Source of the DNA: Kiloniellales bacterium
Lineage (GTDB): Bacteria; Pseudomonadota; Alphaproteobacteria; Kiloniellales; JAKSBE01
Length of the DNA: 64,000 nt
Direction of reading: 5' to 3'
NCBI GenBank assembly: GCA_030066685.1
Contig: JASJBF010000031.1
Coordinates: forward strand, 1 to 64,000
The position numbers were made by a program, and so were the translations under genes. The notes below the pieces were generated by a model, which saw only the letters and a program-made list of their open reading frames with translations, did no database searches and was not told the DNA's origin. Positions within the stretch are counted from its first letter, which is position 1. Each line of letters opens with the position of its first letter. This document shows, in pieces, positions 1-64,000 of this stretch.

Positions 1-2
1 CG

Positions 3-551
3 CTGCACGCCCCGGAGGTCGAGTGCATCGGCAAGGGAAAGGCGCACCGACCCTACGAGTTCGGCGTCAAGGTCTCGATCGCCACCACCAACGCCCGCGC
101 GCCGGGCGGTCAGTTCGTGGTCCATGCCAAGGCCCTGCCCGGCAACCCCTATGACGGCCACACCCTGGCGGAGGTCCTCAAGGAGACCCAGGCGCTGACC
201 GGCGGCGAGATCAAACGGGTCTATGTCGACAAGGGCTATCGCGGCCACGACGCGCCCAACCCCTTCCGGGTCTACCGCTCAGGCCAGAAGCGTGGTGTCC
301 ATGGTGTGATCCGCAAGGAACTCCGGCGTCGAGCCGCCATCGAGGCCGTCATCGGCCACCTCAAGACCGACGGCCATCTCGGGCGCAACTACCTAAAGGG
401 CCGCCATGGCGACCAGGCCAACGCCGTCCTCACCGCCGTCGGCCACAACCTCCGCCTCGTCCTCAGATGGCTGAGCGCTCTCTTGACCCAAATCCTCGCC
501 GCCATCCTGGCCGCCTTCATGCCCGTCCCGGCGCTCAAGACGGCTTCCTAA
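3..551 (+). CDS. IS5-family transposase, 3' part (5' end outside window)
   Basis: The reading frame is open from the left edge of the window, so only the last 182 residues are visible. They match the C-terminal half of an IS5-type DDE transposase: a segment reading VDKGYRGH carries the second catalytic Asp, and AAIEAVIGHLK carries the catalytic Glu; the region between and after them (GQKRGV, RNYLKG, NAVL) is typical of this family. The first Asp and the N-terminal half lie upstream of the window. A GTG at 117 is internal and is not the start. I could not identify the terminal inverted repeat after the stop, because the left end is missing. Whether the element is intact cannot be judged here. 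Confidence 0.88.
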   Translation: MHAPEVECIGKGKAHRPYEFGVKVSIATTNARAPGGQFVVHAKALPGNPYDGHTLAEVLKETQALTGGEIKRVYVDKGYRGHDAPNPFRVYRSGQKRGVHGVIRKELRRRAAIEAVIGHLKTDGHLGRNYLKGRHGDQANAVLTAVGHNLRLVLRWLSALLTQILAAILAAFMPVPALKTAS

Positions 552-1091
552 CGGTCAACTCCATAGCATGCGTGCCGAAGGTCATTTGGCTCGAGGATTC
601 GAAGATTGCCCCTGGACAAAGGTCAGTGCGCCGCAGAGCAGCATTCTGGGGCGCCCCATTATCTGCTTTGGTGGTCGTGCCTGGCCCCAAATTTCGGCAC
701 CCGAATTGGTACCGAAAAGAGGGGAAGGGGCGTAAAAAAAGGTTACGGCGCTATTGCGGCCAGGCTCAAAAGCGCAGATTCCCCAATGCGCGATGACGGA
801 CAGTGGTCTTCGGTGAAGGCTCTATTCGGTTTAGCAAACCGGCCCGCAATGCTGCGGAAGGCCATTGCCGGCACCTTTAGAAACAGGCCGATGTCGGACG
901 CCCGCACAGCCTCGAGGGAATTGGTTCCGCGATGAGCATGGCCTATTAGGGCAAGAAGCTTAACGGGGACACGGTGGTCCGCGATCGCGGCGTTAGACTT
1001 CTTGCGATCGCCTTGGAGGACATCATGAAGCTTGCAGCAGGCTCAAGCCTTCGTTTCGGTGGGACCATGGTGGGACCACAGCAGGATCTCA
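552..1091. other. Gene-poor, lower-GC stretch between IS element and tRNA-Asn
   Basis: No convincing coding region is seen. The short open frames in both strands have no recognisable motifs, overlap each other and lack good ribosome binding sites. Base composition is visibly lower in GC than the rest of the window, with an A-run near 737-743. At 1058-1078 a 10-bp unit, GGTGGGACCA, occurs twice separated by one base. The stretch may be decayed mobile DNA, given the transposase on its left and a tRNA on its right, but that is inference. Confidence 0.5.
1058..1078. repeat. Tandem 10-bp direct repeat near tRNA-Asn
   Basis: GGTGGGACCA occurs at 1058-1067 and again at 1069-1078. It lies about 60 bp beyond the 3' end of tRNA-Asn, in the low-GC stretch. 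It could be a protein binding site or a junction scar; nothing in the sequence decides. Confidence 0.45.
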
Positions 1092-1128
1092 AGAGAAAAG
1101 GGCTTGGGAGTTTATCTCCCAAGCCCTT
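1092..1128 (-). terminator. Rho-independent terminator of tRNA-Asn
   Basis: A 13-bp perfect stem (1098-1110 with 1116-1128) and a 5-base loop are followed on the minus strand by a T-rich tail (TTCTCTT). It lies 8 bases after the encoded CCA of tRNA-Asn, the expected position for the tRNA terminator. Confidence 0.85.
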
Positions 1129-1136
1129 GTTAAAAT

Positions 1137-1212
1137 TGGCTCCCCGGGCCGGACTCGAACCAGCGACCCAGTGGTTAACAGCCACTTGCTCTACCAACTG
1201 AGCTACCGGGGA
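1137..1212 (-). tRNA. tRNA-Asn (anticodon GTT)
   Basis: The minus strand folds as a standard 76-base tRNA: acceptor stem TCCCCGG paired with CCGGGGA, D arm with AGCTCAGTTGGTAGAGC, anticodon stem AGTGG/CCACT with loop CTGTTAA giving anticodon GTT, and T arm with GGTTCGAGTCC. The 3' CCA is encoded. A promoter lies upstream at 1270-1298 and a strong terminator downstream at 1092-1128, so it appears to be a single-gene transcription unit. Confidence 0.96.
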
Positions 1213-1269
1213 TCAGGGACCGCCAGCTGTCCCGCCGATGACGTTCGGCGGCGGTCTCAAGACCGCGGG

Positions 1270-1298
1270 GTTATAGCAAAGTCGCGCCGGCCCTGCAA
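1270..1298 (-). promoter_or_regulatory. Sigma-70-type promoter of tRNA-Asn
   Basis: On the minus strand, -35 TTGCAG (1293-1298) and -10 TATAAC (1270-1275) are separated by 17 bases. The tRNA begins about 58 bases after the -10 box. Confidence 0.6.
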
Positions 1299-1338
1299 TT
1301 CGTTCCGGCGCCGCGATCACCCCGGATCCGGGTCCGGC

Positions 1339-1371
1339 AAGAAGAAAGGCGCGCCGTCGTCGCGCGCGCCT
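1339..1371 (-). terminator. Rho-independent terminator after the 72-residue gene
   Basis: On the minus strand an 8-bp perfect stem, AGGCGCGC with GCGCGCCT (1364-1371 with 1347-1354) and a 9-base loop, is followed by TTCTTCTT. It lies about 90 bp after the stop codon of the small gene at 1463-1681, supporting that gene as a real transcription unit. Confidence 0.65.
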
Positions 1372-1462
1372 GGGATTTCTGCTTCGAAGGCCGGTCTCCT
1401 TGCCGCCGAGCCGCTCCCGGACCCTCGTCGTCCCGCGGCCCGGCTGGCCGCTGCGGCCCTAT

Positions 1463-1681
1463 TCAGCCGGTCTTGCGGTTCTGCCAGAGGTCCTGGGGGA
1501 CCATGGAAACGTTGGCCGGCAGGGCACCCTTCGCCTGGCCCCGCTCCAGCACGGACAAGGGGATCGCGTTCAGGACACCCCAGGGAGTCAGGATATCGAG
1601 CTTGGGATCCTTCTCGTAGGTGCGGCCAATCACCTTGCCCTTGATGTTGATGTTGACCGTCAGCTCCTCGCCGATCTTCAT
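1463..1681 (-). CDS. Small uncharacterised protein, 72 residues
   Basis: The protein starts MKIGEELTVNINIKGKV and continues with an acidic/basic segment ending in KLDILTPWG. No family is recognised. It has no signal peptide or membrane segment and contains regularly spaced hydrophobic residues in its first half, suggesting a small beta-rich domain. The chosen ATG at 1681 has a good ribosome binding site (GGAGAG, 4 bases upstream); an in-frame longer start at 1825 is arginine- and cysteine-rich, lacks such a site and looks non-coding. A hairpin terminator follows at 1339-1371. A possible CtrA site sits about 220 bp upstream. A short conserved unknown protein is the most likely explanation; function is unknown. 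Confidence 0.65.
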   Translation of the reverse strand: MKIGEELTVNINIKGKVIGRTYEKDPKLDILTPWGVLNAIPLSVLERGQAKGALPANVSMVPQDLWQNRKTG

Positions 1682-2266
1682 CTTTCTCTCCACTACTTGC
1701 GCGTCCTTCGCCCCCGGCTTTCGGCAGGTCCACCGAGGGAGGCCAGTCCGGTGTGCCGCCCGACCCGCCGGGCATTCAGCCACCGTGTTGAGGCACGCTT
1801 CCGTCGCTTTCCTGGCGGGAACCAACGATCCGAGTACTTCCCCTCTCGACCGCGCCCGGTTTCCGCTTCTGGCGTCTGCTACCTGCTACGCTCCCCAACC
1901 CTTAACGTAAGATTAAAGGGTTCACGCGGGATTTCAAAGATTATTTATGCTTCGTTAATATCCGTGAGTAATTCCACCCAGGGATTTCCGCACGAACATG
2001 GTTAACACTTCATGAATCGCAGCAAGGACTGTGACGTCACGCGCAGGATTCCGCGGATTCTTGAGCATACGGCAAAGGGCGTATATGGCTTTTCGGGGCA
2101 GCCGCGGGCAGCGGGCCGCGACGGCGCCTCTTTCCCGCCGCGGTTAGGCGAGGCTCGCGACGCCGTCGGCGACTCCGCAAAACCGGCAACCTTGGGGGCC
2201 TGGAAGAGGCACAGGGCGGGGCTGCGGTGGCGGGGCCACCAGGGCGAGGGCCAGGCTTTGCGGCGG
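1682..2266. other. Intergenic stretch without a recognisable gene
   Basis: No gene is supported between the small gene and tRNA-Cys. Part of the stretch (about 1900-2020) is AT-rich compared with its surroundings and contains the possible CtrA site at 1902-1916, so it may hold regulatory DNA for the small minus-strand gene or for an unrecognised transcript. Open frames crossing the region have no motifs. Confidence 0.5.
1902..1916 (-). promoter_or_regulatory. Candidate CtrA binding site (TTAA-N7-TTAA)
   Basis: The sequence TTAACGTAAGATTAA has the full TTAA-N7-TTAA spacing recognised by the alphaproteobacterial cell-cycle regulator CtrA. It lies in an AT-rich patch upstream of the minus-strand 72-residue gene. 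The motif is short enough to arise by chance, so this is a candidate only. Confidence 0.4.
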
Positions 2267-2340
2267 TGGAGGCCCGGGCCGGAATCGAACCGACGTACGA
2301 GGCTTTGCAGGCCTCTGCATAACCACTCTGCCACCGGGCC
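2267..2340 (-). tRNA. tRNA-Cys (anticodon GCA)
   Basis: The minus strand gives a 74-base tRNA: acceptor stem GGCCCGG with CCGGGCC, anticodon stem GAGGC/GCCTC with loop CTGCAAA (anticodon GCA), and T arm with GGTTCGATTCC. The discriminator is T and CCA is encoded. A well-formed promoter lies at 2361-2389. No clear terminator was found downstream. Confidence 0.95.
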
Positions 2341-2360
2341 AAGGAAAGCGCAGGGCCGGA

Positions 2361-2389
2361 GGTATAGAACCCGCCCGGTATCGGGTCAA
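2361..2389 (-). promoter_or_regulatory. Sigma-70-type promoter of tRNA-Cys
   Basis: On the minus strand, -35 TTGACC (2384-2389) and -10 TATACC (2361-2366) are 17 bases apart; the tRNA starts 20 bases after the -10 box. Confidence 0.65.
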
Positions 2390-2444
2390 GGCGGCCCGGA
2401 CCGCGCTGCGCGCCGGGCGGGCGGCGGGCTTCGCGGAGCGGCGA

Positions 2445-2473
2445 TTGTCATCCTCAACGGGGCTCTCTATAAA
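2445..2473 (+). promoter_or_regulatory. Candidate promoter of the pcm-like gene
   Basis: -35 TTGTCA (2445-2450) and -10 TATAAA (2468-2473), each five of six bases to consensus, are separated by exactly 17 bases. This would give a leader of about 90 bases before the ATG at 2570. Confidence 0.6.
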
Positions 2474-2569
2474 GCGCTGGATCCCGAGCGAGCCCGGGCC
2501 CGAGAGAGCCCGCTGGGGCGTTCCGGGACAAGAACAGGCAACCACGGCAAAGCAGGGTGGGCAGCCAAG

Positions 2570-3226
2570 ATGTTCGACTTCGCGACAGCCCGCAGCAACA
2601 TGGTCGACAGCCAGCTCCGGACCAACAAGGTCACGGACGCCCGCGTCCTGGAGGCCTTTGCAGCCGTCCCGCGCGAGCGGTTCCTGCCCGAGGCGCGGGC
2701 CCGCGTGGCCTACGTCGACGAGGACTTGGAGGTGGCGCCGGGGCGTTATCTGATGGAGCCCCTGGTGCTCGCCCGGCTGCTCCAGGCGGCCCAGATCGAG
2801 GCCAGCGACGTGGTCCTGGACGTCGGCTGCACGACCGGCTACTCCAGCGCCGTCCTGGCCAGGCTCGCCGGGACCGTGGTGGCTCTGGAAAGCGATGCCG
2901 CGCTGCGCGATCAAGCCAACCAGACCCTCCAGGACCTGGGCATCGACAATGCGGTCGTGGTCGCGGGCGAGCTGACCGAGGGCTACCGCAAGCAGGCGCC
3001 CTACAACGTCATCCTGCTCGGCGGCGCCGTCACCGAGGTGCCGGAGGCGGTCCTCTCCCAGGTCGCGGAAGGCGGCCGCCTGGTCACCGTCATGGCGCCG
3101 CAGGCGCATACTGGCCAGGCGGTCCTGATCCGCAGGAGCGGCGGCCAGTCCTCGCGCCGGGTGCTCTTCGACGCGGCGGTCCGGCTGCTTCCCGGGTTCG
3201 CCAGGGCGCCGGGGTTCGTCTTCTGA
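2570..3226 (+). CDS. Pcm-like SAM-dependent methyltransferase with altered substrate motif
   Basis: The 218-residue protein has the fold signature of protein-L-isoaspartate O-methyltransferase: an N-terminal helical part (PRERFLP) and a SAM-binding glycine motif VVLDVGCTTGY at residues 81-91. The stretch that in true isoaspartate methyltransferases reads GQTISQP is here GRYLMEP (residues 58-64), so the residues that contact isoaspartate are changed. The second Pcm in this window (31844-32539) keeps the standard motif. The gene lies about 110 bp upstream of tolC, an arrangement I recall from other alphaproteobacteria. The ATG at 2570 begins the homology; a longer frame from 2012 crosses tRNA-Cys and is not coding. 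The methylated substrate is unknown. Confidence 0.85.
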   Translation: MFDFATARSNMVDSQLRTNKVTDARVLEAFAAVPRERFLPEARARVAYVDEDLEVAPGRYLMEPLVLARLLQAAQIEASDVVLDVGCTTGYSSAVLARLAGTVVALESDAALRDQANQTLQDLGIDNAVVVAGELTEGYRKQAPYNVILLGGAVTEVPEAVLSQVAEGGRLVTVMAPQAHTGQAVLIRRSGGQSSRRVLFDAAVRLLPGFARAPGFVF

Positions 3227-3255
3227 AGGCTTCGGCGCCGGGCGCAGCCGGGCAT

Positions 3256-3294
3256 TTATCGATAACTTAACCCTAACGATTTCCGGTATATAGT
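3256..3294 (+). promoter_or_regulatory. Candidate tolC promoter with adjacent palindrome
   Basis: -35 TTAACC (3267-3272) and -10 TATAGT (3289-3294) are separated by 16 bases. A perfect 10-bp palindrome, TTATCGATAA (3256-3265), sits immediately upstream of the -35 box and could be an operator. The patch is AT-rich against its surroundings. Confidence 0.5.
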
Positions 3295-3338
3295 ATCGTC
3301 GCTTCCGCTCACGACTGCCTCGGGGGGCACGGACTCTC

Positions 3339-4739
3339 ATGACTTGGTTCTCAACGGACGAGACGCTGAACGGCTGCGCGCGCGCGACGATCACCCTGTT
3401 GGGGGTCGCTCTTGCCCTGGCAGCCTGGTCCGGCCCGGCGCGGGCGCTGACCTTGGAGGAGGCGCTTTCGGCCGCCTACGAAGAGAACCCGACCTTGCGC
3501 GCGGCGCGCGCCCAGCTTCGCTCGGTCAACGAGCAGGTCCCGCAGGAGCTCTCGAACTGGCGGCCGACGGTCACCGTCAACACGACCGTGGGGCAGGAGT
3601 ACGTGGACAGCGACAACAGCGAAGAACAGAATAGCACGACTCCCTTCGATGCCGAGGTGGTGGTCCAGCAGCCGCTCTATCGCGGCGGGCGGACCGTGGC
3701 CGGAACGCGGCGGGCCGAAAATGACATCCGTGCCGAGCGGCAGCGCCTCAGGTCGACTGAACAGGACGTGCTATTCGATGCGGTCGCCTCCTACATGGAC
3801 GTCTGGCGGGACGAAGCGGTGCTGCGCCTGACCATCAACAACGAGCAGGTGCTGACCCGGCAGCTCGAGGCCTCGCGCGACCGCTTTTCGGTCGGCGAGA
3901 TCACCCGCACCGACGTGGCGCAGTCCGAGGCGCGCCTCGCCCAGGCCACCGCCGACCGGATCCAGGCGGAAGGCAACCTGGCGGCCACCCGGGCCGTCTT
4001 TCGCGAGGTCATCGGCCTGGAGCCGGTCTCGCTCGCGCGGCCGCCGACCCTGGAGGACATTCCCAGCAACCTGAACGACATCGTCGGCCAGGCGCGGGTC
4101 GAAAACCCGGACGTTCAGGCTGCCGAGTTCGCGGAACGCTCGGCGCGCGACGAGGTCCGGGTGAGGATCGGTGAGCTCCTGCCCTCCGTCGCCCTGGAAG
4201 GCTCGCTGAGCCGGAGCGAGGACCTCGACGGCTCGGACTTCGAGCGCGACCAGGCCCAGATCCTGGCCCAGGTTACCGTGCCGCTCTACCAATCGGGCTT
4301 CGTCTACAGCCGGGTCCGCGAGGCCAAGCAGGTCGTCGGCCAGCGCCGCCTCGAGATCGACGAGGCCCGCCGGCGCGCCGAGCAGGAGGCCGTCAGCGCC
4401 TGGGAGCGCCTGACCACCGCCCGGGCCCAGATCGAGTCCTTCACCTCCCAGGTGCGGTCCAACGAAATCGCCCTCGAAGGCGTGCGCCAAGAGAACGCCG
4501 TGGGCGCCCGAACCATCCTCGACATCCTGGATGCCGAGCAGGAACTGCTCGATTCGCAGGTCGAACTGGTGCGCTCCGAAAGGGACGAAGTGGTGGCGAG
4601 CTACGACGTTCTCAGCGCCGTCGGGCGCCTGACCGCCACCGAAATTGCGCTGCCCGTTGAAATCTACGACGCAGAGTCCGATTATGGGACGGTTAAGGAC
4701 CGGTGGTTCGGGACGACAGCGCCTGGCTCAGGATACTGA
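3339..4739 (+). CDS. tolC: TolC-family outer membrane efflux/export channel
   Basis: The 466-residue protein starts with a signal peptide (cleavage likely after Ala36, in GPARA|LTLEEAL) and continues with the two repeated helical/strand halves of the outer membrane efflux family; LTLEEALSAAYEENP and the second-half motif VGARTILDILDAEQELLDSQ are typical. It forms a trimeric channel across the outer membrane and periplasm for type I secretion or RND/MFS efflux systems. No inner membrane partner is encoded nearby, so which systems it serves cannot be told. It has its own candidate promoter at 3267-3294 and is followed by popZ 91 bp downstream. Length is normal for the family. Confidence 0.93.
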   Translation: MTWFSTDETLNGCARATITLLGVALALAAWSGPARALTLEEALSAAYEENPTLRAARAQLRSVNEQVPQELSNWRPTVTVNTTVGQEYVDSDNSEEQNSTTPFDAEVVVQQPLYRGGRTVAGTRRAENDIRAERQRLRSTEQDVLFDAVASYMDVWRDEAVLRLTINNEQVLTRQLEASRDRFSVGEITRTDVAQSEARLAQATADRIQAEGNLAATRAVFREVIGLEPVSLARPPTLEDIPSNLNDIVGQARVENPDVQAAEFAERSARDEVRVRIGELLPSVALEGSLSRSEDLDGSDFERDQAQILAQVTVPLYQSGFVYSRVREAKQVVGQRRLEIDEARRRAEQEAVSAWERLTTARAQIESFTSQVRSNEIALEGVRQENAVGARTILDILDAEQELLDSQVELVRSERDEVVASYDVLSAVGRLTATEIALPVEIYDAESDYGTVKDRWFGTTAPGSGY

Positions 4740-4830
4740 AGGATAGCGCTGCCCGGCCTGCTGCGACGACGAGGAAGGGACGGGCCCGCCGTTCAAGGGA
4801 CCGGCCTTTCGGGCGTTTGGGCAGAGGAAC

Positions 4831-6366
4831 ATGACCGACGCGAATCCAGAGAACGAACCCTCGATGGAGGAGATACTCGCCTCCATCCGGCGGATCATCT
4901 CCGACGGAGAAGAGGGCGAAGGCGAGGGGGAGGGGCAGGCCGAGGCCGTCGAGGCAACGGCGGCCGAGGCCCCGAGCGACGTCTTCTCGGCCCTGCCCAA
5001 GGGCGAGCCGGAGCCGGAGGCCGAGGAGGACATTCTCGATCTCACCCAGATGGTCACGGAGCAAGGCGAGGTCGTCGACCTCAACGAGGCGAAGTCGGCC
5101 CGCGGCCTCAGCCCTGCGGTCACCGAGCCGGCGGCGGCGAGCGATGACGACGTCGAGCTGACGATGGAAGGCCTGGCGCGGGCCCTGGACGACGTGATCG
5201 GCGAGGCGCCGGCGGAGGATCAAAGCGACGACGCCGCTACACTGGCCCCGGCGGCCGAGCCGGCCCAACCGGAAGAAGATGTCGTCCTGGCCGCCGCGGA
5301 GGAGGCCGTCGAGGTCGAGGAGGCGCTCGAGGAGCCGCTCTCGCCCTTGGATGCCCTGGCCGAGATCCAGGCGCTGGCCGAACAGCAGGCCGAGATGGAG
5401 GCCGCGCAGGCGCAAGCGCCGGAGGCCAGCGAGATGCCGGAGCCCTTCGAGGCTCCGGCGCCCGAACCTCTGGCCGTCGAGCCCCAGGCTCTCGAGCCCC
5501 AGGCCATCGAATCCCAGGCCATCGAACCCCAGGCCATCGAACCCCAGGCCATCGAGCCCCAGGCCATCGAGCCCCAGGCCATCGAGCCCCAGGCGATCGA
5601 GCCCACGGCTGCCGAAGAGGCGCCGCCGCTGGCCGCGTCTCCGGCGCCCGAAGCGCCGCTCGAACTCGTCGACCAGCTCGGCGCAGCGTCGGCCCCGGAC
5701 GAGGACGACGATGCCTTGACGGAGATCGACCAGATCCTGGCTCGGGCCCGCGAGGCGGCGCAGGCGCAGGCCGCCAAGATCCTGGAAGACGAGCCCGAGG
5801 CGCCGCCGCTCAGCCCCGAGGACCAGACGGCGGCCCTGCTGGCCGGACTGGAGCAGCAAGAGCAGATCACGCCGGGGCAGGGAATCCCCGACGACATCAG
5901 GACCGCCGTCGAAGAGAGTCTCGGCGGTGGCGGCGAGGAGGCCGATCCCAGAGGGGCCGGGCGGGATCCCTTCCAGGCGGTGATGCAGGCAGAAGCGAAC
6001 ATGGCCGGAGCGCAAGCGCAGGCGGACTCCGGAGGAGAGGAGCAGAACTTGGCCGACAGGAAAGAAAGCAGCCATCCGGACTACCGGTCTCGCGGCGACG
6101 AGTCCGACTCCGGCCTGATCTCGTCGAACACGGCCGCCGGCGCCATTGCGGCGCTGGGCGATCTCTCGCGCGCGGCGAGATCGAGCACCGGCGGCCAGGG
6201 CGGCGCGGCGACCGCGCTGGGCATGAACCGCACCCTGGAGGAGCTGGTCCTCGACGCCATGACCCCGCACCTCAAGGCCTGGCTCGATGCCAACCTGGAG
6301 CCCCTGGTCGAGCGGATCGTACGCGAGGAGATCCAGCGGCTGCGGCGGCGGTCCGAGGACTACTAG
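4831..6366 (+). CDS. popZ: PopZ-type cell pole-organising protein (DUF2497), unusually long
   Basis: Two ends define the family: the N-terminal helix PSMEEILASIRRIISDG (residues 10-26) and the C-terminal oligomerisation helices LEELVLDAMTPHLKAWL...LVERIVREEIQRL (about residues 468-505). In Caulobacter PopZ forms a polar matrix that binds ParB and other partners. Here the linker is a very long acidic, alanine/proline-rich disordered region, making 511 residues against under 200 for the Caulobacter protein. It contains nine tandem five-residue units of the form IEPQA (DNA 5476-5610). The ribosome binding site AGAGGAAC precedes the ATG. The position between tolC and valS is common for this gene in alphaproteobacteria. 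The family call is firm; polar function is inferred. Confidence 0.88.
   Translation: MTDANPENEPSMEEILASIRRIISDGEEGEGEGEGQAEAVEATAAEAPSDVFSALPKGEPEPEAEEDILDLTQMVTEQGEVVDLNEAKSARGLSPAVTEPAAASDDDVELTMEGLARALDDVIGEAPAEDQSDDAATLAPAAEPAQPEEDVVLAAAEEAVEVEEALEEPLSPLDALAEIQALAEQQAEMEAAQAQAPEASEMPEPFEAPAPEPLAVEPQALEPQAIESQAIEPQAIEPQAIEPQAIEPQAIEPQAIEPTAAEEAPPLAASPAPEAPLELVDQLGAASAPDEDDDALTEIDQILARAREAAQAQAAKILEDEPEAPPLSPEDQTAALLAGLEQQEQITPGQGIPDDIRTAVEESLGGGGEEADPRGAGRDPFQAVMQAEANMAGAQAQADSGGEEQNLADRKESSHPDYRSRGDESDSGLISSNTAAGAIAALGDLSRAARSSTGGQGGAATALGMNRTLEELVLDAMTPHLKAWLDANLEPLVERIVREEIQRLRRRSEDY
5476..5610 (+). repeat. Nine tandem 15-bp repeats inside popZ
   Basis: Nine consecutive 15-bp units encode VEPQA, LEPQA, IESQA, five IEPQA and IEPTA. 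Several central units are identical or differ at one base, which points to recent expansion by slippage or unequal exchange. The repeat keeps the reading frame. Confidence 0.95.
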
Positions 6367-6498
6367 GGCCGCGGGGCGCCGGCACCCGAAGCGAGAGCCT
6401 CTGGATCCGGTTCCGGGACAGGCACCCCCGCGGTGCCTGCCCGTTTCGATGTGACCCGCATCAGAACTCAAGCGAATTCTCGGAAGGACGGTTCAGCG

Positions 6499-9156
6499 AT
6501 GCTGGACAAGACCTATCGGCCGAAAGAGGTCGAAGCCAAGCGCTACAAGCAGTGGGAAGAGCAGGGCGCCTTCGCCGCCCGCCCCGACTCCAACGAGGCG
6601 CCCTATGCGATCATCATGCCGCCGCCGAACGTCACGGGCAGCCTGCACATCGGCCACGCGCTCACATTCACGATCCAGGACATCCTGATCCGCTACCACC
6701 GCATGGCCGGCCGCGACGCGCTCTGGCAGCCGGGCATGGACCATGCCGGGATCGCGACTCAGATGATGGTCGAGCGCCAGCTCGATGAGGAGGGCCTGCA
6801 CCGGCGCGACCTCGGTCGGGAGAAGTTCCTCGAGCGGGTCTGGGCCTGGAAGGAGGACTCCGGCGGCACCATCCTGAAGCAGTTGCGCCACCTCGGCGCT
6901 TCGGCGGACTGGCCGCGGACCTGCTTCACCATGGACGACGGCCCCTCCGCGGCGGTGCGCAAGGTCTTCGTCGAGCTCTACAAGCAGGGCCTGATCTACC
7001 GCGACAAGCGGCTGGTGAACTGGGACCCCAAGCTGCACACCGCGATCTCGGACCTGGAGGTGGAGCAGGTCGAGACCCAGGGCAAGCTCTGGCACTTCAA
7101 GTACCCGATCGAAGGCGAGGCGGGCCGCTTCATCGTCGTGGCCACGACCCGGCCCGAGACCATGCTGGGCGACACCGGGGTCGCGGTGCATCCGGAGGAC
7201 GACCGCTACAAGGACCTGGTTGGCAAGCACGCGATCCTGCCGCTGGTCGGCCGTCGCTTGCCCATCGTGGCCGACGACTACGCCGATCCCGAGCAGGGCT
7301 CGGGCGCGGTCAAGATGACCCCGGCCCACGACTTCAACGACTTCGAGGTCGGCCGCCGCCAGAACCTGGATCTGGTCAACATCTTCGACCGGGACGCGGT
7401 CCTCAACGACAACGTGCCGGAGACCTATCGTGGCCTCGACCGCTATGCGGCCCGCGAGCGGGTCGTCGCCGATCTGGAGGCCGGGGGCCTGCTGGAGAAG
7501 GTCGACGAGCACCTGCACACGGTGCCCCACGGCGACCGCTCGAAGGTCGCGGTCGAGCCCTGGCTGACCGACCAGTGGTTCGCCGATGCTGCGACCCTGG
7601 CCAAGCCCGCCATCGAGGCGGTCGAGGACGGCCGCACCGCGTTCGTGCCCAAGCAGTGGGAGAACACCTACTTCGAGTGGATGCGCAACATCCAGCCCTG
7701 GTGCATCTCGCGCCAGCTCTGGTGGGGCCATCGGATCCCGGCCTGGTACGGCCCGGGCGGCGAGATCTTCGTCGAGGAGAGCGAGGCGGCCGCCCTGGCC
7801 GCCGCCGAGGCCCACTACGGCACGCCAACCGAGCTGCGCCGGGACGAGGACGTGCTGGACACCTGGTTCTCCTCGGCGCTCTGGCCCTTCTCGACCCTAG
7901 GCTGGCCCGAGGAGACTCCGGAGCTGAAGCGCTACTATCCGGGCGACGTGCTGGTGACCGGCTTCGACATCATCTTCTTCTGGGTCGCCCGTATGATGAT
8001 GATGGGCCTGCACTTCCGGGGCGAGGTGCCCTTTCGGACCGTCTACATCCACGGCCTGATCCGCGACAAGTTCGGCCGCAAGATGTCGAAGACCACCGGC
8101 AACGTGGTCGATCCCCTGGAGACCATCGAGAAATACGGCTGCGATGCGCTGCGTTTCGGGCTGGCGGCCCTGCTGTCGCCGGGCCGGGACATCAAGCTCG
8201 ACACCGATCGCATCGAAGGCTTCCGCAACTTCGCCACCAAGCTCTGGAACGCCTCGCGCTACTGCCTGATGAACGGCGCCGCGCTCGACCCCGGCTTCGA
8301 TCCCTCGGGGTGCAGCGGCAAGATCAACCGCTGGATCGTCGGCCGGGCGACGGTGACCATGCAGAAGCTGACCGCCGCAGTCGACAGCTACCGCTTCGAC
8401 GAGGCGGCGGACCTGCTCTACCACTTCACCTGGCACGAGTTCTGCGACTGGTACATCGAGTTCTCCAAGCCGGTCCTGACCGGCGACGACGAGGCCGCGG
8501 CCGCCGAGACCCGGGCGGCCATGGCCTGGACCCTTGCGCAGATCCTGCACCTGCTACACCCCTTCATGCCCTTCATCACCGAGGAGCTCTGGGAGCAGCT
8601 CGGCGGCGCCGAGGCCGGCGACCTGATCTCCCGCCGGCTGCCGGAGCCGGACCCGCGCCTGGTCGATTCCGCCCTGAACAACGAGCTGGACTGGGTGATC
8701 GCCCTGATCCGCGACGTCCGTTCCCTGCGCTCCGAGACCAACGTCCCGGGCGGTGCCAAGATCGATCTGCTTCTGCGGCCGGAGGGCGAGGGCATCGCCG
8801 AGCGTCTGGCGGAGTATCGCGGCTTCGTGCAGCGCCTGGCGCGCCTGAGCGACATCAAGCCTCTGGACGGCGAGGCACCGCAGGGCTCGGTGCCGCTTCT
8901 GGTGGACGGCGCGACAGCGGTCCTGCCCTTGGCCGAGGTCATCGACGTCGGCAAGGAGGCGGCGAGCCTCAAGAAGGAGATCGCCGGCCTCGACCAGGAC
9001 TTCGCCAAACTCGACAAGAAGCTGTCGAACGAGCAGTTCCTGGCCAAGGCGCCGCTCGAGGTGGTCGAGGAGAACAAGCAGCGCCGCGAGGCCCTGGTCG
9101 AGAAGCGGGCCAAGCTCACCGCGGCCCTGGAGCGCCTGACCGGGGGACCGGCCTGA
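6499..9156 (+). CDS. valS: Valyl-tRNA synthetase
   Basis: This class I aminoacyl-tRNA synthetase charges tRNA-Val. The 885-residue protein shows PPPNVTGSLHIGHA with the HIGH motif at residues 50-53, the insertion editing domain, and GRKMSKTTGNV with the KMSK motif at 528-531. The C-terminal part (from about residue 810) is the coiled-coil arm typical of ValRS. The ATG at 6499 is chosen because homology starts at LDKTYRPKEVE and a GGAAGGA box lies upstream; an earlier in-frame start at 6433 adds a stretch unlike the family. It probably forms its own unit or is co-transcribed with popZ, 132 bp upstream. Confidence 0.97.
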   Translation: MLDKTYRPKEVEAKRYKQWEEQGAFAARPDSNEAPYAIIMPPPNVTGSLHIGHALTFTIQDILIRYHRMAGRDALWQPGMDHAGIATQMMVERQLDEEGLHRRDLGREKFLERVWAWKEDSGGTILKQLRHLGASADWPRTCFTMDDGPSAAVRKVFVELYKQGLIYRDKRLVNWDPKLHTAISDLEVEQVETQGKLWHFKYPIEGEAGRFIVVATTRPETMLGDTGVAVHPEDDRYKDLVGKHAILPLVGRRLPIVADDYADPEQGSGAVKMTPAHDFNDFEVGRRQNLDLVNIFDRDAVLNDNVPETYRGLDRYAARERVVADLEAGGLLEKVDEHLHTVPHGDRSKVAVEPWLTDQWFADAATLAKPAIEAVEDGRTAFVPKQWENTYFEWMRNIQPWCISRQLWWGHRIPAWYGPGGEIFVEESEAAALAAAEAHYGTPTELRRDEDVLDTWFSSALWPFSTLGWPEETPELKRYYPGDVLVTGFDIIFFWVARMMMMGLHFRGEVPFRTVYIHGLIRDKFGRKMSKTTGNVVDPLETIEKYGCDALRFGLAALLSPGRDIKLDTDRIEGFRNFATKLWNASRYCLMNGAALDPGFDPSGCSGKINRWIVGRATVTMQKLTAAVDSYRFDEAADLLYHFTWHEFCDWYIEFSKPVLTGDDEAAAAETRAAMAWTLAQILHLLHPFMPFITEELWEQLGGAEAGDLISRRLPEPDPRLVDSALNNELDWVIALIRDVRSLRSETNVPGGAKIDLLLRPEGEGIAERLAEYRGFVQRLARLSDIKPLDGEAPQGSVPLLVDGATAVLPLAEVIDVGKEAASLKKEIAGLDQDFAKLDKKLSNEQFLAKAPLEVVEENKQRREALVEKRAKLTAALERLTGGPA

Positions 9157-9176
9157 ATCCTCGGGGCGGCGGCGGC

Positions 9177-9782
9177 TCAGTCCTGAATAGCGGCGGCGTC
9201 CTCGGCGACAATCGCGAAGCGGTCGGCGAGGCCGGCGAGCGCGGCCTCGTGCACGGTCTCGGCGGCCAGGGCGGCCTCGGCGCTGCCGACCTTGGGCAGG
9301 GGCCGGGTGCCGGTGGCCGAGGCGACGACGGTGCAGGCATAGCCGAGGTCGAAGGCCGCGCGCACCGACGAGCTGATGCACATGTGGGTCATGAAGCCGA
9401 CGAAGATCAGCTCGTCGCGGCCCAGGCGGCGGATCTGCCCCTGCAACCCGGTCCCGGCAAAGGCGTTGGGCAGGTGCTTCTCGACGATGGTCTCGCCGGC
9501 CAGCGGTGCGGCGGCGGCCAGGAACTCCGAGCCTTCGCCCTGGGGATCGAAGAGGCCGCCGGGTTGGCCCAGGTGCCGGACGTGGATCACAGGCGTCCCG
9601 CAGCTCCGGGCGCGCGCCAGCAGCGCGGCGATCTCCGCGGTCTTCGGCGGCAGCTCCGGCAGCGCGAGGCCGCCGCCGTCGTACTCCTTCTGGGCATCGA
9701 TGACGACCACCGTGGCACGAGACAGCGCGGCTGGTTGTCGTAGGGCGCCGGCCATCTCGAGCAAAGTCATGACTCGCGTCAT
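9177..9782 (-). CDS. Isochorismatase-family cysteine hydrolase
   Basis: The 201-residue protein has the complete Asp-Lys-Cys triad of the isochorismatase-like hydrolases: Asp29 in VVVIDAQKEY, Lys102 in VEKHLPNAF and Cys135 in FMTHMCISSSVRAAFDLGY. The family includes nicotinamidases, N-carbamoylsarcosine amidases and isochorismatases; members with a Cys usually hydrolyse amides. The substrate cannot be read from the sequence. The first ATG has a strong GAGGAG site 8 bases upstream. The gene is transcribed away from the LysR gene at 9889, a usual arrangement for a regulator and its target, and converges on valS 20 bp away. Confidence 0.88.
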   Translation of the reverse strand: MTRVMTLLEMAGALRQPAALSRATVVVIDAQKEYDGGGLALPELPPKTAEIAALLARARSCGTPVIHVRHLGQPGGLFDPQGEGSEFLAAAAPLAGETIVEKHLPNAFAGTGLQGQIRRLGRDELIFVGFMTHMCISSSVRAAFDLGYACTVVASATGTRPLPKVGSAEAALAAETVHEAALAGLADRFAIVAEDAAAIQD

Positions 9783-9872
9783 CTGCCGTACTCCTCAGAC
9801 CTGGCCAAGTCGACGCTGAAGAGGATCAGGCGGGCACGGATGCCGGTAAAGGGTTGAACCCGCCTGAAGAAC

Positions 9873-9886
9873 CTGCGAATTTGCAG
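9873..9886. promoter_or_regulatory. Imperfect palindrome upstream of the LysR gene
   Basis: CTGCGAATTTGCAG is a dyad with one mismatched pair, ending two bases before the LysR start codon in the divergent intergenic region (9783-9888). It could be a regulator binding site, but its spacing is not the classical T-N11-A box. Confidence 0.3.
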
Positions 9887-9888
9887 TC

Positions 9889-10749
9889 ATGCTGGATTGG
9901 GATGATTTGCGGCCGATTCTCGCCGTGGCGCGGGGCGGCACCCTGGCGGCGGCGGCCAAGGGCTTGAGGATCGACGCGACCACGGTCGGCCGACGGATCC
10001 AGGCCGCGGAGACCGCCCTGGGGGTGCGGCTCTTCGACCGGATCGACGGCCGCTACACGGCGACCGCGGCGGGCGAGCTGGCGATCCGCCACGGCGAGGC
10101 CATCGAGCGCGAGATCCTGGCCCTGGAGGGGCAGGTGGCGGGCCAGGACCAGTCGCTCGAGGGCAGCGTCCGGGTCACCTCGGTGGTCATGCTGGTCAAC
10201 CACCTGCTAGGGCCCTGCCTGCCGGCGCTGCTCCGCGAACATCCCAAGCTGCGGCTCGAGCTGACCGGCTCCAACGTCAACCTTAGCCTGACTCGGCGCG
10301 AGGCCGACCTGGCCCTGCGCCTGGGCCGGCCCAGCGACGGCAGCGACCGCCTGCGCAAGGTCGGAGTCCTCGACTACGGGGTCTACGCGGCCCGTGCCCT
10401 GGGTGAAGCGGCCCACGACCTGCCCTGGCTGAGCTACGACGAGGAGCTGAGCCACGTGCCCGAGGCGGTCTGGCTGCGCAAGCAGCTCGCGCCGGGGGAG
10501 GCGCCGGTGGTCTGCGTCAACCAGGCCGACGCCCTGCGCTATCTCGCGGCGGCCGGTCTGGGCCGGGCCGTCCTGCCCCGGCTCCTGGGCGAGGGCCAGG
10601 AGGCGCTGAGGTGCCTTTCGGGGCCGGAACCGGTGGTCAGCCGCGACGTCTGGATGGTGGTCCACCCGGAGCTGCGCAAGACCGCGCGGGTCTCGGCGGT
10701 GGTCGACTGGATCCTCGGCCCCTGCGTCGACCGCCTGCGGGCGGTCTGA
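9889..10749 (+). CDS. LysR-family transcriptional regulator
   Basis: The N-terminal winged helix-turn-helix is clear (residues 3-60, with GGTLAAAAKGLRIDATTVGRR and LGVRLFDR), followed by an effector-binding domain of two halves from about residue 90. At 286 residues it is slightly short for the family. The gene is divergent from the cysteine hydrolase at 9177-9782 with 106 bp between them, so it probably controls that gene and itself. The helix-turn-helix reads DATTVGRRIQ rather than the usual SQPALSRQI, as in a subgroup of LysR proteins. No inducer can be inferred. Confidence 0.92.
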   Translation: MLDWDDLRPILAVARGGTLAAAAKGLRIDATTVGRRIQAAETALGVRLFDRIDGRYTATAAGELAIRHGEAIEREILALEGQVAGQDQSLEGSVRVTSVVMLVNHLLGPCLPALLREHPKLRLELTGSNVNLSLTRREADLALRLGRPSDGSDRLRKVGVLDYGVYAARALGEAAHDLPWLSYDEELSHVPEAVWLRKQLAPGEAPVVCVNQADALRYLAAAGLGRAVLPRLLGEGQEALRCLSGPEPVVSRDVWMVVHPELRKTARVSAVVDWILGPCVDRLRAV

Positions 10750-10761
10750 CCGCGAGAGGTC

Positions 10762-11385
10762 TCAGCGGAACTCCAGGCCCTTGGTCTCGTCGAGGGTGGC
10801 GCGCCAGAACAGGGTGCTCTCCAAGGTGGTGCCGTTGAAGTCGGCCCCGCTCAGGTCGGCGGCGATGAAGCTGGCGCCGGAGAGGTCCGCCTCGCGCAGG
10901 TCGGCGCCCTTGAGGTCGGCCTTGTAGAAGCTGGCACCCTGCATACGGGCGCCGCGGAAATCCGCGGCCCCGAACTGGGCCTTGTAGCCCTGCGCGCCTT
11001 CGAGGTCGGCGCCGGCGAAGTTCGGCGGGGCCACGCCGGCCTCGGCCTTGTAGAAGCTGGCGCCGTGCAGCTTGGCGCCGGTCAGGCGGGCGCCGTCTAG
11101 GTAGGCCTTGCGCAGGATCGCCTCCGAGAGATCGGCCCGCTCCAGCTTGGCCGATCTGAGGTTGGCGCGGGTCAGGTTGGCGCCCTGAAGCTGCGCCGAG
11201 GAGAGATCGGCGCCCTGGAGGTCCCGGCCGCTCAAGTTCATGCCCTTGAGGTCCGCCCGCGTCAGGTCGCAGCGCGGGCAGCCGCCGCCGGCCTTCAGCT
11301 TGGCGAGTTCGGTCGCCTCGAAGGCGGCGGCCCCGGTCATGGGAAGCGAAATCAGCGCGATCGCGCAAAGAATGGTCCTGAACAC
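10762..11385 (-). CDS. Secreted pentapeptide-repeat protein
   Basis: A signal peptide (about residues 1-21, ending GAAA) precedes more than 25 A(D/N)LxG-type pentapeptide repeats, which fold as a right-handed quadrilateral beta-helix. A Cys36-Pro-Arg-Cys39 motif sits just before the first repeat and might form a disulphide or a metal site in the periplasm. The repeats are interrupted by aromatic variants (ASFYKA twice). The start is GTG at 11385 with AGGGGG upstream. The 207-residue protein converges on the LysR gene with 12 bp between them. Periplasmic location is inferred from the signal peptide; function is unknown. Confidence 0.85.
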   Translation of the reverse strand: MFRTILCAIALISLPMTGAAAFEATELAKLKAGGGCPRCDLTRADLKGMNLSGRDLQGADLSSAQLQGANLTRANLRSAKLERADLSEAILRKAYLDGARLTGAKLHGASFYKAEAGVAPPNFAGADLEGAQGYKAQFGAADFRGARMQGASFYKADLKGADLREADLSGASFIAADLSGADFNGTTLESTLFWRATLDETKGLEFR

Positions 11386-11625
11386 AAGCGGATCCCCCTG
11401 TCTACCTGATTGAGCGTCTCTACCTGATCCGGACAGTCGTCACATAGGCGCGCGGACTCTAGACCGAAAGCCGCGCCGAGACGAGGCCCAGAGCACGATG
11501 ACATGAGGTCGAAGCGACCTCTTGTACGAGTCGATCTCTAAACTGTTGAAATTGATCGAAATTCAGACATGAAGCCGGATTGGCTTCACGTCATCCCGCT
11601 CCAGGATGGCCCGCCGGGCCGAAAA
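11386..11625. other. Intergenic region with short repeats
   Basis: No gene is seen. TCTACCTGAT occurs at 11401-11410 and 11419-11428 just upstream of the pentapeptide gene, and a hairpin element lies at 11562-11596 just after the DDAH-like gene. Confidence 0.5.
11562..11596. repeat. 35-bp hairpin element, copy A
   Basis: The stem TGAAGCC (11570-11576) and GGCTTCA (11582-11588) is flanked by TTCAGA and GTCATCC. A second element of the same length, matching at 29 of 35 positions with the same flanks, lies at 45212-45246. Both lie just after the stop codon of a minus-strand gene and lack a T-tract, so they are an interspersed repeat rather than standard terminators. Confidence 0.65.
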
Positions 11626-12501
11626 TCAGGTGTCGTCGCGCTCCAGGGGCAGGGTCAGGCAGGTTGGGCCGCCGTCGCCCTTCTGGGTGATCTCCCGGCC
11701 TTCGTAGACCAGGACCTCGCAGCCCGCGGCCTCCAGGCGCCGGCGGGTCTGCGGATTGCCGTCCACCGCAAGGCAGAGCCGCGGGCCCAGGGCCAGGACG
11801 TTGCAGCCCTTGGTCTCGAACTCCTCCTCGGCCGCCTCGACCAGCTCGATCCCCCGGTCCAGCAGCTTGCGCCGGAAGGAGATCGGCATGAGCGGCGAGA
11901 AGACCAGGGCCAGGTCCTTGTCCAGGGGGCTCAGGATCGACATCAGGTGGAAGACGTCGTCCGGGCCCTTGTAGTGTGGCAGGTCGACCAGGATCATGTG
12001 CTCGGTGCCGTCGCCGAGATGGCCCTTGAGCTGCCAGACCCCCTCGGTGTCGCTGCGGTAGGTCAGGCCGACCACGCAGGTCTGGTCGTCCAGCCAGACG
12101 AAATCGCCGCCCTCCAGCAGGCCGGGAGTCTCGACCTGGCCGGCGATCGTGAAGCCGGCGGCCCTGAGGCCGTCGCCCACCGCCTTTGGCTCGCTTCGGC
12201 GCGCCGCCTTGCCCATCCGGCAGAGCATCACGCCCTGCTTGGTGGCGATGGCGGAGTCCCGGGCGTAGAGGGAATCCAGGGTCAGGTCATCGGTGCCGGG
12301 CAGGAAGACCGGCTCGGCGCCGCTGCCGGCGAGGGCGGTCACCAGGCCGTCGAACTCCCGGATTGCCGCCTCGAGATCCGGAGGGCCGCGCCAGCCCAGG
12401 TCGCGCCACTGCGCGGCGATCCGCGCCTCGCTGCGGAAGGCCTCCTCGGGCGTCCGCAGGCCCACCTTCCTGAGGTGGGCGTATTCGTTGAAGCACCGCA
12501 T
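11626..12501 (-). CDS. Dimethylarginine dimethylaminohydrolase / amidinotransferase-fold enzyme
   Basis: The protein belongs to the guanidino-group modifying enzymes that use a Cys nucleophile. Visible active-site elements are RD at 81-82, EGGD at 130-133, His185 in DDVFHLMSI and Cys281 in GDGGPTCLTLPL near the C-terminus. The 291-residue length and GGPTC-type ending fit bacterial DDAH-like proteins, which hydrolyse methylated arginine to citrulline; related family members act on arginine or ornithine instead, so the substrate is not certain. A hairpin repeat lies 30 bp after the stop. No arginine pathway genes are adjacent. Confidence 0.85.
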   Translation of the reverse strand: MRCFNEYAHLRKVGLRTPEEAFRSEARIAAQWRDLGWRGPPDLEAAIREFDGLVTALAGSGAEPVFLPGTDDLTLDSLYARDSAIATKQGVMLCRMGKAARRSEPKAVGDGLRAAGFTIAGQVETPGLLEGGDFVWLDDQTCVVGLTYRSDTEGVWQLKGHLGDGTEHMILVDLPHYKGPDDVFHLMSILSPLDKDLALVFSPLMPISFRRKLLDRGIELVEAAEEEFETKGCNVLALGPRLCLAVDGNPQTRRRLEAAGCEVLVYEGREITQKGDGGPTCLTLPLERDDT

Positions 12502-12711
12502 CGGGTTCTGTCTTCAGCCTCCTGAAGGAAGGAACAGCCTAGCCGCCGTCATCCATCCCTGCCTCACGCAGGCCACGCTTGCTGAAAAAGCGGTGGTGAG
12601 CCCTTATCCTGGCCGATATCCTGCCGGGCAAACAAGGAAAAGACCGCCGCGACCTGCGATTTTCGGCGCTTTTGCCCCGTTTGGGGGACCGCTTTCAGGG
12701 GAGGGACGACC

Positions 12712-14448
12712 ATGCCGCTCGACGCCAAGACGCCCAAGTTCGACAAGTCCAAGCTGCCGAGCCGCCACGTCTCGGTCGGCCCGGCCTCGGCGCCGCACCG
12801 CTCCTACTACTACGCCATGGGCATGACCGACGAGGAGATCGCCCAGCCCTTCGTCGGGGTGGCGACCTGCTGGAACGAGGCGGCGCCCTGCAACATCGCC
12901 CTGTCGCGCCAGGCCCAGTCGGTCAAGCAGGGGGTCAAGGCGGCGGCCGGGACGCCGCGGGAGTTCACCTCGATCACGGTGACCGACGGCATCGCCATGG
13001 GCCACGCCGGCATGAAGTCTTCCCTGGTCAGCCGCGAGGTCATCGCCGATTCCGTCGAGCTGACCATGCGCGGCCACTGCTATGACGCCCTGGTCGGCCT
13101 GGCCGGCTGCGACAAGTCCCTGCCCGGCATGATGATGGCGATGATCCGGCTCAACGTGCCGGCGGTCTTCATGTACGGCGGATCGATCCTGCCCGGGCGC
13201 CTGCGCGGGAAGGACATCACGGTGCAGGACGTCTTCGAGGCGGTCGGCGCCCATGCCGCCGGGACCATCGACGACGAGGAGCTGCGCGCGATCGAATGCG
13301 CCGCCTGTCCCTCGGCCGGGGCCTGCGGCGGCCAGTTCACCGCCAACACCATGGCCTGCGTCTCCGAGGCCATCGGCCTGGCCTTGCCCGGCTCGGCCGG
13401 CGCGCCGGCGCCCTATGAATCCCGCGACGCCTACGCCGAGGCCTCGGGCGAGGCGGTCATGCGGCTGATCGCCGACAACCTGCGGCCGCGCGACATCGTG
13501 ACCCGCAAGTCGCTGGAGAACGCGGCCCGGGTCGTGGCCTGCTCCGGCGGCTCGACCAACGCCGGCCTGCACCTGCCGGCCATGGCGCACGAGGCCGGGA
13601 TCGACTTTGACTTGTTTGACGTCTGCGAGATCTTCAAGGAGACGCCCTATATCGCCGACCTCAAGCCGGCCGGGCGCTACGTCGCCAAGGACCTCTTCGA
13701 GATCGGCGGCGTGCCGGTCCTGATGAAGGCCCTCCTGGACGGCGGCCTGCTGCACGGCGAATGCATCACCGTGACCGGCAGGACCATCGCCGAGAACCTG
13801 GCGGAGGTCGTCTTCCCCGAGGACCAGGACATCGTGCGCCCGGTCTCCAACCCCATCACGCCCACCGGCGGCGTGGTCGGCCTCAAGGGCAACCTGGCGC
13901 CCGAGGGGGCGATCGTGAAGGTCGCCGGCCTGCCCAGCCTGCAGTTCCGCGGGCCGGCCCGGGTCTTCGACTGCGAGGAGGACGCCTTCCAGGCCGTGCA
14001 GGACCGGAACTACGAGGAGGGCGAGGTCATCGTCATCCGCTACGAGGGCGCCCGCGGCGGCCCGGGCATGCGCGAGATGCTGGCGACCACGGCGGCGCTC
14101 TACGGCCAGGGCACCGGCGGCAAGGTGGCGCTGATCACCGACGGCCGCTTCTCCGGCGCGACCCGCGGCTTCTGCATCGGCCACGTCGGCCCCGAGGCGG
14201 CCTTGGGTGGGCCCATCGGCCTGCTGAAGGACGGCGACATGATCGCCATCGACGCCGAGGCCGGGACCATAGGCGTCGAACTCTCCGAGGCCGAGCTGGA
14301 GGAACGCCGCAAGTCCTGGCAGCCCCGCACGCACGACTTCCAGTCCGGCGCCCTGTGGAAATTCGCCCAGACCGTCGGCTCTGCCCAGAAGGGCTGCGTC
14401 ACGCATCCGGGCGGCGCGGCGGAGACCCACTGCTACGCGGATATCTGA
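12712..14448 (+). CDS. ilvD: Dihydroxy-acid dehydratase
   Basis: IlvD dehydrates 2,3-dihydroxy acids to 2-keto acids in valine, isoleucine, leucine and pantothenate synthesis. The 578-residue protein has the cluster and metal motifs of the family: [39 protein letters not shown] and [12 protein letters not shown]. The ATG at 12712 follows GGGAGGGACGACC. No other branched-chain genes are adjacent, so it appears to be a lone gene. A repeat element at 14480-14535 lies immediately downstream. Confidence 0.97.
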
Positions 14449-14479
14449 GCGTCGAAACCCATAGAACGCCGCGCTCACG

Positions 14480-14535
14480 CTTCGACAGGCTCAGTATGAG
14501 GCTAGATCTTGGTCCTCGTCCTGAGCTTGTCGAAG
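14480..14535. repeat. Interspersed inverted repeat (CTTCGACAGGCTCAG type)
   Basis: The left arm begins CTTCGACAGGCTCAG (14480-14494) and the right arm ends CTGAGCTTGTCGAAG (14521-14535), with short further complementarity (ATGAGG and CCTCGT) toward the centre. This type of mosaic repeat is familiar in alphaproteobacterial intergenic regions. It could fold as a hairpin in the ilvD transcript and act as a terminator or mRNA end. Confidence 0.8.
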
Positions 14536-14563
14536 GGCGAGGCGGCACTGCTGGTCGAAGAGA

Positions 14564-15469
14564 GTGCAACGTCCCGCAAAGGATCCAGACGACCACCACG
14601 TCTTCGGCTTGGCCTGCGTCATCTCGGCCAGCTTTTTTACAAGCTTGGCCGGAATTCTTGTGCGTCTGGTCGAAGAGGCGGACGGCTGGCAGCTGCAGTT
14701 CTATCGCCAGGCGAGCTTCCTGGTCTTCATCCTGGGGTTCCTGGTCTGGCGGCATCGCGGGCGCAGCCTGCGGGCCTGCCGGGAGATCGGGCGGCCGGGG
14801 CTGATCGCGGCCTGCTCGCTCGCCATCGCCTTCACCGCCTACATCTTCGCGCTCATCGAGACCAGCGTCGCCAAGGTGGTCTTCATCGGCAGCGCCTCGC
14901 CCTTCGTCGCGGCGCTGATCGCCTGGCTGGCGCTGCGCGAGCGGGTGGCGCCTTCGACCCTGGCCGCCATCGCAGTGGCCATGCTGGGCATCGGGGTCAT
15001 GATGGGCGAGGGGCTGGACGGGGAAGGGCCGCTGGGCGCCGGCTTGGCGGTGGTCGCAGTGGTCGGCTACGGCGTCACCCTGGTCTGTCTGCGCGCCCGG
15101 CGCCGGGTCGACATGCTGCCGGCCGCGGCGCTTGCCGGGCTGCTGGCGATGCTGGGCTGCGGGGTCATGGCGCCGGACCTGGAGATCTCGGCACACGACC
15201 TCGGGCTGGCGATGCTGCTCGGGGTGGTCCAGCTCGGCTTCCAGTACGTCCTGATCGCGCTGGGCACCCGCCACGTGCCGGCCGGCGAGGTGGCGCTGCT
15301 GGGCCGCCTGCAGGTCGTCCTGGCGCCGCTCTGGGTCTGGCTCGCCCTGGGCGAGGTGCCGAGCCCGGCCACCCTGCTCGGCGGCACCGTCGTGGTCGGG
15401 GCGGTCCTGGCGAACTCCTACGCCGCGCTGCGGCGCGAGCGACAGCCCGCGATTCTCCCGGGCGACTGA
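14564..15469 (+). CDS. EamA-type (DMT superfamily) membrane transporter
   Basis: The 301-residue protein contains about ten hydrophobic helices arranged as two EamA halves; the ends of the halves carry the usual ALIAWLALRERV and LAPLWVWLALGEVP motifs before the last helix. Family members export amino acids, nucleotides or other metabolites from the cytoplasm; the substrate here is unknown. The most likely start is GTG at 14564, with only a weak ribosome binding site. A repeat element separates it from ilvD, so co-transcription is uncertain. Confidence 0.88.
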   Translation: MQRPAKDPDDHHVFGLACVISASFFTSLAGILVRLVEEADGWQLQFYRQASFLVFILGFLVWRHRGRSLRACREIGRPGLIAACSLAIAFTAYIFALIETSVAKVVFIGSASPFVAALIAWLALRERVAPSTLAAIAVAMLGIGVMMGEGLDGEGPLGAGLAVVAVVGYGVTLVCLRARRRVDMLPAAALAGLLAMLGCGVMAPDLEISAHDLGLAMLLGVVQLGFQYVLIALGTRHVPAGEVALLGRLQVVLAPLWVWLALGEVPSPATLLGGTVVVGAVLANSYAALRRERQPAILPGD

Positions 15470-15608
15470 GGCCCCGACCGAGAGCTTGGTCGCAAAGGCT
15501 GGCGCGGCCTCGGACCGCGGCCTTAACGCCACGTAAAGGCTGCGGCCTTAGGTTGCCGATCTCGTTTCTCTCTGCACCCCTCTCTCGACGTGATTTCGGA
15601 GGCGATCC

Positions 15609-16139
15609 ATGATCAAAGGCCGCGTGCTGCCCGTTCTGGCCCTGCTTCTCGCCCTGGCGCTTCCCGGCACTGCCGGGGGGCAGGACGTCGTCCGCCGCGA
15701 CGGGGAGCCGGAGGTGCATATGTTCCAGAGCGGCGATCCGGATATGGCGGCGGCCTACCGGGCGGCGCGCAGCAGCGTTCCCGGCCTGGTCGAGCGGCTG
15801 CCAAAGCTGCAGGCGGCCGGGATCTATGCCTCCGTCAAGGTGCCGGTGGAGGAGGACGGCCAGGTCGAGCACATCTGGCTGAGCGACATCCGCTTCGGTG
15901 ACGGGCAGGTGCACGGCGCCCTGGGCAACACGCCGGTGAACCTGCCGTCCTGGTCGCTCGGCGATCCGATCTCGGTTCCCCTAAACCGGATCTCGGACTG
16001 GATGGTGGTCTATGAAGATCGCCTGATCGGCGGCTACACGCTCTTCGTCGCCCGCAACCGCCTGCAGGGCGAGGATCTGGCGTCCTTCGACCGCCGGGTC
16101 GGTCTGATCTTCCCGGCGCAGCCGCAGAGCTTCGACTAG
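15609..16139 (+). CDS. Secreted DUF2314-like protein
   Basis: A signal peptide (about residues 1-24, ending GTAGG) precedes a domain that looks like DUF2314 (YegJ-like): KLQAAGIYASVKVPVEEDGQVEHIWLSDI and RISDWMVVYEDRLIGGYTLF. The ATG follows a strong GGAGG site. It is 176 residues long and sits alone, ahead of the MlrC-like gene by 78 bp in the same direction. No biochemical role is known for the family; periplasmic location is inferred. Confidence 0.75.
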   Translation: MIKGRVLPVLALLLALALPGTAGGQDVVRRDGEPEVHMFQSGDPDMAAAYRAARSSVPGLVERLPKLQAAGIYASVKVPVEEDGQVEHIWLSDIRFGDGQVHGALGNTPVNLPSWSLGDPISVPLNRISDWMVVYEDRLIGGYTLFVARNRLQGEDLASFDRRVGLIFPAQPQSFD

Positions 16140-16217
16140 GCTCCGGAGCGACGCCGCTCTGGACGGCGCCGGGCGTTTCGTGCGACAGACTCCCTGGCAT
16201 ACCAGGGAGACACACGC

Positions 16218-17705
16218 GTGGCGCGTATCGCCGTCGGCGGCTTTCAGCACGAGACCAACACCTTCTCGCCCTCCAAGGCGAGCTTCGAGGAGTTCGCGGC
16301 CGGCAGCGGCTGGCCGGCGCTGAGCCGGGGCGACCCGCTGTTCCCGGCGGTGGCGGGAATCAATCTGCCGATTTCCGGCTTCGTCGATGAGGCGCGCAGC
16401 CTCGGCCACCAGCTCGTGCCGCTGGCCTGGGCCGCCGCCTCGCCCTCGGCCGAGGTGACCGAGGAGGCCTTCGAGCGCATCACCGGCCAGATCTTCGAGG
16501 AACTGGCGCGGGCCGGCGGGGTCGACGCGGTTTACCTGGACCTGCACGGCGCCATGGTGAGCGAGCACTTCCAGGACGGCGAGGGCGAGATCCTGCGGCG
16601 CCTGCGCGCCCGGGTGGGCGCCGAGCTGCCGGTGGTGACCAGCCTCGACCTCCACGCCAACGTGACCCCGGCGATGGTCGCGCATTCGGATAGCCTGGTC
16701 GCCTACCGTACCTATCCGCACGTCGACATGGCCGAGACCGGCGCCCGGGCGGCACGCCAGCTCACGGGCATCCTGAGGCGCGGCCGCAAGCCGGCCAAGG
16801 CCTACCGCCAGATCCCCTTTCTGCTGCCGATCACCCAGGGTTGTACGCTCACCGATCCGGCCAAGGGGGTCTACGAGACCCTGGCGGAGCTGGAAGCGGG
16901 CGATGACCGGTTGCTGTCCTTCTGCTGCGGGTTCGCGCCGGCGGACATCCACCACGCGGGACCCTCGCTGGTCGCCTACGGCGCCGAGGCGGATGCCGCG
17001 GCCGAGCGCCTCGACGGCTTCGTGCAGGCGCGCGAAGCGCAGTTCCTGCCCGAAGTCTGGAAGCCCCGGGAGGCCGTGGCCCACGCCATCGCCAAGGCGC
17101 GCGAGGCCGGACGGCCCGTGGTCCTGGCCGACACCCAGGACAATCCGGGTGCCGGCGGCGAGTCCGATACCGTCTTCCTGCTCGAGGAGCTGGTGCGGCA
17201 GCGCGCCGAAGGCGCGGCCCTCGCGATTCTCTTCGACCCGGCCTCGGCCAAGGTCGCCCACGAGGCCGGGCTGGGCGCCGAGATCACCATGGGGATCGGC
17301 GCCCATTCGGGCCAGGCGGGGCACGAGCCCTTTCACGCGACCTTCAAGGTCGAGCGCCTGGGCGACGGCCGCTTCACCGGCACCGGGCCCTTCTACAAGG
17401 GCGCGCGGATGCGGCTCGGACCGATGGCGCTGCTGTCTCTCGGCGGGGTGCGGGTGATCTTGGGGTCGCGCAAGGTTCAGGCCGCCGACCAGTCGATGTT
17501 CCGCCACCTCGGGGTCGAGCCGACCGCCGAGAAGATACTGGTCCTCAAAAGCTCGGTGCATTTCCGGGCCGACTTCCAGCCGATCGCCGAGGAGGTGCTG
17601 GTGGTGGCCGCGCCCGGGCCGAACCCGGTCGATCACGGCGAGTTCGACTACCGGAACCTGCGCCCCGAGATCCGCCGCATGCCAAGGTCGAGCGACCGGG
17701 GCTGA
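16218..17705 (+). CDS. M81-family (MlrC-like) metallopeptidase
   Basis: The 495-residue protein starts with MARIAVGGFQHETNTFSP, the signature of the MlrC family named for microcystin degradation, and has the metal-binding segments YLDLHGAMV, SLDLHANVTP and AYRTYPHVDM. Family members are mostly of unknown substrate; peptide or amide hydrolysis is assumed, and microcystin activity should not be inferred. The start is GTG at 16218 with AGGGAG upstream. There is no signal peptide, so it acts in the cytoplasm. It converges on the rhomboid gene with 13 bp between them. Confidence 0.9.
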   Translation: MARIAVGGFQHETNTFSPSKASFEEFAAGSGWPALSRGDPLFPAVAGINLPISGFVDEARSLGHQLVPLAWAAASPSAEVTEEAFERITGQIFEELARAGGVDAVYLDLHGAMVSEHFQDGEGEILRRLRARVGAELPVVTSLDLHANVTPAMVAHSDSLVAYRTYPHVDMAETGARAARQLTGILRRGRKPAKAYRQIPFLLPITQGCTLTDPAKGVYETLAELEAGDDRLLSFCCGFAPADIHHAGPSLVAYGAEADAAAERLDGFVQAREAQFLPEVWKPREAVAHAIAKAREAGRPVVLADTQDNPGAGGESDTVFLLEELVRQRAEGAALAILFDPASAKVAHEAGLGAEITMGIGAHSGQAGHEPFHATFKVERLGDGRFTGTGPFYKGARMRLGPMALLSLGGVRVILGSRKVQAADQSMFRHLGVEPTAEKILVLKSSVHFRADFQPIAEEVLVVAAPGPNPVDHGEFDYRNLRPEIRRMPRSSDRG

Positions 17706-17718
17706 GGCGATCCCGCCG

Positions 17719-18462
17719 TCAGGCCGACCCGTCCGGGTCGCCGTCGCGCGGCCGGTTGGCCAGGGTCACCCCGCTCGGCACCTCCGCCGGTCCGAAGAGC
17801 GGCACGGTCTTGCGTCGCATCGGCACGACCAGGACCAGGCCGATAAGGAAGCCGCCGATGTGGGCGCCCCAGGCGATGCCGTTGCCCGACCAGCCGGTCG
17901 AGTAGGCGGCGTAGAACTGGAAGCCCGCCCAGACGATGAGCCAGAACCAGGCCGGCAGCGCGATGGGCGAGGGGAAGAACCAGACCTTGGCCCGGGGATG
18001 CAGCAGCAGGTAGCCGCCGAGGATGCCGGAGATCGCACCGCTGGCGCCGAGGGTCGGCGCCAGCGAGGTCGGATCGACCCAGACGTGGGTCAGGCCGGCC
18101 GCGATGCCGCAGGCCAGGTAGAAGGCCAGGAACCTGAAGTGGCCCATGTTGTCTTCGATGTTGTCGCCGAAGACCACGAGGTAGAGCACGTTGACCGCCA
18201 GGTGGACCAGGTCGACGTGCAGGAACAGTGAGGTCCCCAGGGTCAGCCAGGGCGGCACCGCCAGGGGCAGCGGGGATTCGAAGATCCCCGAGACGTAGCC
18301 GGGGACGACGGCGAAGTCGAGGACCCGGCCGTCGAAGCCGTCCGGGTTGATCAGCATCTCCCAGACGAAGAGCAGGCCGCAGGTGAAGGCGATGCCCCAG
18401 GTGACCCAGGGCCGCGGCACCAGGACCCGCGGGTTCTTGTCGCCCAGGGGGAAGAAGGTCAT
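17719..18462 (-). CDS. Rhomboid-family intramembrane serine protease
   Basis: The protein has at least six hydrophobic helices, the catalytic Ser motif LGASGAISGILG and the catalytic His motif GAHIGGFLIG, so the Ser-His dyad is intact. HVDLVHLAVNVLYLVVFG contains the conserved His/Asn helix that forms the oxyanion region. It would cleave membrane-spanning substrates in the inner membrane; none can be named. The ATG at 18462 is chosen (GAGAGGG upstream; homology starts here), giving 247 residues; an upstream in-frame extension to 18690 overlaps xthA and is Arg/Thr/Pro-rich non-coding sequence. Confidence 0.9.
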   Translation of the reverse strand: MTFFPLGDKNPRVLVPRPWVTWGIAFTCGLLFVWEMLINPDGFDGRVLDFAVVPGYVSGIFESPLPLAVPPWLTLGTSLFLHVDLVHLAVNVLYLVVFGDNIEDNMGHFRFLAFYLACGIAAGLTHVWVDPTSLAPTLGASGAISGILGGYLLLHPRAKVWFFPSPIALPAWFWLIVWAGFQFYAAYSTGWSGNGIAWGAHIGGFLIGLVLVVPMRRKTVPLFGPAEVPSGVTLANRPRDGDPDGSA

Positions 18463-18505
18463 CCCGCGGGCCCTCTCGCACAGGGCTTGACCGGCAAAGC
18501 GCCGC

Positions 18506-19279
18506 TCATCCCGAAAGCTCGCACCAGATCGGCGTGTGGTCCGAGGCCTTGGGCTTGCCGCGCGGCGCGCGGTCGATCTCGCAGGCCTGCAGGCGGTCGG
18601 CGGCCTGGGGCGAGAGCAGCAGGTGGTCGATTCGGATGCCGTGACCCTGGTCCCAGGCGCCGGCCTGGTAGTCCCAGAAGGTGTAGGCACCGCTCTCCTG
18701 GTGCAGGGCCCGGAAGGCCTCGGTCAGGCCGAGGTTCTGGATCGTCCGGAAGGCGGCGCGGCTCTGCGGCTGGAATAGGGCATCGCCGGCCCAGGCCTTG
18801 GGGTCGTAGCAGTCCCGATCCTCGGGGATGACGTTGTAGTCGCCGCCCAGCACGAAGGGCTCTTCCAGGGGCAGTAGCGCATCGACCCGGCGGCGCAAGC
18901 GGTCCATCCAGGCGAGCTTGTAGCCGAACTTGTCGCTGGCGACCGGGTTGCCGTTGGGCAGGTAGATGGTCGCGACCCGCAGGCCGTCGATCCGGGCCTC
19001 CAGGTAGCGGGCCTGCTCGTCCTCTTCGTCGCCGGGCAAGCGCTCCAGCAGCACCTCGGGCGCCTGCCGGGCCAGGATCGCGACCCCGTTGTAGCTCTTC
19101 TGCCCGACCACCGCGGCCTTGTAGCCGGCCGCCTCGATCTCCAGCCGGGGGAAGTTCTCGGCCAGGCACTTGGTCTCCTGAAGCAGGGCGATATCGGGCT
19201 TGGCCGCCTCCAGCCACTCCAGGACGTTGGGCAGACGCGCCTTGATCGAGTTGACGTTCCAGCTGGCGATCTTGACCAT
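18506..19279 (-). CDS. xthA: Exodeoxyribonuclease III / AP endonuclease
   Basis: The protein belongs to the ExoIII family of abasic-site endonucleases of base excision repair. Motifs in order: KIASWNVNSIKARL, ALLQETKC (metal Glu), GGDYNVIPEDRDCYDP (Asp and Asn), IDHLLLS and SDHTPIW (catalytic His). Length (257) is normal. It lies 43 bp upstream of rhomboid on the same strand, and transcription may continue into that gene. Confidence 0.96.
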   Translation of the reverse strand: MVKIASWNVNSIKARLPNVLEWLEAAKPDIALLQETKCLAENFPRLEIEAAGYKAAVVGQKSYNGVAILARQAPEVLLERLPGDEEDEQARYLEARIDGLRVATIYLPNGNPVASDKFGYKLAWMDRLRRRVDALLPLEEPFVLGGDYNVIPEDRDCYDPKAWAGDALFQPQSRAAFRTIQNLGLTEAFRALHQESGAYTFWDYQAGAWDQGHGIRIDHLLLSPQAADRLQACEIDRAPRGKPKASDHTPIWCELSG

Positions 19280-19403
19280 GTCCGTTGTTCCGAAGCTTCG
19301 ACCTAGCGCGGGGAGAAAACGCGAAGGCCCGCGAAGCCGCGGGCCCGTTCTTCTAGCACCCTTCGCCGGATCGGCGGATCGAAAAGCGCCGGCATCGGCG
19401 GCG

Positions 19404-19760
19404 TCAGACCGCGAAGGAGGAGCCGCAGCCGCAGGAGGAGGTTGCCTTGGGGTTGTTGATCTGGAAATAGGCGCCCATGAGGTCCTCGACGAAATCGACC
19501 TCGGAGCCCTCGAGCAGCTGCAGGGAGACCTCGTCGATCACGATCCTGGCGCCGTCGCGCTCGAAGGTCAGGTCGTCGGCCTGGACCGCATCGTCGAAGC
19601 TGAAGCCGTACTGGAAACCGGAGCAGCCGCCGCCGGAGACCGCGATCCGCAGCATCAGGTCCGGCTCGGTCTCGGCTTCGATCAACTCCAGGATCCGCTT
19701 GGCCGCGCTCGCGCTCAGCGTCAGTCCCGCGCTCTCGGCCATCTGGGGCCCGCCGTCCAT
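19404..19760 (-). CDS. erpA: ErpA/HesB-type iron-sulphur cluster insertion protein
   Basis: The 118-residue A-type carrier has the three conserved cysteines that bind the cluster: one in [12 protein letters not shown] and two in the C-terminal SSCGCGS. It passes Fe-S clusters to target proteins. The ATG at 19760 is chosen for its GAGGAG site; a second Met six codons later is possible, while the upstream extension to 19826 lacks homology. The gene is divergent from dgt. No isc or suf genes are adjacent. ErpA is the best match, but other A-type carriers (IscA, SufA) are very similar. Confidence 0.9.
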
Positions 19761-19911
19761 CTTCTTCTCCTCAGCCTTCGCCTCCAGTCTACTCCAAAAA
19801 TGTAAGCAGATTCCCCAGGAATTCAAATCACCGAGCCGCGGCCCGATACCCCGGGATTCCGGGGCTTTGCCGTTGCCAAGCCGGAAGGCCGGGGGTAAGA
19901 GGGGCTCCAGG

Positions 19912-21099
19912 ATGTCCGCGCCCGCAAAGCCCGCCCTCGCGCCCTACGCCAGCCATCCGGCGGCAAGCCGGGGCCGCCGCCACGCGGAGCCGGAGTCGCC
20001 GACCCGCTCGGTGCACCAGCGCGACCGCGACCGGATCATCCATTCCGGGGCCTTCCGGCGGCTGCAGTACAAGACCCAGGTCTTCATCTTCCACGAGGGC
20101 GACTATTACCGCACCCGACTGACCCATTCCCTGGAGGTCGCCCAGATCGCCCGCTCGATCAGCCGCTCCCTGGGCCTGAACGAGGACTTGGCCGAGGCCC
20201 TGGCCCTGGCCCATGACCTGGGCCACACCCCCTTCGGCCATGCCGGCGAGGACGCCCTGCACGAGGCCATGGCGCCCTTCGGCGGCTTCGATCACAACGA
20301 GCAGACCTTCCGAATCCTGACCAGGCTGGAGCAGCGCTACGCCGCCTTCGACGGCCTCAACCTGACCTGGGAGACCCTGGAGGGCACGGTCAAGCACAAC
20401 GGGCCGCTGGACGGGGCCCTGGCCGGCGCCCGCGGCCTGCCCGAGTCGATCCGCGCCTTCAGCCACGACTTCGACCTGGAGCTGACCAGCTTCGCCGGGC
20501 CCGAGGCCCAGGTCGCGGCCCTGGCCGACGACATCGCCTACAACAACCACGACATCGACGACGGCTTGCGGGCCGGGCTCTTCACCCCGGCGGACCTGGC
20601 CGAGGTGCCCCTGGTCGGGCCGAGCCTCCAGGACGTGCGCGACGAGCTCGGCGACCTGGAGCCAGGGCGCCTGACCCACGAATGCGTCCGCCGGGTGATC
20701 AACGCCATGGTCAACGACCTGCTGGCCGAGACCCGCCGTCGCCTGGCCGCGGCGGTGCCGCAGAGCGCCGATGAGGTCCGGGCCCTCGATCATCCGGTGG
20801 TTGCCTTCTCCGAGGCGATGCGGGAAAAGAACCGCGGCCTCAAGGCCTTCCTCTTCGAGCGTATGTACCGCCACTACCGGGTGAACCGGATGATCACCAA
20901 GGCCCGCCGCGTCGTGACCGAGCTCTTCGAGCTCTACCTGGGCGAGCCGCGCTGCCTGCCCAACGAATGGCGGGCCGGCGCCGGCCGCCCAGGATCGGCC
21001 GAGACCGCGCGTCTGGTCGCCGACTATATCGCCGGCATGACCGACCGCTATGCCCTGGACGAGCACCGCCGCCTTTTCGACGCCTACGCCCGCAGCTGA
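19912..21099 (+). CDS. dgt: Deoxyguanosinetriphosphate triphosphohydrolase-like protein
   Basis: This HD-domain phosphohydrolase of the dGTPase group converts dNTP to deoxynucleoside and triphosphate. The metal-binding HD signature is clear: RLTHSLEV and [17 protein letters not shown], then [15 protein letters not shown]. The preceding [18 protein letters not shown] is typical of the family. The ATG at 19912 gives 395 residues. The stop codon directly abuts the argS start, so the two are co-transcribed, a conserved pairing in alphaproteobacteria. Confidence 0.94.
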
Positions 21100-22854
21100 A
21101 TGAACCTCTTCCGCACCTTCAAGGACCTCATCGCCGCCGAGGTCGAGGCCCTCTCCGAAGCCGGCAAGCTGCCGCCCGGGCTCGACACCGCGCGGGTCAC
21201 GGTCGAGCCGCCGCGCGAGGAGAGCCACGGCGACCTGGCGACCAACGCGGCCATGGTCCTGGCCAAGCCCGCGGGCATGAAGCCGCGCGACCTCGCCGCG
21301 CTCCTGGCGGCGCGGCTGGAGGGCCAGGAAGCGGTGCGCGCGGTCGAGGTCGCGGGGCCCGGCTTCATCAACCTGCGCCTGACCGAGGACTACCTGCGCG
21401 ACCGCCTGATCGACGTGCTGAACGCCGGCACCGCCTACGGCGACGCCGACCTGGGCGGTGCCGAGAAGGTCAATGTCGAGTATGTCTCGACCAATCCGAC
21501 CGGGCCGCTGCACATCGCCCATGCGCGCGGCGCCGTGATCGGCGATGCCCTAGCGGCCCTGCTGGAGAAGGTCGGCTACGACGTCACCCGCGAGTACTAC
21601 ATCAACGACGCCGGCGCCCAGGTCGACGTCCTGGCGCGCTCGGTCCACCTGCGCTACCGCGAGGCGCTGGGCGAGGACATCGGCGCGTTTCCCGAGGACG
21701 GCTATCCCGGCGACTACCTGAAGCCGGTCGGCCGGGACCTGGCCGCCCGCGACGGCGACAAGTGGCTCGGCGTCGAGGAGGCCGCGTGGCTGGCGCCCAT
21801 TCGCGACTTCGCCACCGCGGCGATGATGGACCTGATCCGCGGCGACCTGCGGGACCTGGGGGTCGAGCAGGAGGTCTTCACCTCCGAGCGCGGCTTGGTG
21901 GAGGCCGGGCGCGTTGAGGAGGCCTATCAGATCCTCGAGTCCAAGGGCCTGATCTACACCGGCACCCTGGAGCCGCCAAAGGGCAAGCCGGTCGAGGACT
22001 GGGAGCCGGTGCCCCTGACCCTCTTCAAGGCCACGGAGTTCGGCGACGACGTCGACCGGCCGATGAAGAAGTCCGACGGCTCCTGGACCTACTTCGCCCC
22101 GGACATAGCCTACCACCTGGACAAGTTCCGCCGCGGCTTCACGGTCATGGTCGACGTCTTCGGCGCCGACCACGCCGGCCACGTCAAGCGCCTCAAGGCG
22201 GGAGTGGCGGCCCTGACCGAGGGCCAGGCCGTGCTCGACATCCGGCTCTGCCAGCTCGTCACCCTGCTGCGCGGCGGCAAGCCGGTGCGGATGTCCAAGC
22301 GGGCCGGCAGCTTCGTGACCCTGAAGGAGGTCATCGACGAGGTCGGCAGGGGCGTCGTGCGCTTCATCATGCTGACCCGGCGCAACGACGCGCCGCTGGA
22401 CTTCGACCTGGAACAGGTCTTGGAGCAGAGCCGCGAGAACCCTGTCTTCTATGTTCATTACGCGCACGCGCGCTGCTGTTCGGTCTTACGCAGCGCGAAG
22501 GCCGAGTTTGCCGATATCGACCTCGACCGGGGCGCGCTGGCGGCCGGTCCCCTGCATCGCTTGACCGACTCGGGCGAGCTTGGTTTGATCAAGCAGCTGA
22601 CCAGCTGGCCGAGAATCGTGGAAGGCGCAGCCGAATCCTTCGAGCCGCACCGGATCGCTTTCTACCTTTACGACTTGGCTGCCGCGTTCCACAGCCACTG
22701 GAACAGGGGCAACGACAATGCCCAGTTGCGCTTCCTGCTCGCGGCCGACAGCGAGCTGACGGCCGCCCGCTTGGCGCTGGTCCAGGCCGTCGCCTCGGTG
22801 ATCGCGTCGGGACTGCAGATCATGGGCGTAGAGCCGGTTGAGGAGTTACGCTGA
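21100..22854 (+). CDS. argS: Arginyl-tRNA synthetase
   Basis: This class I synthetase charges tRNA-Arg. The N-terminal Add-1 domain is followed by the HIGH-type motif in [20 protein letters not shown] and the KMSK-type motif [11 protein letters not shown]; the DALR anticodon domain occupies the C-terminal part ([13 protein letters not shown], then [11 protein letters not shown]). At 584 residues it is of normal length. Start ATG follows the dgt stop without a gap, and its own stop overlaps the next start (TGATG). Confidence 0.97.
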
Positions 22855-23951
22855 TGCCATCGGAATCGATTCCTGAGGACGAGCGCCTGGCCCTGGCACG
22901 CGCGCTGCGCCACGTCAGCGAGGAGGACTCGCCGCAGCGGACTCCGGAGAACGAGGAGGAGATCGCGCGGCTCTTCGGCGACGAGCAGGACAGCGGCGAG
23001 GACGGAGAGCCGGAGGTCAAATCCGTCACGCGGCCCAAGTTCCGCCTTCTGCACCTTCTGATCGGCCTGCTGGTCCTCGCCTGCCTGGCCCTGGTGGTGC
23101 CCCTGGCGATGGACTTCCTGGGCGGCGAGGACAGCGGCGAAGTTCCCGTGATCCAGGCCGAGCCGCAGCCCGACAAGGTGCGCCCGGATGAACCCGGCGG
23201 CCTGCAGGTGCCGCACCAGGACCTGCAGGTGCTGAACCAGGGCGGTGAAGGGGCGGGCCGCGAACCGGAGCAGCTTCTGCCGCCGCCCGAGACACCGGAG
23301 CCGCTGCCGCAGGCGACCCAGGATACCGCGAACCTCGGCGCCGCGCCCGCGGTGCCGGCCGAAACCCCGCCTTCGACGGCGGCCGAGGACACGACGGCCG
23401 CCAGCGTGGTGCCGGGCGCCGGCGCGCCGGCGGTCTCGGAACCCGCCGCTCCGGCGGAGGTCGCAGAGGTTCCCGCGGCGGCGCCGGCGGAGATCACCGG
23501 CGGCCCCGGCGCAAGCGAGGCGCCGGAAGCGCCCGCGGCTCCGACCGCGTCCGGCCCGGCGGCAACCGCCCCGGCGCCAGAGGCCCCGGCGCCTGTCGAA
23601 ACCGCTGCGCCCGAGCCGGAGGCGGCCGAGCCGCCCGCGCCGGCGGAGAGCCAGCAGGCCGCCCTGCCGCCCGCCGCCGAGCCGGCCCCCGCGGCCGGCG
23701 AGGCCGGGATCTACATCCAGCTCGGCTCGCTGAGCAACCGGGAGGGCGTGCCGAAGGAATGGGCGCGCCTGCAGAAGGCCTTTCCCGATTTCCTGGGCGA
23801 CATGGAACTGGCGGTTCAGACCGTGACCCTGGAGGGCCGCGGCACCTTCCATCGAATCCAGGCCGGCCCGCTGCCGAACCGGGGCACGGCCGAGGAGATG
23901 TGCGCCTTCCTGAAGAACGCCGAGCAGGCTTGCATCGTCATCAAGCGGTGA
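22854..23951 (+). CDS. SPOR-domain membrane protein
   Basis: The protein has a cytoplasmic acidic N-terminus, one membrane helix (about residues 64-86), a long alanine/proline-rich periplasmic linker and a C-terminal SPOR domain (about residues 285-365, beginning GIYIQLGSLSNREG). SPOR domains bind denuded glycan strands at the division site. It overlaps argS by one base and precedes nagZ by 52 bp, so peptidoglycan-related function in the same operon is likely. The linker is low complexity and probably extended. Confidence 0.9.
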   Translation: MPSESIPEDERLALARALRHVSEEDSPQRTPENEEEIARLFGDEQDSGEDGEPEVKSVTRPKFRLLHLLIGLLVLACLALVVPLAMDFLGGEDSGEVPVIQAEPQPDKVRPDEPGGLQVPHQDLQVLNQGGEGAGREPEQLLPPPETPEPLPQATQDTANLGAAPAVPAETPPSTAAEDTTAASVVPGAGAPAVSEPAAPAEVAEVPAAAPAEITGGPGASEAPEAPAAPTASGPAATAPAPEAPAPVETAAPEPEAAEPPAPAESQQAALPPAAEPAPAAGEAGIYIQLGSLSNREGVPKEWARLQKAFPDFLGDMELAVQTVTLEGRGTFHRIQAGPLPNRGTAEEMCAFLKNAEQACIVIKR

Positions 23952-24003
23952 GACCGGGGCCAGGCCCGGGACGCCGTCCGAAACATCTGGAGTCGCCCCG
24001 TCC

Positions 24004-25017
24004 ATGACCGCTCAGGCCGTGATCTACGGCTGCGAAGGGCCGGCGCTCACCGACTGGGAGCGCGGCTTCTTCGCCGCGGCCGATCCCCTCGGCTTCGTCC
24101 TCTTCGCCCGCAACTGCGTCGATCCGGAGCAACTGCGCGCCCTGGTCGCGGCGCTGCGGGCGACGGTCGGGCGGGAAGATGCGCCGGTGCTGATCGACCA
24201 GGAGGGCGGCCGGGTGACCCGGCTCAAGCCCCCGGCCTGGCGCGCGGCGCCGGCGGCGGGAGTCTTCGACGACCTCGCCCGGCGCGACCTGGCAAGCGCC
24301 TGCGAGGCAGCCGAGGTCAACGCAAGGCTGCTCGCCCTGGAATTGCGGGCGCTCGGTATCGACGTCGATTGCCTGCCGCTCCTGGACCTGCGCCTGCCGG
24401 AGGGCCACGGGATCATCGGCGACCGCGCCCTGGGCAGCGATCCGGAGCAGGTCATCGCCCTGGGCCGGGCGGTCTGCAGGGGCCTGTCGGCGGCCGGCGT
24501 GACCCCGGTGATCAAGCATATCCCCGGTCACGGCCGGGCCCGCGTCGACAGCCACGAGGCGCTGCCGCAGGTGGACGCGCCGCTGGCGGTCCTGCGCGAC
24601 AGCGACTTCTTGCCCTTCAAGGCGCTGGCTGAGGCGCCCTGGGGCATGACCGCGCACATCGTCTACGGCGCGATCGACCCGGAGCGGCCGGCAACCACCT
24701 CGCCGAAGGTGATCGCCGAGATCATCCGCGGCGAGATCGGCTTCGACGGCCTGCTGCTGTCCGACGACCTCTCCATGAAGGCGCTGAGCGGCGGCCTGGG
24801 CGAGCGCGCCCGCGCCGCGCTGGCGGCCGGCTGCGACGTGGCGCTGCACTGCAACGGCGAGCGGGCCGAGATGGAGGCCGTCGCGGCGGCGGTTTCGCCG
24901 CTGAGCCCGGCGGCGGAGGCCCGGCTCGCCCGCGGCCGCGCGGGACTGGGCACGGCGCCGCCGATCGCGGAGTTCGCGGCGCTGTCGCAGCGCCTGGAGC
25001 GGCTGCTCGCGGGCTGA
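24004..25017 (+). CDS. nagZ: Beta-N-acetylhexosaminidase NagZ
   Basis: This glycoside hydrolase family 3 enzyme removes GlcNAc from anhydro-muropeptides in peptidoglycan recycling. The family signature KHIPGHGRARVDSH carries the catalytic-loop His, and LLSDDLSMKAL carries the Asp nucleophile. The N-terminal DQEGGRVTRL is also typical. It is cytoplasmic (no signal peptide), 337 residues, and follows the SPOR gene in the operon. Confidence 0.95.
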   Translation: MTAQAVIYGCEGPALTDWERGFFAAADPLGFVLFARNCVDPEQLRALVAALRATVGREDAPVLIDQEGGRVTRLKPPAWRAAPAAGVFDDLARRDLASACEAAEVNARLLALELRALGIDVDCLPLLDLRLPEGHGIIGDRALGSDPEQVIALGRAVCRGLSAAGVTPVIKHIPGHGRARVDSHEALPQVDAPLAVLRDSDFLPFKALAEAPWGMTAHIVYGAIDPERPATTSPKVIAEIIRGEIGFDGLLLSDDLSMKALSGGLGERARAALAAGCDVALHCNGERAEMEAVAAAVSPLSPAAEARLARGRAGLGTAPPIAEFAALSQRLERLLAG

Positions 25018-25126
25018 AACCCGGCCCGCGGGGCGGAAGAGACGCGCCGGGCCTGAAGATGGTGACAGCGGCCCGGCTTCTGTATCATTGCCGCATTAGG
25101 CGGAGTCGCGGCAGGGAAACAGCCAG

Positions 25127-25912
25127 GTGACCTCAGCGGAGATTCTCGAGTTCGAAGCGCCGGAGCGCGACCGGCAGCGCGACTTCGTCCTGGATCTGGA
25201 CGGCTACGGCGGCCCGATCGACGTGCTGCTGGACCTGGCCCGGGACCAGAAGGTCGACCTGACCAACATCTCGATCCTGCAGCTGGCCGAGCAGTACCTC
25301 GAGTTCGTGCGCCGGGCCCGCCAGCTGCGCCTGGAGCTGGCCGCCGACTACCTGGTCATGGCGGCCTGGCTGGCCTACCTGAAGTCCAAGCTGCTGCTGC
25401 CCAGCGAGCCGGAAGGCGAGGAGCCCAGCGGTCCACAGATGGCGGCGGCCCTGCGGTACCAGCTGCAGCGCCTGGAAGCGATGCGGAACTCCGGCGAGCG
25501 GCTGATGACCCGGGCTCAGCTCGGCCGCGACTTTTTCGCCCGGGGCGCGCCGGAGCGCCTGCGCACCGACCGCATCACCGTGTTCAGCGCGACGCTCTAC
25601 GACCTGCTGAAGGCCTACGGCAGCCAGCGCTCGCGGGGCGGCAAGGTGACCAACCTGCGGATCCAGGCTACGGAGCTCTATTCCGTCGACGAGGCGATGG
25701 AACGGCTGACGGCGCTCTTCGGCAGCATTCCCGAATGGCGCACCCTGCACAGCTTCCTGCCGCCGGACCTCTCCGGGGCGCTGCTGACCCGCTCGGCCAT
25801 TGCCGCGACCTTCGCCGCCAGCCTGGAGCTTTGCCGGACCGGCCGCCTGGAGATCCGGCAGGACGGAACCTTCGGCCCGATACTACTGCGTCACAAGGAG
25901 GAGCAGCCGTGA
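25127..25912 (+). CDS. scpA: Segregation and condensation protein A
   Basis: ScpA is the kleisin subunit of the SMC condensin. The N-terminal signature LDGYGGPIDVLLDLARDQKVDL and ISILQLAEQYLEF bind the SMC neck; the C-terminal winged helix follows DEAMERLTALF. Start is GTG at 25127 with AGGGAAAC upstream, giving 261 residues. It overlaps scpB by four bases (GTGA), so translation is coupled. Confidence 0.95.
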   Translation: MTSAEILEFEAPERDRQRDFVLDLDGYGGPIDVLLDLARDQKVDLTNISILQLAEQYLEFVRRARQLRLELAADYLVMAAWLAYLKSKLLLPSEPEGEEPSGPQMAAALRYQLQRLEAMRNSGERLMTRAQLGRDFFARGAPERLRTDRITVFSATLYDLLKAYGSQRSRGGKVTNLRIQATELYSVDEAMERLTALFGSIPEWRTLHSFLPPDLSGALLTRSAIAATFAASLELCRTGRLEIRQDGTFGPILLRHKEEQP

Positions 25913-26691
25913 CCGAGGGCGCCGATCACCTGCGCTTGCTGGAGGCGATTCTCTTCGCCTCCGCGGCCCCGGTCAGCGAGACCGAGCTGGCCCGCTTCCT
26001 GCCGGAGGGGACCGATGTCTCGGCGATCGTCGGCCAGCTCGCCGAGCACTACCGCCCCCGGGGCGTCAACCTCGTCCAGGTTGGCAAGGCCTGGGCCTTC
26101 CGTTCGGCGCCCGACCTGGCGCCGCTGATGCGCCGGGAGCAGGAGGTCCAGCGCAAGCTGTCTCGGGCCGCGATCGAGACCCTGGCGGTGGTCGCCTACC
26201 ACCAGCCGGTGACCCGTGCCGAGATCGAGGAAATCCGCGGCGTTGGCCTGTCCAAGGGGACCCTCGACGTGCTGCTCGAGGCGGGCTGGATCCGGCCCAG
26301 AGGCCGGCGCCGGACGCCGGGGCGTCCGGTCACCTGGGGCACCAGCCAGGCCTTCCTCGACCACTTCGGCCTGGCCCAGCTGGACGACCTGCCGGGCCTG
26401 GACGAGCTCGCCGCGGCCGGCCTCCTGGACAAGCGGCCGGCACTCTCCGCCCTGTCGAGCCGCGGCACCCTGACCGACCTGGCGGATGCTCAGGACACCG
26501 AGCCCCTGGCCGAAGACGAGGACGAAGACGAGCTGGACCACGCGGAGGCCGCCGCCCTGGAGGCGGGCCTCGACGAGGACCCGGCCGAAGAGACGCCAGC
26601 GGAGGTCGGAGAAACGACCGGGGACACGACGGCCGAGGGGAAAGAGGAAGAGGCCTCTCAAGTGGGCCGGCTGCGTCAGGTCGAGGCCTGA
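25909..26691 (+). CDS. scpB: Segregation and condensation protein B
   Basis: ScpB dimerises and binds ScpA in the SMC complex. Two winged-helix domains are visible: LLEAILFASAAPVSETELARFLP and ETLAVVAYHQPVTRAEIEEIRG, ending with GRPVTWGTSQAFLDHFGL. The GTG start at 25909 has an excellent AAGGAGGAG site, overlapping the scpA stop. After about residue 190 there is a highly acidic disordered tail of about 70 residues, longer than in many ScpB proteins. Length 260. Confidence 0.95.
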   Translation: MTEGADHLRLLEAILFASAAPVSETELARFLPEGTDVSAIVGQLAEHYRPRGVNLVQVGKAWAFRSAPDLAPLMRREQEVQRKLSRAAIETLAVVAYHQPVTRAEIEEIRGVGLSKGTLDVLLEAGWIRPRGRRRTPGRPVTWGTSQAFLDHFGLAQLDDLPGLDELAAAGLLDKRPALSALSSRGTLTDLADAQDTEPLAEDEDEDELDHAEAAALEAGLDEDPAEETPAEVGETTGDTTAEGKEEEASQVGRLRQVEA

Positions 26692-26766
26692 CCCGCCGGG
26701 CCTGCTCCCGGCGCTGGAAAGCCCCGAAGGGCGACGCCATGAAGCCGGCCAAGCCGGTTGTTGCAT

Positions 26767-26783
26767 TTGAGAATTGCTCGCAA
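26767..26783 (+). promoter_or_regulatory. Candidate Fur box upstream of the ABC ATPase
   Basis: TTGAGAATTGCTCGCAA is a dyad (TTGaGA-N5-TCgCAA) that closely resembles the TTGCGAATGATTCTCAA-type Fur operators of proteobacteria; it sits 83 bp before the ATG of an iron-type ATPase gene. A weak -35-like TTGCAT lies immediately before it. The match is by eye. Confidence 0.5.
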
Positions 26784-26866
26784 TACCTTGGCGGGCCGCG
26801 CGCGGCAGGACCTGGTGCGCGGCGGGACCGGGCCGGCCGACCAGGCGGGACCGGGGTGGAAGGGAT

Positions 26867-27943
26867 ATGGACGCGCTCGCCTTGGAGCACATCTGCCACG
26901 CCTTCGACGAGGTGCTGGCGGTCGACGATCTCAGCCTGACCGTGGGCGAGGGCAAGCTGGTGTGCCTGCTCGGCCCTTCGGGCTGCGGCAAGACCACGGC
27001 GCTCAGGGTCGCCGCCGGGCTCGAGCGGCTGCAGAAGGGGCGGGTCCTGATGGACGGCCGGGTGATCGCCGACGGCAATCAGGACCTGCCGCCGGAGGCC
27101 CGCAGCGTCGGCCTGGTGTTCCAGGACTACTCTCTGTTTCCGCACCTGTCCGTGCTCGACAACGTCGCCTTCGGCCTGCGTGACCTGGCGTCCGAGGCGC
27201 GGCGCGGGCGCGCCCTCGAGGTGCTCGAGCAGGTCGGTATGGCGGCACGCGCGAGCGCCTACCCGCACACGCTCTCGGGCGGGCAGCAGCAGCGGGTCGC
27301 CCTGGCCCGGGCGCTGGCGCCGAAGCCCCGGGTCATGCTTCTGGACGAGCCCTTCTCGGGCCTGGATTCCAGCCTGCGCCACCAGATCCGCGACGACACC
27401 CTGCACGTCCTCAAGGAGAGCGGAACCGCGACCCTGATGGTGACCCACGACCCCGAGGAGGCCATGTTCATGGCCGATACCGTGGTCCTGATGCGCGAGG
27501 GTGCCGCGGTCCAGCACGGCACGCCGGGCGAGCTCTACTTCGCGCCGCGAGATGCCTTCGTGGCCAGCTTCTTCGGCGAGGTGAACCGGCTGCAGGGCCG
27601 CATCGAGGCCGGCCACGTGCCGACGCCCCTGGGTCAGATCTGCGCGCCGGACCTGCCCGAGGGGGCCGAGGTCGAGATCCTGATCCGGCCGGAGGCCCTG
27701 CGCCTGGACCCCCGGCCGGGAAGCGCCGGCGGCGGGACGGCCGGCGCGGGCGGCGTGGCCCGGGTCCTGGCGGCCCGGGTGCTGGGCCGCAGCAGCCTGA
27801 TCCATCTCAGCCTGCCGGGGCGCAGCGGGTCCGACCTGCACCTCCACGCCCGGGTGCCGGGGCGCTTTCTGCCGGCCGAGGACCAGGCCATGGGAATTCA
27901 CCTGGATCCCAGCCAGACCTTCGTCTTCCTGAAGGCCCGCTGA
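26867..27943 (+). CDS. Iron(III)-type ABC transporter ATP-binding protein
   Basis: A complete ABC ATPase: Walker A GPSGCGKTT (36-44), Q-loop FQDYSLFPHLSV, signature LSGGQQQR, Walker B VMLLDEPFSGLD and switch His in MVTHDPEEAMFMAD, followed by a C-terminal TOBE-type domain. The sequence most resembles the FbpC/PotA-like group of ferric iron or spermidine importers. No permease or binding protein gene is adjacent, so it is an orphan inserted between scpB and tatA. The ATG at 26867 has GGAAGGGAT upstream; an in-frame extension from 26774 is Arg-rich and not supported. Iron regulation is suggested by the Fur-like box at 26767-26783. Confidence 0.88.
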   Translation: MDALALEHICHAFDEVLAVDDLSLTVGEGKLVCLLGPSGCGKTTALRVAAGLERLQKGRVLMDGRVIADGNQDLPPEARSVGLVFQDYSLFPHLSVLDNVAFGLRDLASEARRGRALEVLEQVGMAARASAYPHTLSGGQQQRVALARALAPKPRVMLLDEPFSGLDSSLRHQIRDDTLHVLKESGTATLMVTHDPEEAMFMADTVVLMREGAAVQHGTPGELYFAPRDAFVASFFGEVNRLQGRIEAGHVPTPLGQICAPDLPEGAEVEILIRPEALRLDPRPGSAGGGTAGAGGVARVLAARVLGRSSLIHLSLPGRSGSDLHLHARVPGRFLPAEDQAMGIHLDPSQTFVFLKAR

Positions 27944-27968
27944 GCTCGGGCGGGCGGCCAGACATGGA

Positions 27969-27997
27969 TTGCGGCTGCCAGGGCTTTCTGCGATAGT
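27969..27997 (+). promoter_or_regulatory. Candidate promoter of tatABC
   Basis: -35 TTGCGG (27969-27974) and -10 GATAGT (27992-27997) are 17 bases apart in the gap between the ABC ATPase and tatA. Confidence 0.4.
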
Positions 27998-28041
27998 CCC
28001 GGCCAACTGGGAAGACCAATGGATTTCGAGGGAGAACCCCC

Positions 28042-28299
28042 ATGGGGACCTTTAGCATCTGGCATTGGCTGATCGTCCTGGCGGTTGTCCTCCTGCTCTT
28101 CGGCGGGGGCGGCAAGATCCCAAAGCTGATGCGCGATATGGGCCAGGGAATCAACGCCTTCAGGAAAGGCCTTAAGGAAGAAGATAAGAAAAAGGCGGCA
28201 GGCGGCGATGACAACAAGGCGATCGAGCAGGAGGCCTCGGCCTCTGCCAGCGTCACGGCCGAGGGGGAGGAGCAGCCCAAGAAGGCTGCGGAGGGCTGA
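28042..28299 (+). CDS. tatA: Twin-arginine translocase subunit TatA
   Basis: TatA has a short N-terminal membrane helix (residues 7-20), the [21 protein letters not shown] hinge and amphipathic helix in which the Phe-Gly motif is intact, and a charged tail. It oligomerises to form the Tat translocation path for folded proteins. 85 residues, first gene of tatABC; GGAG-rich site upstream. Confidence 0.96.
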
Positions 28300-28357
28300 G
28301 CCCAAAGCCGGCTGCGCGCGAGGCGGCGCAGGCCGGCGAAGTTCTTGAGGCACCGCC

Positions 28358-28876
28358 GTGTTTGATCTGGGTTGGTCCGAACTCGCGGTCGTCGCCCTGG
28401 TGGCGCTGATCGTCGTCGGCCCTCGGGAGTTGCCCGAGGTCCTGCGCACGATCGGCAAGTGGGTCCGCAAGGCGCGTTCCATGGCCCGCGAGTTCCAGAC
28501 CAGCGTCGACGACATGGTCCGCGAGGCGGAGCTGGACGAGGCGCGCAAGACCATGGAATCCGCCCGGCACCTGGACATCGGCAAGGAGATCGAGAACAGC
28601 ATCGATCCGACCGGCAGCGTCAAGGAGGAGATGGCCGAGCTCGACTCCGCCGCCCGCCGGGCCGCCAAGGGCGAGGACGAGGTGCCGCCGGAGTTCCGCG
28701 AGGAAGAGACCGGGGCGGACGCCGCCGGCGCGACGGTCGAAGAGGCCGGGGACAAGGGCGCCACGGTGATCGAGCAGCCGGCCCAGCCGGCGCCGCCCCA
28801 TTCGATCACGCCGCCCGAGGCGACCCCCGCCGAGGCCCCGAAGGCGGCCGGAAAGTCCCGCAAGCAGAGCGCCTAG
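28358..28876 (+). CDS. tatB: Twin-arginine translocase subunit TatB
   Basis: TatB starts MFDLGWSELAVVALVALIVVGPRELPEVLRTIG, with the short membrane helix and GPxELP hinge of the family, and continues into a long amphipathic and acidic region. The start is GTG at 28358. With TatC it forms the signal-peptide receptor. Length 172, ending with Ala/Pro-rich tail. Confidence 0.95.
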   Translation: MFDLGWSELAVVALVALIVVGPRELPEVLRTIGKWVRKARSMAREFQTSVDDMVREAELDEARKTMESARHLDIGKEIENSIDPTGSVKEEMAELDSAARRAAKGEDEVPPEFREEETGADAAGATVEEAGDKGATVIEQPAQPAPPHSITPPEATPAEAPKAAGKSRKQSA

Positions 28877-28879
28877 ACC

Positions 28880-29686
28880 ATGGCCGACGCCAGCGACGCC
28901 CACAAGATGCCGCTGCTCGATCACCTGATCGAGCTGCGCCAGCGCCTGCTTTACAGCGTCATCGGGCTCTTCGTCGCCTTCCTGATCTGTTTCTACTTCG
29001 CCCAGGACCTCTACAACATCCTGGTCGATCCCCTCGCCAAGATCCTGCTGGAGAGCGGGGTCCAGAGCGATCCCCGGCTGATTTACACCGATCTGACCGA
29101 GGTCTTCTTCACCCACGTGAAGGTCGCCTTCTTCTTCGGCGCCTTCATCTCCTGCCCGGTCTTCCTCGGCCAGCTCTGGCTCTTCGTCGCGCCGGGGCTG
29201 TACCGCAACGAGAAGCACGCCTTCGCGCCCTTCCTGATCGCGACCCCGGTGCTGTTCTTCATCGGCGGCGCCCTGGTCTACTTCGTGATCATGCCGCTGG
29301 CCTGGCAGTTCTTCCTGTCCTTCCAGCAGGCCGGCGGCGACGGGGTCTTGCCGATCGAGCTGGAGGCCAAGGTCAACGAGTACCTCTCGCTGGTCATGAC
29401 CCTGATCTTCGCCTTCGGACTCTGCTTCCAGCTGCCGGTGATCATGACCCTGCTGGCCCGTGTCGGCCTGGCGACCTCGCAGGGCATGGCGGCCAAGCGC
29501 AAGTACGCCATCGTCGGGGTCTTCATCGTGGCGGCGATCTTCACGCCGCCGGATCCGATCAGCCAGATCTCGCTCGCGATCCCGATCATCCTGCTCTACG
29601 AAGTCTCGATCCAGATGGCCAAGCTGGTCGAGAAGAAGCGCAAGGAGCAGGAAGCGGCCGAAGAAGCCGAAGCGCTCTCCGACTAG
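28880..29686 (+). CDS. tatC: Twin-arginine translocase subunit TatC
   Basis: TatC has six membrane helices; MPLLDHLIELRQRLLYSVIG at the N-terminus and FALCFQLPV-like sequence (FAFGLCFQLPVIMTLL) in the fifth region are typical, as is the ALVYFVIMPLAWQFFLSF stretch. It recognises the twin-arginine signal peptide. The gene starts 3 bp after the tatB stop, confirming an operon. Length 268. Confidence 0.96.
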   Translation: MADASDAHKMPLLDHLIELRQRLLYSVIGLFVAFLICFYFAQDLYNILVDPLAKILLESGVQSDPRLIYTDLTEVFFTHVKVAFFFGAFISCPVFLGQLWLFVAPGLYRNEKHAFAPFLIATPVLFFIGGALVYFVIMPLAWQFFLSFQQAGGDGVLPIELEAKVNEYLSLVMTLIFAFGLCFQLPVIMTLLARVGLATSQGMAAKRKYAIVGVFIVAAIFTPPDPISQISLAIPIILLYEVSIQMAKLVEKKRKEQEAAEEAEALSD

Positions 29687-29788
29687 CTCTCGCAGGGAGC
29701 TGTCCGGAGGCTAGCGTCTAGACGCCGGGGGCCGAAGCGCCCTATAAACGGCGCGGTTACCTGGCGCAGCCCCGATTCGGACGCTTCC

Positions 29789-31072
29789 ATGCACGACCTC
29801 AGGTCGATCCGCGAGAATCCCGAGGATTTCGACAAGGCGCTCGGCCGCCGGGGTCTGCCAGCCCAGTCGGCCGCGATCCTGGAGCTCGATTCCAACCGCC
29901 GCGCCACCCAGACCGAGCTGCAGGACCTGCAGAACCGGCGCAACGCGGCCTCCAAGGAGATCGGCAAGCTGAAGGCCCAGGGCAGCGACGCCGAGGGTTT
30001 GATCGCCGAGATCGCCGGCCTCAAGGACCGCATCGGAGAGGGCGAGGCGCGCGAGCGGCAGCTCGGCGAGGACCTGAACTCCCTGCTCGCCATGCTGCCC
30101 AACCTCCTCGACGCCGAGGTGCCCGAGGGCGCCGACGAAAGCGCCAACCGGGAGGTTGCGGTCTGGGGCGAGAAGCCCGTGCGCAACTTTCCCGTTAAGC
30201 AGCACTTCGAGCTGGGCGAGGCCCTCGGCGGCATGGACTTCGCCACGGCCGCCAAGCTCTCGGGCTCGCGCTTCGTGGTCCTCAAGGGCGCGCTGGCGCG
30301 CCTGCACCGGGCGCTCGCCCAATACATGCTGGACATCCATACCGAGGAGTTCGGCTACACCGAGGTCATGCCGCCCTACCTGGTGCGCGACCACGTGCTC
30401 TACGGCACGGGGCAGCTGCCGAAGTTCGCCGAGGACCAGTTCCGCACAACCGACGACTTCTGGCTGATCCCGACCGCCGAGGTGCCGCTGACCAATCTGG
30501 CGGCCGGTGAGATCTACGACGAGGGGCAGCTGCCGCTGCGCTTCACCGCCTTCACGCCCTGCTTTCGTTCCGAGGCCGGCGCGGCCGGCAAGGACACCCG
30601 CGGCATGCTGCGCCAGCACCAGTTCGAGAAGGTCGAGCTGGTCTCCATCGCCCATCCAGACCACTCCGCCGAGGAGCACGAGCGCATGACCGCCTGCGCC
30701 GAGGCCGTGCTGCAGCGCCTCGGCCTGCACTACCGCAAGGTCGTGCTTTGCAGCGGCGACACCGGCTTCGGTGCGCGCAAGACCTACGACCTTGAAGTCT
30801 GGCTGCCGGGGCAGGAGGCCTATCGCGAGATCTCCAGCTGCTCCAACTGCGGAGACTTCCAGGCGCGGCGGATGATGGCCCGCTTCCGGCCGGCGGAAGG
30901 CAAGGGGACCCGCTTCGTCCACACCCTCAACGGCTCGGGCCTGGCGGTCGGGCGGACCCTGATCGCGGTGATGGAGGCCTATCAGCAGGCCGACGGCTCC
31001 ATCGCCCTGCCTGAGGCCCTGGCCCCCTACCTGGGCGGCCGGGAGACGATCGGGGCCGGCCGCGATGCTTAG
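29789..31072 (+). CDS. serS: Seryl-tRNA synthetase
   Basis: This class II synthetase charges tRNA-Ser and is also needed for Sec-tRNA. The N-terminal coiled-coil arm (about residues 30-100) precedes the catalytic core with class II motifs: [32 protein letters not shown] and [11 protein letters not shown]. 427 residues. A TATAAA box at 29743-29748 suggests a promoter just upstream, 102 bp after tatC. Its stop overlaps the surE start by 8 bases. Confidence 0.97.
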
Positions 31073-31847
31073 GGCGCCGCTGGACCTCACCGGGGCGCGA
31101 ATCCTCCTCAGCAACGACGACGGCATCCATGCGCCGGGGCTCGAGGCGCTGGAGCGCGTCGCCCGCTCGCTCAGCGACGACGTCTGGGTGGTCGCGCCCG
31201 AGACCGAGCAGAGCGCGACCAGCCATTCCCTGACCCTGCGGCGGCCGCTGCGGATCCGCCACCTCGGGCCGCAGCGCTACACCATCGACGGCACGCCGAC
31301 CGATTGCGTCCTGATCGCGGTCAAGAAGATCATGGCCGACCGGCCGCCGGACCTGGTGCTCTCGGGCATCAATCAGGGCGCCAACCTGGGGGAGGACGTG
31401 ACCTATTCCGGCACGGTCGCGGCGGCCATGGAGGCGGCGCTGCTGGGCTATCCGGCGATCGCGCTCAGCCTGCTGCGGCGCGGCGACCACGAGTACCGCT
31501 GGGAGACCGCCGAGCGGCATGCCGCCTCGGTGCTGCGGCGCCTGACCAGCCTGTCCTGGCCGCGCGACGTGCTGATGAACGTCAACTTCCCCGACGTCCC
31601 GGCCGAAGAGGTGCGGGGCATCCGGGTCTGCCGCCAGGGCCGGCGCGATGTCGACAGCCAGGTGGTCGACGGCTCGGATCCGAGCGGCCGGCCCTACGTC
31701 TGGGTCGGCAACTACATGAGCGACGAGACCTCGCAGGTCGGCAGCGACCTCGCCGCCCTGGCCGAGGATGCGATCTCGGTCACGCCGCTGCACCTGGACC
31801 TGACCCACGGCGAAACCCTGGAGCGCCTGACGGGGGTCTTCGCATGA
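31065..31847 (+). CDS. surE: 5'-nucleotidase SurE
   Basis: SurE is a metal-dependent nucleoside monophosphatase. [14 protein letters not shown] (residues 13-26) gives the metal-binding SNDDG motif, [13 protein letters not shown]-type sequence ([15 protein letters not shown]) and [19 protein letters not shown] are family hallmarks. The start overlaps serS and its stop overlaps the next start (ATGA). The serS-surE-pcm-LysM/M23 order is a conserved stationary-phase survival cluster. Confidence 0.96.
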
Positions 31848-32539
31848 CCCTGGCCGCCCGCAAGATCCGCCTGCTGATGGAGCTTCGCCGCAACGGCATC
31901 ACCGACACCGCGGTGCTGCGGGCGATCGAGCAGATCCCGCGCGAGGCCTTCGTGCCAGCGCCCTTCCTCGACCAGGCCTACGAGAACCTGGCGCTGCCGA
32001 TCGAGCGCGGCCAGACCCTGAGCCAGCCCCAGGTGGTCGCCCGCATGACTCAGGGCCTGACCGCCGCGGGCGCGGGCAAGGTGCTGGAGGTCGGGACCGG
32101 CTCGGGCTATCAGACGGCGGTCCTGTCGCGGCTCTGCCGCCGGGTCTACAGCGTCGAGCGCTATCGCGAGCTGAGCGGCGATGCCGAGCAGCGCTTCCGC
32201 GCGCTCAGGCTGCACAACATCGTGCCGAAGGTCGGCGACGGCTGGAACGGCTGGCCGGAGCAGGCGCCCTTTCCGCGGATCATCGTCACCGCCGCGCCGC
32301 CCGACGTGCCGGGAACCCTGGTCGACCAGCTGGCCGAGGGCGGCGTGCTGGTGATCCCGATCGGCCGCCGCAGCCGCCGGCAGGAACTGCTCCGCGTGAC
32401 CAAAGAAAATGGTAAGGTGTCCGAGGAGACACTGGGATCGGTTCGCTTCGTACCACTGGTCTCGGGCGTTCCGGAAGAAGCGCCCAAGCCCGCGGGCCGG
32501 GTCCGCTACTCTGGACCTCCGGGCTGGTCTTTGGCATGA
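31844..32539 (+). CDS. pcm: Protein-L-isoaspartate O-methyltransferase
   Basis: The enzyme repairs isoaspartyl residues in aged proteins. The substrate motif RGQTLSQPQVVARMTQ is standard, and the SAM motif VLEVGTGSGYQTAVL follows. 231 residues. It overlaps surE by 4 bases, so the two are translationally coupled, and its stop overlaps the start of the LysM/M23 gene. Compare the divergent paralogue at 2570-3226, where this motif is altered. Confidence 0.95.
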   Translation: MTLAARKIRLLMELRRNGITDTAVLRAIEQIPREAFVPAPFLDQAYENLALPIERGQTLSQPQVVARMTQGLTAAGAGKVLEVGTGSGYQTAVLSRLCRRVYSVERYRELSGDAEQRFRALRLHNIVPKVGDGWNGWPEQAPFPRIIVTAAPPDVPGTLVDQLAEGGVLVIPIGRRSRRQELLRVTKENGKVSEETLGSVRFVPLVSGVPEEAPKPAGRVRYSGPPGWSLA

Positions 32540-33741
32540 AGGCAGCAGAGGTCGTTATGCTGGCTCGACCGAAAGGCTTCATGACTCTGTGCTTGGCCGT
32601 GGCCGCCGCCGTGGCCCTGGCCGGTTGCGTGCGCACCACCAAGCCAGCCGGCAGCACCTACAAGCCCAGGCCGGCGCCGGGCGTCAATGCCTCCTACGGC
32701 GGCTCCGAGGTGGTGCCCCTGCCGCGGCGCAAGCCGCGTGTGACGGCCAGGGTCCTGCGGCAGATCAAACCGAAGATTCCGAAGTCGGTAGAGACGGTAA
32801 GCGCGGCCCGGCCGGCTAAACCCTCGCCGGCGGTCCGGCCCAACCCGGACCGCGGCCGAGTTGGCTCGGCCGGAATCTACTACGTCACCGTCAGGGACAC
32901 TCTTTATAGCATCTCGCGGCGCTTTCACGTGCCCCTGCGCAGCTTGATCGACGCCAACGGCCTGGAGCCGCCCTACACCCTGCGGGTTGGCCAGAGGCTG
33001 ACCCTGCCGAAGGCGCGGACCTACACCGTAGTCAAGGGAGACACGGTCTACGGGATCTCGCGCCGCCACGGCGTCGACATGAGCGAGCTGATGCGGCTGA
33101 ACGGGATCAAGCCGCCCTATACGATCTCCGTCGGCCAGGCGCTGCGGGTGCCGGATCCGAGCGGCCGGCCGATCGTGGTGGCGACGGCAAGTCTGGCGTC
33201 GAACGGCAGCGCTGCGGCCGCGAAGCCGACCCGGCCGGCGGCGAGCGTGGCTTCGCCGGCACCGCAAGTGCCGGCCGCCGAGGCGGCGCCCCGGCCGGTG
33301 CCGGTCGCTGCCGGCACGGGGCCGGTGCCCAGGCCGCCGCCGCGCTCCGGCAGCAAGTTCCTCTGGCCGGTCCAGGGCAAGGTCGTCTCCGGCTTCGGCG
33401 CCCAGGGCAAGGGCTACCACAACGACGGCATCAATATCCTGGCGCCCCGGGGCGCGGAGGTGCGGGCCGCCGAAAACGGCGTCATCGCCTATGCCGGCAA
33501 CGAGCTGCGGGGCTTCGGCAATCTCGTGCTGGTCAAGCACGACGGCGGCTGGACCACTGCCTACGCGCACACTGACCAGATCCTGGTGAGCCGCGGCCAG
33601 ACCGTGAAGCGGGGCCAGATGATCGCCCGCGTCGGCTCCAGCGGCAACGTCGCACGGCCGCAGCTGCACTTCGAGATCCGCAAGGGCGCGCGCGCCGTGG
33701 ATCCGACGCGCCTGCTCGGCCCTCAGGACGCGAAGCTCTAG
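32536..33741 (+). CDS. LysM / M23-type lipoprotein (NlpD-like)
   Basis: A lipoprotein signal peptide ends at LAGC31; two LysM domains follow (about 113-156 and 161-206), then a Pro/Ala linker and a C-terminal LytM/M23 domain (about 280-395). The Zn-binding positions are altered: YHNDGINI in place of H-x-G-x-D, and PQLHFE in place of H-x-H. The domain therefore looks non-catalytic, as in NlpD/EnvC-type amidase activators. It overlaps pcm by 4 bases. The second Met (32557) has the better ribosome site (AGAGG) and may be the true start. It probably supports cell separation at the septum. Confidence 0.88.
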   Translation: MKAAEVVMLARPKGFMTLCLAVAAAVALAGCVRTTKPAGSTYKPRPAPGVNASYGGSEVVPLPRRKPRVTARVLRQIKPKIPKSVETVSAARPAKPSPAVRPNPDRGRVGSAGIYYVTVRDTLYSISRRFHVPLRSLIDANGLEPPYTLRVGQRLTLPKARTYTVVKGDTVYGISRRHGVDMSELMRLNGIKPPYTISVGQALRVPDPSGRPIVVATASLASNGSAAAAKPTRPAASVASPAPQVPAAEAAPRPVPVAAGTGPVPRPPPRSGSKFLWPVQGKVVSGFGAQGKGYHNDGINILAPRGAEVRAAENGVIAYAGNELRGFGNLVLVKHDGGWTTAYAHTDQILVSRGQTVKRGQMIARVGSSGNVARPQLHFEIRKGARAVDPTRLLGPQDAKL

Positions 33742-33937
33742 GCTTGGCCGAGACCGGCCCGGCTCTCGAATCCGCGTCCTTCGACCGGCCCGAAACGACG
33801 GCAGTTCACGCCGAATAGCTGGCATTCTCGCTTTTATCGTCTCTTAAGCTTCACTGGCCATAGTCGCGCCGGTTGCAACTCCCGGGCGGCGTCTTCATCC
33901 CCCCGCGCGTCCGCAGGATTATCGCAAGGAACTCGTC

Positions 33938-34687
33938 ATGGCCGTGACCTCGATGCCGACCCCGCCGAAGCCGAACGACGCAAGCGGACGGATGGGCCGC
34001 TGGTTCGCCCTCCTCATCGTCGGGCTCGGGCTCTCCGCCTGCGTTCAGATGCCGACGACCGTACGCCTCGACCCCGCGGCACAGCCGATGCGGGGCGCCA
34101 AGGTCCTGATCATGCAACCTGACGTGGAGGTCTCGGAGCTGACCGCCGGCGGTCTGCTGGAGCCCAACGCGGCCTGGACGGCGGCGGCCGAAGCCAACAT
34201 CGACCGGGCCCTGGAGAGGGTGCTCGCCGACATGGGCGCCAATTGGGTCCACATCAACCGCAACGGCAAGCTGATCCGCAGCCCCAAGGTCTCCCAGCTG
34301 GTCAAGCTGCACCAGATCGTCGGAACGTCGATCCGCCTCTACGAATACGGCCGGGTCGCGCCGTTGCTGAGCAAGCAGGGCGCGTTCGACTGGACTCTGG
34401 GCAAAGACGCCGCCGAGCTGGGCAGGGCCTACAAGGCCGACTACGCGCTCTTCGTTCACTTCCGGGACAGCTTCTCCAGCGATGCCCGTATCGCCATGAA
34501 CGTGGTGAGCACCATTTTGTTCGGGCAGGCGCAAGGCGGGCTGCAGAGCGGCTTTGCGTCGCTGGTCGACCTGCGCAGCGGCAAGATCATCTGGTTCAAT
34601 GAATTCTGGCGGGAAACCGGAGACCTGCGCGAAGCGGAGGCCGCGGTCGACGCCTCGAAGGTCCTCCTCGCCGAGCTGCCCTTCTAG
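33938..34687 (+). CDS. Uncharacterised lipoprotein, CsgG/DUF799-like in outline
   Basis: A signal with lipobox LSAC35 marks a lipoprotein of 249 residues. The body has AKVLIMQPDVEV at the start, a helix with multiple Ala, then YALFVHFRDSFSS and a strand ASLVDLRSGKIIWFNE. This pattern resembles CsgG/LpoB/DUF799-type lipoproteins, but the similarity is by outline only. It is the first gene of a run of three lipoprotein genes ending at 36412, 196 bp after the LysM/M23 gene. The AAGGAAC site supports the ATG at 33938. Function unknown. Confidence 0.75.
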   Translation: MAVTSMPTPPKPNDASGRMGRWFALLIVGLGLSACVQMPTTVRLDPAAQPMRGAKVLIMQPDVEVSELTAGGLLEPNAAWTAAAEANIDRALERVLADMGANWVHINRNGKLIRSPKVSQLVKLHQIVGTSIRLYEYGRVAPLLSKQGAFDWTLGKDAAELGRAYKADYALFVHFRDSFSSDARIAMNVVSTILFGQAQGGLQSGFASLVDLRSGKIIWFNEFWRETGDLREAEAAVDASKVLLAELPF

Positions 34688-34697
34688 GAGCGGAGCG

Positions 34698-35840
34698 ATG
34701 TCAGGGCTGCAGCGACACTTGGCGTCGGCCACCATCGGCCTGCTTCTGGCAGCCTGCTCGTCGGCCAGCAGCATCCAGGACATCCGCCCGGGCGAACGGC
34801 CGAACCTCGAGACCGACGAGGCCGGTCTCTGGATGCGCGTGGACCGGGCCGAACAGGACTTGCGCGACTCCGGCCAGGTCGTCGAGGACCCGGCCTTGCA
34901 GGCCTATCTGGAGGGGATCGTCTGCAGGCTGGCGCCCGACTACTGCCAGGACGTGCGGGTTTACATCGTCCGCAGCCCCGGCTTCAACGCCAGCATGGCG
35001 CCGAACGGGATGATGGTGGTCTGGACCGGCCTGTTGCTGCGCTGCCGGAACGAGGCTCAGCTCGCCCACGTCCTGGCGCACGAGCTCGCCCACTACGTCC
35101 AGCGGCACAGCCTGAAGCACTGGCGGGATCTGCGGGACACCTCCAGCGGCATGGCCTTCGTTCAGCTCGGCCTGGGCGCGATCGGCGACCTCGCAACGCT
35201 CGGCGCGCTGGGCGGGGTCATGTCCTACGCCCGAGAATACGAGCGCGAGGCCGACCGGATCGGGATGTCGATGATTCAGCGTGCCGGCTACAGCGGCGCC
35301 GAAGCCATGGGAGTCTGGGACTACCTGGTCCGCGAAAAAGAGGCCGCCGATGATGGCGACGGCTTTATCTTCTTTGCGAGCCATCCGCCCAGCGACGAAC
35401 GGCGCGACACTCTGGCCGCGTTGGCGCAAGCGAAGCCCGGAAAAGGACGGGTCGGCAGCAAGCAATACCGAAGGCTGACGGCCGGCCATCGCGTGGCCTG
35501 GCTGCGCGACGAGCTGCAGCTGCGTGACTATCCGCGCATCGAAGCCCTGACGGCACACCTTCTGGAGACCGGGGCCGCCCCCGGCCCGGTGCACTTCCTG
35601 CGCGGCGAGGCCTATCGCCTGCGCGACGAAGAGGGTGACACCCGCAAGGCGCTGGCCGCCTATCACGCCGCCCTGAAGACCCGGCAGGCGCCCGCCGAGA
35701 CCTTTCGCTCCCTGGGCCTGGTGCTCTGGTCCATGGGGGAGCCGGGGAAAGCCCAGAGCGCCTTCCGGCAGTACATCCGCCGGCGGCCGGAGGCCGATGA
35801 CCGCGCGATGGTCGAAGACTACATCAATCAGCTCAACTGA
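34698..35840 (+). CDS. M48-family lipoprotein metalloprotease with TPR-like tail
   Basis: Lipobox LLAAC20, then an M48 peptidase domain with HELAH (128-132) as zinc-binding motif and REYEREADRIGM providing the third ligand. The C-terminal half (from about residue 290) is helical and Ala-rich, like TPR repeats. The layout resembles periplasmic outer-membrane quality proteases such as BepA. 380 residues, 10 bp after the previous gene; AGGAG upstream. Family certain; partners unknown. Confidence 0.9.
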   Translation: MSGLQRHLASATIGLLLAACSSASSIQDIRPGERPNLETDEAGLWMRVDRAEQDLRDSGQVVEDPALQAYLEGIVCRLAPDYCQDVRVYIVRSPGFNASMAPNGMMVVWTGLLLRCRNEAQLAHVLAHELAHYVQRHSLKHWRDLRDTSSGMAFVQLGLGAIGDLATLGALGGVMSYAREYEREADRIGMSMIQRAGYSGAEAMGVWDYLVREKEAADDGDGFIFFASHPPSDERRDTLAALAQAKPGKGRVGSKQYRRLTAGHRVAWLRDELQLRDYPRIEALTAHLLETGAAPGPVHFLRGEAYRLRDEEGDTRKALAAYHAALKTRQAPAETFRSLGLVLWSMGEPGKAQSAFRQYIRRRPEADDRAMVEDYINQLN

Positions 35841-35848
35841 GGTTGGTC

Positions 35849-36412
35849 ATGAGAGCGAAGATCTCCTGTCTGGTTCTGCTTCTGGTTCTTGCGTCCTGCA
35901 GCCCCTACCGCTTGGTCGAGCCGAAGCAGCAGATCATCGGCGAGCGCTACAGCGTTACCACCCCGATCGCCTGGACCGGCGCCGCGATACAAGGCGGCGA
36001 GACCTGGACCATAAACGGGCCGGCGCTGGACGAGCTGAACTTCTTCGCCGGCATTGGCGAGGGGCGCAGCCTGGTCTCGCCGGACGCCGGCACCGGCATT
36101 CCGCCGGCGTTCAAATCGCGGATGCGGGCCAACGAGGTCATGGAGCTGGTCACCGACAGCCTGGCCTATCTCGGCTTCAAGCGGGCCAAGGGCAGCAAGC
36201 TCCGCCCGGCCAAGTTCGGCCAGCTTTCCGGCTTTCGCTTCGAGTTCGTCTTCACCTCGGAGGACGGGTTGAAGTACGCCGGCAAGGCCATCGGCGCGGT
36301 CCACCAGGGCGAGCTGCACCTGATCCTGTTCTCGGCGCCCTTCACCCACTACTTCCCGACCTACAACCAGACCGTCGAGCAGATCTTCACCTCGATCGAC
36401 GTGGTGTCTTAG
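35849..36412 (+). CDS. Uncharacterised lipoprotein, third gene of module
   Basis: A lipobox LASC17 directly after a short hydrophobic segment makes this a 187-residue lipoprotein. The body has ERYSVTTPIAWT and FEFVFTSEDGLKYAGKAIG, with a beta-strand pattern, but no family is recognised. The ATG at 35849 is preceded by GAGG; it follows the M48 gene by 8 bp and appears co-transcribed with it. Confidence 0.8.
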   Translation: MRAKISCLVLLLVLASCSPYRLVEPKQQIIGERYSVTTPIAWTGAAIQGGETWTINGPALDELNFFAGIGEGRSLVSPDAGTGIPPAFKSRMRANEVMELVTDSLAYLGFKRAKGSKLRPAKFGQLSGFRFEFVFTSEDGLKYAGKAIGAVHQGELHLILFSAPFTHYFPTYNQTVEQIFTSIDVVS

Positions 36413-36430
36413 GGCCGTCAGCTCCCCGCC

Positions 36431-37555
36431 TCAAGGCAAGGATCTCCAGAGGGCCCAGGCCCGGTCGGCGGCCTGGAAGTCGGCCTGCAGCGACGCCCGG
36501 ACCGAGGCGATGTCGGCCGGCGTGATCGGCGGTGTCGCGGCCCGGCCCATGCCCGCCGGGCCGCCGAGCGGCCCCGGTCTCACCCAGCCGGCGCTCTGGA
36601 TCTCCGCCGCGGTGACCGTGGCGGTGCCCGCCCAGACCTGGTCGGCGGTGCCCACCGCCACGAAGGTGCCGGTGGTGCCGCCGAGGTCGCAGGTGTAGTG
36701 CCAATCCCGCGCGGCCCGGTCGTAGCGCGCGGTCTGCCAGTTCCAGGCGCCGACGGCGGTGAGGTGCGCGGCCAGGGAGCGGCCCGCACTGGTCGTGGCC
36801 TGATTGAAGTCCTGCAGGTGGATGCGCTCGAAGTTGAGGCGGAACAGGCCGACCGGCGCTCGCAGCGCGATCGCGTCCCGCGCGTCCCACATCGCCGCCG
36901 CCGCCGGCGCTTCCTGGCGCTCCAGCGCGCTCAGCCAGTGGTTGTCCCGCCGGGGCGCAGCGTCTTGGCGCAGCCAGACGGTGCCATCGAACCCGAGGTC
37001 GACCGCGTTGCCGTAGTTGTGGTTGCTTTCGCCCGGTCCGGCATAGGACTGCGGAGGCCGAATCCGCGCCTGCTCGGCGAAGCTCCGCCGGCCGCCGTTC
37101 GGGGTCGTGCTGAGCACCAGCCCATGGGCCCGATGCATGGCCTGCACGAGATCCGCGACTCGGGCGCGGAACGCTGGCCGCAGGTTGGGGTCGGTCCGGA
37201 TCGCCTGCGCCGCCGCATTCGCATCCGCGGCCGGGCGGCCGAGGTAGACCACCCGCTGACCCGAAAGCACCCGAAGGTCGCGCCGGTCGGCCGGCAGCAG
37301 GCGCGCCAGGCTGGTTTGCGTGTGGCCGCCGGGCGTGACGACCAGCGGGGCGATGGGGACCGCATCGCCGCCGTGGTCGGCCTGAAAGGCGCCGATTGCC
37401 GCCTCGGTGATCGGGCCGTAGCCGCCGTCTATCCGGCCGCCGAGATAGGGTCGGCCCTGCGGACCGTCGACCAGTCGCAGCGCCGCCTGCACCAGGGCCA
37501 CGTCGTGACGGGCGTTGGGCTGGCCCGGCCCGACCGCTTGCGCCAGTGTCTGCAC
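36431..37555 (-). CDS. Peptidoglycan-binding plus M15-type D,D/L,D-peptidase
   Basis: The N-terminal part is a peptidoglycan-binding-like domain (about 15-90, with GGRIDGGYGPITEAAIGAFQ), the C-terminal part an M15/VanY-type peptidase: SNHNYGNAVD (S177-D186) provides the Zn ligands His179 and Asp186, and NFERIH supplies Glu243 and His246. No signal peptide is visible, so it resembles phage or tailocin lysins that reach the wall by a holin or injection rather than a housekeeping carboxypeptidase. GTG start with GGAGGAG upstream. 374 residues. The next gene on the same strand is a secreted protein. Confidence 0.82.
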   Translation of the reverse strand: MQTLAQAVGPGQPNARHDVALVQAALRLVDGPQGRPYLGGRIDGGYGPITEAAIGAFQADHGGDAVPIAPLVVTPGGHTQTSLARLLPADRRDLRVLSGQRVVYLGRPAADANAAAQAIRTDPNLRPAFRARVADLVQAMHRAHGLVLSTTPNGGRRSFAEQARIRPPQSYAGPGESNHNYGNAVDLGFDGTVWLRQDAAPRRDNHWLSALERQEAPAAAAMWDARDAIALRAPVGLFRLNFERIHLQDFNQATTSAGRSLAAHLTAVGAWNWQTARYDRAARDWHYTCDLGGTTGTFVAVGTADQVWAGTATVTAAEIQSAGWVRPGPLGGPAGMGRAATPPITPADIASVRASLQADFQAADRAWALWRSLP

Positions 37556-37603
37556 CTCGAACTCCTCCGCTTGAAACCGGTCTCGGGGACGCGGGCACCG
37601 CGT

Positions 37604-38233
37604 CTATTCGGGGTTCGGCGCAAGCTCCGGGCCCGAGGGGCCCGGGCGCCACTCCAGGGTCTCAGAAGTGACGGCTCCATCCGGTGCCACGCGACGCAGC
37701 GCGATGCCGCCCTCGATTGGCGCCATGCTGAGGACCTCGGGGCCGGGCCCTTCGACGCCCTTCTTGACGGCGACGAGCCCGCCGCCGTCGACGGTGAGTA
37801 CGACGTGGGCGCGCTTCACGTGATCGAAGCCGGCGGTCTGATGCACCAGGACCGCCGGCCCGCCGACGCCGGTATCGATGACCTCGACGGCGACCCCGAT
37901 GCTGTTCTCCTCGCGCCCGATGGCCCAGGCGGTCAGGGCCCGGGCCTTCTCGCCCGGCAGGAGGTGACCGAAGCTCGGATCGGCGGGGATCGGCGCGATC
38001 TCACCGCTTGGGGCGCGGAACGGCAAGGGATCGGAGCGGAGCTGGCCGCCCTCGATCCAGGCCGTGATCGTGATATCGCAGCCCTGCGCATCACAGGAGA
38101 CCTCGGGCCTGGGGTCGGTGAGCGCCGGGCCTTCGGTCCCGGCGCGCGTGGGCAGGCCAGGAAACAAGGCCGGTCCCAGGGCCAGAACGGCGAGGAGGGC
38201 GATAGCGGGTCGCCGGTGCGGCGCGAGGCTCAT
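37604..38233 (-). CDS. Uncharacterised secreted protein
   Basis: The start at 38233 gives a signal peptide (MSLAPHRRPAIALLAVLALGPALFPGLPTRAG) and a 209-residue protein; longer in-frame starts are possible (38266, 38323). Two cysteines in VSCDAQGCDI may form a disulphide. No family is recognised. It is 48 bp upstream of the M15 peptidase on the same strand and probably co-transcribed with it, so it could be a partner of that enzyme. Confidence 0.6.
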   Translation of the reverse strand: MSLAPHRRPAIALLAVLALGPALFPGLPTRAGTEGPALTDPRPEVSCDAQGCDITITAWIEGGQLRSDPLPFRAPSGEIAPIPADPSFGHLLPGEKARALTAWAIGREENSIGVAVEVIDTGVGGPAVLVHQTAGFDHVKRAHVVLTVDGGGLVAVKKGVEGPGPEVLSMAPIEGGIALRRVAPDGAVTSETLEWRPGPSGPELAPNPE

Positions 38234-38385
38234 CCAGGACCCTCTCCAAGGAATGCCCGTGGTCATGTCCCCGGCCACAGGTTCGCTAAGGGGTGTTCCG
38301 GGGCGGCCTTTGCTGCCCCTCAACCTCGGCGCGCACGATAGGCTGTCCGGTCGCGGAGTTCAATCTTGGCGGCCTGGCCGCGGCC

Positions 38386-39264
38386 TCAGGTCAGGGGCTT
38401 GCCCAGGCGGCCGGCGAGGTCCTGGATGTACTGCCAGGCGACCCGGCCCGAGCGGCTGCCGCGGGTCACCGCCCATTCCTTGGCCTCGGCGCGCAGCTGC
38501 TCGGCCGGCAGCTCCAGGCCGTAGTGGGCGGCATAGCCCTCGATCATCGCGAAGTAAGTGTCCTGGTCGCAGTTGTGGAAGCCGAGCCAGAGGCCGAAGC
38601 GGTCCGACAGGCTGACCTTCTCCTCGACCGCCTCGGACGGAGCGATCGCGGTCGAGCGCTCGTTCTCGATCATCTCCCGCGGCATGAGATGGCGCCGGTT
38701 CGAGGTCGCGTAGAACAGCACGTTCTCGGGCCGGCCCTCGATGCCGCCCTCGAGGACCGCCTTCAGGGACTTGTAGCTGGTATCCGCGCTGTCGAAGCTC
38801 AAGTCGTCGCAGAACAACAGGCAGCGCCGCTCGGCCTCGCGCAGGCGCTGCAGCAGGCGCGGCAGGCCGGGGATGTCCTCGCGGTGGATCTCGACCAGGG
38901 CCAGGGCCGGGTGGCCGCCCTCGGCCGCGCCGTCGTTGACCGCGGCGTGCACCGCCTTGACCAGTGAGCTCTTGCCCATGCCCCGGGCGCCCCAGAGCAG
39001 GGCGTTGTTGGCCGGCAGGCCGCGTGCAAAGCGGCGGGTGTTCTCGAGCAGGGTCGCCTGCTGGCGCTCGACGCCCTTCAGGAGGCCGATCTCGACCCGG
39101 TTGACCCGGGGCACCGGCTCCAGGTGGTCGCCCTCGGCGTGCCAGACGAAGGCGTCGGCGGTGTCCAGGGGGACCAGGGCCGGGGGCAGGGGCGCCAGCC
39201 GCTCGAGGGCGTCGGCGATCCGCCGCAGCAGCAGGGAAAGGTCCTTGGCCGGCGGCCTGCTCAT
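38386..39264 (-). CDS. DUF815-family AAA-type ATPase
   Basis: The 292-residue protein has Walker A GARGMGKSSLVK and Walker B LLFCDDLSF, with YATSNRRHLMPREMIENE containing the sensor Asn/Arg region typical of DUF815. The family is widespread and uncharacterised, usually near yajC/secD as here. It is on the minus strand and divergent from yajC, with 206 bp between them. Confidence 0.9.
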   Translation of the reverse strand: MSRPPAKDLSLLLRRIADALERLAPLPPALVPLDTADAFVWHAEGDHLEPVPRVNRVEIGLLKGVERQQATLLENTRRFARGLPANNALLWGARGMGKSSLVKAVHAAVNDGAAEGGHPALALVEIHREDIPGLPRLLQRLREAERRCLLFCDDLSFDSADTSYKSLKAVLEGGIEGRPENVLFYATSNRRHLMPREMIENERSTAIAPSEAVEEKVSLSDRFGLWLGFHNCDQDTYFAMIEGYAAHYGLELPAEQLRAEAKEWAVTRGSRSGRVAWQYIQDLAGRLGKPLT

Positions 39265-39413
39265 CCGTCCTCTCCGGTCACGAAAGGCGCCCCGGAGCCC
39301 GCCCGCCGAGGCTGCCGAAGCCTATCGGCCGTCCGCCGGGGCGTCAACGCGGCCCCCGGCGATCCAGGCCGCTTCAAGAGCCCGTGAAGCCGGCGGCGAG
39401 GGGGTCGGAATCG

Positions 39414-39441
39414 TTGCAAAACCCGCTTGGAGAGCTATAGT
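39414..39441 (+). promoter_or_regulatory. Candidate promoter of yajC-secDF
   Basis: -35 TTGCAA (39414-39419) and -10 TATAGT (39436-39441) are 16 bases apart, 30 bases before the yajC start. Confidence 0.55.
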
Positions 39442-39470
39442 CGCGCGCTGATTCCGACGAGGAGCCAAGT

Positions 39471-39875
39471 ATGCTGATTTCCCCGGCTTACGCCCAAAGC
39501 GCGGCGGGACCTGACGCCTTCACGACCTTCGTGCCGCTGATCCTGATCGGCGTCGTCTTCTACTTCCTGCTGATCCGGCCGCAGCAGAAGCGGATCAAGG
39601 ACCACCGGGCCATGGTCCAGGCGCTGCGCCGGGGCGACAAGGTGGTCACCGCCGGCGGGATCTTCGGCACCGTGACAAAGGTCGTCGACGACAACGAGCT
39701 GCAGGTCGAGATCGCCGAGAACGTCCGGATCCGGGTGGTCCGCTCGACGATCAGCGAAGTTCTGCGGAAGCCGGAGCCGGCGAACCGCAACGAGCAGACG
39801 GGCGATGGCGGCCAGGGCCAGGAGCCGGCCAAGAAGGGCGGCTTCAAGCTCTTCGGCGGCGGCAAGTCCCGCTGA
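39471..39875 (+). CDS. yajC: Sec translocon accessory protein YajC
   Basis: The protein has a single N-terminal membrane helix (VPLILIGVVFYFLLIRPQQKR) and the short cytoplasmic domain with GDKVVTAGGIFGTV, both typical of YajC, the small partner of SecDF. 134 residues, with an added Gln/Gly/Lys tail. First gene of the yajC-secD-secF run. Confidence 0.95.
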   Translation: MLISPAYAQSAAGPDAFTTFVPLILIGVVFYFLLIRPQQKRIKDHRAMVQALRRGDKVVTAGGIFGTVTKVVDDNELQVEIAENVRIRVVRSTISEVLRKPEPANRNEQTGDGGQGQEPAKKGGFKLFGGGKSR

Positions 39876-39942
39876 TTTCCCTGGAACCAGCTGGGGCGGG
39901 CCCCATTTCTCAGTCACAGCGCTCACGGATCGCGATATCCCC

Positions 39943-41493
39943 ATGGTTCAAATCCCGAAATGGCAGGTGATCCTGGCGGCGGTCGTGGTGCTGCTGGGCT
40001 TGGCTTACGCTTCTCCCAACGCGGTTGAGCGCGATCTCACCCAGGACATCCCGAGCTGGCTGCCCAGCAAGAAGATCAACCTCGGGCTCGATCTGCGGGG
40101 CGGCTCCTACCTGCTGATGGAGGTGAAGCTCGAGGCGGCGCTGGCCGAGCGCCTGGACAACATCGCCGACGGCATCGCCTCGCCCCTGCGCCGGGCCAGG
40201 ATCAAGTACAGCGCTGGCGTCCAGGACAACGAGATGTTCATCGACCTGCGCGATCCCGCCGATATGGAACGTGCCCGAGAGCTGATCCGCAACGATGTGC
40301 AGCTCTATCCGGTCTCCCAGGACGGTCCGCGGATCGTGATCGAGGTGCCCGAGGAGCGGCTCCGCGAGATCCGGACCAGCATCATGAGCCAGGTCATCGA
40401 GGTCATCGGGTTGCGCGTCAACGAGACCGGCCTGACCGAGGCCACGGTGCAGCGCCAGGGCGCCGACCGGATCCTGGTCCAGGTTCCCGGCGTCGAGGAT
40501 CCGGACCGGATCAAGGAGATTCTGGGCAAGACCGCGCAGCTGACCTTCCACTTCGTCGATCCGACGGTCGACTTCAACGCGGTGCGGCCGCCGCCCGGAC
40601 ATGTCTTCATGCCTTCGGCAGAGGAAGAAAACGTCCGCTATGCCGTCCAGCGCCGGGCCATGGTGCGGGGCGAGAACCTGGACGATGCCCAGGCCACCTA
40701 TGACCAGTACGGCCAGCCCGTGGTCTCCTTCCGCTTCGATTCCGTGGGCGCCAAGCGGTTCGGCAAGGCGACCCAGGACAACGTCGGCCGGATCTTCGCC
40801 ATCGTGCTCGACGACAGGGTGATCAGCGCGCCCCGGATCCAGGAGCCGATCCTGGGCGGCAGCGGGCAGATCAGCGGCAACTTCTCGCTGCAGTCGGCGC
40901 AGGACCTGGCGCTGCTTCTGCGCGCCGGCGCCCTGCCGGCCGATGTGACCTATCTGGAGGAGCGCACGGTCGGCGCCAGCCTCGGCGAGGACTCCATTGC
41001 CGCCGGCGAGATCGCCTGCATCCTGGGCATGCTCTTCGTGATCATCTTCATGGCGATCTCCTACGGGAGCTTCGGCCTGATGGCCAATGTCGCGTTGCTC
41101 GCGAACCTGGTGATGATCGTCGCGGCGCTCTCGGTGCTCCAGGCGACTCTGACCCTGCCGGGCATCGCCGGGATCGTGCTCACCATCGGCATGGCGGTGG
41201 ACGCCAACGTGCTGATCTTCGAGCGCATCCGCGAGGAGGAACGGGCCGGCCGCGGCCCGGTCACCGCCATCGACACCGGCTATCGCCGGGCGCTCACGAC
41301 CATCATCGACGCCAACCTGACGACCCTGATCGCCGCCACCATCCTCTTCGTCTTCGGCACCGGCCCGATCAAGGGCTTCGCGGTGACCCTGGCGATCGGG
41401 CTGGTGACCTCGATGTTCACCGCGATCATGGTGACCCGCGTCTTCGTGGTCGGCTGGCTGCGCCGCACCAAGCCGAAGCTGCTGCCGATCTAG
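39943..41493 (+). CDS. secD: Protein translocase subunit SecD
   Basis: SecD drives the late step of Sec export using the proton gradient. The N-terminal helix (residues 5-20) and INLGLDLRGGSYLLMEV motif precede the periplasmic domains, then GEIACILGMLFVIIFMAISYG opens the helix bundle, which includes GMAVDANVLIFERIREE. The start at 39943 gives 516 residues; the in-frame extension to 39805 overlaps yajC and is not used. The ribosome site is weak, so coupling to yajC is likely. Confidence 0.96.
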   Translation: MVQIPKWQVILAAVVVLLGLAYASPNAVERDLTQDIPSWLPSKKINLGLDLRGGSYLLMEVKLEAALAERLDNIADGIASPLRRARIKYSAGVQDNEMFIDLRDPADMERARELIRNDVQLYPVSQDGPRIVIEVPEERLREIRTSIMSQVIEVIGLRVNETGLTEATVQRQGADRILVQVPGVEDPDRIKEILGKTAQLTFHFVDPTVDFNAVRPPPGHVFMPSAEEENVRYAVQRRAMVRGENLDDAQATYDQYGQPVVSFRFDSVGAKRFGKATQDNVGRIFAIVLDDRVISAPRIQEPILGGSGQISGNFSLQSAQDLALLLRAGALPADVTYLEERTVGASLGEDSIAAGEIACILGMLFVIIFMAISYGSFGLMANVALLANLVMIVAALSVLQATLTLPGIAGIVLTIGMAVDANVLIFERIREEERAGRGPVTAIDTGYRRALTTIIDANLTTLIAATILFVFGTGPIKGFAVTLAIGLVTSMFTAIMVTRVFVVGWLRRTKPKLLPI

Positions 41494-41509
41494 GGGCTGG
41501 AGAGCGAAC

Positions 41510-42454
41510 ATGGCACTGATCAAACGCCTTCCGACCGAGCCCAAGTTCAACTTTATCGGGCGCTATCGCCTGACCCTGGCCCTCTCCGCCGTGTTGGTCG
41601 TGATCTCGCTGGGGCTGTTCTTTACCGGCGGCCTGAACTACGGCGTCGATTTCCGCGGCGGCGTGATGCTCGAGGTGCGGACCAAGGACAAGGCCGACCT
41701 GGGGGCCTTGCGCAGCCAGCTCAGCGGGCTGGGCCTCGGCGAGGTGACCCTGCAGTCCCTGGACGAGGAGACGGACGTCCTGATCAACGTCCAGCGTCAG
41801 GAGGGCGGCGACGAGGCGCAGAACGCGGCCATCGCGATCATCAAGGATGCCCTGGCCGACACCGTCGTCGAGTACCGCCGCATCGAATTCGTCGGGCCGA
41901 AGGTCGGCGGCGAACTCAAGGAAGCGGCGCTGATCGCGACCATCCTCGCCCTGGGCGCCATCGCGCTCTATATCTGGTTCCGCTTCGAGTGGCAGTTCAG
42001 CCTAGCGGCGCTACTTGCCCTGACCCACGACGTGATCACCACGATCGGCTTCTTCGCCATCACCGGGCTGGAGTTCAACCTGGCCAGCGTGGCGGCGATC
42101 CTGACCATCGCCGGCTATTCGATCAACGACACCGTGGTGGTCTTCGACCGGGTCCGGGAGAGCCTGCGCAAGTACAAGAAGGTCCCGGTCGCCGAGGTCC
42201 TCAACATGGCGCTGAATGCCACCCTCTCGCGGACCCTGTTGACCTCGATCACCACCTTGCTTGCCCTGATCGCGCTCTCGGTCTTCGGCGGGCACGTGGT
42301 GCGCGGCTTCAGCCTGGCGCTGATCTGGGGCGTCGTGGTCGGCACCTATTCCTCGATCGGCGTGGCGACGCCCTTCCTCATGCTGATGAACCTGCGCCAC
42401 AGCCAGGTCGCCAAGCCGGAGCCGGAAGGCACCGAGAGGGCAGCGGCGAGCTAG
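41510..42454 (+). CDS. secF: Protein translocase subunit SecF
   Basis: SecF pairs with SecD. GGLNYGVDFRGGVMLEV opens the periplasmic part, and IAGYSINDTVVVFDRVRE is the conserved helix motif; six membrane helices in all. 314 residues, 16 bp after secD with AGAGCGAAC-like upstream sequence, so it belongs to the same operon. Confidence 0.96.
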   Translation: MALIKRLPTEPKFNFIGRYRLTLALSAVLVVISLGLFFTGGLNYGVDFRGGVMLEVRTKDKADLGALRSQLSGLGLGEVTLQSLDEETDVLINVQRQEGGDEAQNAAIAIIKDALADTVVEYRRIEFVGPKVGGELKEAALIATILALGAIALYIWFRFEWQFSLAALLALTHDVITTIGFFAITGLEFNLASVAAILTIAGYSINDTVVVFDRVRESLRKYKKVPVAEVLNMALNATLSRTLLTSITTLLALIALSVFGGHVVRGFSLALIWGVVVGTYSSIGVATPFLMLMNLRHSQVAKPEPEGTERAAAS

Positions 42455-42476
42455 CAGGGCTGCGACCGAGGGCCCG

Positions 42477-42857
42477 ATGGTCGAGGTCATAGAAGGCGGA
42501 CCGAGGGATCGGCTTCTCGTCGAGGGCTACGGCAGCGGCGGATTCGAGGTCGGCGGCATCCGCCATAGCGGCTCCATCCTGATCCTTCAGGACCGGGTCC
42601 TGGACTGGCCCGTCAAGAGCGCCTCGGAGATCGACGAAGCCGCGCTGCAGCCGGTCCTGGATGCGGCAGGGGGCCTGGAGATCCTGCTGATCGGCAGCGG
42701 TGATCGCGTCGTGCTTCTGCCGACCGGCCTGCGGCAAGCCCTGCGCGACCGTGGCCTGGGCGTCGACGTCATGGCGACCGCGGCGGCCTGCCGCACCTTC
42801 AACATCCTGATGATGGAACAGCGTGCCGCGGCGGCCGCCCTGGTCGCGGTGGACTGA
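42477..42857 (+). CDS. Mth938-like (DUF498) protein
   Basis: The 126-residue protein matches the Mth938/NDUFAF3-like fold: a beta-strand start (GYGSGGFEVGGIRHSGSILILQDRVLDWPV), then LLIGSGDRV and the middle GVDVMATAAACRTFNIL. In mitochondria the related NDUFAF3 assists complex I assembly. It follows secF by 22 bp in the usual alphaproteobacterial order. The next complex-I-like candidate in this window is at 44197. Confidence 0.85.
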   Translation: MVEVIEGGPRDRLLVEGYGSGGFEVGGIRHSGSILILQDRVLDWPVKSASEIDEAALQPVLDAAGGLEILLIGSGDRVVLLPTGLRQALRDRGLGVDVMATAAACRTFNILMMEQRAAAAALVAVD

Positions 42858-42877
42858 CGGCGCCGGGGCTGAGCGGC

Positions 42878-43315
42878 ATGGCCGAGAACGGGACCGAACC
42901 CAGGATTGCGATCGAGGAACCGGGGACCGAGGCCCTGGCCAGCCTCTTCGACAGACTGGGGCGCGAGAACCTCGAGACGTCTCCCTGGGACCGCCGGACC
43001 TTCACCGTGGCCCTTCGGGCGCCGGACGGCGCGCTGCTCGGGGGCGCCCATGCCATCCTCAACATGGGCCTGGTCGAGATCCGCGGGCTGTGGATCGAGC
43101 CAAGCTGCCGCGGGGCAGGTCACGGCCGGAGCGTCATGGCGGCCCTGGAGCGGGAGGCGCTTGACAGAGGGGTGACCCGGGCGGCGCTGGACACCTACGA
43201 ATGGCAGGCCCGCGACTTCTACGAGAAGCTCGGCTACCGGATCTTCGGGACGCTCGGCTATCCGGCCGGTCCGCGGCGCTTCTACATGGAGAAGGACCTG
43301 ACACCGCAGACCTGA
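42878..43315 (+). CDS. GNAT-family N-acetyltransferase
   Basis: The 145-residue protein shows the acetyl-CoA binding core: LWIEPSCRGAGHGRSVMAALE (the RGxGxG-like turn) and YEWQARDFYEKLGYRIFG. The acceptor is unknown. It starts 20 bp after the Mth938-like gene and may be read with it. A hairpin follows at 43339-43358. Confidence 0.88.
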   Translation: MAENGTEPRIAIEEPGTEALASLFDRLGRENLETSPWDRRTFTVALRAPDGALLGGAHAILNMGLVEIRGLWIEPSCRGAGHGRSVMAALEREALDRGVTRAALDTYEWQARDFYEKLGYRIFGTLGYPAGPRRFYMEKDLTPQT

Positions 43316-43330
43316 GGCCGCTTGCGCCGC

Positions 43331-43358
43331 AAAGAAGAACGGGGCCCGAAGGCCCCGT
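43331..43358 (-). terminator. Rho-independent terminator of the PuuD-like gene
   Basis: The 8-bp stem ACGGGGCC/GGCCCCGT (43339-43346 with 43351-43358) with a CGAA loop is followed on the minus strand by TTCTTCTTT. It lies 30 bp after the stop of the gene at 43389-43994. Confidence 0.7.
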
Positions 43359-43388
43359 CCCGCGGATCTTCTTGAGGGTCTCCTGCGA

Positions 43389-43994
43389 TCAGGCGAAGCC
43401 GCCGTTCTGGGCGGCGACCATGCTGTAGAGCATGGGAATCGAAAGCAGGGTATTGGTGCGCGAGAACAGCATCGCGGTGCGCGCCGACTTGGCCTTGGTG
43501 TCGGCGTCGGCCTCGACGATGCCCAGGGCCCGCTTCTGGTTCGGCCAGATGATCATCCAGACGTTGAACCACATGATCGCGCCCAGCCACATGCCGATGC
43601 CGATCGCCGTGCTGGCTCCGCCGTCGGTGGTGCCCAGCAGGATGGCGTCGACGATGTAGCCGTTCATGGCGGCCAGGATCAGACCGGTCACGATGGTGGC
43701 CATGGCACCCCAGCGGAACCACCACAGGGCGGCCGGCGCGATCACCTTGCCGATCGCCGGCTTCTGCTCGTCCGGGATCTTGGGCATGTTGGGGATCTGG
43801 ACGAAGTTGAAGTACCACAGCAGACCGATCCACATCACGCCGCTGAGCACGTGCAGCCAGCGGAACAGGAAGGCGAACCAGGCGTGGTCGAAGGACGGAA
43901 AGCTGACCGTCGCGCCGACCACGACGATGATCACCACCAGCAAGGCGATGCCCGCGAGCACCGTGTTCCGCAGATCGGAGAGAATTGCAGCCAT
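43389..43994 (-). CDS. PuuD-like urate hydroxylase membrane domain protein
   Basis: The 201-residue protein has four or five membrane helices and looks like the N-terminal membrane region of PuuD/DUF989 urate hydroxylases (FRWLHVLSGVMWIGLLWYFNFVQ, ending with a Pro/Lys-rich segment). Classical PuuD proteins also carry a C-terminal cytochrome c domain, which is missing here. The ATG has AGGGGG upstream. It forms a single-gene unit with its own terminator. Role in purine breakdown is only a guess. Confidence 0.75.
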   Translation of the reverse strand: MAAILSDLRNTVLAGIALLVVIIVVVGATVSFPSFDHAWFAFLFRWLHVLSGVMWIGLLWYFNFVQIPNMPKIPDEQKPAIGKVIAPAALWWFRWGAMATIVTGLILAAMNGYIVDAILLGTTDGGASTAIGIGMWLGAIMWFNVWMIIWPNQKRALGIVEADADTKAKSARTAMLFSRTNTLLSIPMLYSMVAAQNGGFA

Positions 43995-44196
43995 TGGAAC
44001 CCCCTAGCTTTGAGTCTTAGCCCAGGACAGCGCCCGCGTGACCTTGAGGCGCCATGGCAAAAGAGCTACGAACTGACAGGTCTCAGAGCCGATTCGGCCC
44101 TGCAACCTCGCCGGGGAAGGTAAGCGTTCCGCTTTGGCTTGCCAAGGGCATCGAAGCGGATAAGACCTTGCGATCCATGGAGAACAGGGATTTGGC

Positions 44197-45063
44197 ATGG
44201 CGGCCGAGGCGGCGATCCGACCCAGCAGCGCGCTCGGGTATTGCGGCGAGGAGCTGCGCCGCTACGACCACGACCGCTATCTGGCCTGTCTCTTCGCGCC
44301 CAGGGCGGCGCGGGCCCATCTCTTCGCGCTCTACGCCTTCAACCTCGAGGTGGCCAAGACCCCGGAAGTGGTCAGCGAGGCCATGCTGGGGCGAATCCGT
44401 CTCCAGTGGTGGCGCGAGGCGATCGAGGGCATCTACGCCGGCAGCCCGCGCCAGCACGAGGTGGTCGAGCCCCTGGCCATTGCGGTCGCCGAGCGCGGCC
44501 TGACGCGCGACCACTTCGAGCGCCTGATCGACGCCCGGGAGGCGGATCTGGAGCCGGCGTCGCCGGGTTCCCTCGCGGCCCTGGAGGCCTATGCCGAGGC
44601 GACCTCCTCGACCCTGGTCTGGCTCGCCCTGGAGGTCCTCGGCGCCCAGGACGAGTCCAGCCGCCGGGCCGGACGGGGCCTAGGGATCGCCTGGGCCTAT
44701 GTGGGTTTGCTGCGGGCGCTGCCCTTCCACGCCGGGCGCCGGCGGCTCTACCTGCCGCAGGACCTCATGGCGCAGGCCGGCCTGGAAGCGACCGAGGTCT
44801 TCGCCGGCCGCTCCCCGCCGGCGTTGCGGGATGTGGTGTCGCGGCTCGCGACGGAGGCCGGCCGCCACCTCGGCGAGGCCCGCAGGCTGCGCCCCAGCTT
44901 GCCCAAGGCCGCCGGCCCGGCGCTGCTGCCCGCCTGTCTGGCCGGGGGCTACCTGCGGATCCTGGCCAGGGCCGGGCACGACCCTTTCGATCCCAGGGTC
45001 CAGTCGCCGCAGCCGGGCCGGGCCTGGCGTCTGCTCTGGGCGGCGCTGACCGGCCGCTACTAG
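44197..45063 (+). CDS. NDUFAF6-like member of the squalene/phytoene synthase family
   Basis: The 288-residue protein has the fold signature RLQWWREAIEGI and the ending LLRALPFHAGRRRLYLPQDLM, but lacks the second Asp-rich motif of true squalene/phytoene synthases (LGIAWAYVGLLRA in place of a DxxxD-type helix). This pattern matches NDUFAF6-type complex I assembly factors, common next to secDF/trmFO in alphaproteobacteria. Terpenoid synthesis is therefore unlikely. Start ATG at 44197 with AGGGAT upstream. Confidence 0.8.
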   Translation: MAAEAAIRPSSALGYCGEELRRYDHDRYLACLFAPRAARAHLFALYAFNLEVAKTPEVVSEAMLGRIRLQWWREAIEGIYAGSPRQHEVVEPLAIAVAERGLTRDHFERLIDAREADLEPASPGSLAALEAYAEATSSTLVWLALEVLGAQDESSRRAGRGLGIAWAYVGLLRALPFHAGRRRLYLPQDLMAQAGLEATEVFAGRSPPALRDVVSRLATEAGRHLGEARRLRPSLPKAAGPALLPACLAGGYLRILARAGHDPFDPRVQSPQPGRAWRLLWAALTGRY

Positions 45064-45144
45064 ACGCCTAGGATCGCTTTTTGTGGTCGTCTGGGCAGGA
45101 CGTGCCGTTGCATCGTGGAGCGGCGCTGACGCCGCCCAGAGGGC

Positions 45145-45168
45145 GAAAAAAAGCGCCCCTATGGGGCG
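45145..45168 (-). terminator. Strong rho-independent terminator after terB
   Basis: On the minus strand CGCCCC-ATA-GGGGCG (45154-45168) is followed by a run of seven T (45146-45152), one base after the stem. It lies about 85 bp after the terB stop and probably ends the trmFO-terB transcript. The wider region 45131-45170 can also fold with outer arms GCCGCCC and GGGCGGC. Confidence 0.85.
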
Positions 45169-45211
45169 GCCCAGATACAACGAACTTAGGAACCACCACA
45201 CGAGAGCACGG

Positions 45212-45246
45212 TTCAGATTTGAAGCCGGTTCGGCTTCGAGTCATCC
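45212..45246. repeat. 35-bp hairpin element, copy B
   Basis: The stem GAAGCCG (45221-45227) and CGGCTTC (45231-45237) is flanked by TTCAGA and GTCATCC as in copy A (11562-11596), 29 of 35 bases alike. It ends 5 bp from the terB stop codon. Confidence 0.65.
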
Positions 45247-45250
45247 GCCT

Positions 45251-45715
45251 CTAGGGATCTTCCCTGCTGGCTCGGATGATCTCGTCGAGGTCGCAGTCTT
45301 CCGGGCTGATGTCGAGCTGCAGGCAGAGCTCGGCGACCTGCTCCTGTTCGCCCTCGGTGAAGACGCCGTCGGCCACGCAGAGGTGGCAGGCAATCCGCAC
45401 TATCAGCCGCGCCGAGGCCGCGTCGCCGGCAAAGGCTTCGACGGCGTCCATCGCCCGCGCGTGGCCCTCTTCGGGCTCGCTCTTCAGGTCTTCGATCACC
45501 TTGTTGAAGTGGTTGATCGCATCGTGCACGTCGAAGGCCCGCAGCTGGCGCAGCTGCTCCAGGATCTGGTCGAGCCGCATGCGCTCGGTGAAGGAGACCT
45601 CGCCGTCGGCATAGGCGACCAGCGCGCTGGTCGCCATGGTCGCCTCCAGGAAGCGACGGTCGCGCTGGCGCGCCGAGCGCTTCTTCAATCCTTCGCGGAG
45701 CAATTCGAGCACCAT
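45251..45715 (-). CDS. TerB-family protein
   Basis: The 154-residue protein has the alpha-helical TerB domain: ALVAYADGEVSFTERMRLDQIL and ACHLCVADGVFTEGEQEQV, each with the acidic loop that may bind metal. TerB-like proteins are widespread outside tellurite operons, and no other ter genes are present. It follows trmFO by 12 bp and shares its terminator. GGAA upstream of the ATG. Confidence 0.85.
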   Translation of the reverse strand: MVLELLREGLKKRSARQRDRRFLEATMATSALVAYADGEVSFTERMRLDQILEQLRQLRAFDVHDAINHFNKVIEDLKSEPEEGHARAMDAVEAFAGDAASARLIVRIACHLCVADGVFTEGEQEQVAELCLQLDISPEDCDLDEIIRASREDP

Positions 45716-45727
45716 GGTGATTGCTTC

Positions 45728-47113
45728 CTATTCGGCGGCCTGGGCCAGGCCGCCCAGCCAGGCCTGAAGATCGGCGAGGGCGCGCCGGCTCATGGCCTGC
45801 TTGCGGGCGCGGCCTTTGGGCTGGCGTCCCTGGCCTTTCGGCAGCGGCGGGAAGAGCCCGAAGTTGACGTTCATCGGCTGGAAGGTCTCGGCCGCGGCGC
45901 CGCCGGTGATATGGCCCAGCAGGGCGCCCAGCGCCGTGGTCTCGGGCGGCGTAGCGATCTCGCGGCCGAGGCGTTCGGCGGCGGCGAAGCGCCCGGTCAG
46001 GAGGCCGATGGCGGCGCTCTCGACGTAGCCCTCGACGCCGGTGATCTGGCCGGCGAAGCGCAGGCGCGGCTCGGCCTCGAGGCGGCAGGTCGCATCGAGC
46101 AGCACCGGCGAGTTGATGAAGGTGTTGCGATGGATGCCGCCCAGGCGCGCGAACTCGGCGTTCTCCAGGCCCGGGATCATGCGGAACACCCGGATCTGCT
46201 CGCCGTACTTCAGCTTGGTCTGGAAGCCGACGATGTTGTAGAGCGTGCCAAGGGCGTTGTCCTGGCGCAGCTGGACCACCGCGTGCGGCTTCTCGGGCCG
46301 GTGCGGGTCGGTCAGGCCGACCGGCTTCATCGGGCCGTAGCGCAGGGTCTCGCGGCCCCGTTCGGCCATGACCTCGATCGGCAGGCAGCCCTCGAAATAG
46401 GGCGTGTCCTTCTCCCAGTCCTTGAATTCGGTCTTCTCGGCGGCGATCAGGGCGTCGAGAAAGGCCTCGTACTGCGCCCGGTCCAGGGGGCAGTTGATGT
46501 AGTCCGCACCGGTCCCGCCCGGGCCCGGCTTGTCGTAGCGCGACTGGAACCAGGCCTTGTCGAAGTCGATGGAGTCCTTGTGGACGATGGGCGCGATGGC
46601 GTCGAAGAAGGCGAGTGCCTCCTCGCCGGTCAGCATCGCGATGGTGTCCGCCAGCGCCGGAGAGGTCAGCGGGCCGGTCGCCAGGATCACCGAGTCCCAG
46701 TCCTCCGGTGGCAGCCCGGCGACCTCCTCGCGGCGGATCTCGACCAGGGGCTCGGCCTCCAGGCGCGCGGTGACGGTCTCGGAGAAGCCGACCCGGTCGA
46801 CCGCCAGTGCGGAGCCGGCCGGGACCTTGTGGGCGTCGCCGGCCGCCAGGATCAGCGAATCGCAGCGCCGCATCTCCTCGTGCAGCAGGCCGACGGCGTT
46901 GCCCTCGGCGTCGTCGGAGCGGAAGGAGTTTGAGCAGACCAGCTCGGCCAGGCCGTCCGTCAGGTGGGCTTCGGTGCCGCGCTGCGGGCGCATCTCGTGC
47001 AGGACCACCGGCACGCCGGCCCGGGCGATCTGCCAGGCGGCCTCGCTGCCGGCCAGTCCGCCGCCTACGACGTGCACCGGCTTGCCGTTCTGATTCAGAC
47101 GCTTGTCGGACAT
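45728..47113 (-). CDS. trmFO: tRNA (uracil-5-)-methyltransferase TrmFO
   Basis: TrmFO makes 5-methyluridine at position 54 using methylenetetrahydrofolate and FAD. Motifs: [18 protein letters not shown] (FAD site), [22 protein letters not shown] and [21 protein letters not shown]. Start at 47113 (GGGAAGA upstream) gives 461 residues; the in-frame upstream extension to 47389 is out of homology and overlaps the divergent lipoprotein gene. It precedes terB on the same strand. Confidence 0.96.
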
Positions 47114-47312
47114 TCTTCCCACCACCACCAACCCGACCGGCGGGGATCCGAACCCGCCCGACCGTCCGTCACTCCGCGCCTTTTGCCCCGACTTGTCAAC
47201 AACAAGGCTGGCGCCCTTGCACGGCCCAGTTGCTGGACTTGGGTTGCAATCTGAAGGAAGATCCCTGCCGAAGGCTGCGCTTCTGGCGGGCGCGGCCAAT
47301 GGGGGGCGATAG

Positions 47313-48038
47313 ATGGCGAACGGCATGCAGGCGTGGCGGCTGGTCTGCGTTCTTGGCCTGGGTTTGGGGCTTTCCGGTTGCTTGTTCAATCACGGCAGCA
47401 ACCTGCCGCGGGCCGAGGCGGCGCTGGCCTACAGCGCCCAGAACCCCTTGCAGCCCGATGACTTCACCCTTTGCCGCGACCACGGCTGTGCGACCGAACG
47501 CAAGGTCAGCCTGACCCCGACGGAATGGGCGGAGATCACCGCGCCGTTGCGTGTGGCGGCGGCGGACGCCCGCTCGGAGCGGGCGCAGGTCGCGCGGTCG
47601 GTCTCTCGCTTCGAGCTCGCGGTCGGCCCCAAGGCGGGCACCGCCGGCGACGTGGGCGGCACCTTGACCGGCTTCGGCGAGGGCGGGCAGCAGGACTGCG
47701 TCGACGAGGCGGTGACCACCACGCGCTTCCTACTCATGTTGGAGAAGGATAGGCTGCTCCGCCACCACGTCGTCAGCACGCCGGTCCATCGGGCCTGGAT
47801 TCCCGGGGAGATCACCCACCTCACCGCGACCGTGGTCGAGCTGGAGGGCGGACGCGGCCGCTACGCCATCGACTCCTGGTTCCACGGCAACGGTCACCTC
47901 GCCGAAGTCGTCGGCATCGAGGCCTGGCTCGAGGGCTGGGAGCCGCCGGTCTGGCGCTTCCGAGCGACCAACGAGCGAAGCGATCTGCAGAAGCTGGCCA
48001 GCGACGGAGACGAGCGCCTCTCCAGCCAATCCAGATAG
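47313..48038 (+). CDS. Uncharacterised lipoprotein with transglutaminase-like Cys-His-Asp pattern
   Basis: A lipobox LSGC23 marks a 241-residue lipoprotein. In the C-terminal half, [11 protein letters not shown] (Cys129), THLTATVVE (His169) and YAIDSWF (Asp187) follow the order and approximate spacing (40 and 18 residues) of LapG-type bacterial transglutaminase-like cysteine proteases. No family was recognised otherwise. It is divergent from trmFO and followed by the cluster of hairpins at 48072-48223. The catalytic reading is inference. Confidence 0.7.
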
Positions 48039-48071
48039 GCGGCGGGCGGAGAGGGCGTGCGGGCCGTGCCT

Positions 48072-48223
48072 TCAGACTGAAACAGTCTGAGCGGACTTAG
48101 GGCATTGTCCGATCAGATGGAATCGCTTTGCGATCCATCTGGCCGAATGTAATGCCCTTGTTCCAACGTGTTAGCGCACTACTCCCGGCCAGACGCAAAG
48201 GCGTCTGATCGGGAAGTGCGCTA
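48072..48223. repeat. Cluster of three hairpins in convergent intergenic region
   Basis: Hairpin 1 (48072-48090) has a 7-bp stem TCAGACT/AGTCTGA. Hairpin 2 (48100-48157) has outer arms GGGCATT/AATGCCC and an inner near-perfect stem CAGATGGAATCGC/GCGATCCATCTG. Hairpin 3 (48172-48223) has outer arms TAGCGCACT/AGTGCGCTA, a middle CCCG/CGGG and an inner CAGACGC/GCGTCTG. The three lie between the convergent genes at 47313-48038 and 48227-48841. Their complexity exceeds a simple terminator and looks like a mosaic repeat element. Confidence 0.75.
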
Positions 48224-48226
48224 GAG

Positions 48227-48841
48227 TCAGGCTTCGGAAAGGGACAGCGGTTTTTGGTCCGGCTTGTCGACCAGCTCGCCGTCGGTCGACAGGCCGTAGC
48301 GCTCGATGCGATGGGGCGTCGAAGCTTCGAGGCCGAAAACCTCGACCCAGATGTACCGTCCCAGCTCGAAGGCGAGCTCGGGGTCCTGGCCGCAATCGAC
48401 GAAGAGAGCCTCGCGGGCGTGCGAGCTCAGCTTGGGCCGGATGCGCAGGGGCATTCCCCGGTCTCGGCAATAGGCCTCGATCCGGGGTGCGAAATCCCGT
48501 GACCACTTGAGAACCGGGAAGACGAGCTGGATGCCGTAGTCGCCGGGGCCGCGGATGTACTTGTCGAACTCGATGGCCAGCTTCGAGCCCGCCGCCGCGG
48601 GCCGGAGGCGCACCCAGGCGCCGCGGAAGCCGCTCCGAAGCAGGTAGGCGATGGCGGGCGCGGCCTGGGCAAGGTCGTGGTTCTCGGTTTCCCGCGCCCT
48701 GGCCTGTGTCCCGTTCCTTCGTTGTGCCTGTCGGGCGGCTTTCCTGCGCCCCGAATCCAGGAACACAAGGCCGAGGAAGAGCGTGACGATGACTGCGAGC
48801 GCGAACCAAAGATAGCCGGGCAAGGTCTCTGCTGGCGACAT
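48227..48841 (-). CDS. Uncharacterised single-pass membrane protein
   Basis: The 204-residue protein has an N-terminal membrane helix (about residues 9-28, LPGYLWFALAVIVTLFLGLVF), a short Arg-rich stretch and a soluble domain with FDKYIRGPGDYGIQLVFPVLK and ELGRYIWVEVFGLEAS. No family is recognised. It is convergent with the lipoprotein at 47313, separated by the hairpin cluster. Confidence 0.65.
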   Translation of the reverse strand: MSPAETLPGYLWFALAVIVTLFLGLVFLDSGRRKAARQAQRRNGTQARARETENHDLAQAAPAIAYLLRSGFRGAWVRLRPAAAGSKLAIEFDKYIRGPGDYGIQLVFPVLKWSRDFAPRIEAYCRDRGMPLRIRPKLSSHAREALFVDCGQDPELAFELGRYIWVEVFGLEASTPHRIERYGLSTDGELVDKPDQKPLSLSEA

Positions 48842-48936
48842 AATCGAGGTCCCCTGGCCAGGAGCGGACTGCCGTCGAGACCTATCCTATGTCCTCTGGG
48901 TGTAAAGCTTTGGTTAAGCGCGCCGGCAGGCCGGGC

Positions 48937-50184
48937 CTAGCGCTTTGCCTCGCCGGCCAGGGTGAAGACCTCCCGGTCGCCGTCGATGCCCTTGAAGGCG
49001 TGGCGGCCGAGGGAGCGGTGGGGGCGGCCGCAGCGTTCGGCCACCTTGTGGGAGAACACGATCGGCGGGTCGAGGTCGCGGGCCTTGTCCTCGATCCGGG
49101 TCACCAGGTTCACCGCCGGGCCGATGACCGTGAAGTCGAGCCGCGCCGGCGCGCCGATGTTGCCGTACATGACGTCGCCCTTGTGCAGCGCGATGCCGCA
49201 GCGCAGCGGTACCTTGCCCTCTTCCCGGCGCGCCTCGTTGAGACGTTCCAGGCCCTGCAGGGCTTCGAGGCCGGCGTCGATGGCGGCGCAGCAGGCCTTT
49301 TCGGGGCTCAAGCCGTCGGTGATCGGGAAGATCGCCAGGATCGCGTCGCCGATGAACTTCAGGATCTCGCCGCCGTGGGCCTCGATGGGGACGGCCATCT
49401 GCTCGAAGTAGCCGTTCAGCAGCGCGATCAGCTCGTCCCGTGGCAGCCGCTCGGACATCCCGGTGAAGTCGCGCAGGTCGCAGTACCACAGCACGGCGTT
49501 GATCTCCTCGCCGTCACCGCGCTTGATCGTGCCGTTGAGGATCTTGCGCCCGGTGCGCGGCCCGACGTAGGCGTCGAGCAGGCCGCGCGCCGTGCGCAGC
49601 AGATGGCGCAGCTCGAGCACGGCGCCCAGGGCCGGCAGCACGGCGTCGATCAGCGCGATGTCGGCCGCGCCGAAGCCCTGCGGGTTCTTGGTCGAGAAGC
49701 CGATGGCGTTGATCCGGCCGGTGGAGAAGGGCAGGGGGCGTATGGTGTAGTCGTGGTAGCCCTGGGTGCGCAGGTCTTCGAGGATCGGAAACGCCAGCTT
49801 GCCTTCGCCCGGTTCGATTCGAGTGTGGATCGGGGCGCCGCCTTCGTAGATGTGTCGGATCGGGCTCACCATGTAGAGCGGCGAGACCTCGATTCCGTGC
49901 TCGCGGTCCATCTCCTGCGCGCCGCCGGCCTCGCGGTGCCAGAAGATGCCGCTGGTCCGGATCTGGGGGTGAAGCTGCGGCGAGTGGAAGGTCGCCCGGT
50001 CCAAAGGCAGGCCGGCCTCGACCAGGCGCCGACAGAACTGGTCGAAGATCAGGGTCGGCCGAGTGCTGCGCAACCGCTCTTCCAAGAGCCAGTCGACGAT
50101 GGCCCGGCGCGGGGTCTTGGATCCGCAAACGGACTTCTCGCGACGGCCCAGGTCCGGGCCTTCCGCGTCGGGGGCGTCATTCAT
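48937..50184 (-). CDS. Class III adenylate/guanylate cyclase
   Basis: The C-terminal catalytic domain (about residues 230-410) has the cyclase elements: CDLRDFTGMSE (metal Asp), EILKFIGDAILAIFP (metal Asp and Lys), DFTVIGPAVNLVTRIED (Asn/Arg transition-state pair). The N-terminal 220 residues form a sensor-like domain without membrane helices. The 415-residue protein should produce cAMP or cGMP; cAMP is more usual. The ATG at 50184 is chosen; a perfect 16-bp palindrome sits just upstream. It lies after uvrA on the same strand. Confidence 0.9.
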   Translation of the reverse strand: MNDAPDAEGPDLGRREKSVCGSKTPRRAIVDWLLEERLRSTRPTLIFDQFCRRLVEAGLPLDRATFHSPQLHPQIRTSGIFWHREAGGAQEMDREHGIEVSPLYMVSPIRHIYEGGAPIHTRIEPGEGKLAFPILEDLRTQGYHDYTIRPLPFSTGRINAIGFSTKNPQGFGAADIALIDAVLPALGAVLELRHLLRTARGLLDAYVGPRTGRKILNGTIKRGDGEEINAVLWYCDLRDFTGMSERLPRDELIALLNGYFEQMAVPIEAHGGEILKFIGDAILAIFPITDGLSPEKACCAAIDAGLEALQGLERLNEARREEGKVPLRCGIALHKGDVMYGNIGAPARLDFTVIGPAVNLVTRIEDKARDLDPPIVFSHKVAERCGRPHRSLGRHAFKGIDGDREVFTLAGEAKR

Positions 50185-50206
50185 GTGTTCCGCCACGCTT
50201 CGTATG

Positions 50207-50222
50207 GGCACGGTGCCGTGCC
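50207..50222. promoter_or_regulatory. Perfect palindrome upstream of the cyclase gene
   Basis: GGCACGGTGCCGTGCC has 7-bp arms around TG and sits 23 bp before the cyclase ATG. On the plus strand it is followed by TCTTTT, but no plus-strand gene ends there, so an operator is the better guess. Confidence 0.35.
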
Positions 50223-50286
50223 TCTTTTCACCTCCCAATATGGGTGGCCTCGGGCGGACGACCAAACGTCCAAATCGTGCAGAGGC

Positions 50287-53175
<2,889 letters not shown>

Positions 53176-53323
53176 CCTATGAGGTCGTCTTGGTCTTCCC
53201 GGTTGGTCCCACTATGGGCGATTGGCCCGGCAAAATCGAGCCTCCCGGACAGCCAAGCGCCAAGCTCCTGACATAGCTGGAGACTTTTCCGGGGCTTGGC
53301 AAGAGCCGCGCTTGCGTTATCAT

Positions 53324-53338
53324 GTTCACTGTATGTTC
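53324..53338. promoter_or_regulatory. LexA (SOS) box between uvrA and ssb
   Basis: GTTCACTGTATGTTC fits the alphaproteobacterial LexA consensus GTTC-N7-GTTC exactly. It lies in the divergent region between uvrA (starts 53175, minus) and ssb (starts 53474, plus), about 150 bp from each start, and could control both. Confidence 0.8.
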
Positions 53339-53473
53339 TGGGGTGCGACTCGGGCGTTTTGGCTCGTCTTGCAGAACGTTACGCAGGGTCGTTGCCTGTG
53401 GATCGTTGGCCTTTGCGCGATCCGGGTGCGGTCGCTAGAGTCCGCGAAAGAATCGAGGAAGGAGCGCCGAAAC

Positions 53474-53944
53474 ATGGCGGGGAGCGTCAACAAGGTCATT
53501 CTGGTCGGCAACCTGGGGCGGGATCCGGAGATCCGCACGACCAACGACGGCACCAAGGTCGCCAACCTGTCGCTGGCGACCAGCGAGAGCTGGCGCGACC
53601 GCAATAGCGGCGAGCGGCGCGAGCGGACCGAATGGCACCGGGTGGTGATCTTCAACGACCGCTTGGTCGACGTCGTCGAGAAGTACTTGAACAAGGGCTC
53701 CAAGATCTACGTCGAGGGCCAGCTCCAGACCCGCAAGTGGACCGACAGGGACGGCCAGGAGCGCTATACCACAGAGGTCGTGCTGCAGCGCTTCCGCGGC
53801 GAGCTGACCATGCTGGACGGCCGGAGCGGCGGCGGCGGGGGCGACTTCGGCGGCGGCGGTGGTGGCGGCCAGGACTTCGGCGGAGGCGGCGGGGCGCCCT
53901 CCGGCGGCGGCGCCGGCGACCTCGACGACGACATCCCGTTTTAG
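53474..53944 (+). CDS. ssb: Single-stranded DNA-binding protein
   Basis: The OB-fold core ([44 protein letters not shown]) is followed by a Gly-rich linker and the acidic C-terminal tip DDDIPF that recruits repair and replication partners. 156 residues. The ATG at 53474 has GGAG upstream; the in-frame extension to 53222 is not homologous. Shares the intergenic LexA box with uvrA. Confidence 0.97.
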
Positions 53945-53974
53945 CGGGCGCTGAGCACTTGCAACACCCACCAC

Positions 53975-54064
53975 TGTCATTGCCGGACTTGATCCGGCAA
54001 TCCATAGGCTGGCAGCAGGGCGCGGTGGCTGCCATGGATGCCCGGATCAAGTCCGGGCATGACA
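53975..54064. repeat. REP-like double palindrome between ssb and dcd
   Basis: Two 31-base arms (53975-54005 and 54034-54064) are near inverted copies of each other; each arm is itself palindromic around GGACTTGATCC or GGATCAAGTCC. This is the well-known alphaproteobacterial intergenic repeat of the TGCCGGACTTGATCCGGCA type. It probably ends the ssb mRNA. The dcd frame is open through it by chance. Confidence 0.9.
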
Positions 54065-54109
54065 GCGAGGGACTACGGCCCGATCGCTGTCCCTGGGATA
54101 CGCGAGGCC

Positions 54110-55252
54110 ATGACCGGCGCTAGCCTCCAGCAGTCCGACGCCTCCGAGCTCCGCGGCATCTTGCCGGCACAGGGGATCGAGGGGGCGATCGCGGCGGGTC
54201 AGATCACGGCCGCGGCGCCGATCGAGGCGGAGCAGGTGCAGCCGGCGAGCCTCGACCTGCGGATCGGGGCGGAGGCCTACCGGGTCCAGGCGAGCTTCCT
54301 GCCCGGGCCGGAGGCCAGCGTCATGGAGCGGGTGGCGGCGCTGGAGATGCACCGGCTCGACCTGACCGCGCCGGCGGTCCTCGAGCGCGGCTGCGTCTAC
54401 ATCGTGCCGCTGCAGGAATCCCTGGCGCTGCCGGCGGAGCTCTCTGCGCGCGCCAATCCCAAGAGCAGCACCGGGCGCCTCGACGTCTTCGCGCGCCTGA
54501 TCACCGACCGGGGCCGCGCCTTCGAGGACATCCCGGCCGGCTACCAAGGGCCGCTCTACGCCGAGATCTCGCCGCGCACCTTCAGCGTCCTGCTGCGCGC
54601 CGGCGATCGCCTGAACCAGCTGCGCCTGATCAGCGGCGGCCCGGCGCCCGGCGACGCCCTGCTGGCCCAGGTGCACGCGCAGCACAAGCTGGTCTACGCC
54701 GCCGACGACCGGCCCGAGGACCCGCTGATCTCCGGCGGGCTCTGGATGTCCCTCGACCTCGCCCTCGGCGAGGTGGTGGGCTACCGGGCCAAGCGCCACG
54801 CGCCGATCATCGACCTGGCCAAGCGGCGCCACTACGAGGTGCTCGACTTCTGGGACCCGATCCCGGCACGCCCCGGCGGCCTGATTCTCAACCCGGACGA
54901 CTTCTACATCTTGGCCTCCAAGGAGCGGATCCGGGTGCCGCCGGACTACGCCGCCGAGATGGTTGCCTACGACACCTCGGTCGGCGAGTACCGGGCGCAC
55001 TACGCCGGGTTCTTCGATCCAGGCTTCGGCTACGGCGAGGGCGAGATCCTGGGCACCCGGGCGGTGCTGGAGGTGCGCTCCCACGAGGTGCCCTTCCTCC
55101 TGGAGGACGGCCAGGTCGTCGGGCGCCTGCTCTACGAGCCGCTGACCGAACGCCCGGCCCAAGTCTACGGCCAGGGCATCGGCTCCTCCTATCAGCGCCA
55201 GTCCCTGGCCTTGGCCAAGCAGTTCAAGTCTCCCGGGCTTTCGGCATCGTAA
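54110..55252 (+). CDS. dcd: dCTP deaminase, long double-domain type
   Basis: The enzyme converts dCTP to dUTP. The protein (380 residues) is about twice the length of the E. coli enzyme and consists of two related halves, as in many alphaproteobacteria. The active-site region SARANPKSSTGRLDVFARLI and YAEISPRTFSVLLRAGDRLNQLR lie in the first half; RPGGLILNPDDFYILASKERI begins the second. The ATG at 54110 begins the protein; the open frame continues back through the REP element to 54038 but that part is repeat DNA. Its stop overlaps the next start by one base. Confidence 0.92.
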   Translation: MTGASLQQSDASELRGILPAQGIEGAIAAGQITAAAPIEAEQVQPASLDLRIGAEAYRVQASFLPGPEASVMERVAALEMHRLDLTAPAVLERGCVYIVPLQESLALPAELSARANPKSSTGRLDVFARLITDRGRAFEDIPAGYQGPLYAEISPRTFSVLLRAGDRLNQLRLISGGPAPGDALLAQVHAQHKLVYAADDRPEDPLISGGLWMSLDLALGEVVGYRAKRHAPIIDLAKRRHYEVLDFWDPIPARPGGLILNPDDFYILASKERIRVPPDYAAEMVAYDTSVGEYRAHYAGFFDPGFGYGEGEILGTRAVLEVRSHEVPFLLEDGQVVGRLLYEPLTERPAQVYGQGIGSSYQRQSLALAKQFKSPGLSAS

Positions 55253-56010
55253 TGCGCTGGTCATCCTGGCTGGGCATCTCTCGCGGAAAGCGGGCGGTTG
55301 TGCCAACGAGGCAGCGCGACAGGCTCCGGATTCACGGTGTTCATTCGGTCGAAGGGCCGGCAGCACGCGCGATCTTCATAGAGGCCACTCGGAATGAGTT
55401 GGAAGCCGCCGGTTTCGAGCTGGATCGCGACCGCCGCTTCGCCAGGCGGGCGTCCGAGGAGATCACTCATCTACTGGCGCTCATGCCCTTTAAGGGGAAA
55501 ACCTATGGCTTTCAGTGGGGTGTCTCCCTCAGCTTCCTGCCACACGCCTGGAAGCGTCGGCCGGAATGGCATCGGACGGTCCGCGGGGCCCGAATGGATC
55601 TGTTTCATCTGCTGTACGACGATTTCCTGGTGAAAGACCCAGACCCAGAAGCCAAGCCCGGCGAAATCGACGGCCTCTATGGCGAAGCCGTCTTGCGTGA
55701 AGACCTCAGAATGGCCTGGACGACGCAACGGCAGCGGCTTTTCGACTGGTTCGAAAGAGCCACCGATGTTCAGGGCGTCGCAGCGATAGCAGGAGAGCAG
55801 TCGGCCTATTTCGATGCGGCCAATGGCTACCTGCATTGGCCGACCCCACGTCTGGTTCAGGCCTTCTGCTTGGCGAGGCTAGGGCGGCGTGACGAGGCGA
55901 GCGCCCTTCTGGAGCTCGAAATCTCAAAGAGCGAAGGGGAACTCAATCCGGTGGACGGCCTTCGGTCGGCATTCGAGATCGTCTTAAGCAGGGGTGGAAC
56001 AGAGAGCTAG
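55252..56010 (+). CDS. Uncharacterised protein, possibly DUF4304-like
   Basis: A 252-residue soluble protein with no signal peptide. It overlaps the dcd stop by one base, so it may be translated with dcd. The middle contains GFQWGVSLSFLPHAWKRR and MDLFHLLYDDFLV, and the end EASALLELEISKSEGE. This loosely resembles DUF4304-type proteins, but I am unsure. Its local composition is lower in GC than dcd, which suggests more recent acquisition. The N-terminal 30 residues are basic and may not be translated; an internal start is possible. Confidence 0.6.
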   Translation: MRWSSWLGISRGKRAVVPTRQRDRLRIHGVHSVEGPAARAIFIEATRNELEAAGFELDRDRRFARRASEEITHLLALMPFKGKTYGFQWGVSLSFLPHAWKRRPEWHRTVRGARMDLFHLLYDDFLVKDPDPEAKPGEIDGLYGEAVLREDLRMAWTTQRQRLFDWFERATDVQGVAAIAGEQSAYFDAANGYLHWPTPRLVQAFCLARLGRRDEASALLELEISKSEGELNPVDGLRSAFEIVLSRGGTES

Positions 56011-56165
56011 GAGGCGGTTTCCCGGCCCTGGTAGAGCAGTTCAAGAACCCCGATTCGCAGGCGCGAGACGGGTGACTGTGGCGGGCCATGGAAGGGCTCG
56101 CAAAGGCTCGAATTTCTCGCTGTGAATCAAAGCTCTAGAAGTCGTTTCTGGCCCCCCCTCAAGCA

Positions 56166-56194
56166 TTGTTCGCACCTGCGGCAACTGCTATAAA
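56166..56194 (+). promoter_or_regulatory. Candidate gyrA promoter
   Basis: -35 TTGTTC (56166-56171) and -10 TATAAA (56189-56194) are 17 bases apart, in the gap before gyrA. The -35 box matches only three of six bases, so the -10 box carries most of the support. Confidence 0.5.
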
Positions 56195-56308
56195 CCAGTC
56201 GGCCGGCATCTCGCGATGCGGCCTCGATTCCGCGCTTTGCCTCGGCCACCAAGAGGCGCCCAGGGGCTGCCCCCCCTGAGGTTCATTCAGCCATCAGGAA
56301 CAGACTTC

Positions 56309-59031
<2,723 letters not shown>

Positions 59032-59035
<4 letters not shown>

Positions 59036-59553
59036 CCCAGCGCAAGCCCCTGGTCGGGGTCTACCCGGGGACCTTTGATCCGATCACTTTCGGGCACATG
59101 GACATTATTTCCCGCGCCACGCGGGTGGTCGACCACCTAATCGTCGCGGTGGCGCACAACGCCGGCAAGGGGCCGCTGTTCTCGATCGACGAGCGGGTCC
59201 AGATGGTCCGAGAGGAGCTCGGCGCGATCGAGACCAACAGCGCCGAAGTCGAGGTCCGATCGTTCCGCAACCTGCTGATGCACTTCACCCAGGAAGTCGG
59301 CGCCCGGGTCATCATCCGCGGCCTGCGGGCGGTCTCGGACTTCGAGTATGAGTTCCAGATGGCGTCCATGAACGCACGCCTGGACCCCGACGTCGAGACG
59401 GTCTTCCTCACCGCCTCGGAGCGTCAGCAGTTCATCGCCTCGCGCCTGGTCAAGGAGATCGCGGTGTTGGGCGGCGACATCACCAGCTTCGTCAGCCCGC
59501 GGGTGGCCGAGCACGTGCGGGCGCGCTGTGCCAACCCGCGCGACCTCGATTAG
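59032..59553 (+). CDS. coaD: Phosphopantetheine adenylyltransferase
   Basis: CoaD makes dephospho-CoA. [14 protein letters not shown] supplies the (T/H)xGH nucleotide-binding motif, and [21 protein letters not shown] is the conserved C-terminal region. 173 residues. The start ATG overlaps the gyrA stop (ATGA) and has GGAGGAGGGG upstream, so it is translationally coupled with gyrA. Confidence 0.96.
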
Positions 59554-59569
59554 CCCCTGACGGGGTCTC

Positions 59570-60334
59570 TTACTGCGCGATGTCGATCTGGCGTCTCTTG
59601 GTGTAGAGCAGCCTGACCAGATCGTATTCGTAGGGCGAGCCGGATTCCCAGTAGCGGAAATTGATCCGGCTGCGCGTGTCGACCGCGCGCAGGCCGGTGA
59701 TCACCGGATAGCGTTGTTCGATCGTGGCCATGTTGAAGGGGTCGACGAGCGCGAACGCGACGGTGTCGCCGATCAGTCCGACCGTATCGCGCAGGTTCGA
59801 AGGCCCGAAGATCGGCAGGACGAGGTAGGGACCGCCCGGCACGCCGTAGCGGCCCAGGGTCTGGCCCAGGTCCTCGCGGATCTGCTGGATCCCCATCTCG
59901 CTGGCGATGTCGATCAGGCCGCCCAGCCCCAGAATGGTGTTCAGCGAGAAGCGCAGCGCGGCGCGGCCCGCCCGGATCGGCTTCAGCTGCAGGGCGCCGT
60001 TGGCGAATGTGATGAGCTCGGTGATGTTGGAGAAGAAGTTGGAAACGCCCTTTTGCGCGAGGTCCGGAGTGACGGTCTGGTAGGCTTCGACGACGGGCAG
60101 GAAGACGAAGCGGTCGAACTCGGTATTGAAGTTGTAGACCGCCCGGTTGAAGCCCTCCAGGGGATCCGAGACCTCGATCGGATGCTGCTCCGAGCGGTCG
60201 ATGAACTCGTCGGCCGGGTATACCGGCGGGTCCAGATCCGCCGCCGTTCGCTCCCCACCGGCGCAGGCGAGGAGCGGCAAGGTGAGCAGGAGCGCCGAGA
60301 AGATCCGAAGGATGGATTTGCCAGGCTTCCGCAT
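59570..60334 (-). CDS. mlaA: MlaA-type outer membrane lipoprotein
   Basis: MlaA (VacJ) removes misplaced phospholipids from the outer membrane. Lipobox LLAC24, then SDPLEGFNRAVYNFN near the start of the domain and the core GRYGVPGGPYLVLPIFGPSNLRDTVG. 254 residues. It converges on coaD, with 16 bp between. Upstream on the same strand is a lipoprotein hydrolase, an adjacency seen in alphaproteobacteria. The MlaFEDB inner membrane genes are not in this window. Confidence 0.94.
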   Translation of the reverse strand: MRKPGKSILRIFSALLLTLPLLACAGGERTAADLDPPVYPADEFIDRSEQHPIEVSDPLEGFNRAVYNFNTEFDRFVFLPVVEAYQTVTPDLAQKGVSNFFSNITELITFANGALQLKPIRAGRAALRFSLNTILGLGGLIDIASEMGIQQIREDLGQTLGRYGVPGGPYLVLPIFGPSNLRDTVGLIGDTVAFALVDPFNMATIEQRYPVITGLRAVDTRSRINFRYWESGSPYEYDLVRLLYTKRRQIDIAQ

Positions 60335-60343
60335 CGATCGGCG

Positions 60344-61681
60344 TCAGTCCCTGAAGAAGCGGACGATGCGGGCGACGACTGTGTGGTGCTCGAGATTCCC
60401 CATGTGGCCGCCGGTCGGAAAGATGGTTGCCCGGTTGCCGAAGACCTGACGCAGGTAGTCGATCTCGCCGCGGGCCAGGATGATGTCGTCTTCGTTGTGG
60501 ATCAGGCCGATTTTGTCAGTCGCCCTCAGGTAGGGCTCGATCGCCCTGAAGCTGGCCTCCTCGATCAGGGCTTCCTTGGTCAGTCCCGGCTCGCGGTCCC
60601 GGAAGTAGGGGTAGAAGAAGCGGTCGAGGTAGTTGCGGAAACCGACCTCCCGGCCGAGGATAAAGAAGTCCGTTAGGGAAGAGGTCGCATGAAGCTGCCG
60701 GTTGCGAGGCACGATGAAGCCGAAGCGCGACATCACGTCGGCGGTCAGGATCATGTCGTTTGCCGAGAGGCGGAAGGCGACGCCGACCAGCGCCGCCAGG
60801 TCGGTCTCCTCGGGTTCCTTGCGAAGATAGACGCGATAGAGGAAGTCCTGTGAGAAGTCCACGGCGTCGAGCTCGACGTAGACCTCGGCGAAATCCTGGA
60901 AGACCTGGTCGAAGAAGGCGCTGAAGTTGGCCATCCCGCCGGGGATGTTCTGCTCTGCCAGATCGTCGAGAAGCCCGATCGAGTTGAACAGGCTGACCGG
61001 CGGATTGATCAGCAGGACCTTGCCGAAGCCGAAGGCGCGCTCGGCCTCGTCCAGCTGCGCGACGAAGGGGGCCTGCCAGGCGCCGAGGCTGGCGCCGGCC
61101 AGGTGGAACGCCGTCACCTCGACCTCGTCCTTCACCTCGGCGTAGGCCAACTGCATCGTCCGATAGAGGTCTTTGGCGTCGTCCCCGATCCGGCCCGGCA
61201 CGCCGGTCGTCGAGGCGTTGCGGATGAAGTTCGGGTTGGTCGGCGAGGGCACGCTGATGACGTGGAGGCCCGCGGCGGTCAGGATGCGGGTGAGCAGCCG
61301 GCTGGTCGGCGAGATGTCGCTGCCGCCGGTCCCGGCGATGACGAAGACCAGCGGCGCCGGGCCCTCCTGCTTCGCAATCGAGAAGCGAAGCGCCCTGTCG
61401 TACCAGAACACGTCGGGCGGCGAGCGGCCCTCGAAGACGGTCAGATCGTGACGAACCGTGACCACGTCCTGCTCTTCGGGAAGATCGGCCTTGTAGCCGG
61501 TCGGCGTACCCACCACCGTCGCGGCGAAGGGGTTGACGAAGGGATAGTCGTAGTCCCGGTCGACCACCAGGAGTCGCTCTGTCTCGAAGGGCGGATTCGT
61601 CGTGCTCGCGCAGGCCGCGACCAGCAGCAACAGTGGGCCAAAAAAAATGGCCGAGAGGGCTCGCATGAAACCACCAACCAT
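60344..61681 (-). CDS. Alpha/beta-hydrolase lipoprotein, MlaA neighbour
   Basis: The protein has a lipobox (VAAC24) and an alpha/beta-hydrolase fold: nucleophile elbow GASLGAW, acid in HNEDDIIL and His in GGHMGNLEH. It is probably an esterase or lipase facing the periplasm. It lies 9 bp upstream of mlaA on the same strand and may act with it on outer-membrane lipids; this is inference. Either ATG at 61681 or the second Met at 61666 may be the start. 445 residues. Confidence 0.82.
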   Translation of the reverse strand: MVGGFMRALSAIFFGPLLLLVAACASTTNPPFETERLLVVDRDYDYPFVNPFAATVVGTPTGYKADLPEEQDVVTVRHDLTVFEGRSPPDVFWYDRALRFSIAKQEGPAPLVFVIAGTGGSDISPTSRLLTRILTAAGLHVISVPSPTNPNFIRNASTTGVPGRIGDDAKDLYRTMQLAYAEVKDEVEVTAFHLAGASLGAWQAPFVAQLDEAERAFGFGKVLLINPPVSLFNSIGLLDDLAEQNIPGGMANFSAFFDQVFQDFAEVYVELDAVDFSQDFLYRVYLRKEPEETDLAALVGVAFRLSANDMILTADVMSRFGFIVPRNRQLHATSSLTDFFILGREVGFRNYLDRFFYPYFRDREPGLTKEALIEEASFRAIEPYLRATDKIGLIHNEDDIILARGEIDYLRQVFGNRATIFPTGGHMGNLEHHTVVARIVRFFRD

Positions 61682-61768
61682 GCTCCAACCTTAACGGCTG
61701 CTGCTCTGGAGGCAACAAGGTATCTTTCCTCGCGCGACCGGCGTCGCGGTCTCGCGGTTGCGGCCGTG

Positions 61769-63616
61769 CTAGGTGTGCAGCCGGTAGACCTCGAGCGCGT
61801 CACTCTTGCCGCGGACCTCGAAGCGGCCGGCGAAGTCCAGCTTGAACCCGTCGTCCAGGCGCCCGGCGGTGGCGCCGCTGACCAGGATGACGACGTCCTC
61901 GCCCTCGCCCATGTCCTTGCCGAGGGCCTCCAGGCGCTGGCTGCTGTTCACGGTGTCGCCGACGATGGTGTAGTTGATCCGGCCCGGCCAGCCGATGTTG
62001 CCGACCACCACGGGCCCGGTGTGGATGCCGATCCGGAGTCGGACCGGGGGCTTGCCTTCGGCCCGCCGCTTGTCGTTGTCGGCGGTCACCGCGGCGGCCA
62101 TCGCCAGGGCCGCGCGGCAGGCCCGGGCCGCCGTGTCGGGCTGCGGATCCGGGGCGCCCCAGAAGGCCATGAGGGCGTCGCCGATGAACTTGTCCACCGT
62201 GCCGTCCTCGGTTTCGACGCAGGATCCCAGCAGGGCGAAGTGCTGGTTGAGGAAGGCCGCGACCTCGGCGGCCGGGATGTGCTCGGACAAGCGGGTGAAA
62301 TCGGCGATGTCGGTGAAGAGGATGGTCAGCTCGCGCTCCTCGGAGGTCACCGCCTGTTCGCCGCCGGCCTGGATCAGGCGGGTGACCAGCCGGCGCGGGA
62401 CGTAGGTCTCGAATGACTTGAGGCTGGCGAGCATTGCGTTGAAGGCCTGGGCCTGGTTGTCCAGCTCCCGCAGCCGGCTCGGCCCCAGGGTGTCGACGTG
62501 GGCGAGGTCGAGGTGCCCGATACGGGCGGTGCCTTCGGCGACCCGACGGATTGGCCTGGCGATCAGGCGCCCCAGAAGAAATGCCGCGGCCACGGCCAGG
62601 ACCAGGAGGAGCAGGCTCCATTCGATCGAGCGCACCAGCCGGTCGACGACATTGTCGGCGGTCAGCAGGAACCAAGCGCCGATGTACCAAGGCTTCGGGC
62701 CGTAGTCTGCGAGCTCGCGGTAGACGAAGGCGTATTCCTGGTCGCCCAGTTCGGTTCGTACAACCGTGGCATCCAGGCCCTCGGCGCTGAGGCCCTCGAT
62801 CGGCCGGCCGTTCCAGATCTCTGCCAGGACCGGATCGCCGACCCGGTCGAGCCGAACCACTGGGCTTTCCGGCGACTGATCCGGATGAGCGGAAACGAGG
62901 TTGGGGTGGGCCAAGACACCGTCGGTTCCCTCCAGGACGAAGGCGGTGCCTTCGAGGATCCGGCTCAGGTCGGCGGCCAGCGCCGAAAGGTCCTGTACGG
63001 AGATCGTGGCGACGAGCAGGCCGACGGTCTCGCCGTCGTGGCGGAGCGGCTGGCGAAGGTTGATCCGGGGCGCGTTTCCGCGGAACACCGTCTTGCCCCA
63101 GACGGCGCCTTCGCTGGTCTTCATCTCCTCGGCCGTGGCGCGCATCAGCGGGTCGTCGCTGAACTCGCCCTCCATGATCCCGCTGGTGCCGTCCGCTTCG
63201 CGCCAGACGGCGAAGCGACGCAGGTCCGTGTCCCAGGTGAGGAGGGCGGTGATCTGGGGCGTGCCGGCCACGGCACCGGTCAAGAGGTCCCGCAAGCGCG
63301 CCCGGTCCTGCAGGTCGATCGCGCCGCTTTCGATTTGACGGGCGATGAAGGCGGCCTGATCTCGGGCCGGCTCCAGGTGGTCGCGCAGGCTGCGGTCCAT
63401 GTACTCCACCACCAGGGCGGTGACTTCGCCCAGCAGCTGGAAGGTATTCCGCTGACTGGCCGAGACCTGGATGGTGATGACCAGGACCACCGACAGCAGG
63501 ACCAGCAACGCCATGCTGGCCGCCAGCACCAGGGTCACCGAGGGACGCCAGAGCCGGTCCGGGCCGCGACCCGCGGCCTCCGGCGTCTCGATCAGCTGCC
63601 TGCCATCCCCCGGCAT
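61769..63616 (-). CDS. Membrane-anchored class III adenylate cyclase with HAMP domain
   Basis: Layout: short cytoplasmic N-terminus, first membrane helix (about residues 26-52), a periplasmic sensor of about 260 residues (Cache-like), second helix, HAMP (RLIARPIRRVAEGTARIG), and a C-terminal cyclase domain with LFTDIADFTRLSE, VDKFIGDALMAFWG and INYTIVGDTVNSSQRLE. The metal and transition-state residues are present. I use ATG 63616 (615 residues) because the longer frame to 63691 starts at TTG with poor upstream sequence. It would make cAMP in response to a periplasmic signal. It is independent of the soluble cyclase at 48937. Confidence 0.9.
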   Translation of the reverse strand: MPGDGRQLIETPEAAGRGPDRLWRPSVTLVLAASMALLVLLSVVLVITIQVSASQRNTFQLLGEVTALVVEYMDRSLRDHLEPARDQAAFIARQIESGAIDLQDRARLRDLLTGAVAGTPQITALLTWDTDLRRFAVWREADGTSGIMEGEFSDDPLMRATAEEMKTSEGAVWGKTVFRGNAPRINLRQPLRHDGETVGLLVATISVQDLSALAADLSRILEGTAFVLEGTDGVLAHPNLVSAHPDQSPESPVVRLDRVGDPVLAEIWNGRPIEGLSAEGLDATVVRTELGDQEYAFVYRELADYGPKPWYIGAWFLLTADNVVDRLVRSIEWSLLLLVLAVAAAFLLGRLIARPIRRVAEGTARIGHLDLAHVDTLGPSRLRELDNQAQAFNAMLASLKSFETYVPRRLVTRLIQAGGEQAVTSEERELTILFTDIADFTRLSEHIPAAEVAAFLNQHFALLGSCVETEDGTVDKFIGDALMAFWGAPDPQPDTAARACRAALAMAAAVTADNDKRRAEGKPPVRLRIGIHTGPVVVGNIGWPGRINYTIVGDTVNSSQRLEALGKDMGEGEDVVILVSGATAGRLDDGFKLDFAGRFEVRGKSDALEVYRLHT

Positions 63617-63760
63617 CGCCTGGTCCCCGATTTGCAGCCGCGCCTCAAGACAGCGCGATCCTAGAAGATCCGCAAAGCGCTGCCTAGGCAAGCGCTGCGC
63701 CCCCGGCCCGGGCGCCGCGGGACCGAAAGGGCGCCGGGGGCGGCGCAGGCCTGGCCCCGG

Positions 63761-63789
63761 TTGACCCGTCGAGGCCGGCTGCTTATCTT
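63761..63789 (+). promoter_or_regulatory. Sigma-70-type promoter of tRNA-Lys
   Basis: -35 TTGACC (63761-63766) and -10 TATCTT (63784-63789) are separated by 17 bases; the tRNA starts 38 bases after the -10 box. Confidence 0.55.
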
Positions 63790-63827
63790 CCGCCCCGAAT
63801 CGGTGCCAAGTTGCCCACGCCCTCTCG

Positions 63828-63903
63828 GGGCCCGTAGCTCAGTTGGTAGAGCAACTGACTTTTAATCAGTAGGTCCTAGGTTCGAATCCTAGCGGGCTCA
63901 CCA
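63828..63903 (+). tRNA. tRNA-Lys (anticodon TTT)
   Basis: The 76-base tRNA has acceptor stem GGGCCCG with CGGGCTC, D arm TAGCTCAGTTGGTAGAGC, anticodon stem ACTGA/TCAGT with loop CTTTTAA (anticodon TTT) and T arm GGTTCGAATCC. CCA is encoded. It is followed by a T-run without a hairpin and by DNA of clearly lower GC. Confidence 0.96.
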
Positions 63904-64000
63904 ATTTTTTCAAATGGTTAGGCGGCATTCTTCTCCAAGCTGGAGTTCTAGCTCCCATGTAGCAACCAAACGGTCGCAATTGAGATCGGAAGAGGTTTAC
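63904..64000. other. Low-GC segment after tRNA-Lys at window edge
   Basis: The 97 bases after tRNA-Lys contain 44 G or C (about 45 percent), far below the rest of the window. No gene is seen. Such a shift directly after a tRNA 3' end is typical of an integrated element boundary, but the window ends before this can be tested. Confidence 0.45.

Follow-up and report, generated by a model that had tools for sequence, protein, structure and literature searches.

PopZ (polar organizing protein Z) organizes the cell poles of Alphaproteobacteria and serves as a model of condensates whose material properties are set by a disordered linker. Condensation of the Caulobacter protein is driven by its oligomerization domain, and its linker adjusts fluidity in opposition to that domain (PMC9512792); the N-terminal helix binds clients (PMC9926476). 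The acidic linker opposes condensation, and a longer linker yields a more fluid condensate; when the linker was doubled to 156 residues, the condensate was more fluid and the cells less fit, and function could be restored by an oligomerization domain of higher valency (PMC9512792). Clade-specific linker lengths have already been reported, as has an insertion between helices 2 and 3 in Brevundimonas PopZ (PMC9512792). The latter protein is thus also clade-specifically enlarged, but inside the oligomerization domain, whereas the Kiloniellales PopZ described here is enlarged in its linker.

The Kiloniellales protein shares with Caulobacter crescentus PopZ helix 1, an acidic disordered linker, and the C-terminal three-helix oligomerization domain (DUF2497). 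It differs in having a linker of about 392 residues, compared with a disordered region of 78 residues in C. crescentus (PMC9512792), and also in having less proline, extra conserved helix-like segments, and a pentapeptide array.

Identity of the gene and its neighborhood

The window, a stretch of 64,000 nucleotides, comes from a Kiloniellales family that is sampled as one genus with three species. It contains a 511-codon open reading frame that begins with ATG at position 4831, with the following features and neighbors.

3339 to 4739, + strand: gene for a TolC-like outer membrane efflux protein, upstream of popZ (PF02321)
4831 to 6366, + strand: popZ, 511 aa (open reading frame; PF10691; tolC-popZ-valS order as in most homologues)
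4864 to 4905, + strand: helix 1, MEEILASIRRIISD, residues 12 to 25 (sequence; invariant in the three congeners; AF2 helix at 12 to 27)
6112 to 6348, + strand: C-terminal oligomerization domain (DUF2497), helices 2 to 4, residues 428 to 506 (PF10691; AF2 helices at 432 to 452 and 458 to 510)
6433 to 9156, + strand: valS, valyl-tRNA synthetase gene, downstream of popZ (PF00133, PF10458)

Judged by its sequence and setting, the product is PopZ, the polar scaffold. Residues 428 to 506 match PF10691/DUF2497 with an E value of 2.6e-18 (66.7 bits against a cut-off of 27), and the oligomerization domain is of normal size. At the other end, MEEILASIRRIIS at residues 12 to 24 agrees with the consensus of 82 homologues, PSMEEILASIRRIISE; by analogy, helix 1 corresponds to the N-terminal helix with which Caulobacter PopZ binds its clients. 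The protein scores 93.9 bits, in two stretches, against the NCBIfam model PopZ_fam (NF052660), which is below the curated cut-off of 125, as expected since the middle of the protein is much longer than in this 167-position model of a more restricted, short-linker subfamily. The PDB gave no match by phmmer; with a profile, the one hit was PopZ 6xry, matched weakly over the N-terminal helix (E = 0.21). The genome contains one DUF2497 gene. In a comparison set of 88 PopZs, all distinct and drawn from the order and class, from which 16 unparsed loci were left out, valS lies near popZ at 76 loci and tolC at 84, the present locus being among both. These results bear out the sequence-only reading of the gene as a PopZ with normal conserved ends.

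Elsewhere in the window, a tRNA-Cys gene (2267 to 2340, − strand) lies within a mechanically called open reading frame (2012 to 3226), of which only the later part is likely to be coding; it reads like a protein-L-isoaspartate methyltransferase. A further open reading frame (53222 to 53944) resembles a single-stranded-DNA-binding protein with the C terminus DLDDDIPF. The glycine-rich tail of this protein is encoded in part by a GCG-rich, imperfect 24-bp repeat (53826 to 53918) that looks ordinary.

Length and composition of the linker

The linker spans residues 27 to 418 and is clearly acidic, with 25% Asp plus Glu, 3% Lys plus Arg, and a net charge per residue of −0.22; most of it has low pLDDT. 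Alanine makes up 21% and proline 10%, the latter below the 23 to 29% of Caulobacterales PopZ linkers (PMC9512792). Across the 88 PopZs, the median linker has 125 residues and the extremes are 49 and 392; the three congeners are the three longest, with proteins of 511, 486, and 455 aa and linkers of 392, 367, and 336 residues. The longest linker outside the genus has 258 residues. Among the matches listed in a class-wide search, open frames outside the genus reach at most 395 codons; those from a search of the order reach at most 464 codons, a figure that also counts sequence ahead of the start codon and is thus an upper bound. Since 16 loci were unparsed and the class matches were taken from those listed, the rank of longest linker applies to this sample. 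The earlier description of a greatly expanded, acidic, Ala/Pro-rich linker of more than 350 residues is thus accurate.

Lasker et al. report that charge declines as the PopZ linker lengthens. Charge and linker length were not correlated among the 88 PopZs (rho = 0.07, P = 0.49), and we therefore rejected a lowering of charge as the means by which length is offset.

The pentapeptide array

Within the linker lies a tandem array that had been noticed in the sequence-only reading.

5476 to 5610, + strand: nine 15-bp units encoding [VLI]E[PS][QT]A pentapeptides, residues 216 to 260 (TRF; in-frame units; pLDDT below 50)

TRF reports 8.9 copies of the 15-bp unit at 5472 to 5604 with a score of 210, compared with 77 for the next-best array elsewhere in the window. 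Read in frame, the units encode VEPQA, LEPQA, IESQA, five copies of IEPQA, and IEPTA. Between any two units, 0 to 5 of the 15 bases differ. Likeness is greatest between neighboring units and the terminal units are the most divergent, a pattern that fits stepwise slippage. The 15-bp unit was not found elsewhere in the genome. Codon identity among the units is 0.745, compared with 0.636 expected from the codon bias of popZ and two neighboring genes; at P = 0.07, it was rejected as proof of recent duplication, and because codon bias accounts for much of the DNA uniformity, it is weak evidence of age.

The comparison of species is better evidence that the array is recent. The congeners are two Kiloniellales MAGs, JAKSBE010000199 and JANQGU010000424 (G001, 455 aa; G002, 486 aa), so that the genus is represented by three species with one genome each. 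Where the array would lie, about four degenerate xLEPx units with mixed codons are present in G002, and no clear array was found in G001. Repeat number thus varies from species to species within the genus; even in these closest relatives the array is degenerate or absent, as would be expected of the recent growth proposed from sequence alone. The most likely origin of the array is recent replication slippage that multiplied a few xLEPx units.

The repeats do not account for the expansion of the linker. They contribute 45 of about 392 residues, and the congeners that lack the array nevertheless have linkers of 367 and 336 residues. Most of the extra length is therefore genus-wide and older than the array. 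This bears on one explanation of the linker, that it is a uniform disordered spacer that grew largely by repeats, with its length tuning fluidity and its repeat number acting as a strain-variable tuning knob. The array is real and its units are near-identical, and in Caulobacter, linker length and acidity do set condensate fluidity (PMC9512792). However, this explanation is unlikely in view of the small share of the repeats, the rank of the array-less congeners as next longest, and the presence of constrained segments in the linker (see below).

Tandem arrays are common among the 88 PopZ genes. A TRF score of 50 or more is reached in 49 genes, 100 or more in 19, and 200 or more in 4; the present array is fourth in score. 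Units are diverse, ranging from EP dipeptides to one of 23 aa. The array is thus, as such, an ordinary and routine product of linker evolution.

Conserved segments in the linker

In the alignment of the three congeners, conserved blocks alternate with variable spacers. We distinguish seven segments, chosen by eye on conservation, and those specific to the genus are of more interest than the array.

5026 to 5109, + strand: I1, EDILDLTQMVTEQGEVVDLNEAKSARGL, class-wide linker motif, residues 66 to 93 (z > 4 in 54 of 85 noncongeneric PopZs)
5155 to 5208, + strand: I2, conserved in the genus only, predicted helix, residues 109 to 126 (motif scan, dN/dS, AF2)
5332 to 5403, + strand: I3, conserved in the genus only, predicted helix, residues 168 to 191 (motif scan, dN/dS, AF2 with pLDDT of about 80)
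5707 to 5787, + strand: I4, DDALTEIDQILARAREAAQAQAAKILE, conserved in the genus only, predicted helix, residues 293 to 319 (motif scan, dN/dS, AF2 with pLDDT of 71 to 87)
5803 to 5853, + strand: I5, conserved in the genus only, predicted helix, residues 325 to 341 (motif scan, dN/dS, AF2)
5881 to 5931, + strand: I6, GIPDDIRTAVEESLGGG, conserved in the genus only, predicted helix, residues 351 to 367 (motif scan, dN/dS, AF2)
5965 to 6009, + strand: I7, weakly conserved candidate, residues 379 to 393 (AF2 helix at 380 to 399)

Block I1 (EDILDLTQMVTEQGEVVDL) is common to the 54 other PopZs counted above, and Caulobacter PopZ has an LELT-type motif early in its linker. Matches to the remaining segments with z > 4 among the 85 other PopZs were limited to one for I3 and one for I4; there were none for I2, I5, I6, or I7. 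AF2 predicts linker helices at residues 112 to 123, 172 to 195, 291 to 319, 329 to 344, 354 to 363, and 380 to 399, and pLDDT is below 50 over residues 196 to 290, the array included; the model was made from a three-row alignment and has a mean pLDDT of 54 and a pTM of 0.18.

Invariant columns are clustered along the linker. The variance of their number in 12-column windows is 7.5, compared with 2.6 after shuffling (reached in 0 of 3,000 shuffles), and with I1 removed it is 6.9 compared with 2.7 (0 of 3,000). Segments I2 to I7 taken together have a dN/dS of 0.09 to 0.14, similar to the 0.10 to 0.17 of the oligomerization domain, and the remaining linker has a dN/dS of 0.37 to 0.52, so that the spacers evolve about four times faster. 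Synonymous difference is similar (0.32 to 0.38 versus 0.40 to 0.47). Because the segments were selected on conservation, their low dN/dS is partly circular, and the clustering of invariant columns relative to shuffles gives a fairer test. One of the three comparisons shows no more than moderate constraint on I2 and I3 (dN/dS of 0.36 and 0.29), and I7 has a dN/dS of 0.55 to 1.7 in both comparisons with G001, against which it is unconstrained. Five or six short linker segments are thus genus-specific and, to judge from their substitution patterns, constrained; their function we infer. We found no mention of these genus-specific segments in the open-access papers that we searched.

These data also bear on whether the linker is a product of neutral drift, in which slippage expands GC-rich, repeat-prone linker DNA across many PopZs, leaving conserved stretches as remnants of no special role. 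The frequency of arrays scoring at least 50 (49 of the 88 genes), with very different units, and the span of linker lengths from 49 to 392 are what such drift would produce. However, the clustering of invariant residues and the dN/dS near 0.1 in I2 to I6 point to purifying selection and make drift quite improbable as an explanation.

An origin of the segments as one or more domains gained by recombination with another gene, rather than by growth in place, would fit the existence of other PopZs without them. Such an origin is very improbable, because the linker segments have no Pfam match up to an E value of 5, a class-wide search with residues 291 to 400 gave only weak matches outside the window (about E = 1e-3 or worse), and low-complexity sequence separates the segments. 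The lack of a Pfam match likewise led us to reject the presence of a known domain in the linker. We also considered I4 as a second client-binding helix 1 and rejected it; the 82-sequence helix 1 profile scores best in the linker at I1 (residue 62; P = 0.03).

Comparison with other genera

The pattern of conserved segments seems particular to this Kiloniellales genus, in a sequence comparison that covers few species and genera of differing divergence. I1 is the sole conserved linker block in genus g22 (eight species, with linkers of 174 to 211 residues) and likewise in g7, and in g14 the conserved parts are I1 and an EP stretch; the species of g26 and g16 are few and closely similar.

Other PopZs of the order, such as L017 (23-aa units), L105 (11-aa units), and L009 (EP repeats), likewise have linkers that consist partly of tandem repeats, and some of these outscore the present array in TRF. 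Their units are unrelated in sequence, and their linkers have 133 to 246 residues. A comparable set of genus-conserved helices was not found in the genera open to comparison. The I1 pattern LELT..MVTE.G.VVDL resembles the 11-aa unit SPLDLTEEDE, of which L105 has about four tandem copies; in L017, a different peptide of 23 aa is repeated three times. Repetition of a motif, not of spacer, might raise valency.

Proposed role of the linker

The Kiloniellales PopZ is a variant of a known family, and the roles proposed here for its segments are putative. By analogy with Caulobacter, it would form a polar condensate, which the acidic, Ala/Pro-rich spacers would make more open and fluid. The conserved helical segments may provide additional sites at which PopZ itself or clients bind, and these sites could partly offset the long repulsive linker. 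We thus regard the protein as probably a PopZ scaffold whose long acidic linker bears additional helical segments for interaction and, between these, a rapidly evolving spacer of repeats. The array lies within the least conserved spacer and is the part of the linker least likely to matter; alone, it is probably a near-neutral or fine-tuning change in length of 45 residues.

The sequence-only reading had also suggested that linker expansion may change the polar matrix. A longer linker does alter the condensate of Caulobacter PopZ (PMC9512792), but the direction of the effect cannot be read from length alone, since this linker also carries conserved helix-like segments. We tentatively propose, as a possibility that we hold with less confidence than the overall architecture, that the helices gained in the linker are added sites for self-association or client docking that keep the material properties of the matrix despite a linker about five times as long as that of Caulobacter.

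The linker lengths tested in Caulobacter PopZ, 40, 78, and 156 residues, covered modest changes only (PMC9512792). With its constrained segments and about 392 residues, this natural linker makes it possible to test whether length is offset in evolution by extra attractive sites. If it is, the Kiloniellales protein would parallel, by natural evolution, the compensation of linker length by valency that was engineered in Caulobacter PopZ.

Follow-up and report, generated by a model that had tools for sequence, protein, structure and literature searches.

The stretch analysed here (the window) comprises 64,000 nucleotides from a Kiloniellales bacterium (genome G000). Five open reading frames lie between a LysM/M23 gene and the gene for a DUF815 ATPase, where a first-pass annotation had placed and described them (Table 1). 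The three plus-strand genes, L1, M48 and L3, are referred to below as the trio; their products carry the lipoboxes LSAC, LAAC and LASC, and the spacing is 10 nt between L1 and M48 and 8 nt between M48 and L3. Coding-bias scores, obtained with none of the five genes in the training set, are 116, 148, 105, 105 and 52 in order from L1 to the secreted protein, and the sister genome G001 encodes orthologues of all five with 71-86% identity; given these scores and orthologues, the five are real genes. Nothing in their GC3 points to recent arrival, as the values (0.86-0.91) are near the 0.88-0.96 obtained for eight flanking genes. A scan for promoters and terminators returned nothing above chance.

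Table 1 Genes and features at the LysM/M23-DUF815 junction of the window
Feature	Position	Strand	Evidence
Left flank: LysM/M23 (NlpD/DipM-like) lipoprotein	32536..33741	+	Pfam, NCBIfam
L1: lipoprotein, predicted PelC/GNA1162/CsgG/TolB-N-like fold	33938..34687	+	ORF, lipobox, AlphaFold2 model
L1, alternative start	33992	+	
M48: zinc metalloprotease, lipidated, short C-terminal TPR region	34698..35840	+	Pfam M48, lipobox
L3: lipoprotein, predicted PsbP/Mog1-like fold	35849..36412	+	ORF, lipobox, AlphaFold2 model
Putative M15-like peptidase, N-terminal PG-binding domain, without signal peptide, GTG start	36431..37555	-	Sub-threshold Pfam, motifs
Secreted protein, without a Pfam or NCBIfam match above cut-off	37604..38233	-	
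Right flank: DUF815 ATPase, convergent with left flank	38386..39264	-	Pfam, 353 bits

Among 58 genomes of the order, DUF815 was detected in 55 at the threshold used and the LysM/M23 gene in 51 (E 1e-40). Both flanks lie on one contig in 45 genomes, no more than 10 kb apart in 42 and farther apart in three. The gaps in these 42 genomes, which were measured between matched segments and are thus upper bounds, amount to 200 nt or less in 26, 201-1500 nt in 10 and more than 2.5 kb in six. These counts agree with the first-pass view that the LysM/M23 gene usually sits close to DUF815 and that in the window accessory genes have been inserted between two flanks that otherwise lie close together. The six wide junctions are those of the window, G001, G006, G015, G013 and G040, and the cargo of the last four has no gene in common with the window's five. 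Because the wide junctions hold different cargo, the window and G001 excepted, the space between these two convergent genes is a variable spot that collects different genes. In one genus, it holds a protein of 108-121 aa (L135, L137, L138, L145, L146), which we take to be an ABM-type monooxygenase.

The trio has a distribution of its own. Three separate searches placed L1, M48 and L3 each in an identical set of 12 of the 58 order genomes, where the genes are adjacent and in the same order. At the level of the class, separate searches for L1 and L3 returned an identical 28 of 385 genomes; the two genes share contig and strand in 27 of them (the 28th is split over contigs), at a distance of 1120-1345 nt in 26 of the 27 and of 2117 nt in the other, G187, and an M48 gene stands beside L1 in all 27 class-level loci tested. 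At the level of the phylum, L1 was found in 8 of 398 genomes. A pattern scan over one genome per species (84,980 species) gave 294 encoding stretches, of which the best 80 were kept as named loci, all of them retained for the lipobox and synteny counts. The L1-M48-L3 arrangement, in the same order and on the same strand, is present in 77 of these best 80 of 294, and the remaining three end before L3 or M48. The best 80 of 294 span Alpha-, Gamma- and Betaproteobacteria; records with the trio among them belong to Azospirillum, Sneathiella, Pelagibius, Caulobacter and Sphingomonas and further to Pseudoalteromonas, Alteromonas, Microbulbifer and Accumulibacter, with the proviso that titles of metagenome-assembled genomes may be wrong. 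All co-occurrence figures are counts in genomes related to each other and not probabilities. Divergence of the three proteins is correlated, with coefficients of 0.48, 0.43 and 0.60 between their distance matrices over 70 loci (0 of 2000 permutations as high).

On plasmids, L1 occurs in two records, from Azospirillum and Sphingobium yanoikuyae, the trio of the latter being annotated as hypothetical protein, M48 family metallopeptidase and hypothetical protein. The search of phages found no L1 relative, and that of viral contigs confirmed none. In a concatenated tree of 70 loci, whose support values were not considered, most of the named Gammaproteobacteria group together and the window stands beside Sneathiella-type sequences; we draw no claim of transfer from it. 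L1-M48-L3 is a self-contained three-gene unit, patchily distributed across Proteobacteria and found at many places. A literature search, weak in that most subscription papers were outside its reach, found no description of it, and we regard it as a widely shared, undescribed bacterial operon.

The first-pass annotation had instead joined all five genes into one two-armed module. The window and G001 do hold all five in the same arrangement. However, the trio adjoins the LysM/M23 gene in the window's genus alone (three of the 12 genomes) and lies elsewhere in the other nine, none of which has a full homologue of the remaining two genes; in four of them (G045, G048, G052 and G053) the LysM/M23-DUF815 junction is closed, with a gap of at most 100 nt. 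The third member of the genus, G002, likewise gave no match to the other two genes, an absence that is not established, as its assembly breaks at the decisive spot, with one contig stopping some 100 nt past L3 and another within DUF815. Across the 58 order genomes, a full-length homologue of the M15-like gene is present in G001 only, with marginal matches in three further genomes (best E 4.2e-5), and the secreted gene is confined to G000 and G001. A comparison of synteny had been proposed, with independent scattering of the genes named as the outcome that would speak against a module, and this is what emerged: the trio travels without the other two genes in the order, in the class and among the named loci. 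We therefore reject the five-gene module for the order and give it next to no probability. A gene block that is conspicuous in one genome can thus consist of two unrelated groups of genes that came separately to the same variable junction.

The M15-like and secreted genes appear to have arrived independently within the genus, outside the three-gene unit. The M15-like protein carries HNYGNAVD and ERIH, both conserved in G001, which we assume to fit the M15 metal and catalytic motif HxxGxAxD and ExxH. Its best scores are 17.3 bits against a cut-off of 25 for Pfam M15 and 22.5 bits against a cut-off of 23 for the PG-binding domain. The M15 label, based on motifs and sub-threshold profile scores, is therefore putative; the first-pass call of an M15 peptidase without signal peptide held as to the missing signal and the motifs, but not as to a Pfam M15 match above the cut-off. 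These motifs, the PG-binding domain and the absence of a signal peptide, next to a gene whose product has one, would suit a toxin-immunity pair composed of a peptidoglycan-cutting protein and its periplasmic protector. A second example of such a pair did not emerge, since plasmids, phages and viral contigs yielded no homologue of the M15-like gene (nor plasmids one of the secreted gene), and we consider this explanation quite improbable.

The central gene of the trio encodes an M48 peptidase (Pfam PF01435, 82.2 bits against a cut-off of 20.3). Its zinc ligands are complete, and the HExxH motif (H128, E129, H132), E182 and the HPx4R plug (H229, P230, R235) are invariant in all 77 aligned M48 sequences; the alignment comprises 77 of 79 rows, the window included, with L242 and L247 left out for covering less than 75% of the profile. 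The TPR tail is weak, with TPR models matching only around residues 310-374 and all below their cut-offs. The earlier description of three consecutive lipoprotein genes, one of them an M48 protease with a TPR-like tail, is borne out by the lipoboxes, the M48 score and this weak TPR region. Across loci, the M48 protein has a strict-pattern lipobox in 47 of 79, and some of those without it start with a signal peptide that is plain or resembles the twin-arginine type. These counts indicate that the description as three lipoproteins holds for the window and that M48 is not lipidated everywhere, a point that speaks against the reading proposed below. A twin-arginine-like signal rather than a clear lipobox was seen in L229, L249, L252, L240 and others.

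When the M48 profile was compared with solved structures, the best matches among natural proteins were 3c37 and BepA (YfgC), the E. coli M48-TPR periplasmic protease, which acts with the BAM complex on LptD/BamA. According to PMC7950410, the HPx4R plug is conserved across M48 proteases and is autoregulatory in BepA, and the BepA TPR domain is needed for interaction with Bam. The trio protein resembles BepA in its M48 domain, HExxH motif, third ligand Glu, HPx4R plug and TPR tail, and could simply be the BepA of this genome, with L1 and L3 as ordinary outer-membrane biogenesis genes. It differs, however, in being lipidated in the window, in its short TPR region and in its gene lying between two lipoprotein genes. 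Moreover, its match to the NCBIfam BepA profile (NF052400) covers residues 54-214 only and reaches 81.8 bits against a cut-off of 570, so that it falls short of the BepA equivalog both in score and in lacking a full-length TPR region after the protease domain. G000 contains eight M48 genes, one of which (G000:C57) encodes a separate M48-TPR protein that matches the same profile over residues 54-419 with 165.6 bits; as this too is below 570, the cut-off is a strict one. The weak partial match and the separate G000:C57, together with the absence of the operon from 46 of the 58 order genomes, make it very improbable that the trio M48 is the genome's BepA.

LoiP and YcaL are lipid-anchored M48 proteases, as is the trio M48 in the window. 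The NCBIfam LoiP profile (NF052399) nevertheless gives the trio protein 22.7 bits against a cut-off of 365, and both LoiP and YcaL are without TPR according to PMC7950410, whereas the trio M48 has a short TPR region. The genome also encodes a second lipoprotein M48 (G000:C28, L297), whose C-terminal domain is present in 50 of the 58 order genomes, with LysM at its end. We considered this domain as a fused, PsbP-like counterpart of L3, and the idea was unconfirmed and is not used as evidence: Pfam PsbP gave weak hits in 4 of the 28 members of the domain family (best E 0.0035), profile-profile comparison with L3 gave nothing (probability 0.1 to 0.6%), and a PDB search returned chance-level matches only.

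The window's L1 and L3 proteins match no Pfam family, and we turned to structure prediction. The AlphaFold2 model of L1 (pLDDT 91.2) aligned best with PelC (Z 11.4 over 132 residues at 3.0 A, against about 6 for unrelated rows), followed by GNA1162 (Z 8.9), the N-terminal domain of TolB (8.7), CsgG (8.6) and LpoB (7.7); the Foldseek E value was 5.9e-7. L1 is thus predicted to share the fold of the PelC/GNA1162/CsgG superfamily and is not recognisable as a member by sequence: among 75 L1 homologues, Pfam matches were weak and scattered, and a PDB profile search gave none. In contrast to the PelC, GNA1162, CsgG, LpoB and TolB-N lipoproteins it resembles, L1 stands in no recognised Pel, curli or GNA1162 operon context. 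The L3 model (pLDDT 96.4) aligned with PsbP (Z 13.9 over 144 residues at 3.1 A), LpqN (Z 11.7), Mog1 (11.0), DcrB (10.8) and type VI secretion system (T6SS) chaperone and immunity proteins, which places it in the PsbP/Mog1 fold. Unlike the PsbP, Mog1, DcrB and LpqN proteins, the window's L3 has no Pfam match; PF01789 (PsbP) was hit by 4 of 72 members of the L3 family at E <=0.1 (best 0.0049). The alignments used 75 of 80 rows for L1 and 72 of 77 for L3 (76 reached the coverage limit of 75% of the profile; L193 was left out), the window included. A predicted fold and a partner can thereby be assigned to two protein families that lack a Pfam entry. Sharing these modelled folds does not itself show what L1 and L3 may do.

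The strict pattern recognises a lipobox in 68 of 80 L1 and 74 of 77 L3 proteins; several of the misses look like lipoboxes by eye, and one L1 is truncated. In E. coli, Asp at position +2 governs lipoprotein sorting, and the outer membrane is the expected destination without it. Asp occupies this position in 1 of 68 L1, 0 of 47 M48 and 1 of 74 L3 proteins, and by the E. coli rule this near absence predicts sorting to the outer membrane.

The genes are strictly linked, tightly spaced and correlated in their divergence, and the protease is intact and plug-gated; taken together, this suggests a protease that has two partners of its own at the outer membrane. We tentatively propose, with somewhat less than even confidence, that L1, M48 and L3 together form a gated zinc protease on the periplasmic side of the outer membrane, the two lipoproteins being its partners. 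Three exported and mostly lipid-anchored proteins would act together there, with the M48 subunit kept shut by its HPx4R plug. The fold predicted for L1 occurs in outer-membrane lipoproteins that form rings or complexes, and that predicted for L3 in chaperones and protein-binding lipoproteins; the two may dock M48, hand it its substrate or unlock its plug. As substrate, the most likely candidate would be an exported or outer-membrane protein that has stalled or reached the wrong place, and the role of the trio is probably quality control of such proteins. Of the first-pass suggestion of outer-membrane quality control or wall remodelling by a five-gene system, quality control thus survives as the best guess for the first three genes, and the five-gene system does not.

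The best structural matches of L1 are PelC and other lipoproteins of export or outer-membrane complexes, and chaperones and T6SS immunity lipoproteins are among the proteins with the L3 fold; these could instead indicate dedicated processing or secretion, in which L1 would be a PelC/CsgG-like exit or scaffold, M48 would mature one exported substrate and L3 would be its chaperone. On the other hand, no neighbour family is common to more than 11 of 79 named trio loci (L227 was skipped in this count), no shared substrate gene lies beside the operon, and no beta-barrel partner was recognised among the neighbours, part of which are annotated. We regard this alternative as unlikely. A low probability also attaches to a bolder form of the gated protease proposed above, a widespread outer-membrane protease machine with L1 as a PelC/CsgG-like ring or scaffold on the membrane's inner face, L3 feeding the substrate and M48 opened only within the assembly; if true, it would be a modular, transferable device for quality control or surface remodelling in Proteobacteria, alongside BepA. 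PMC7950410 describes as unsettled how periplasmic M48 proteases select what they cleave and how they become open. An operon that pairs M48 with two dedicated lipoproteins in Alpha-, Beta- and Gammaproteobacteria offers a small, testable system for both questions.

Several observations concern the surroundings and variants of the trio. A gene that we presume to encode an acyl-CoA synthetase-like protein is found near it in 8 of 79 loci (L179, L185, L197, L221, L236, L249, L251 and L256), a proximity that so large a family could show by chance. In G038 (L127) and G050 (L128), the trio adjoins the same three-gene group, on opposite sides of it; we take this group to encode a CHASE2 cyclase, a FecR-like protein and a lipoprotein. 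On Sphingobium yanoikuyae plasmid pKN1 (L343), a group of sigma-70 family sigma factor, FecR and TonB-receptor genes is followed by the trio and then by an excalibur-domain gene. Pairs of L1-like and L3-like genes without an M48 gene occur in G001:C428 (L121:9732-11145) and G002:C458 (L120:417-1794), with an L1 that lacks a lipobox in both; these protease-less variants speak against the gated protease proposed above and suggest that the two lipoproteins may function without M48. G002:C137 (L119) carries a tandem duplication of one full and one partial trio, and G053:C1 (L124) has three consecutive L3-like genes.
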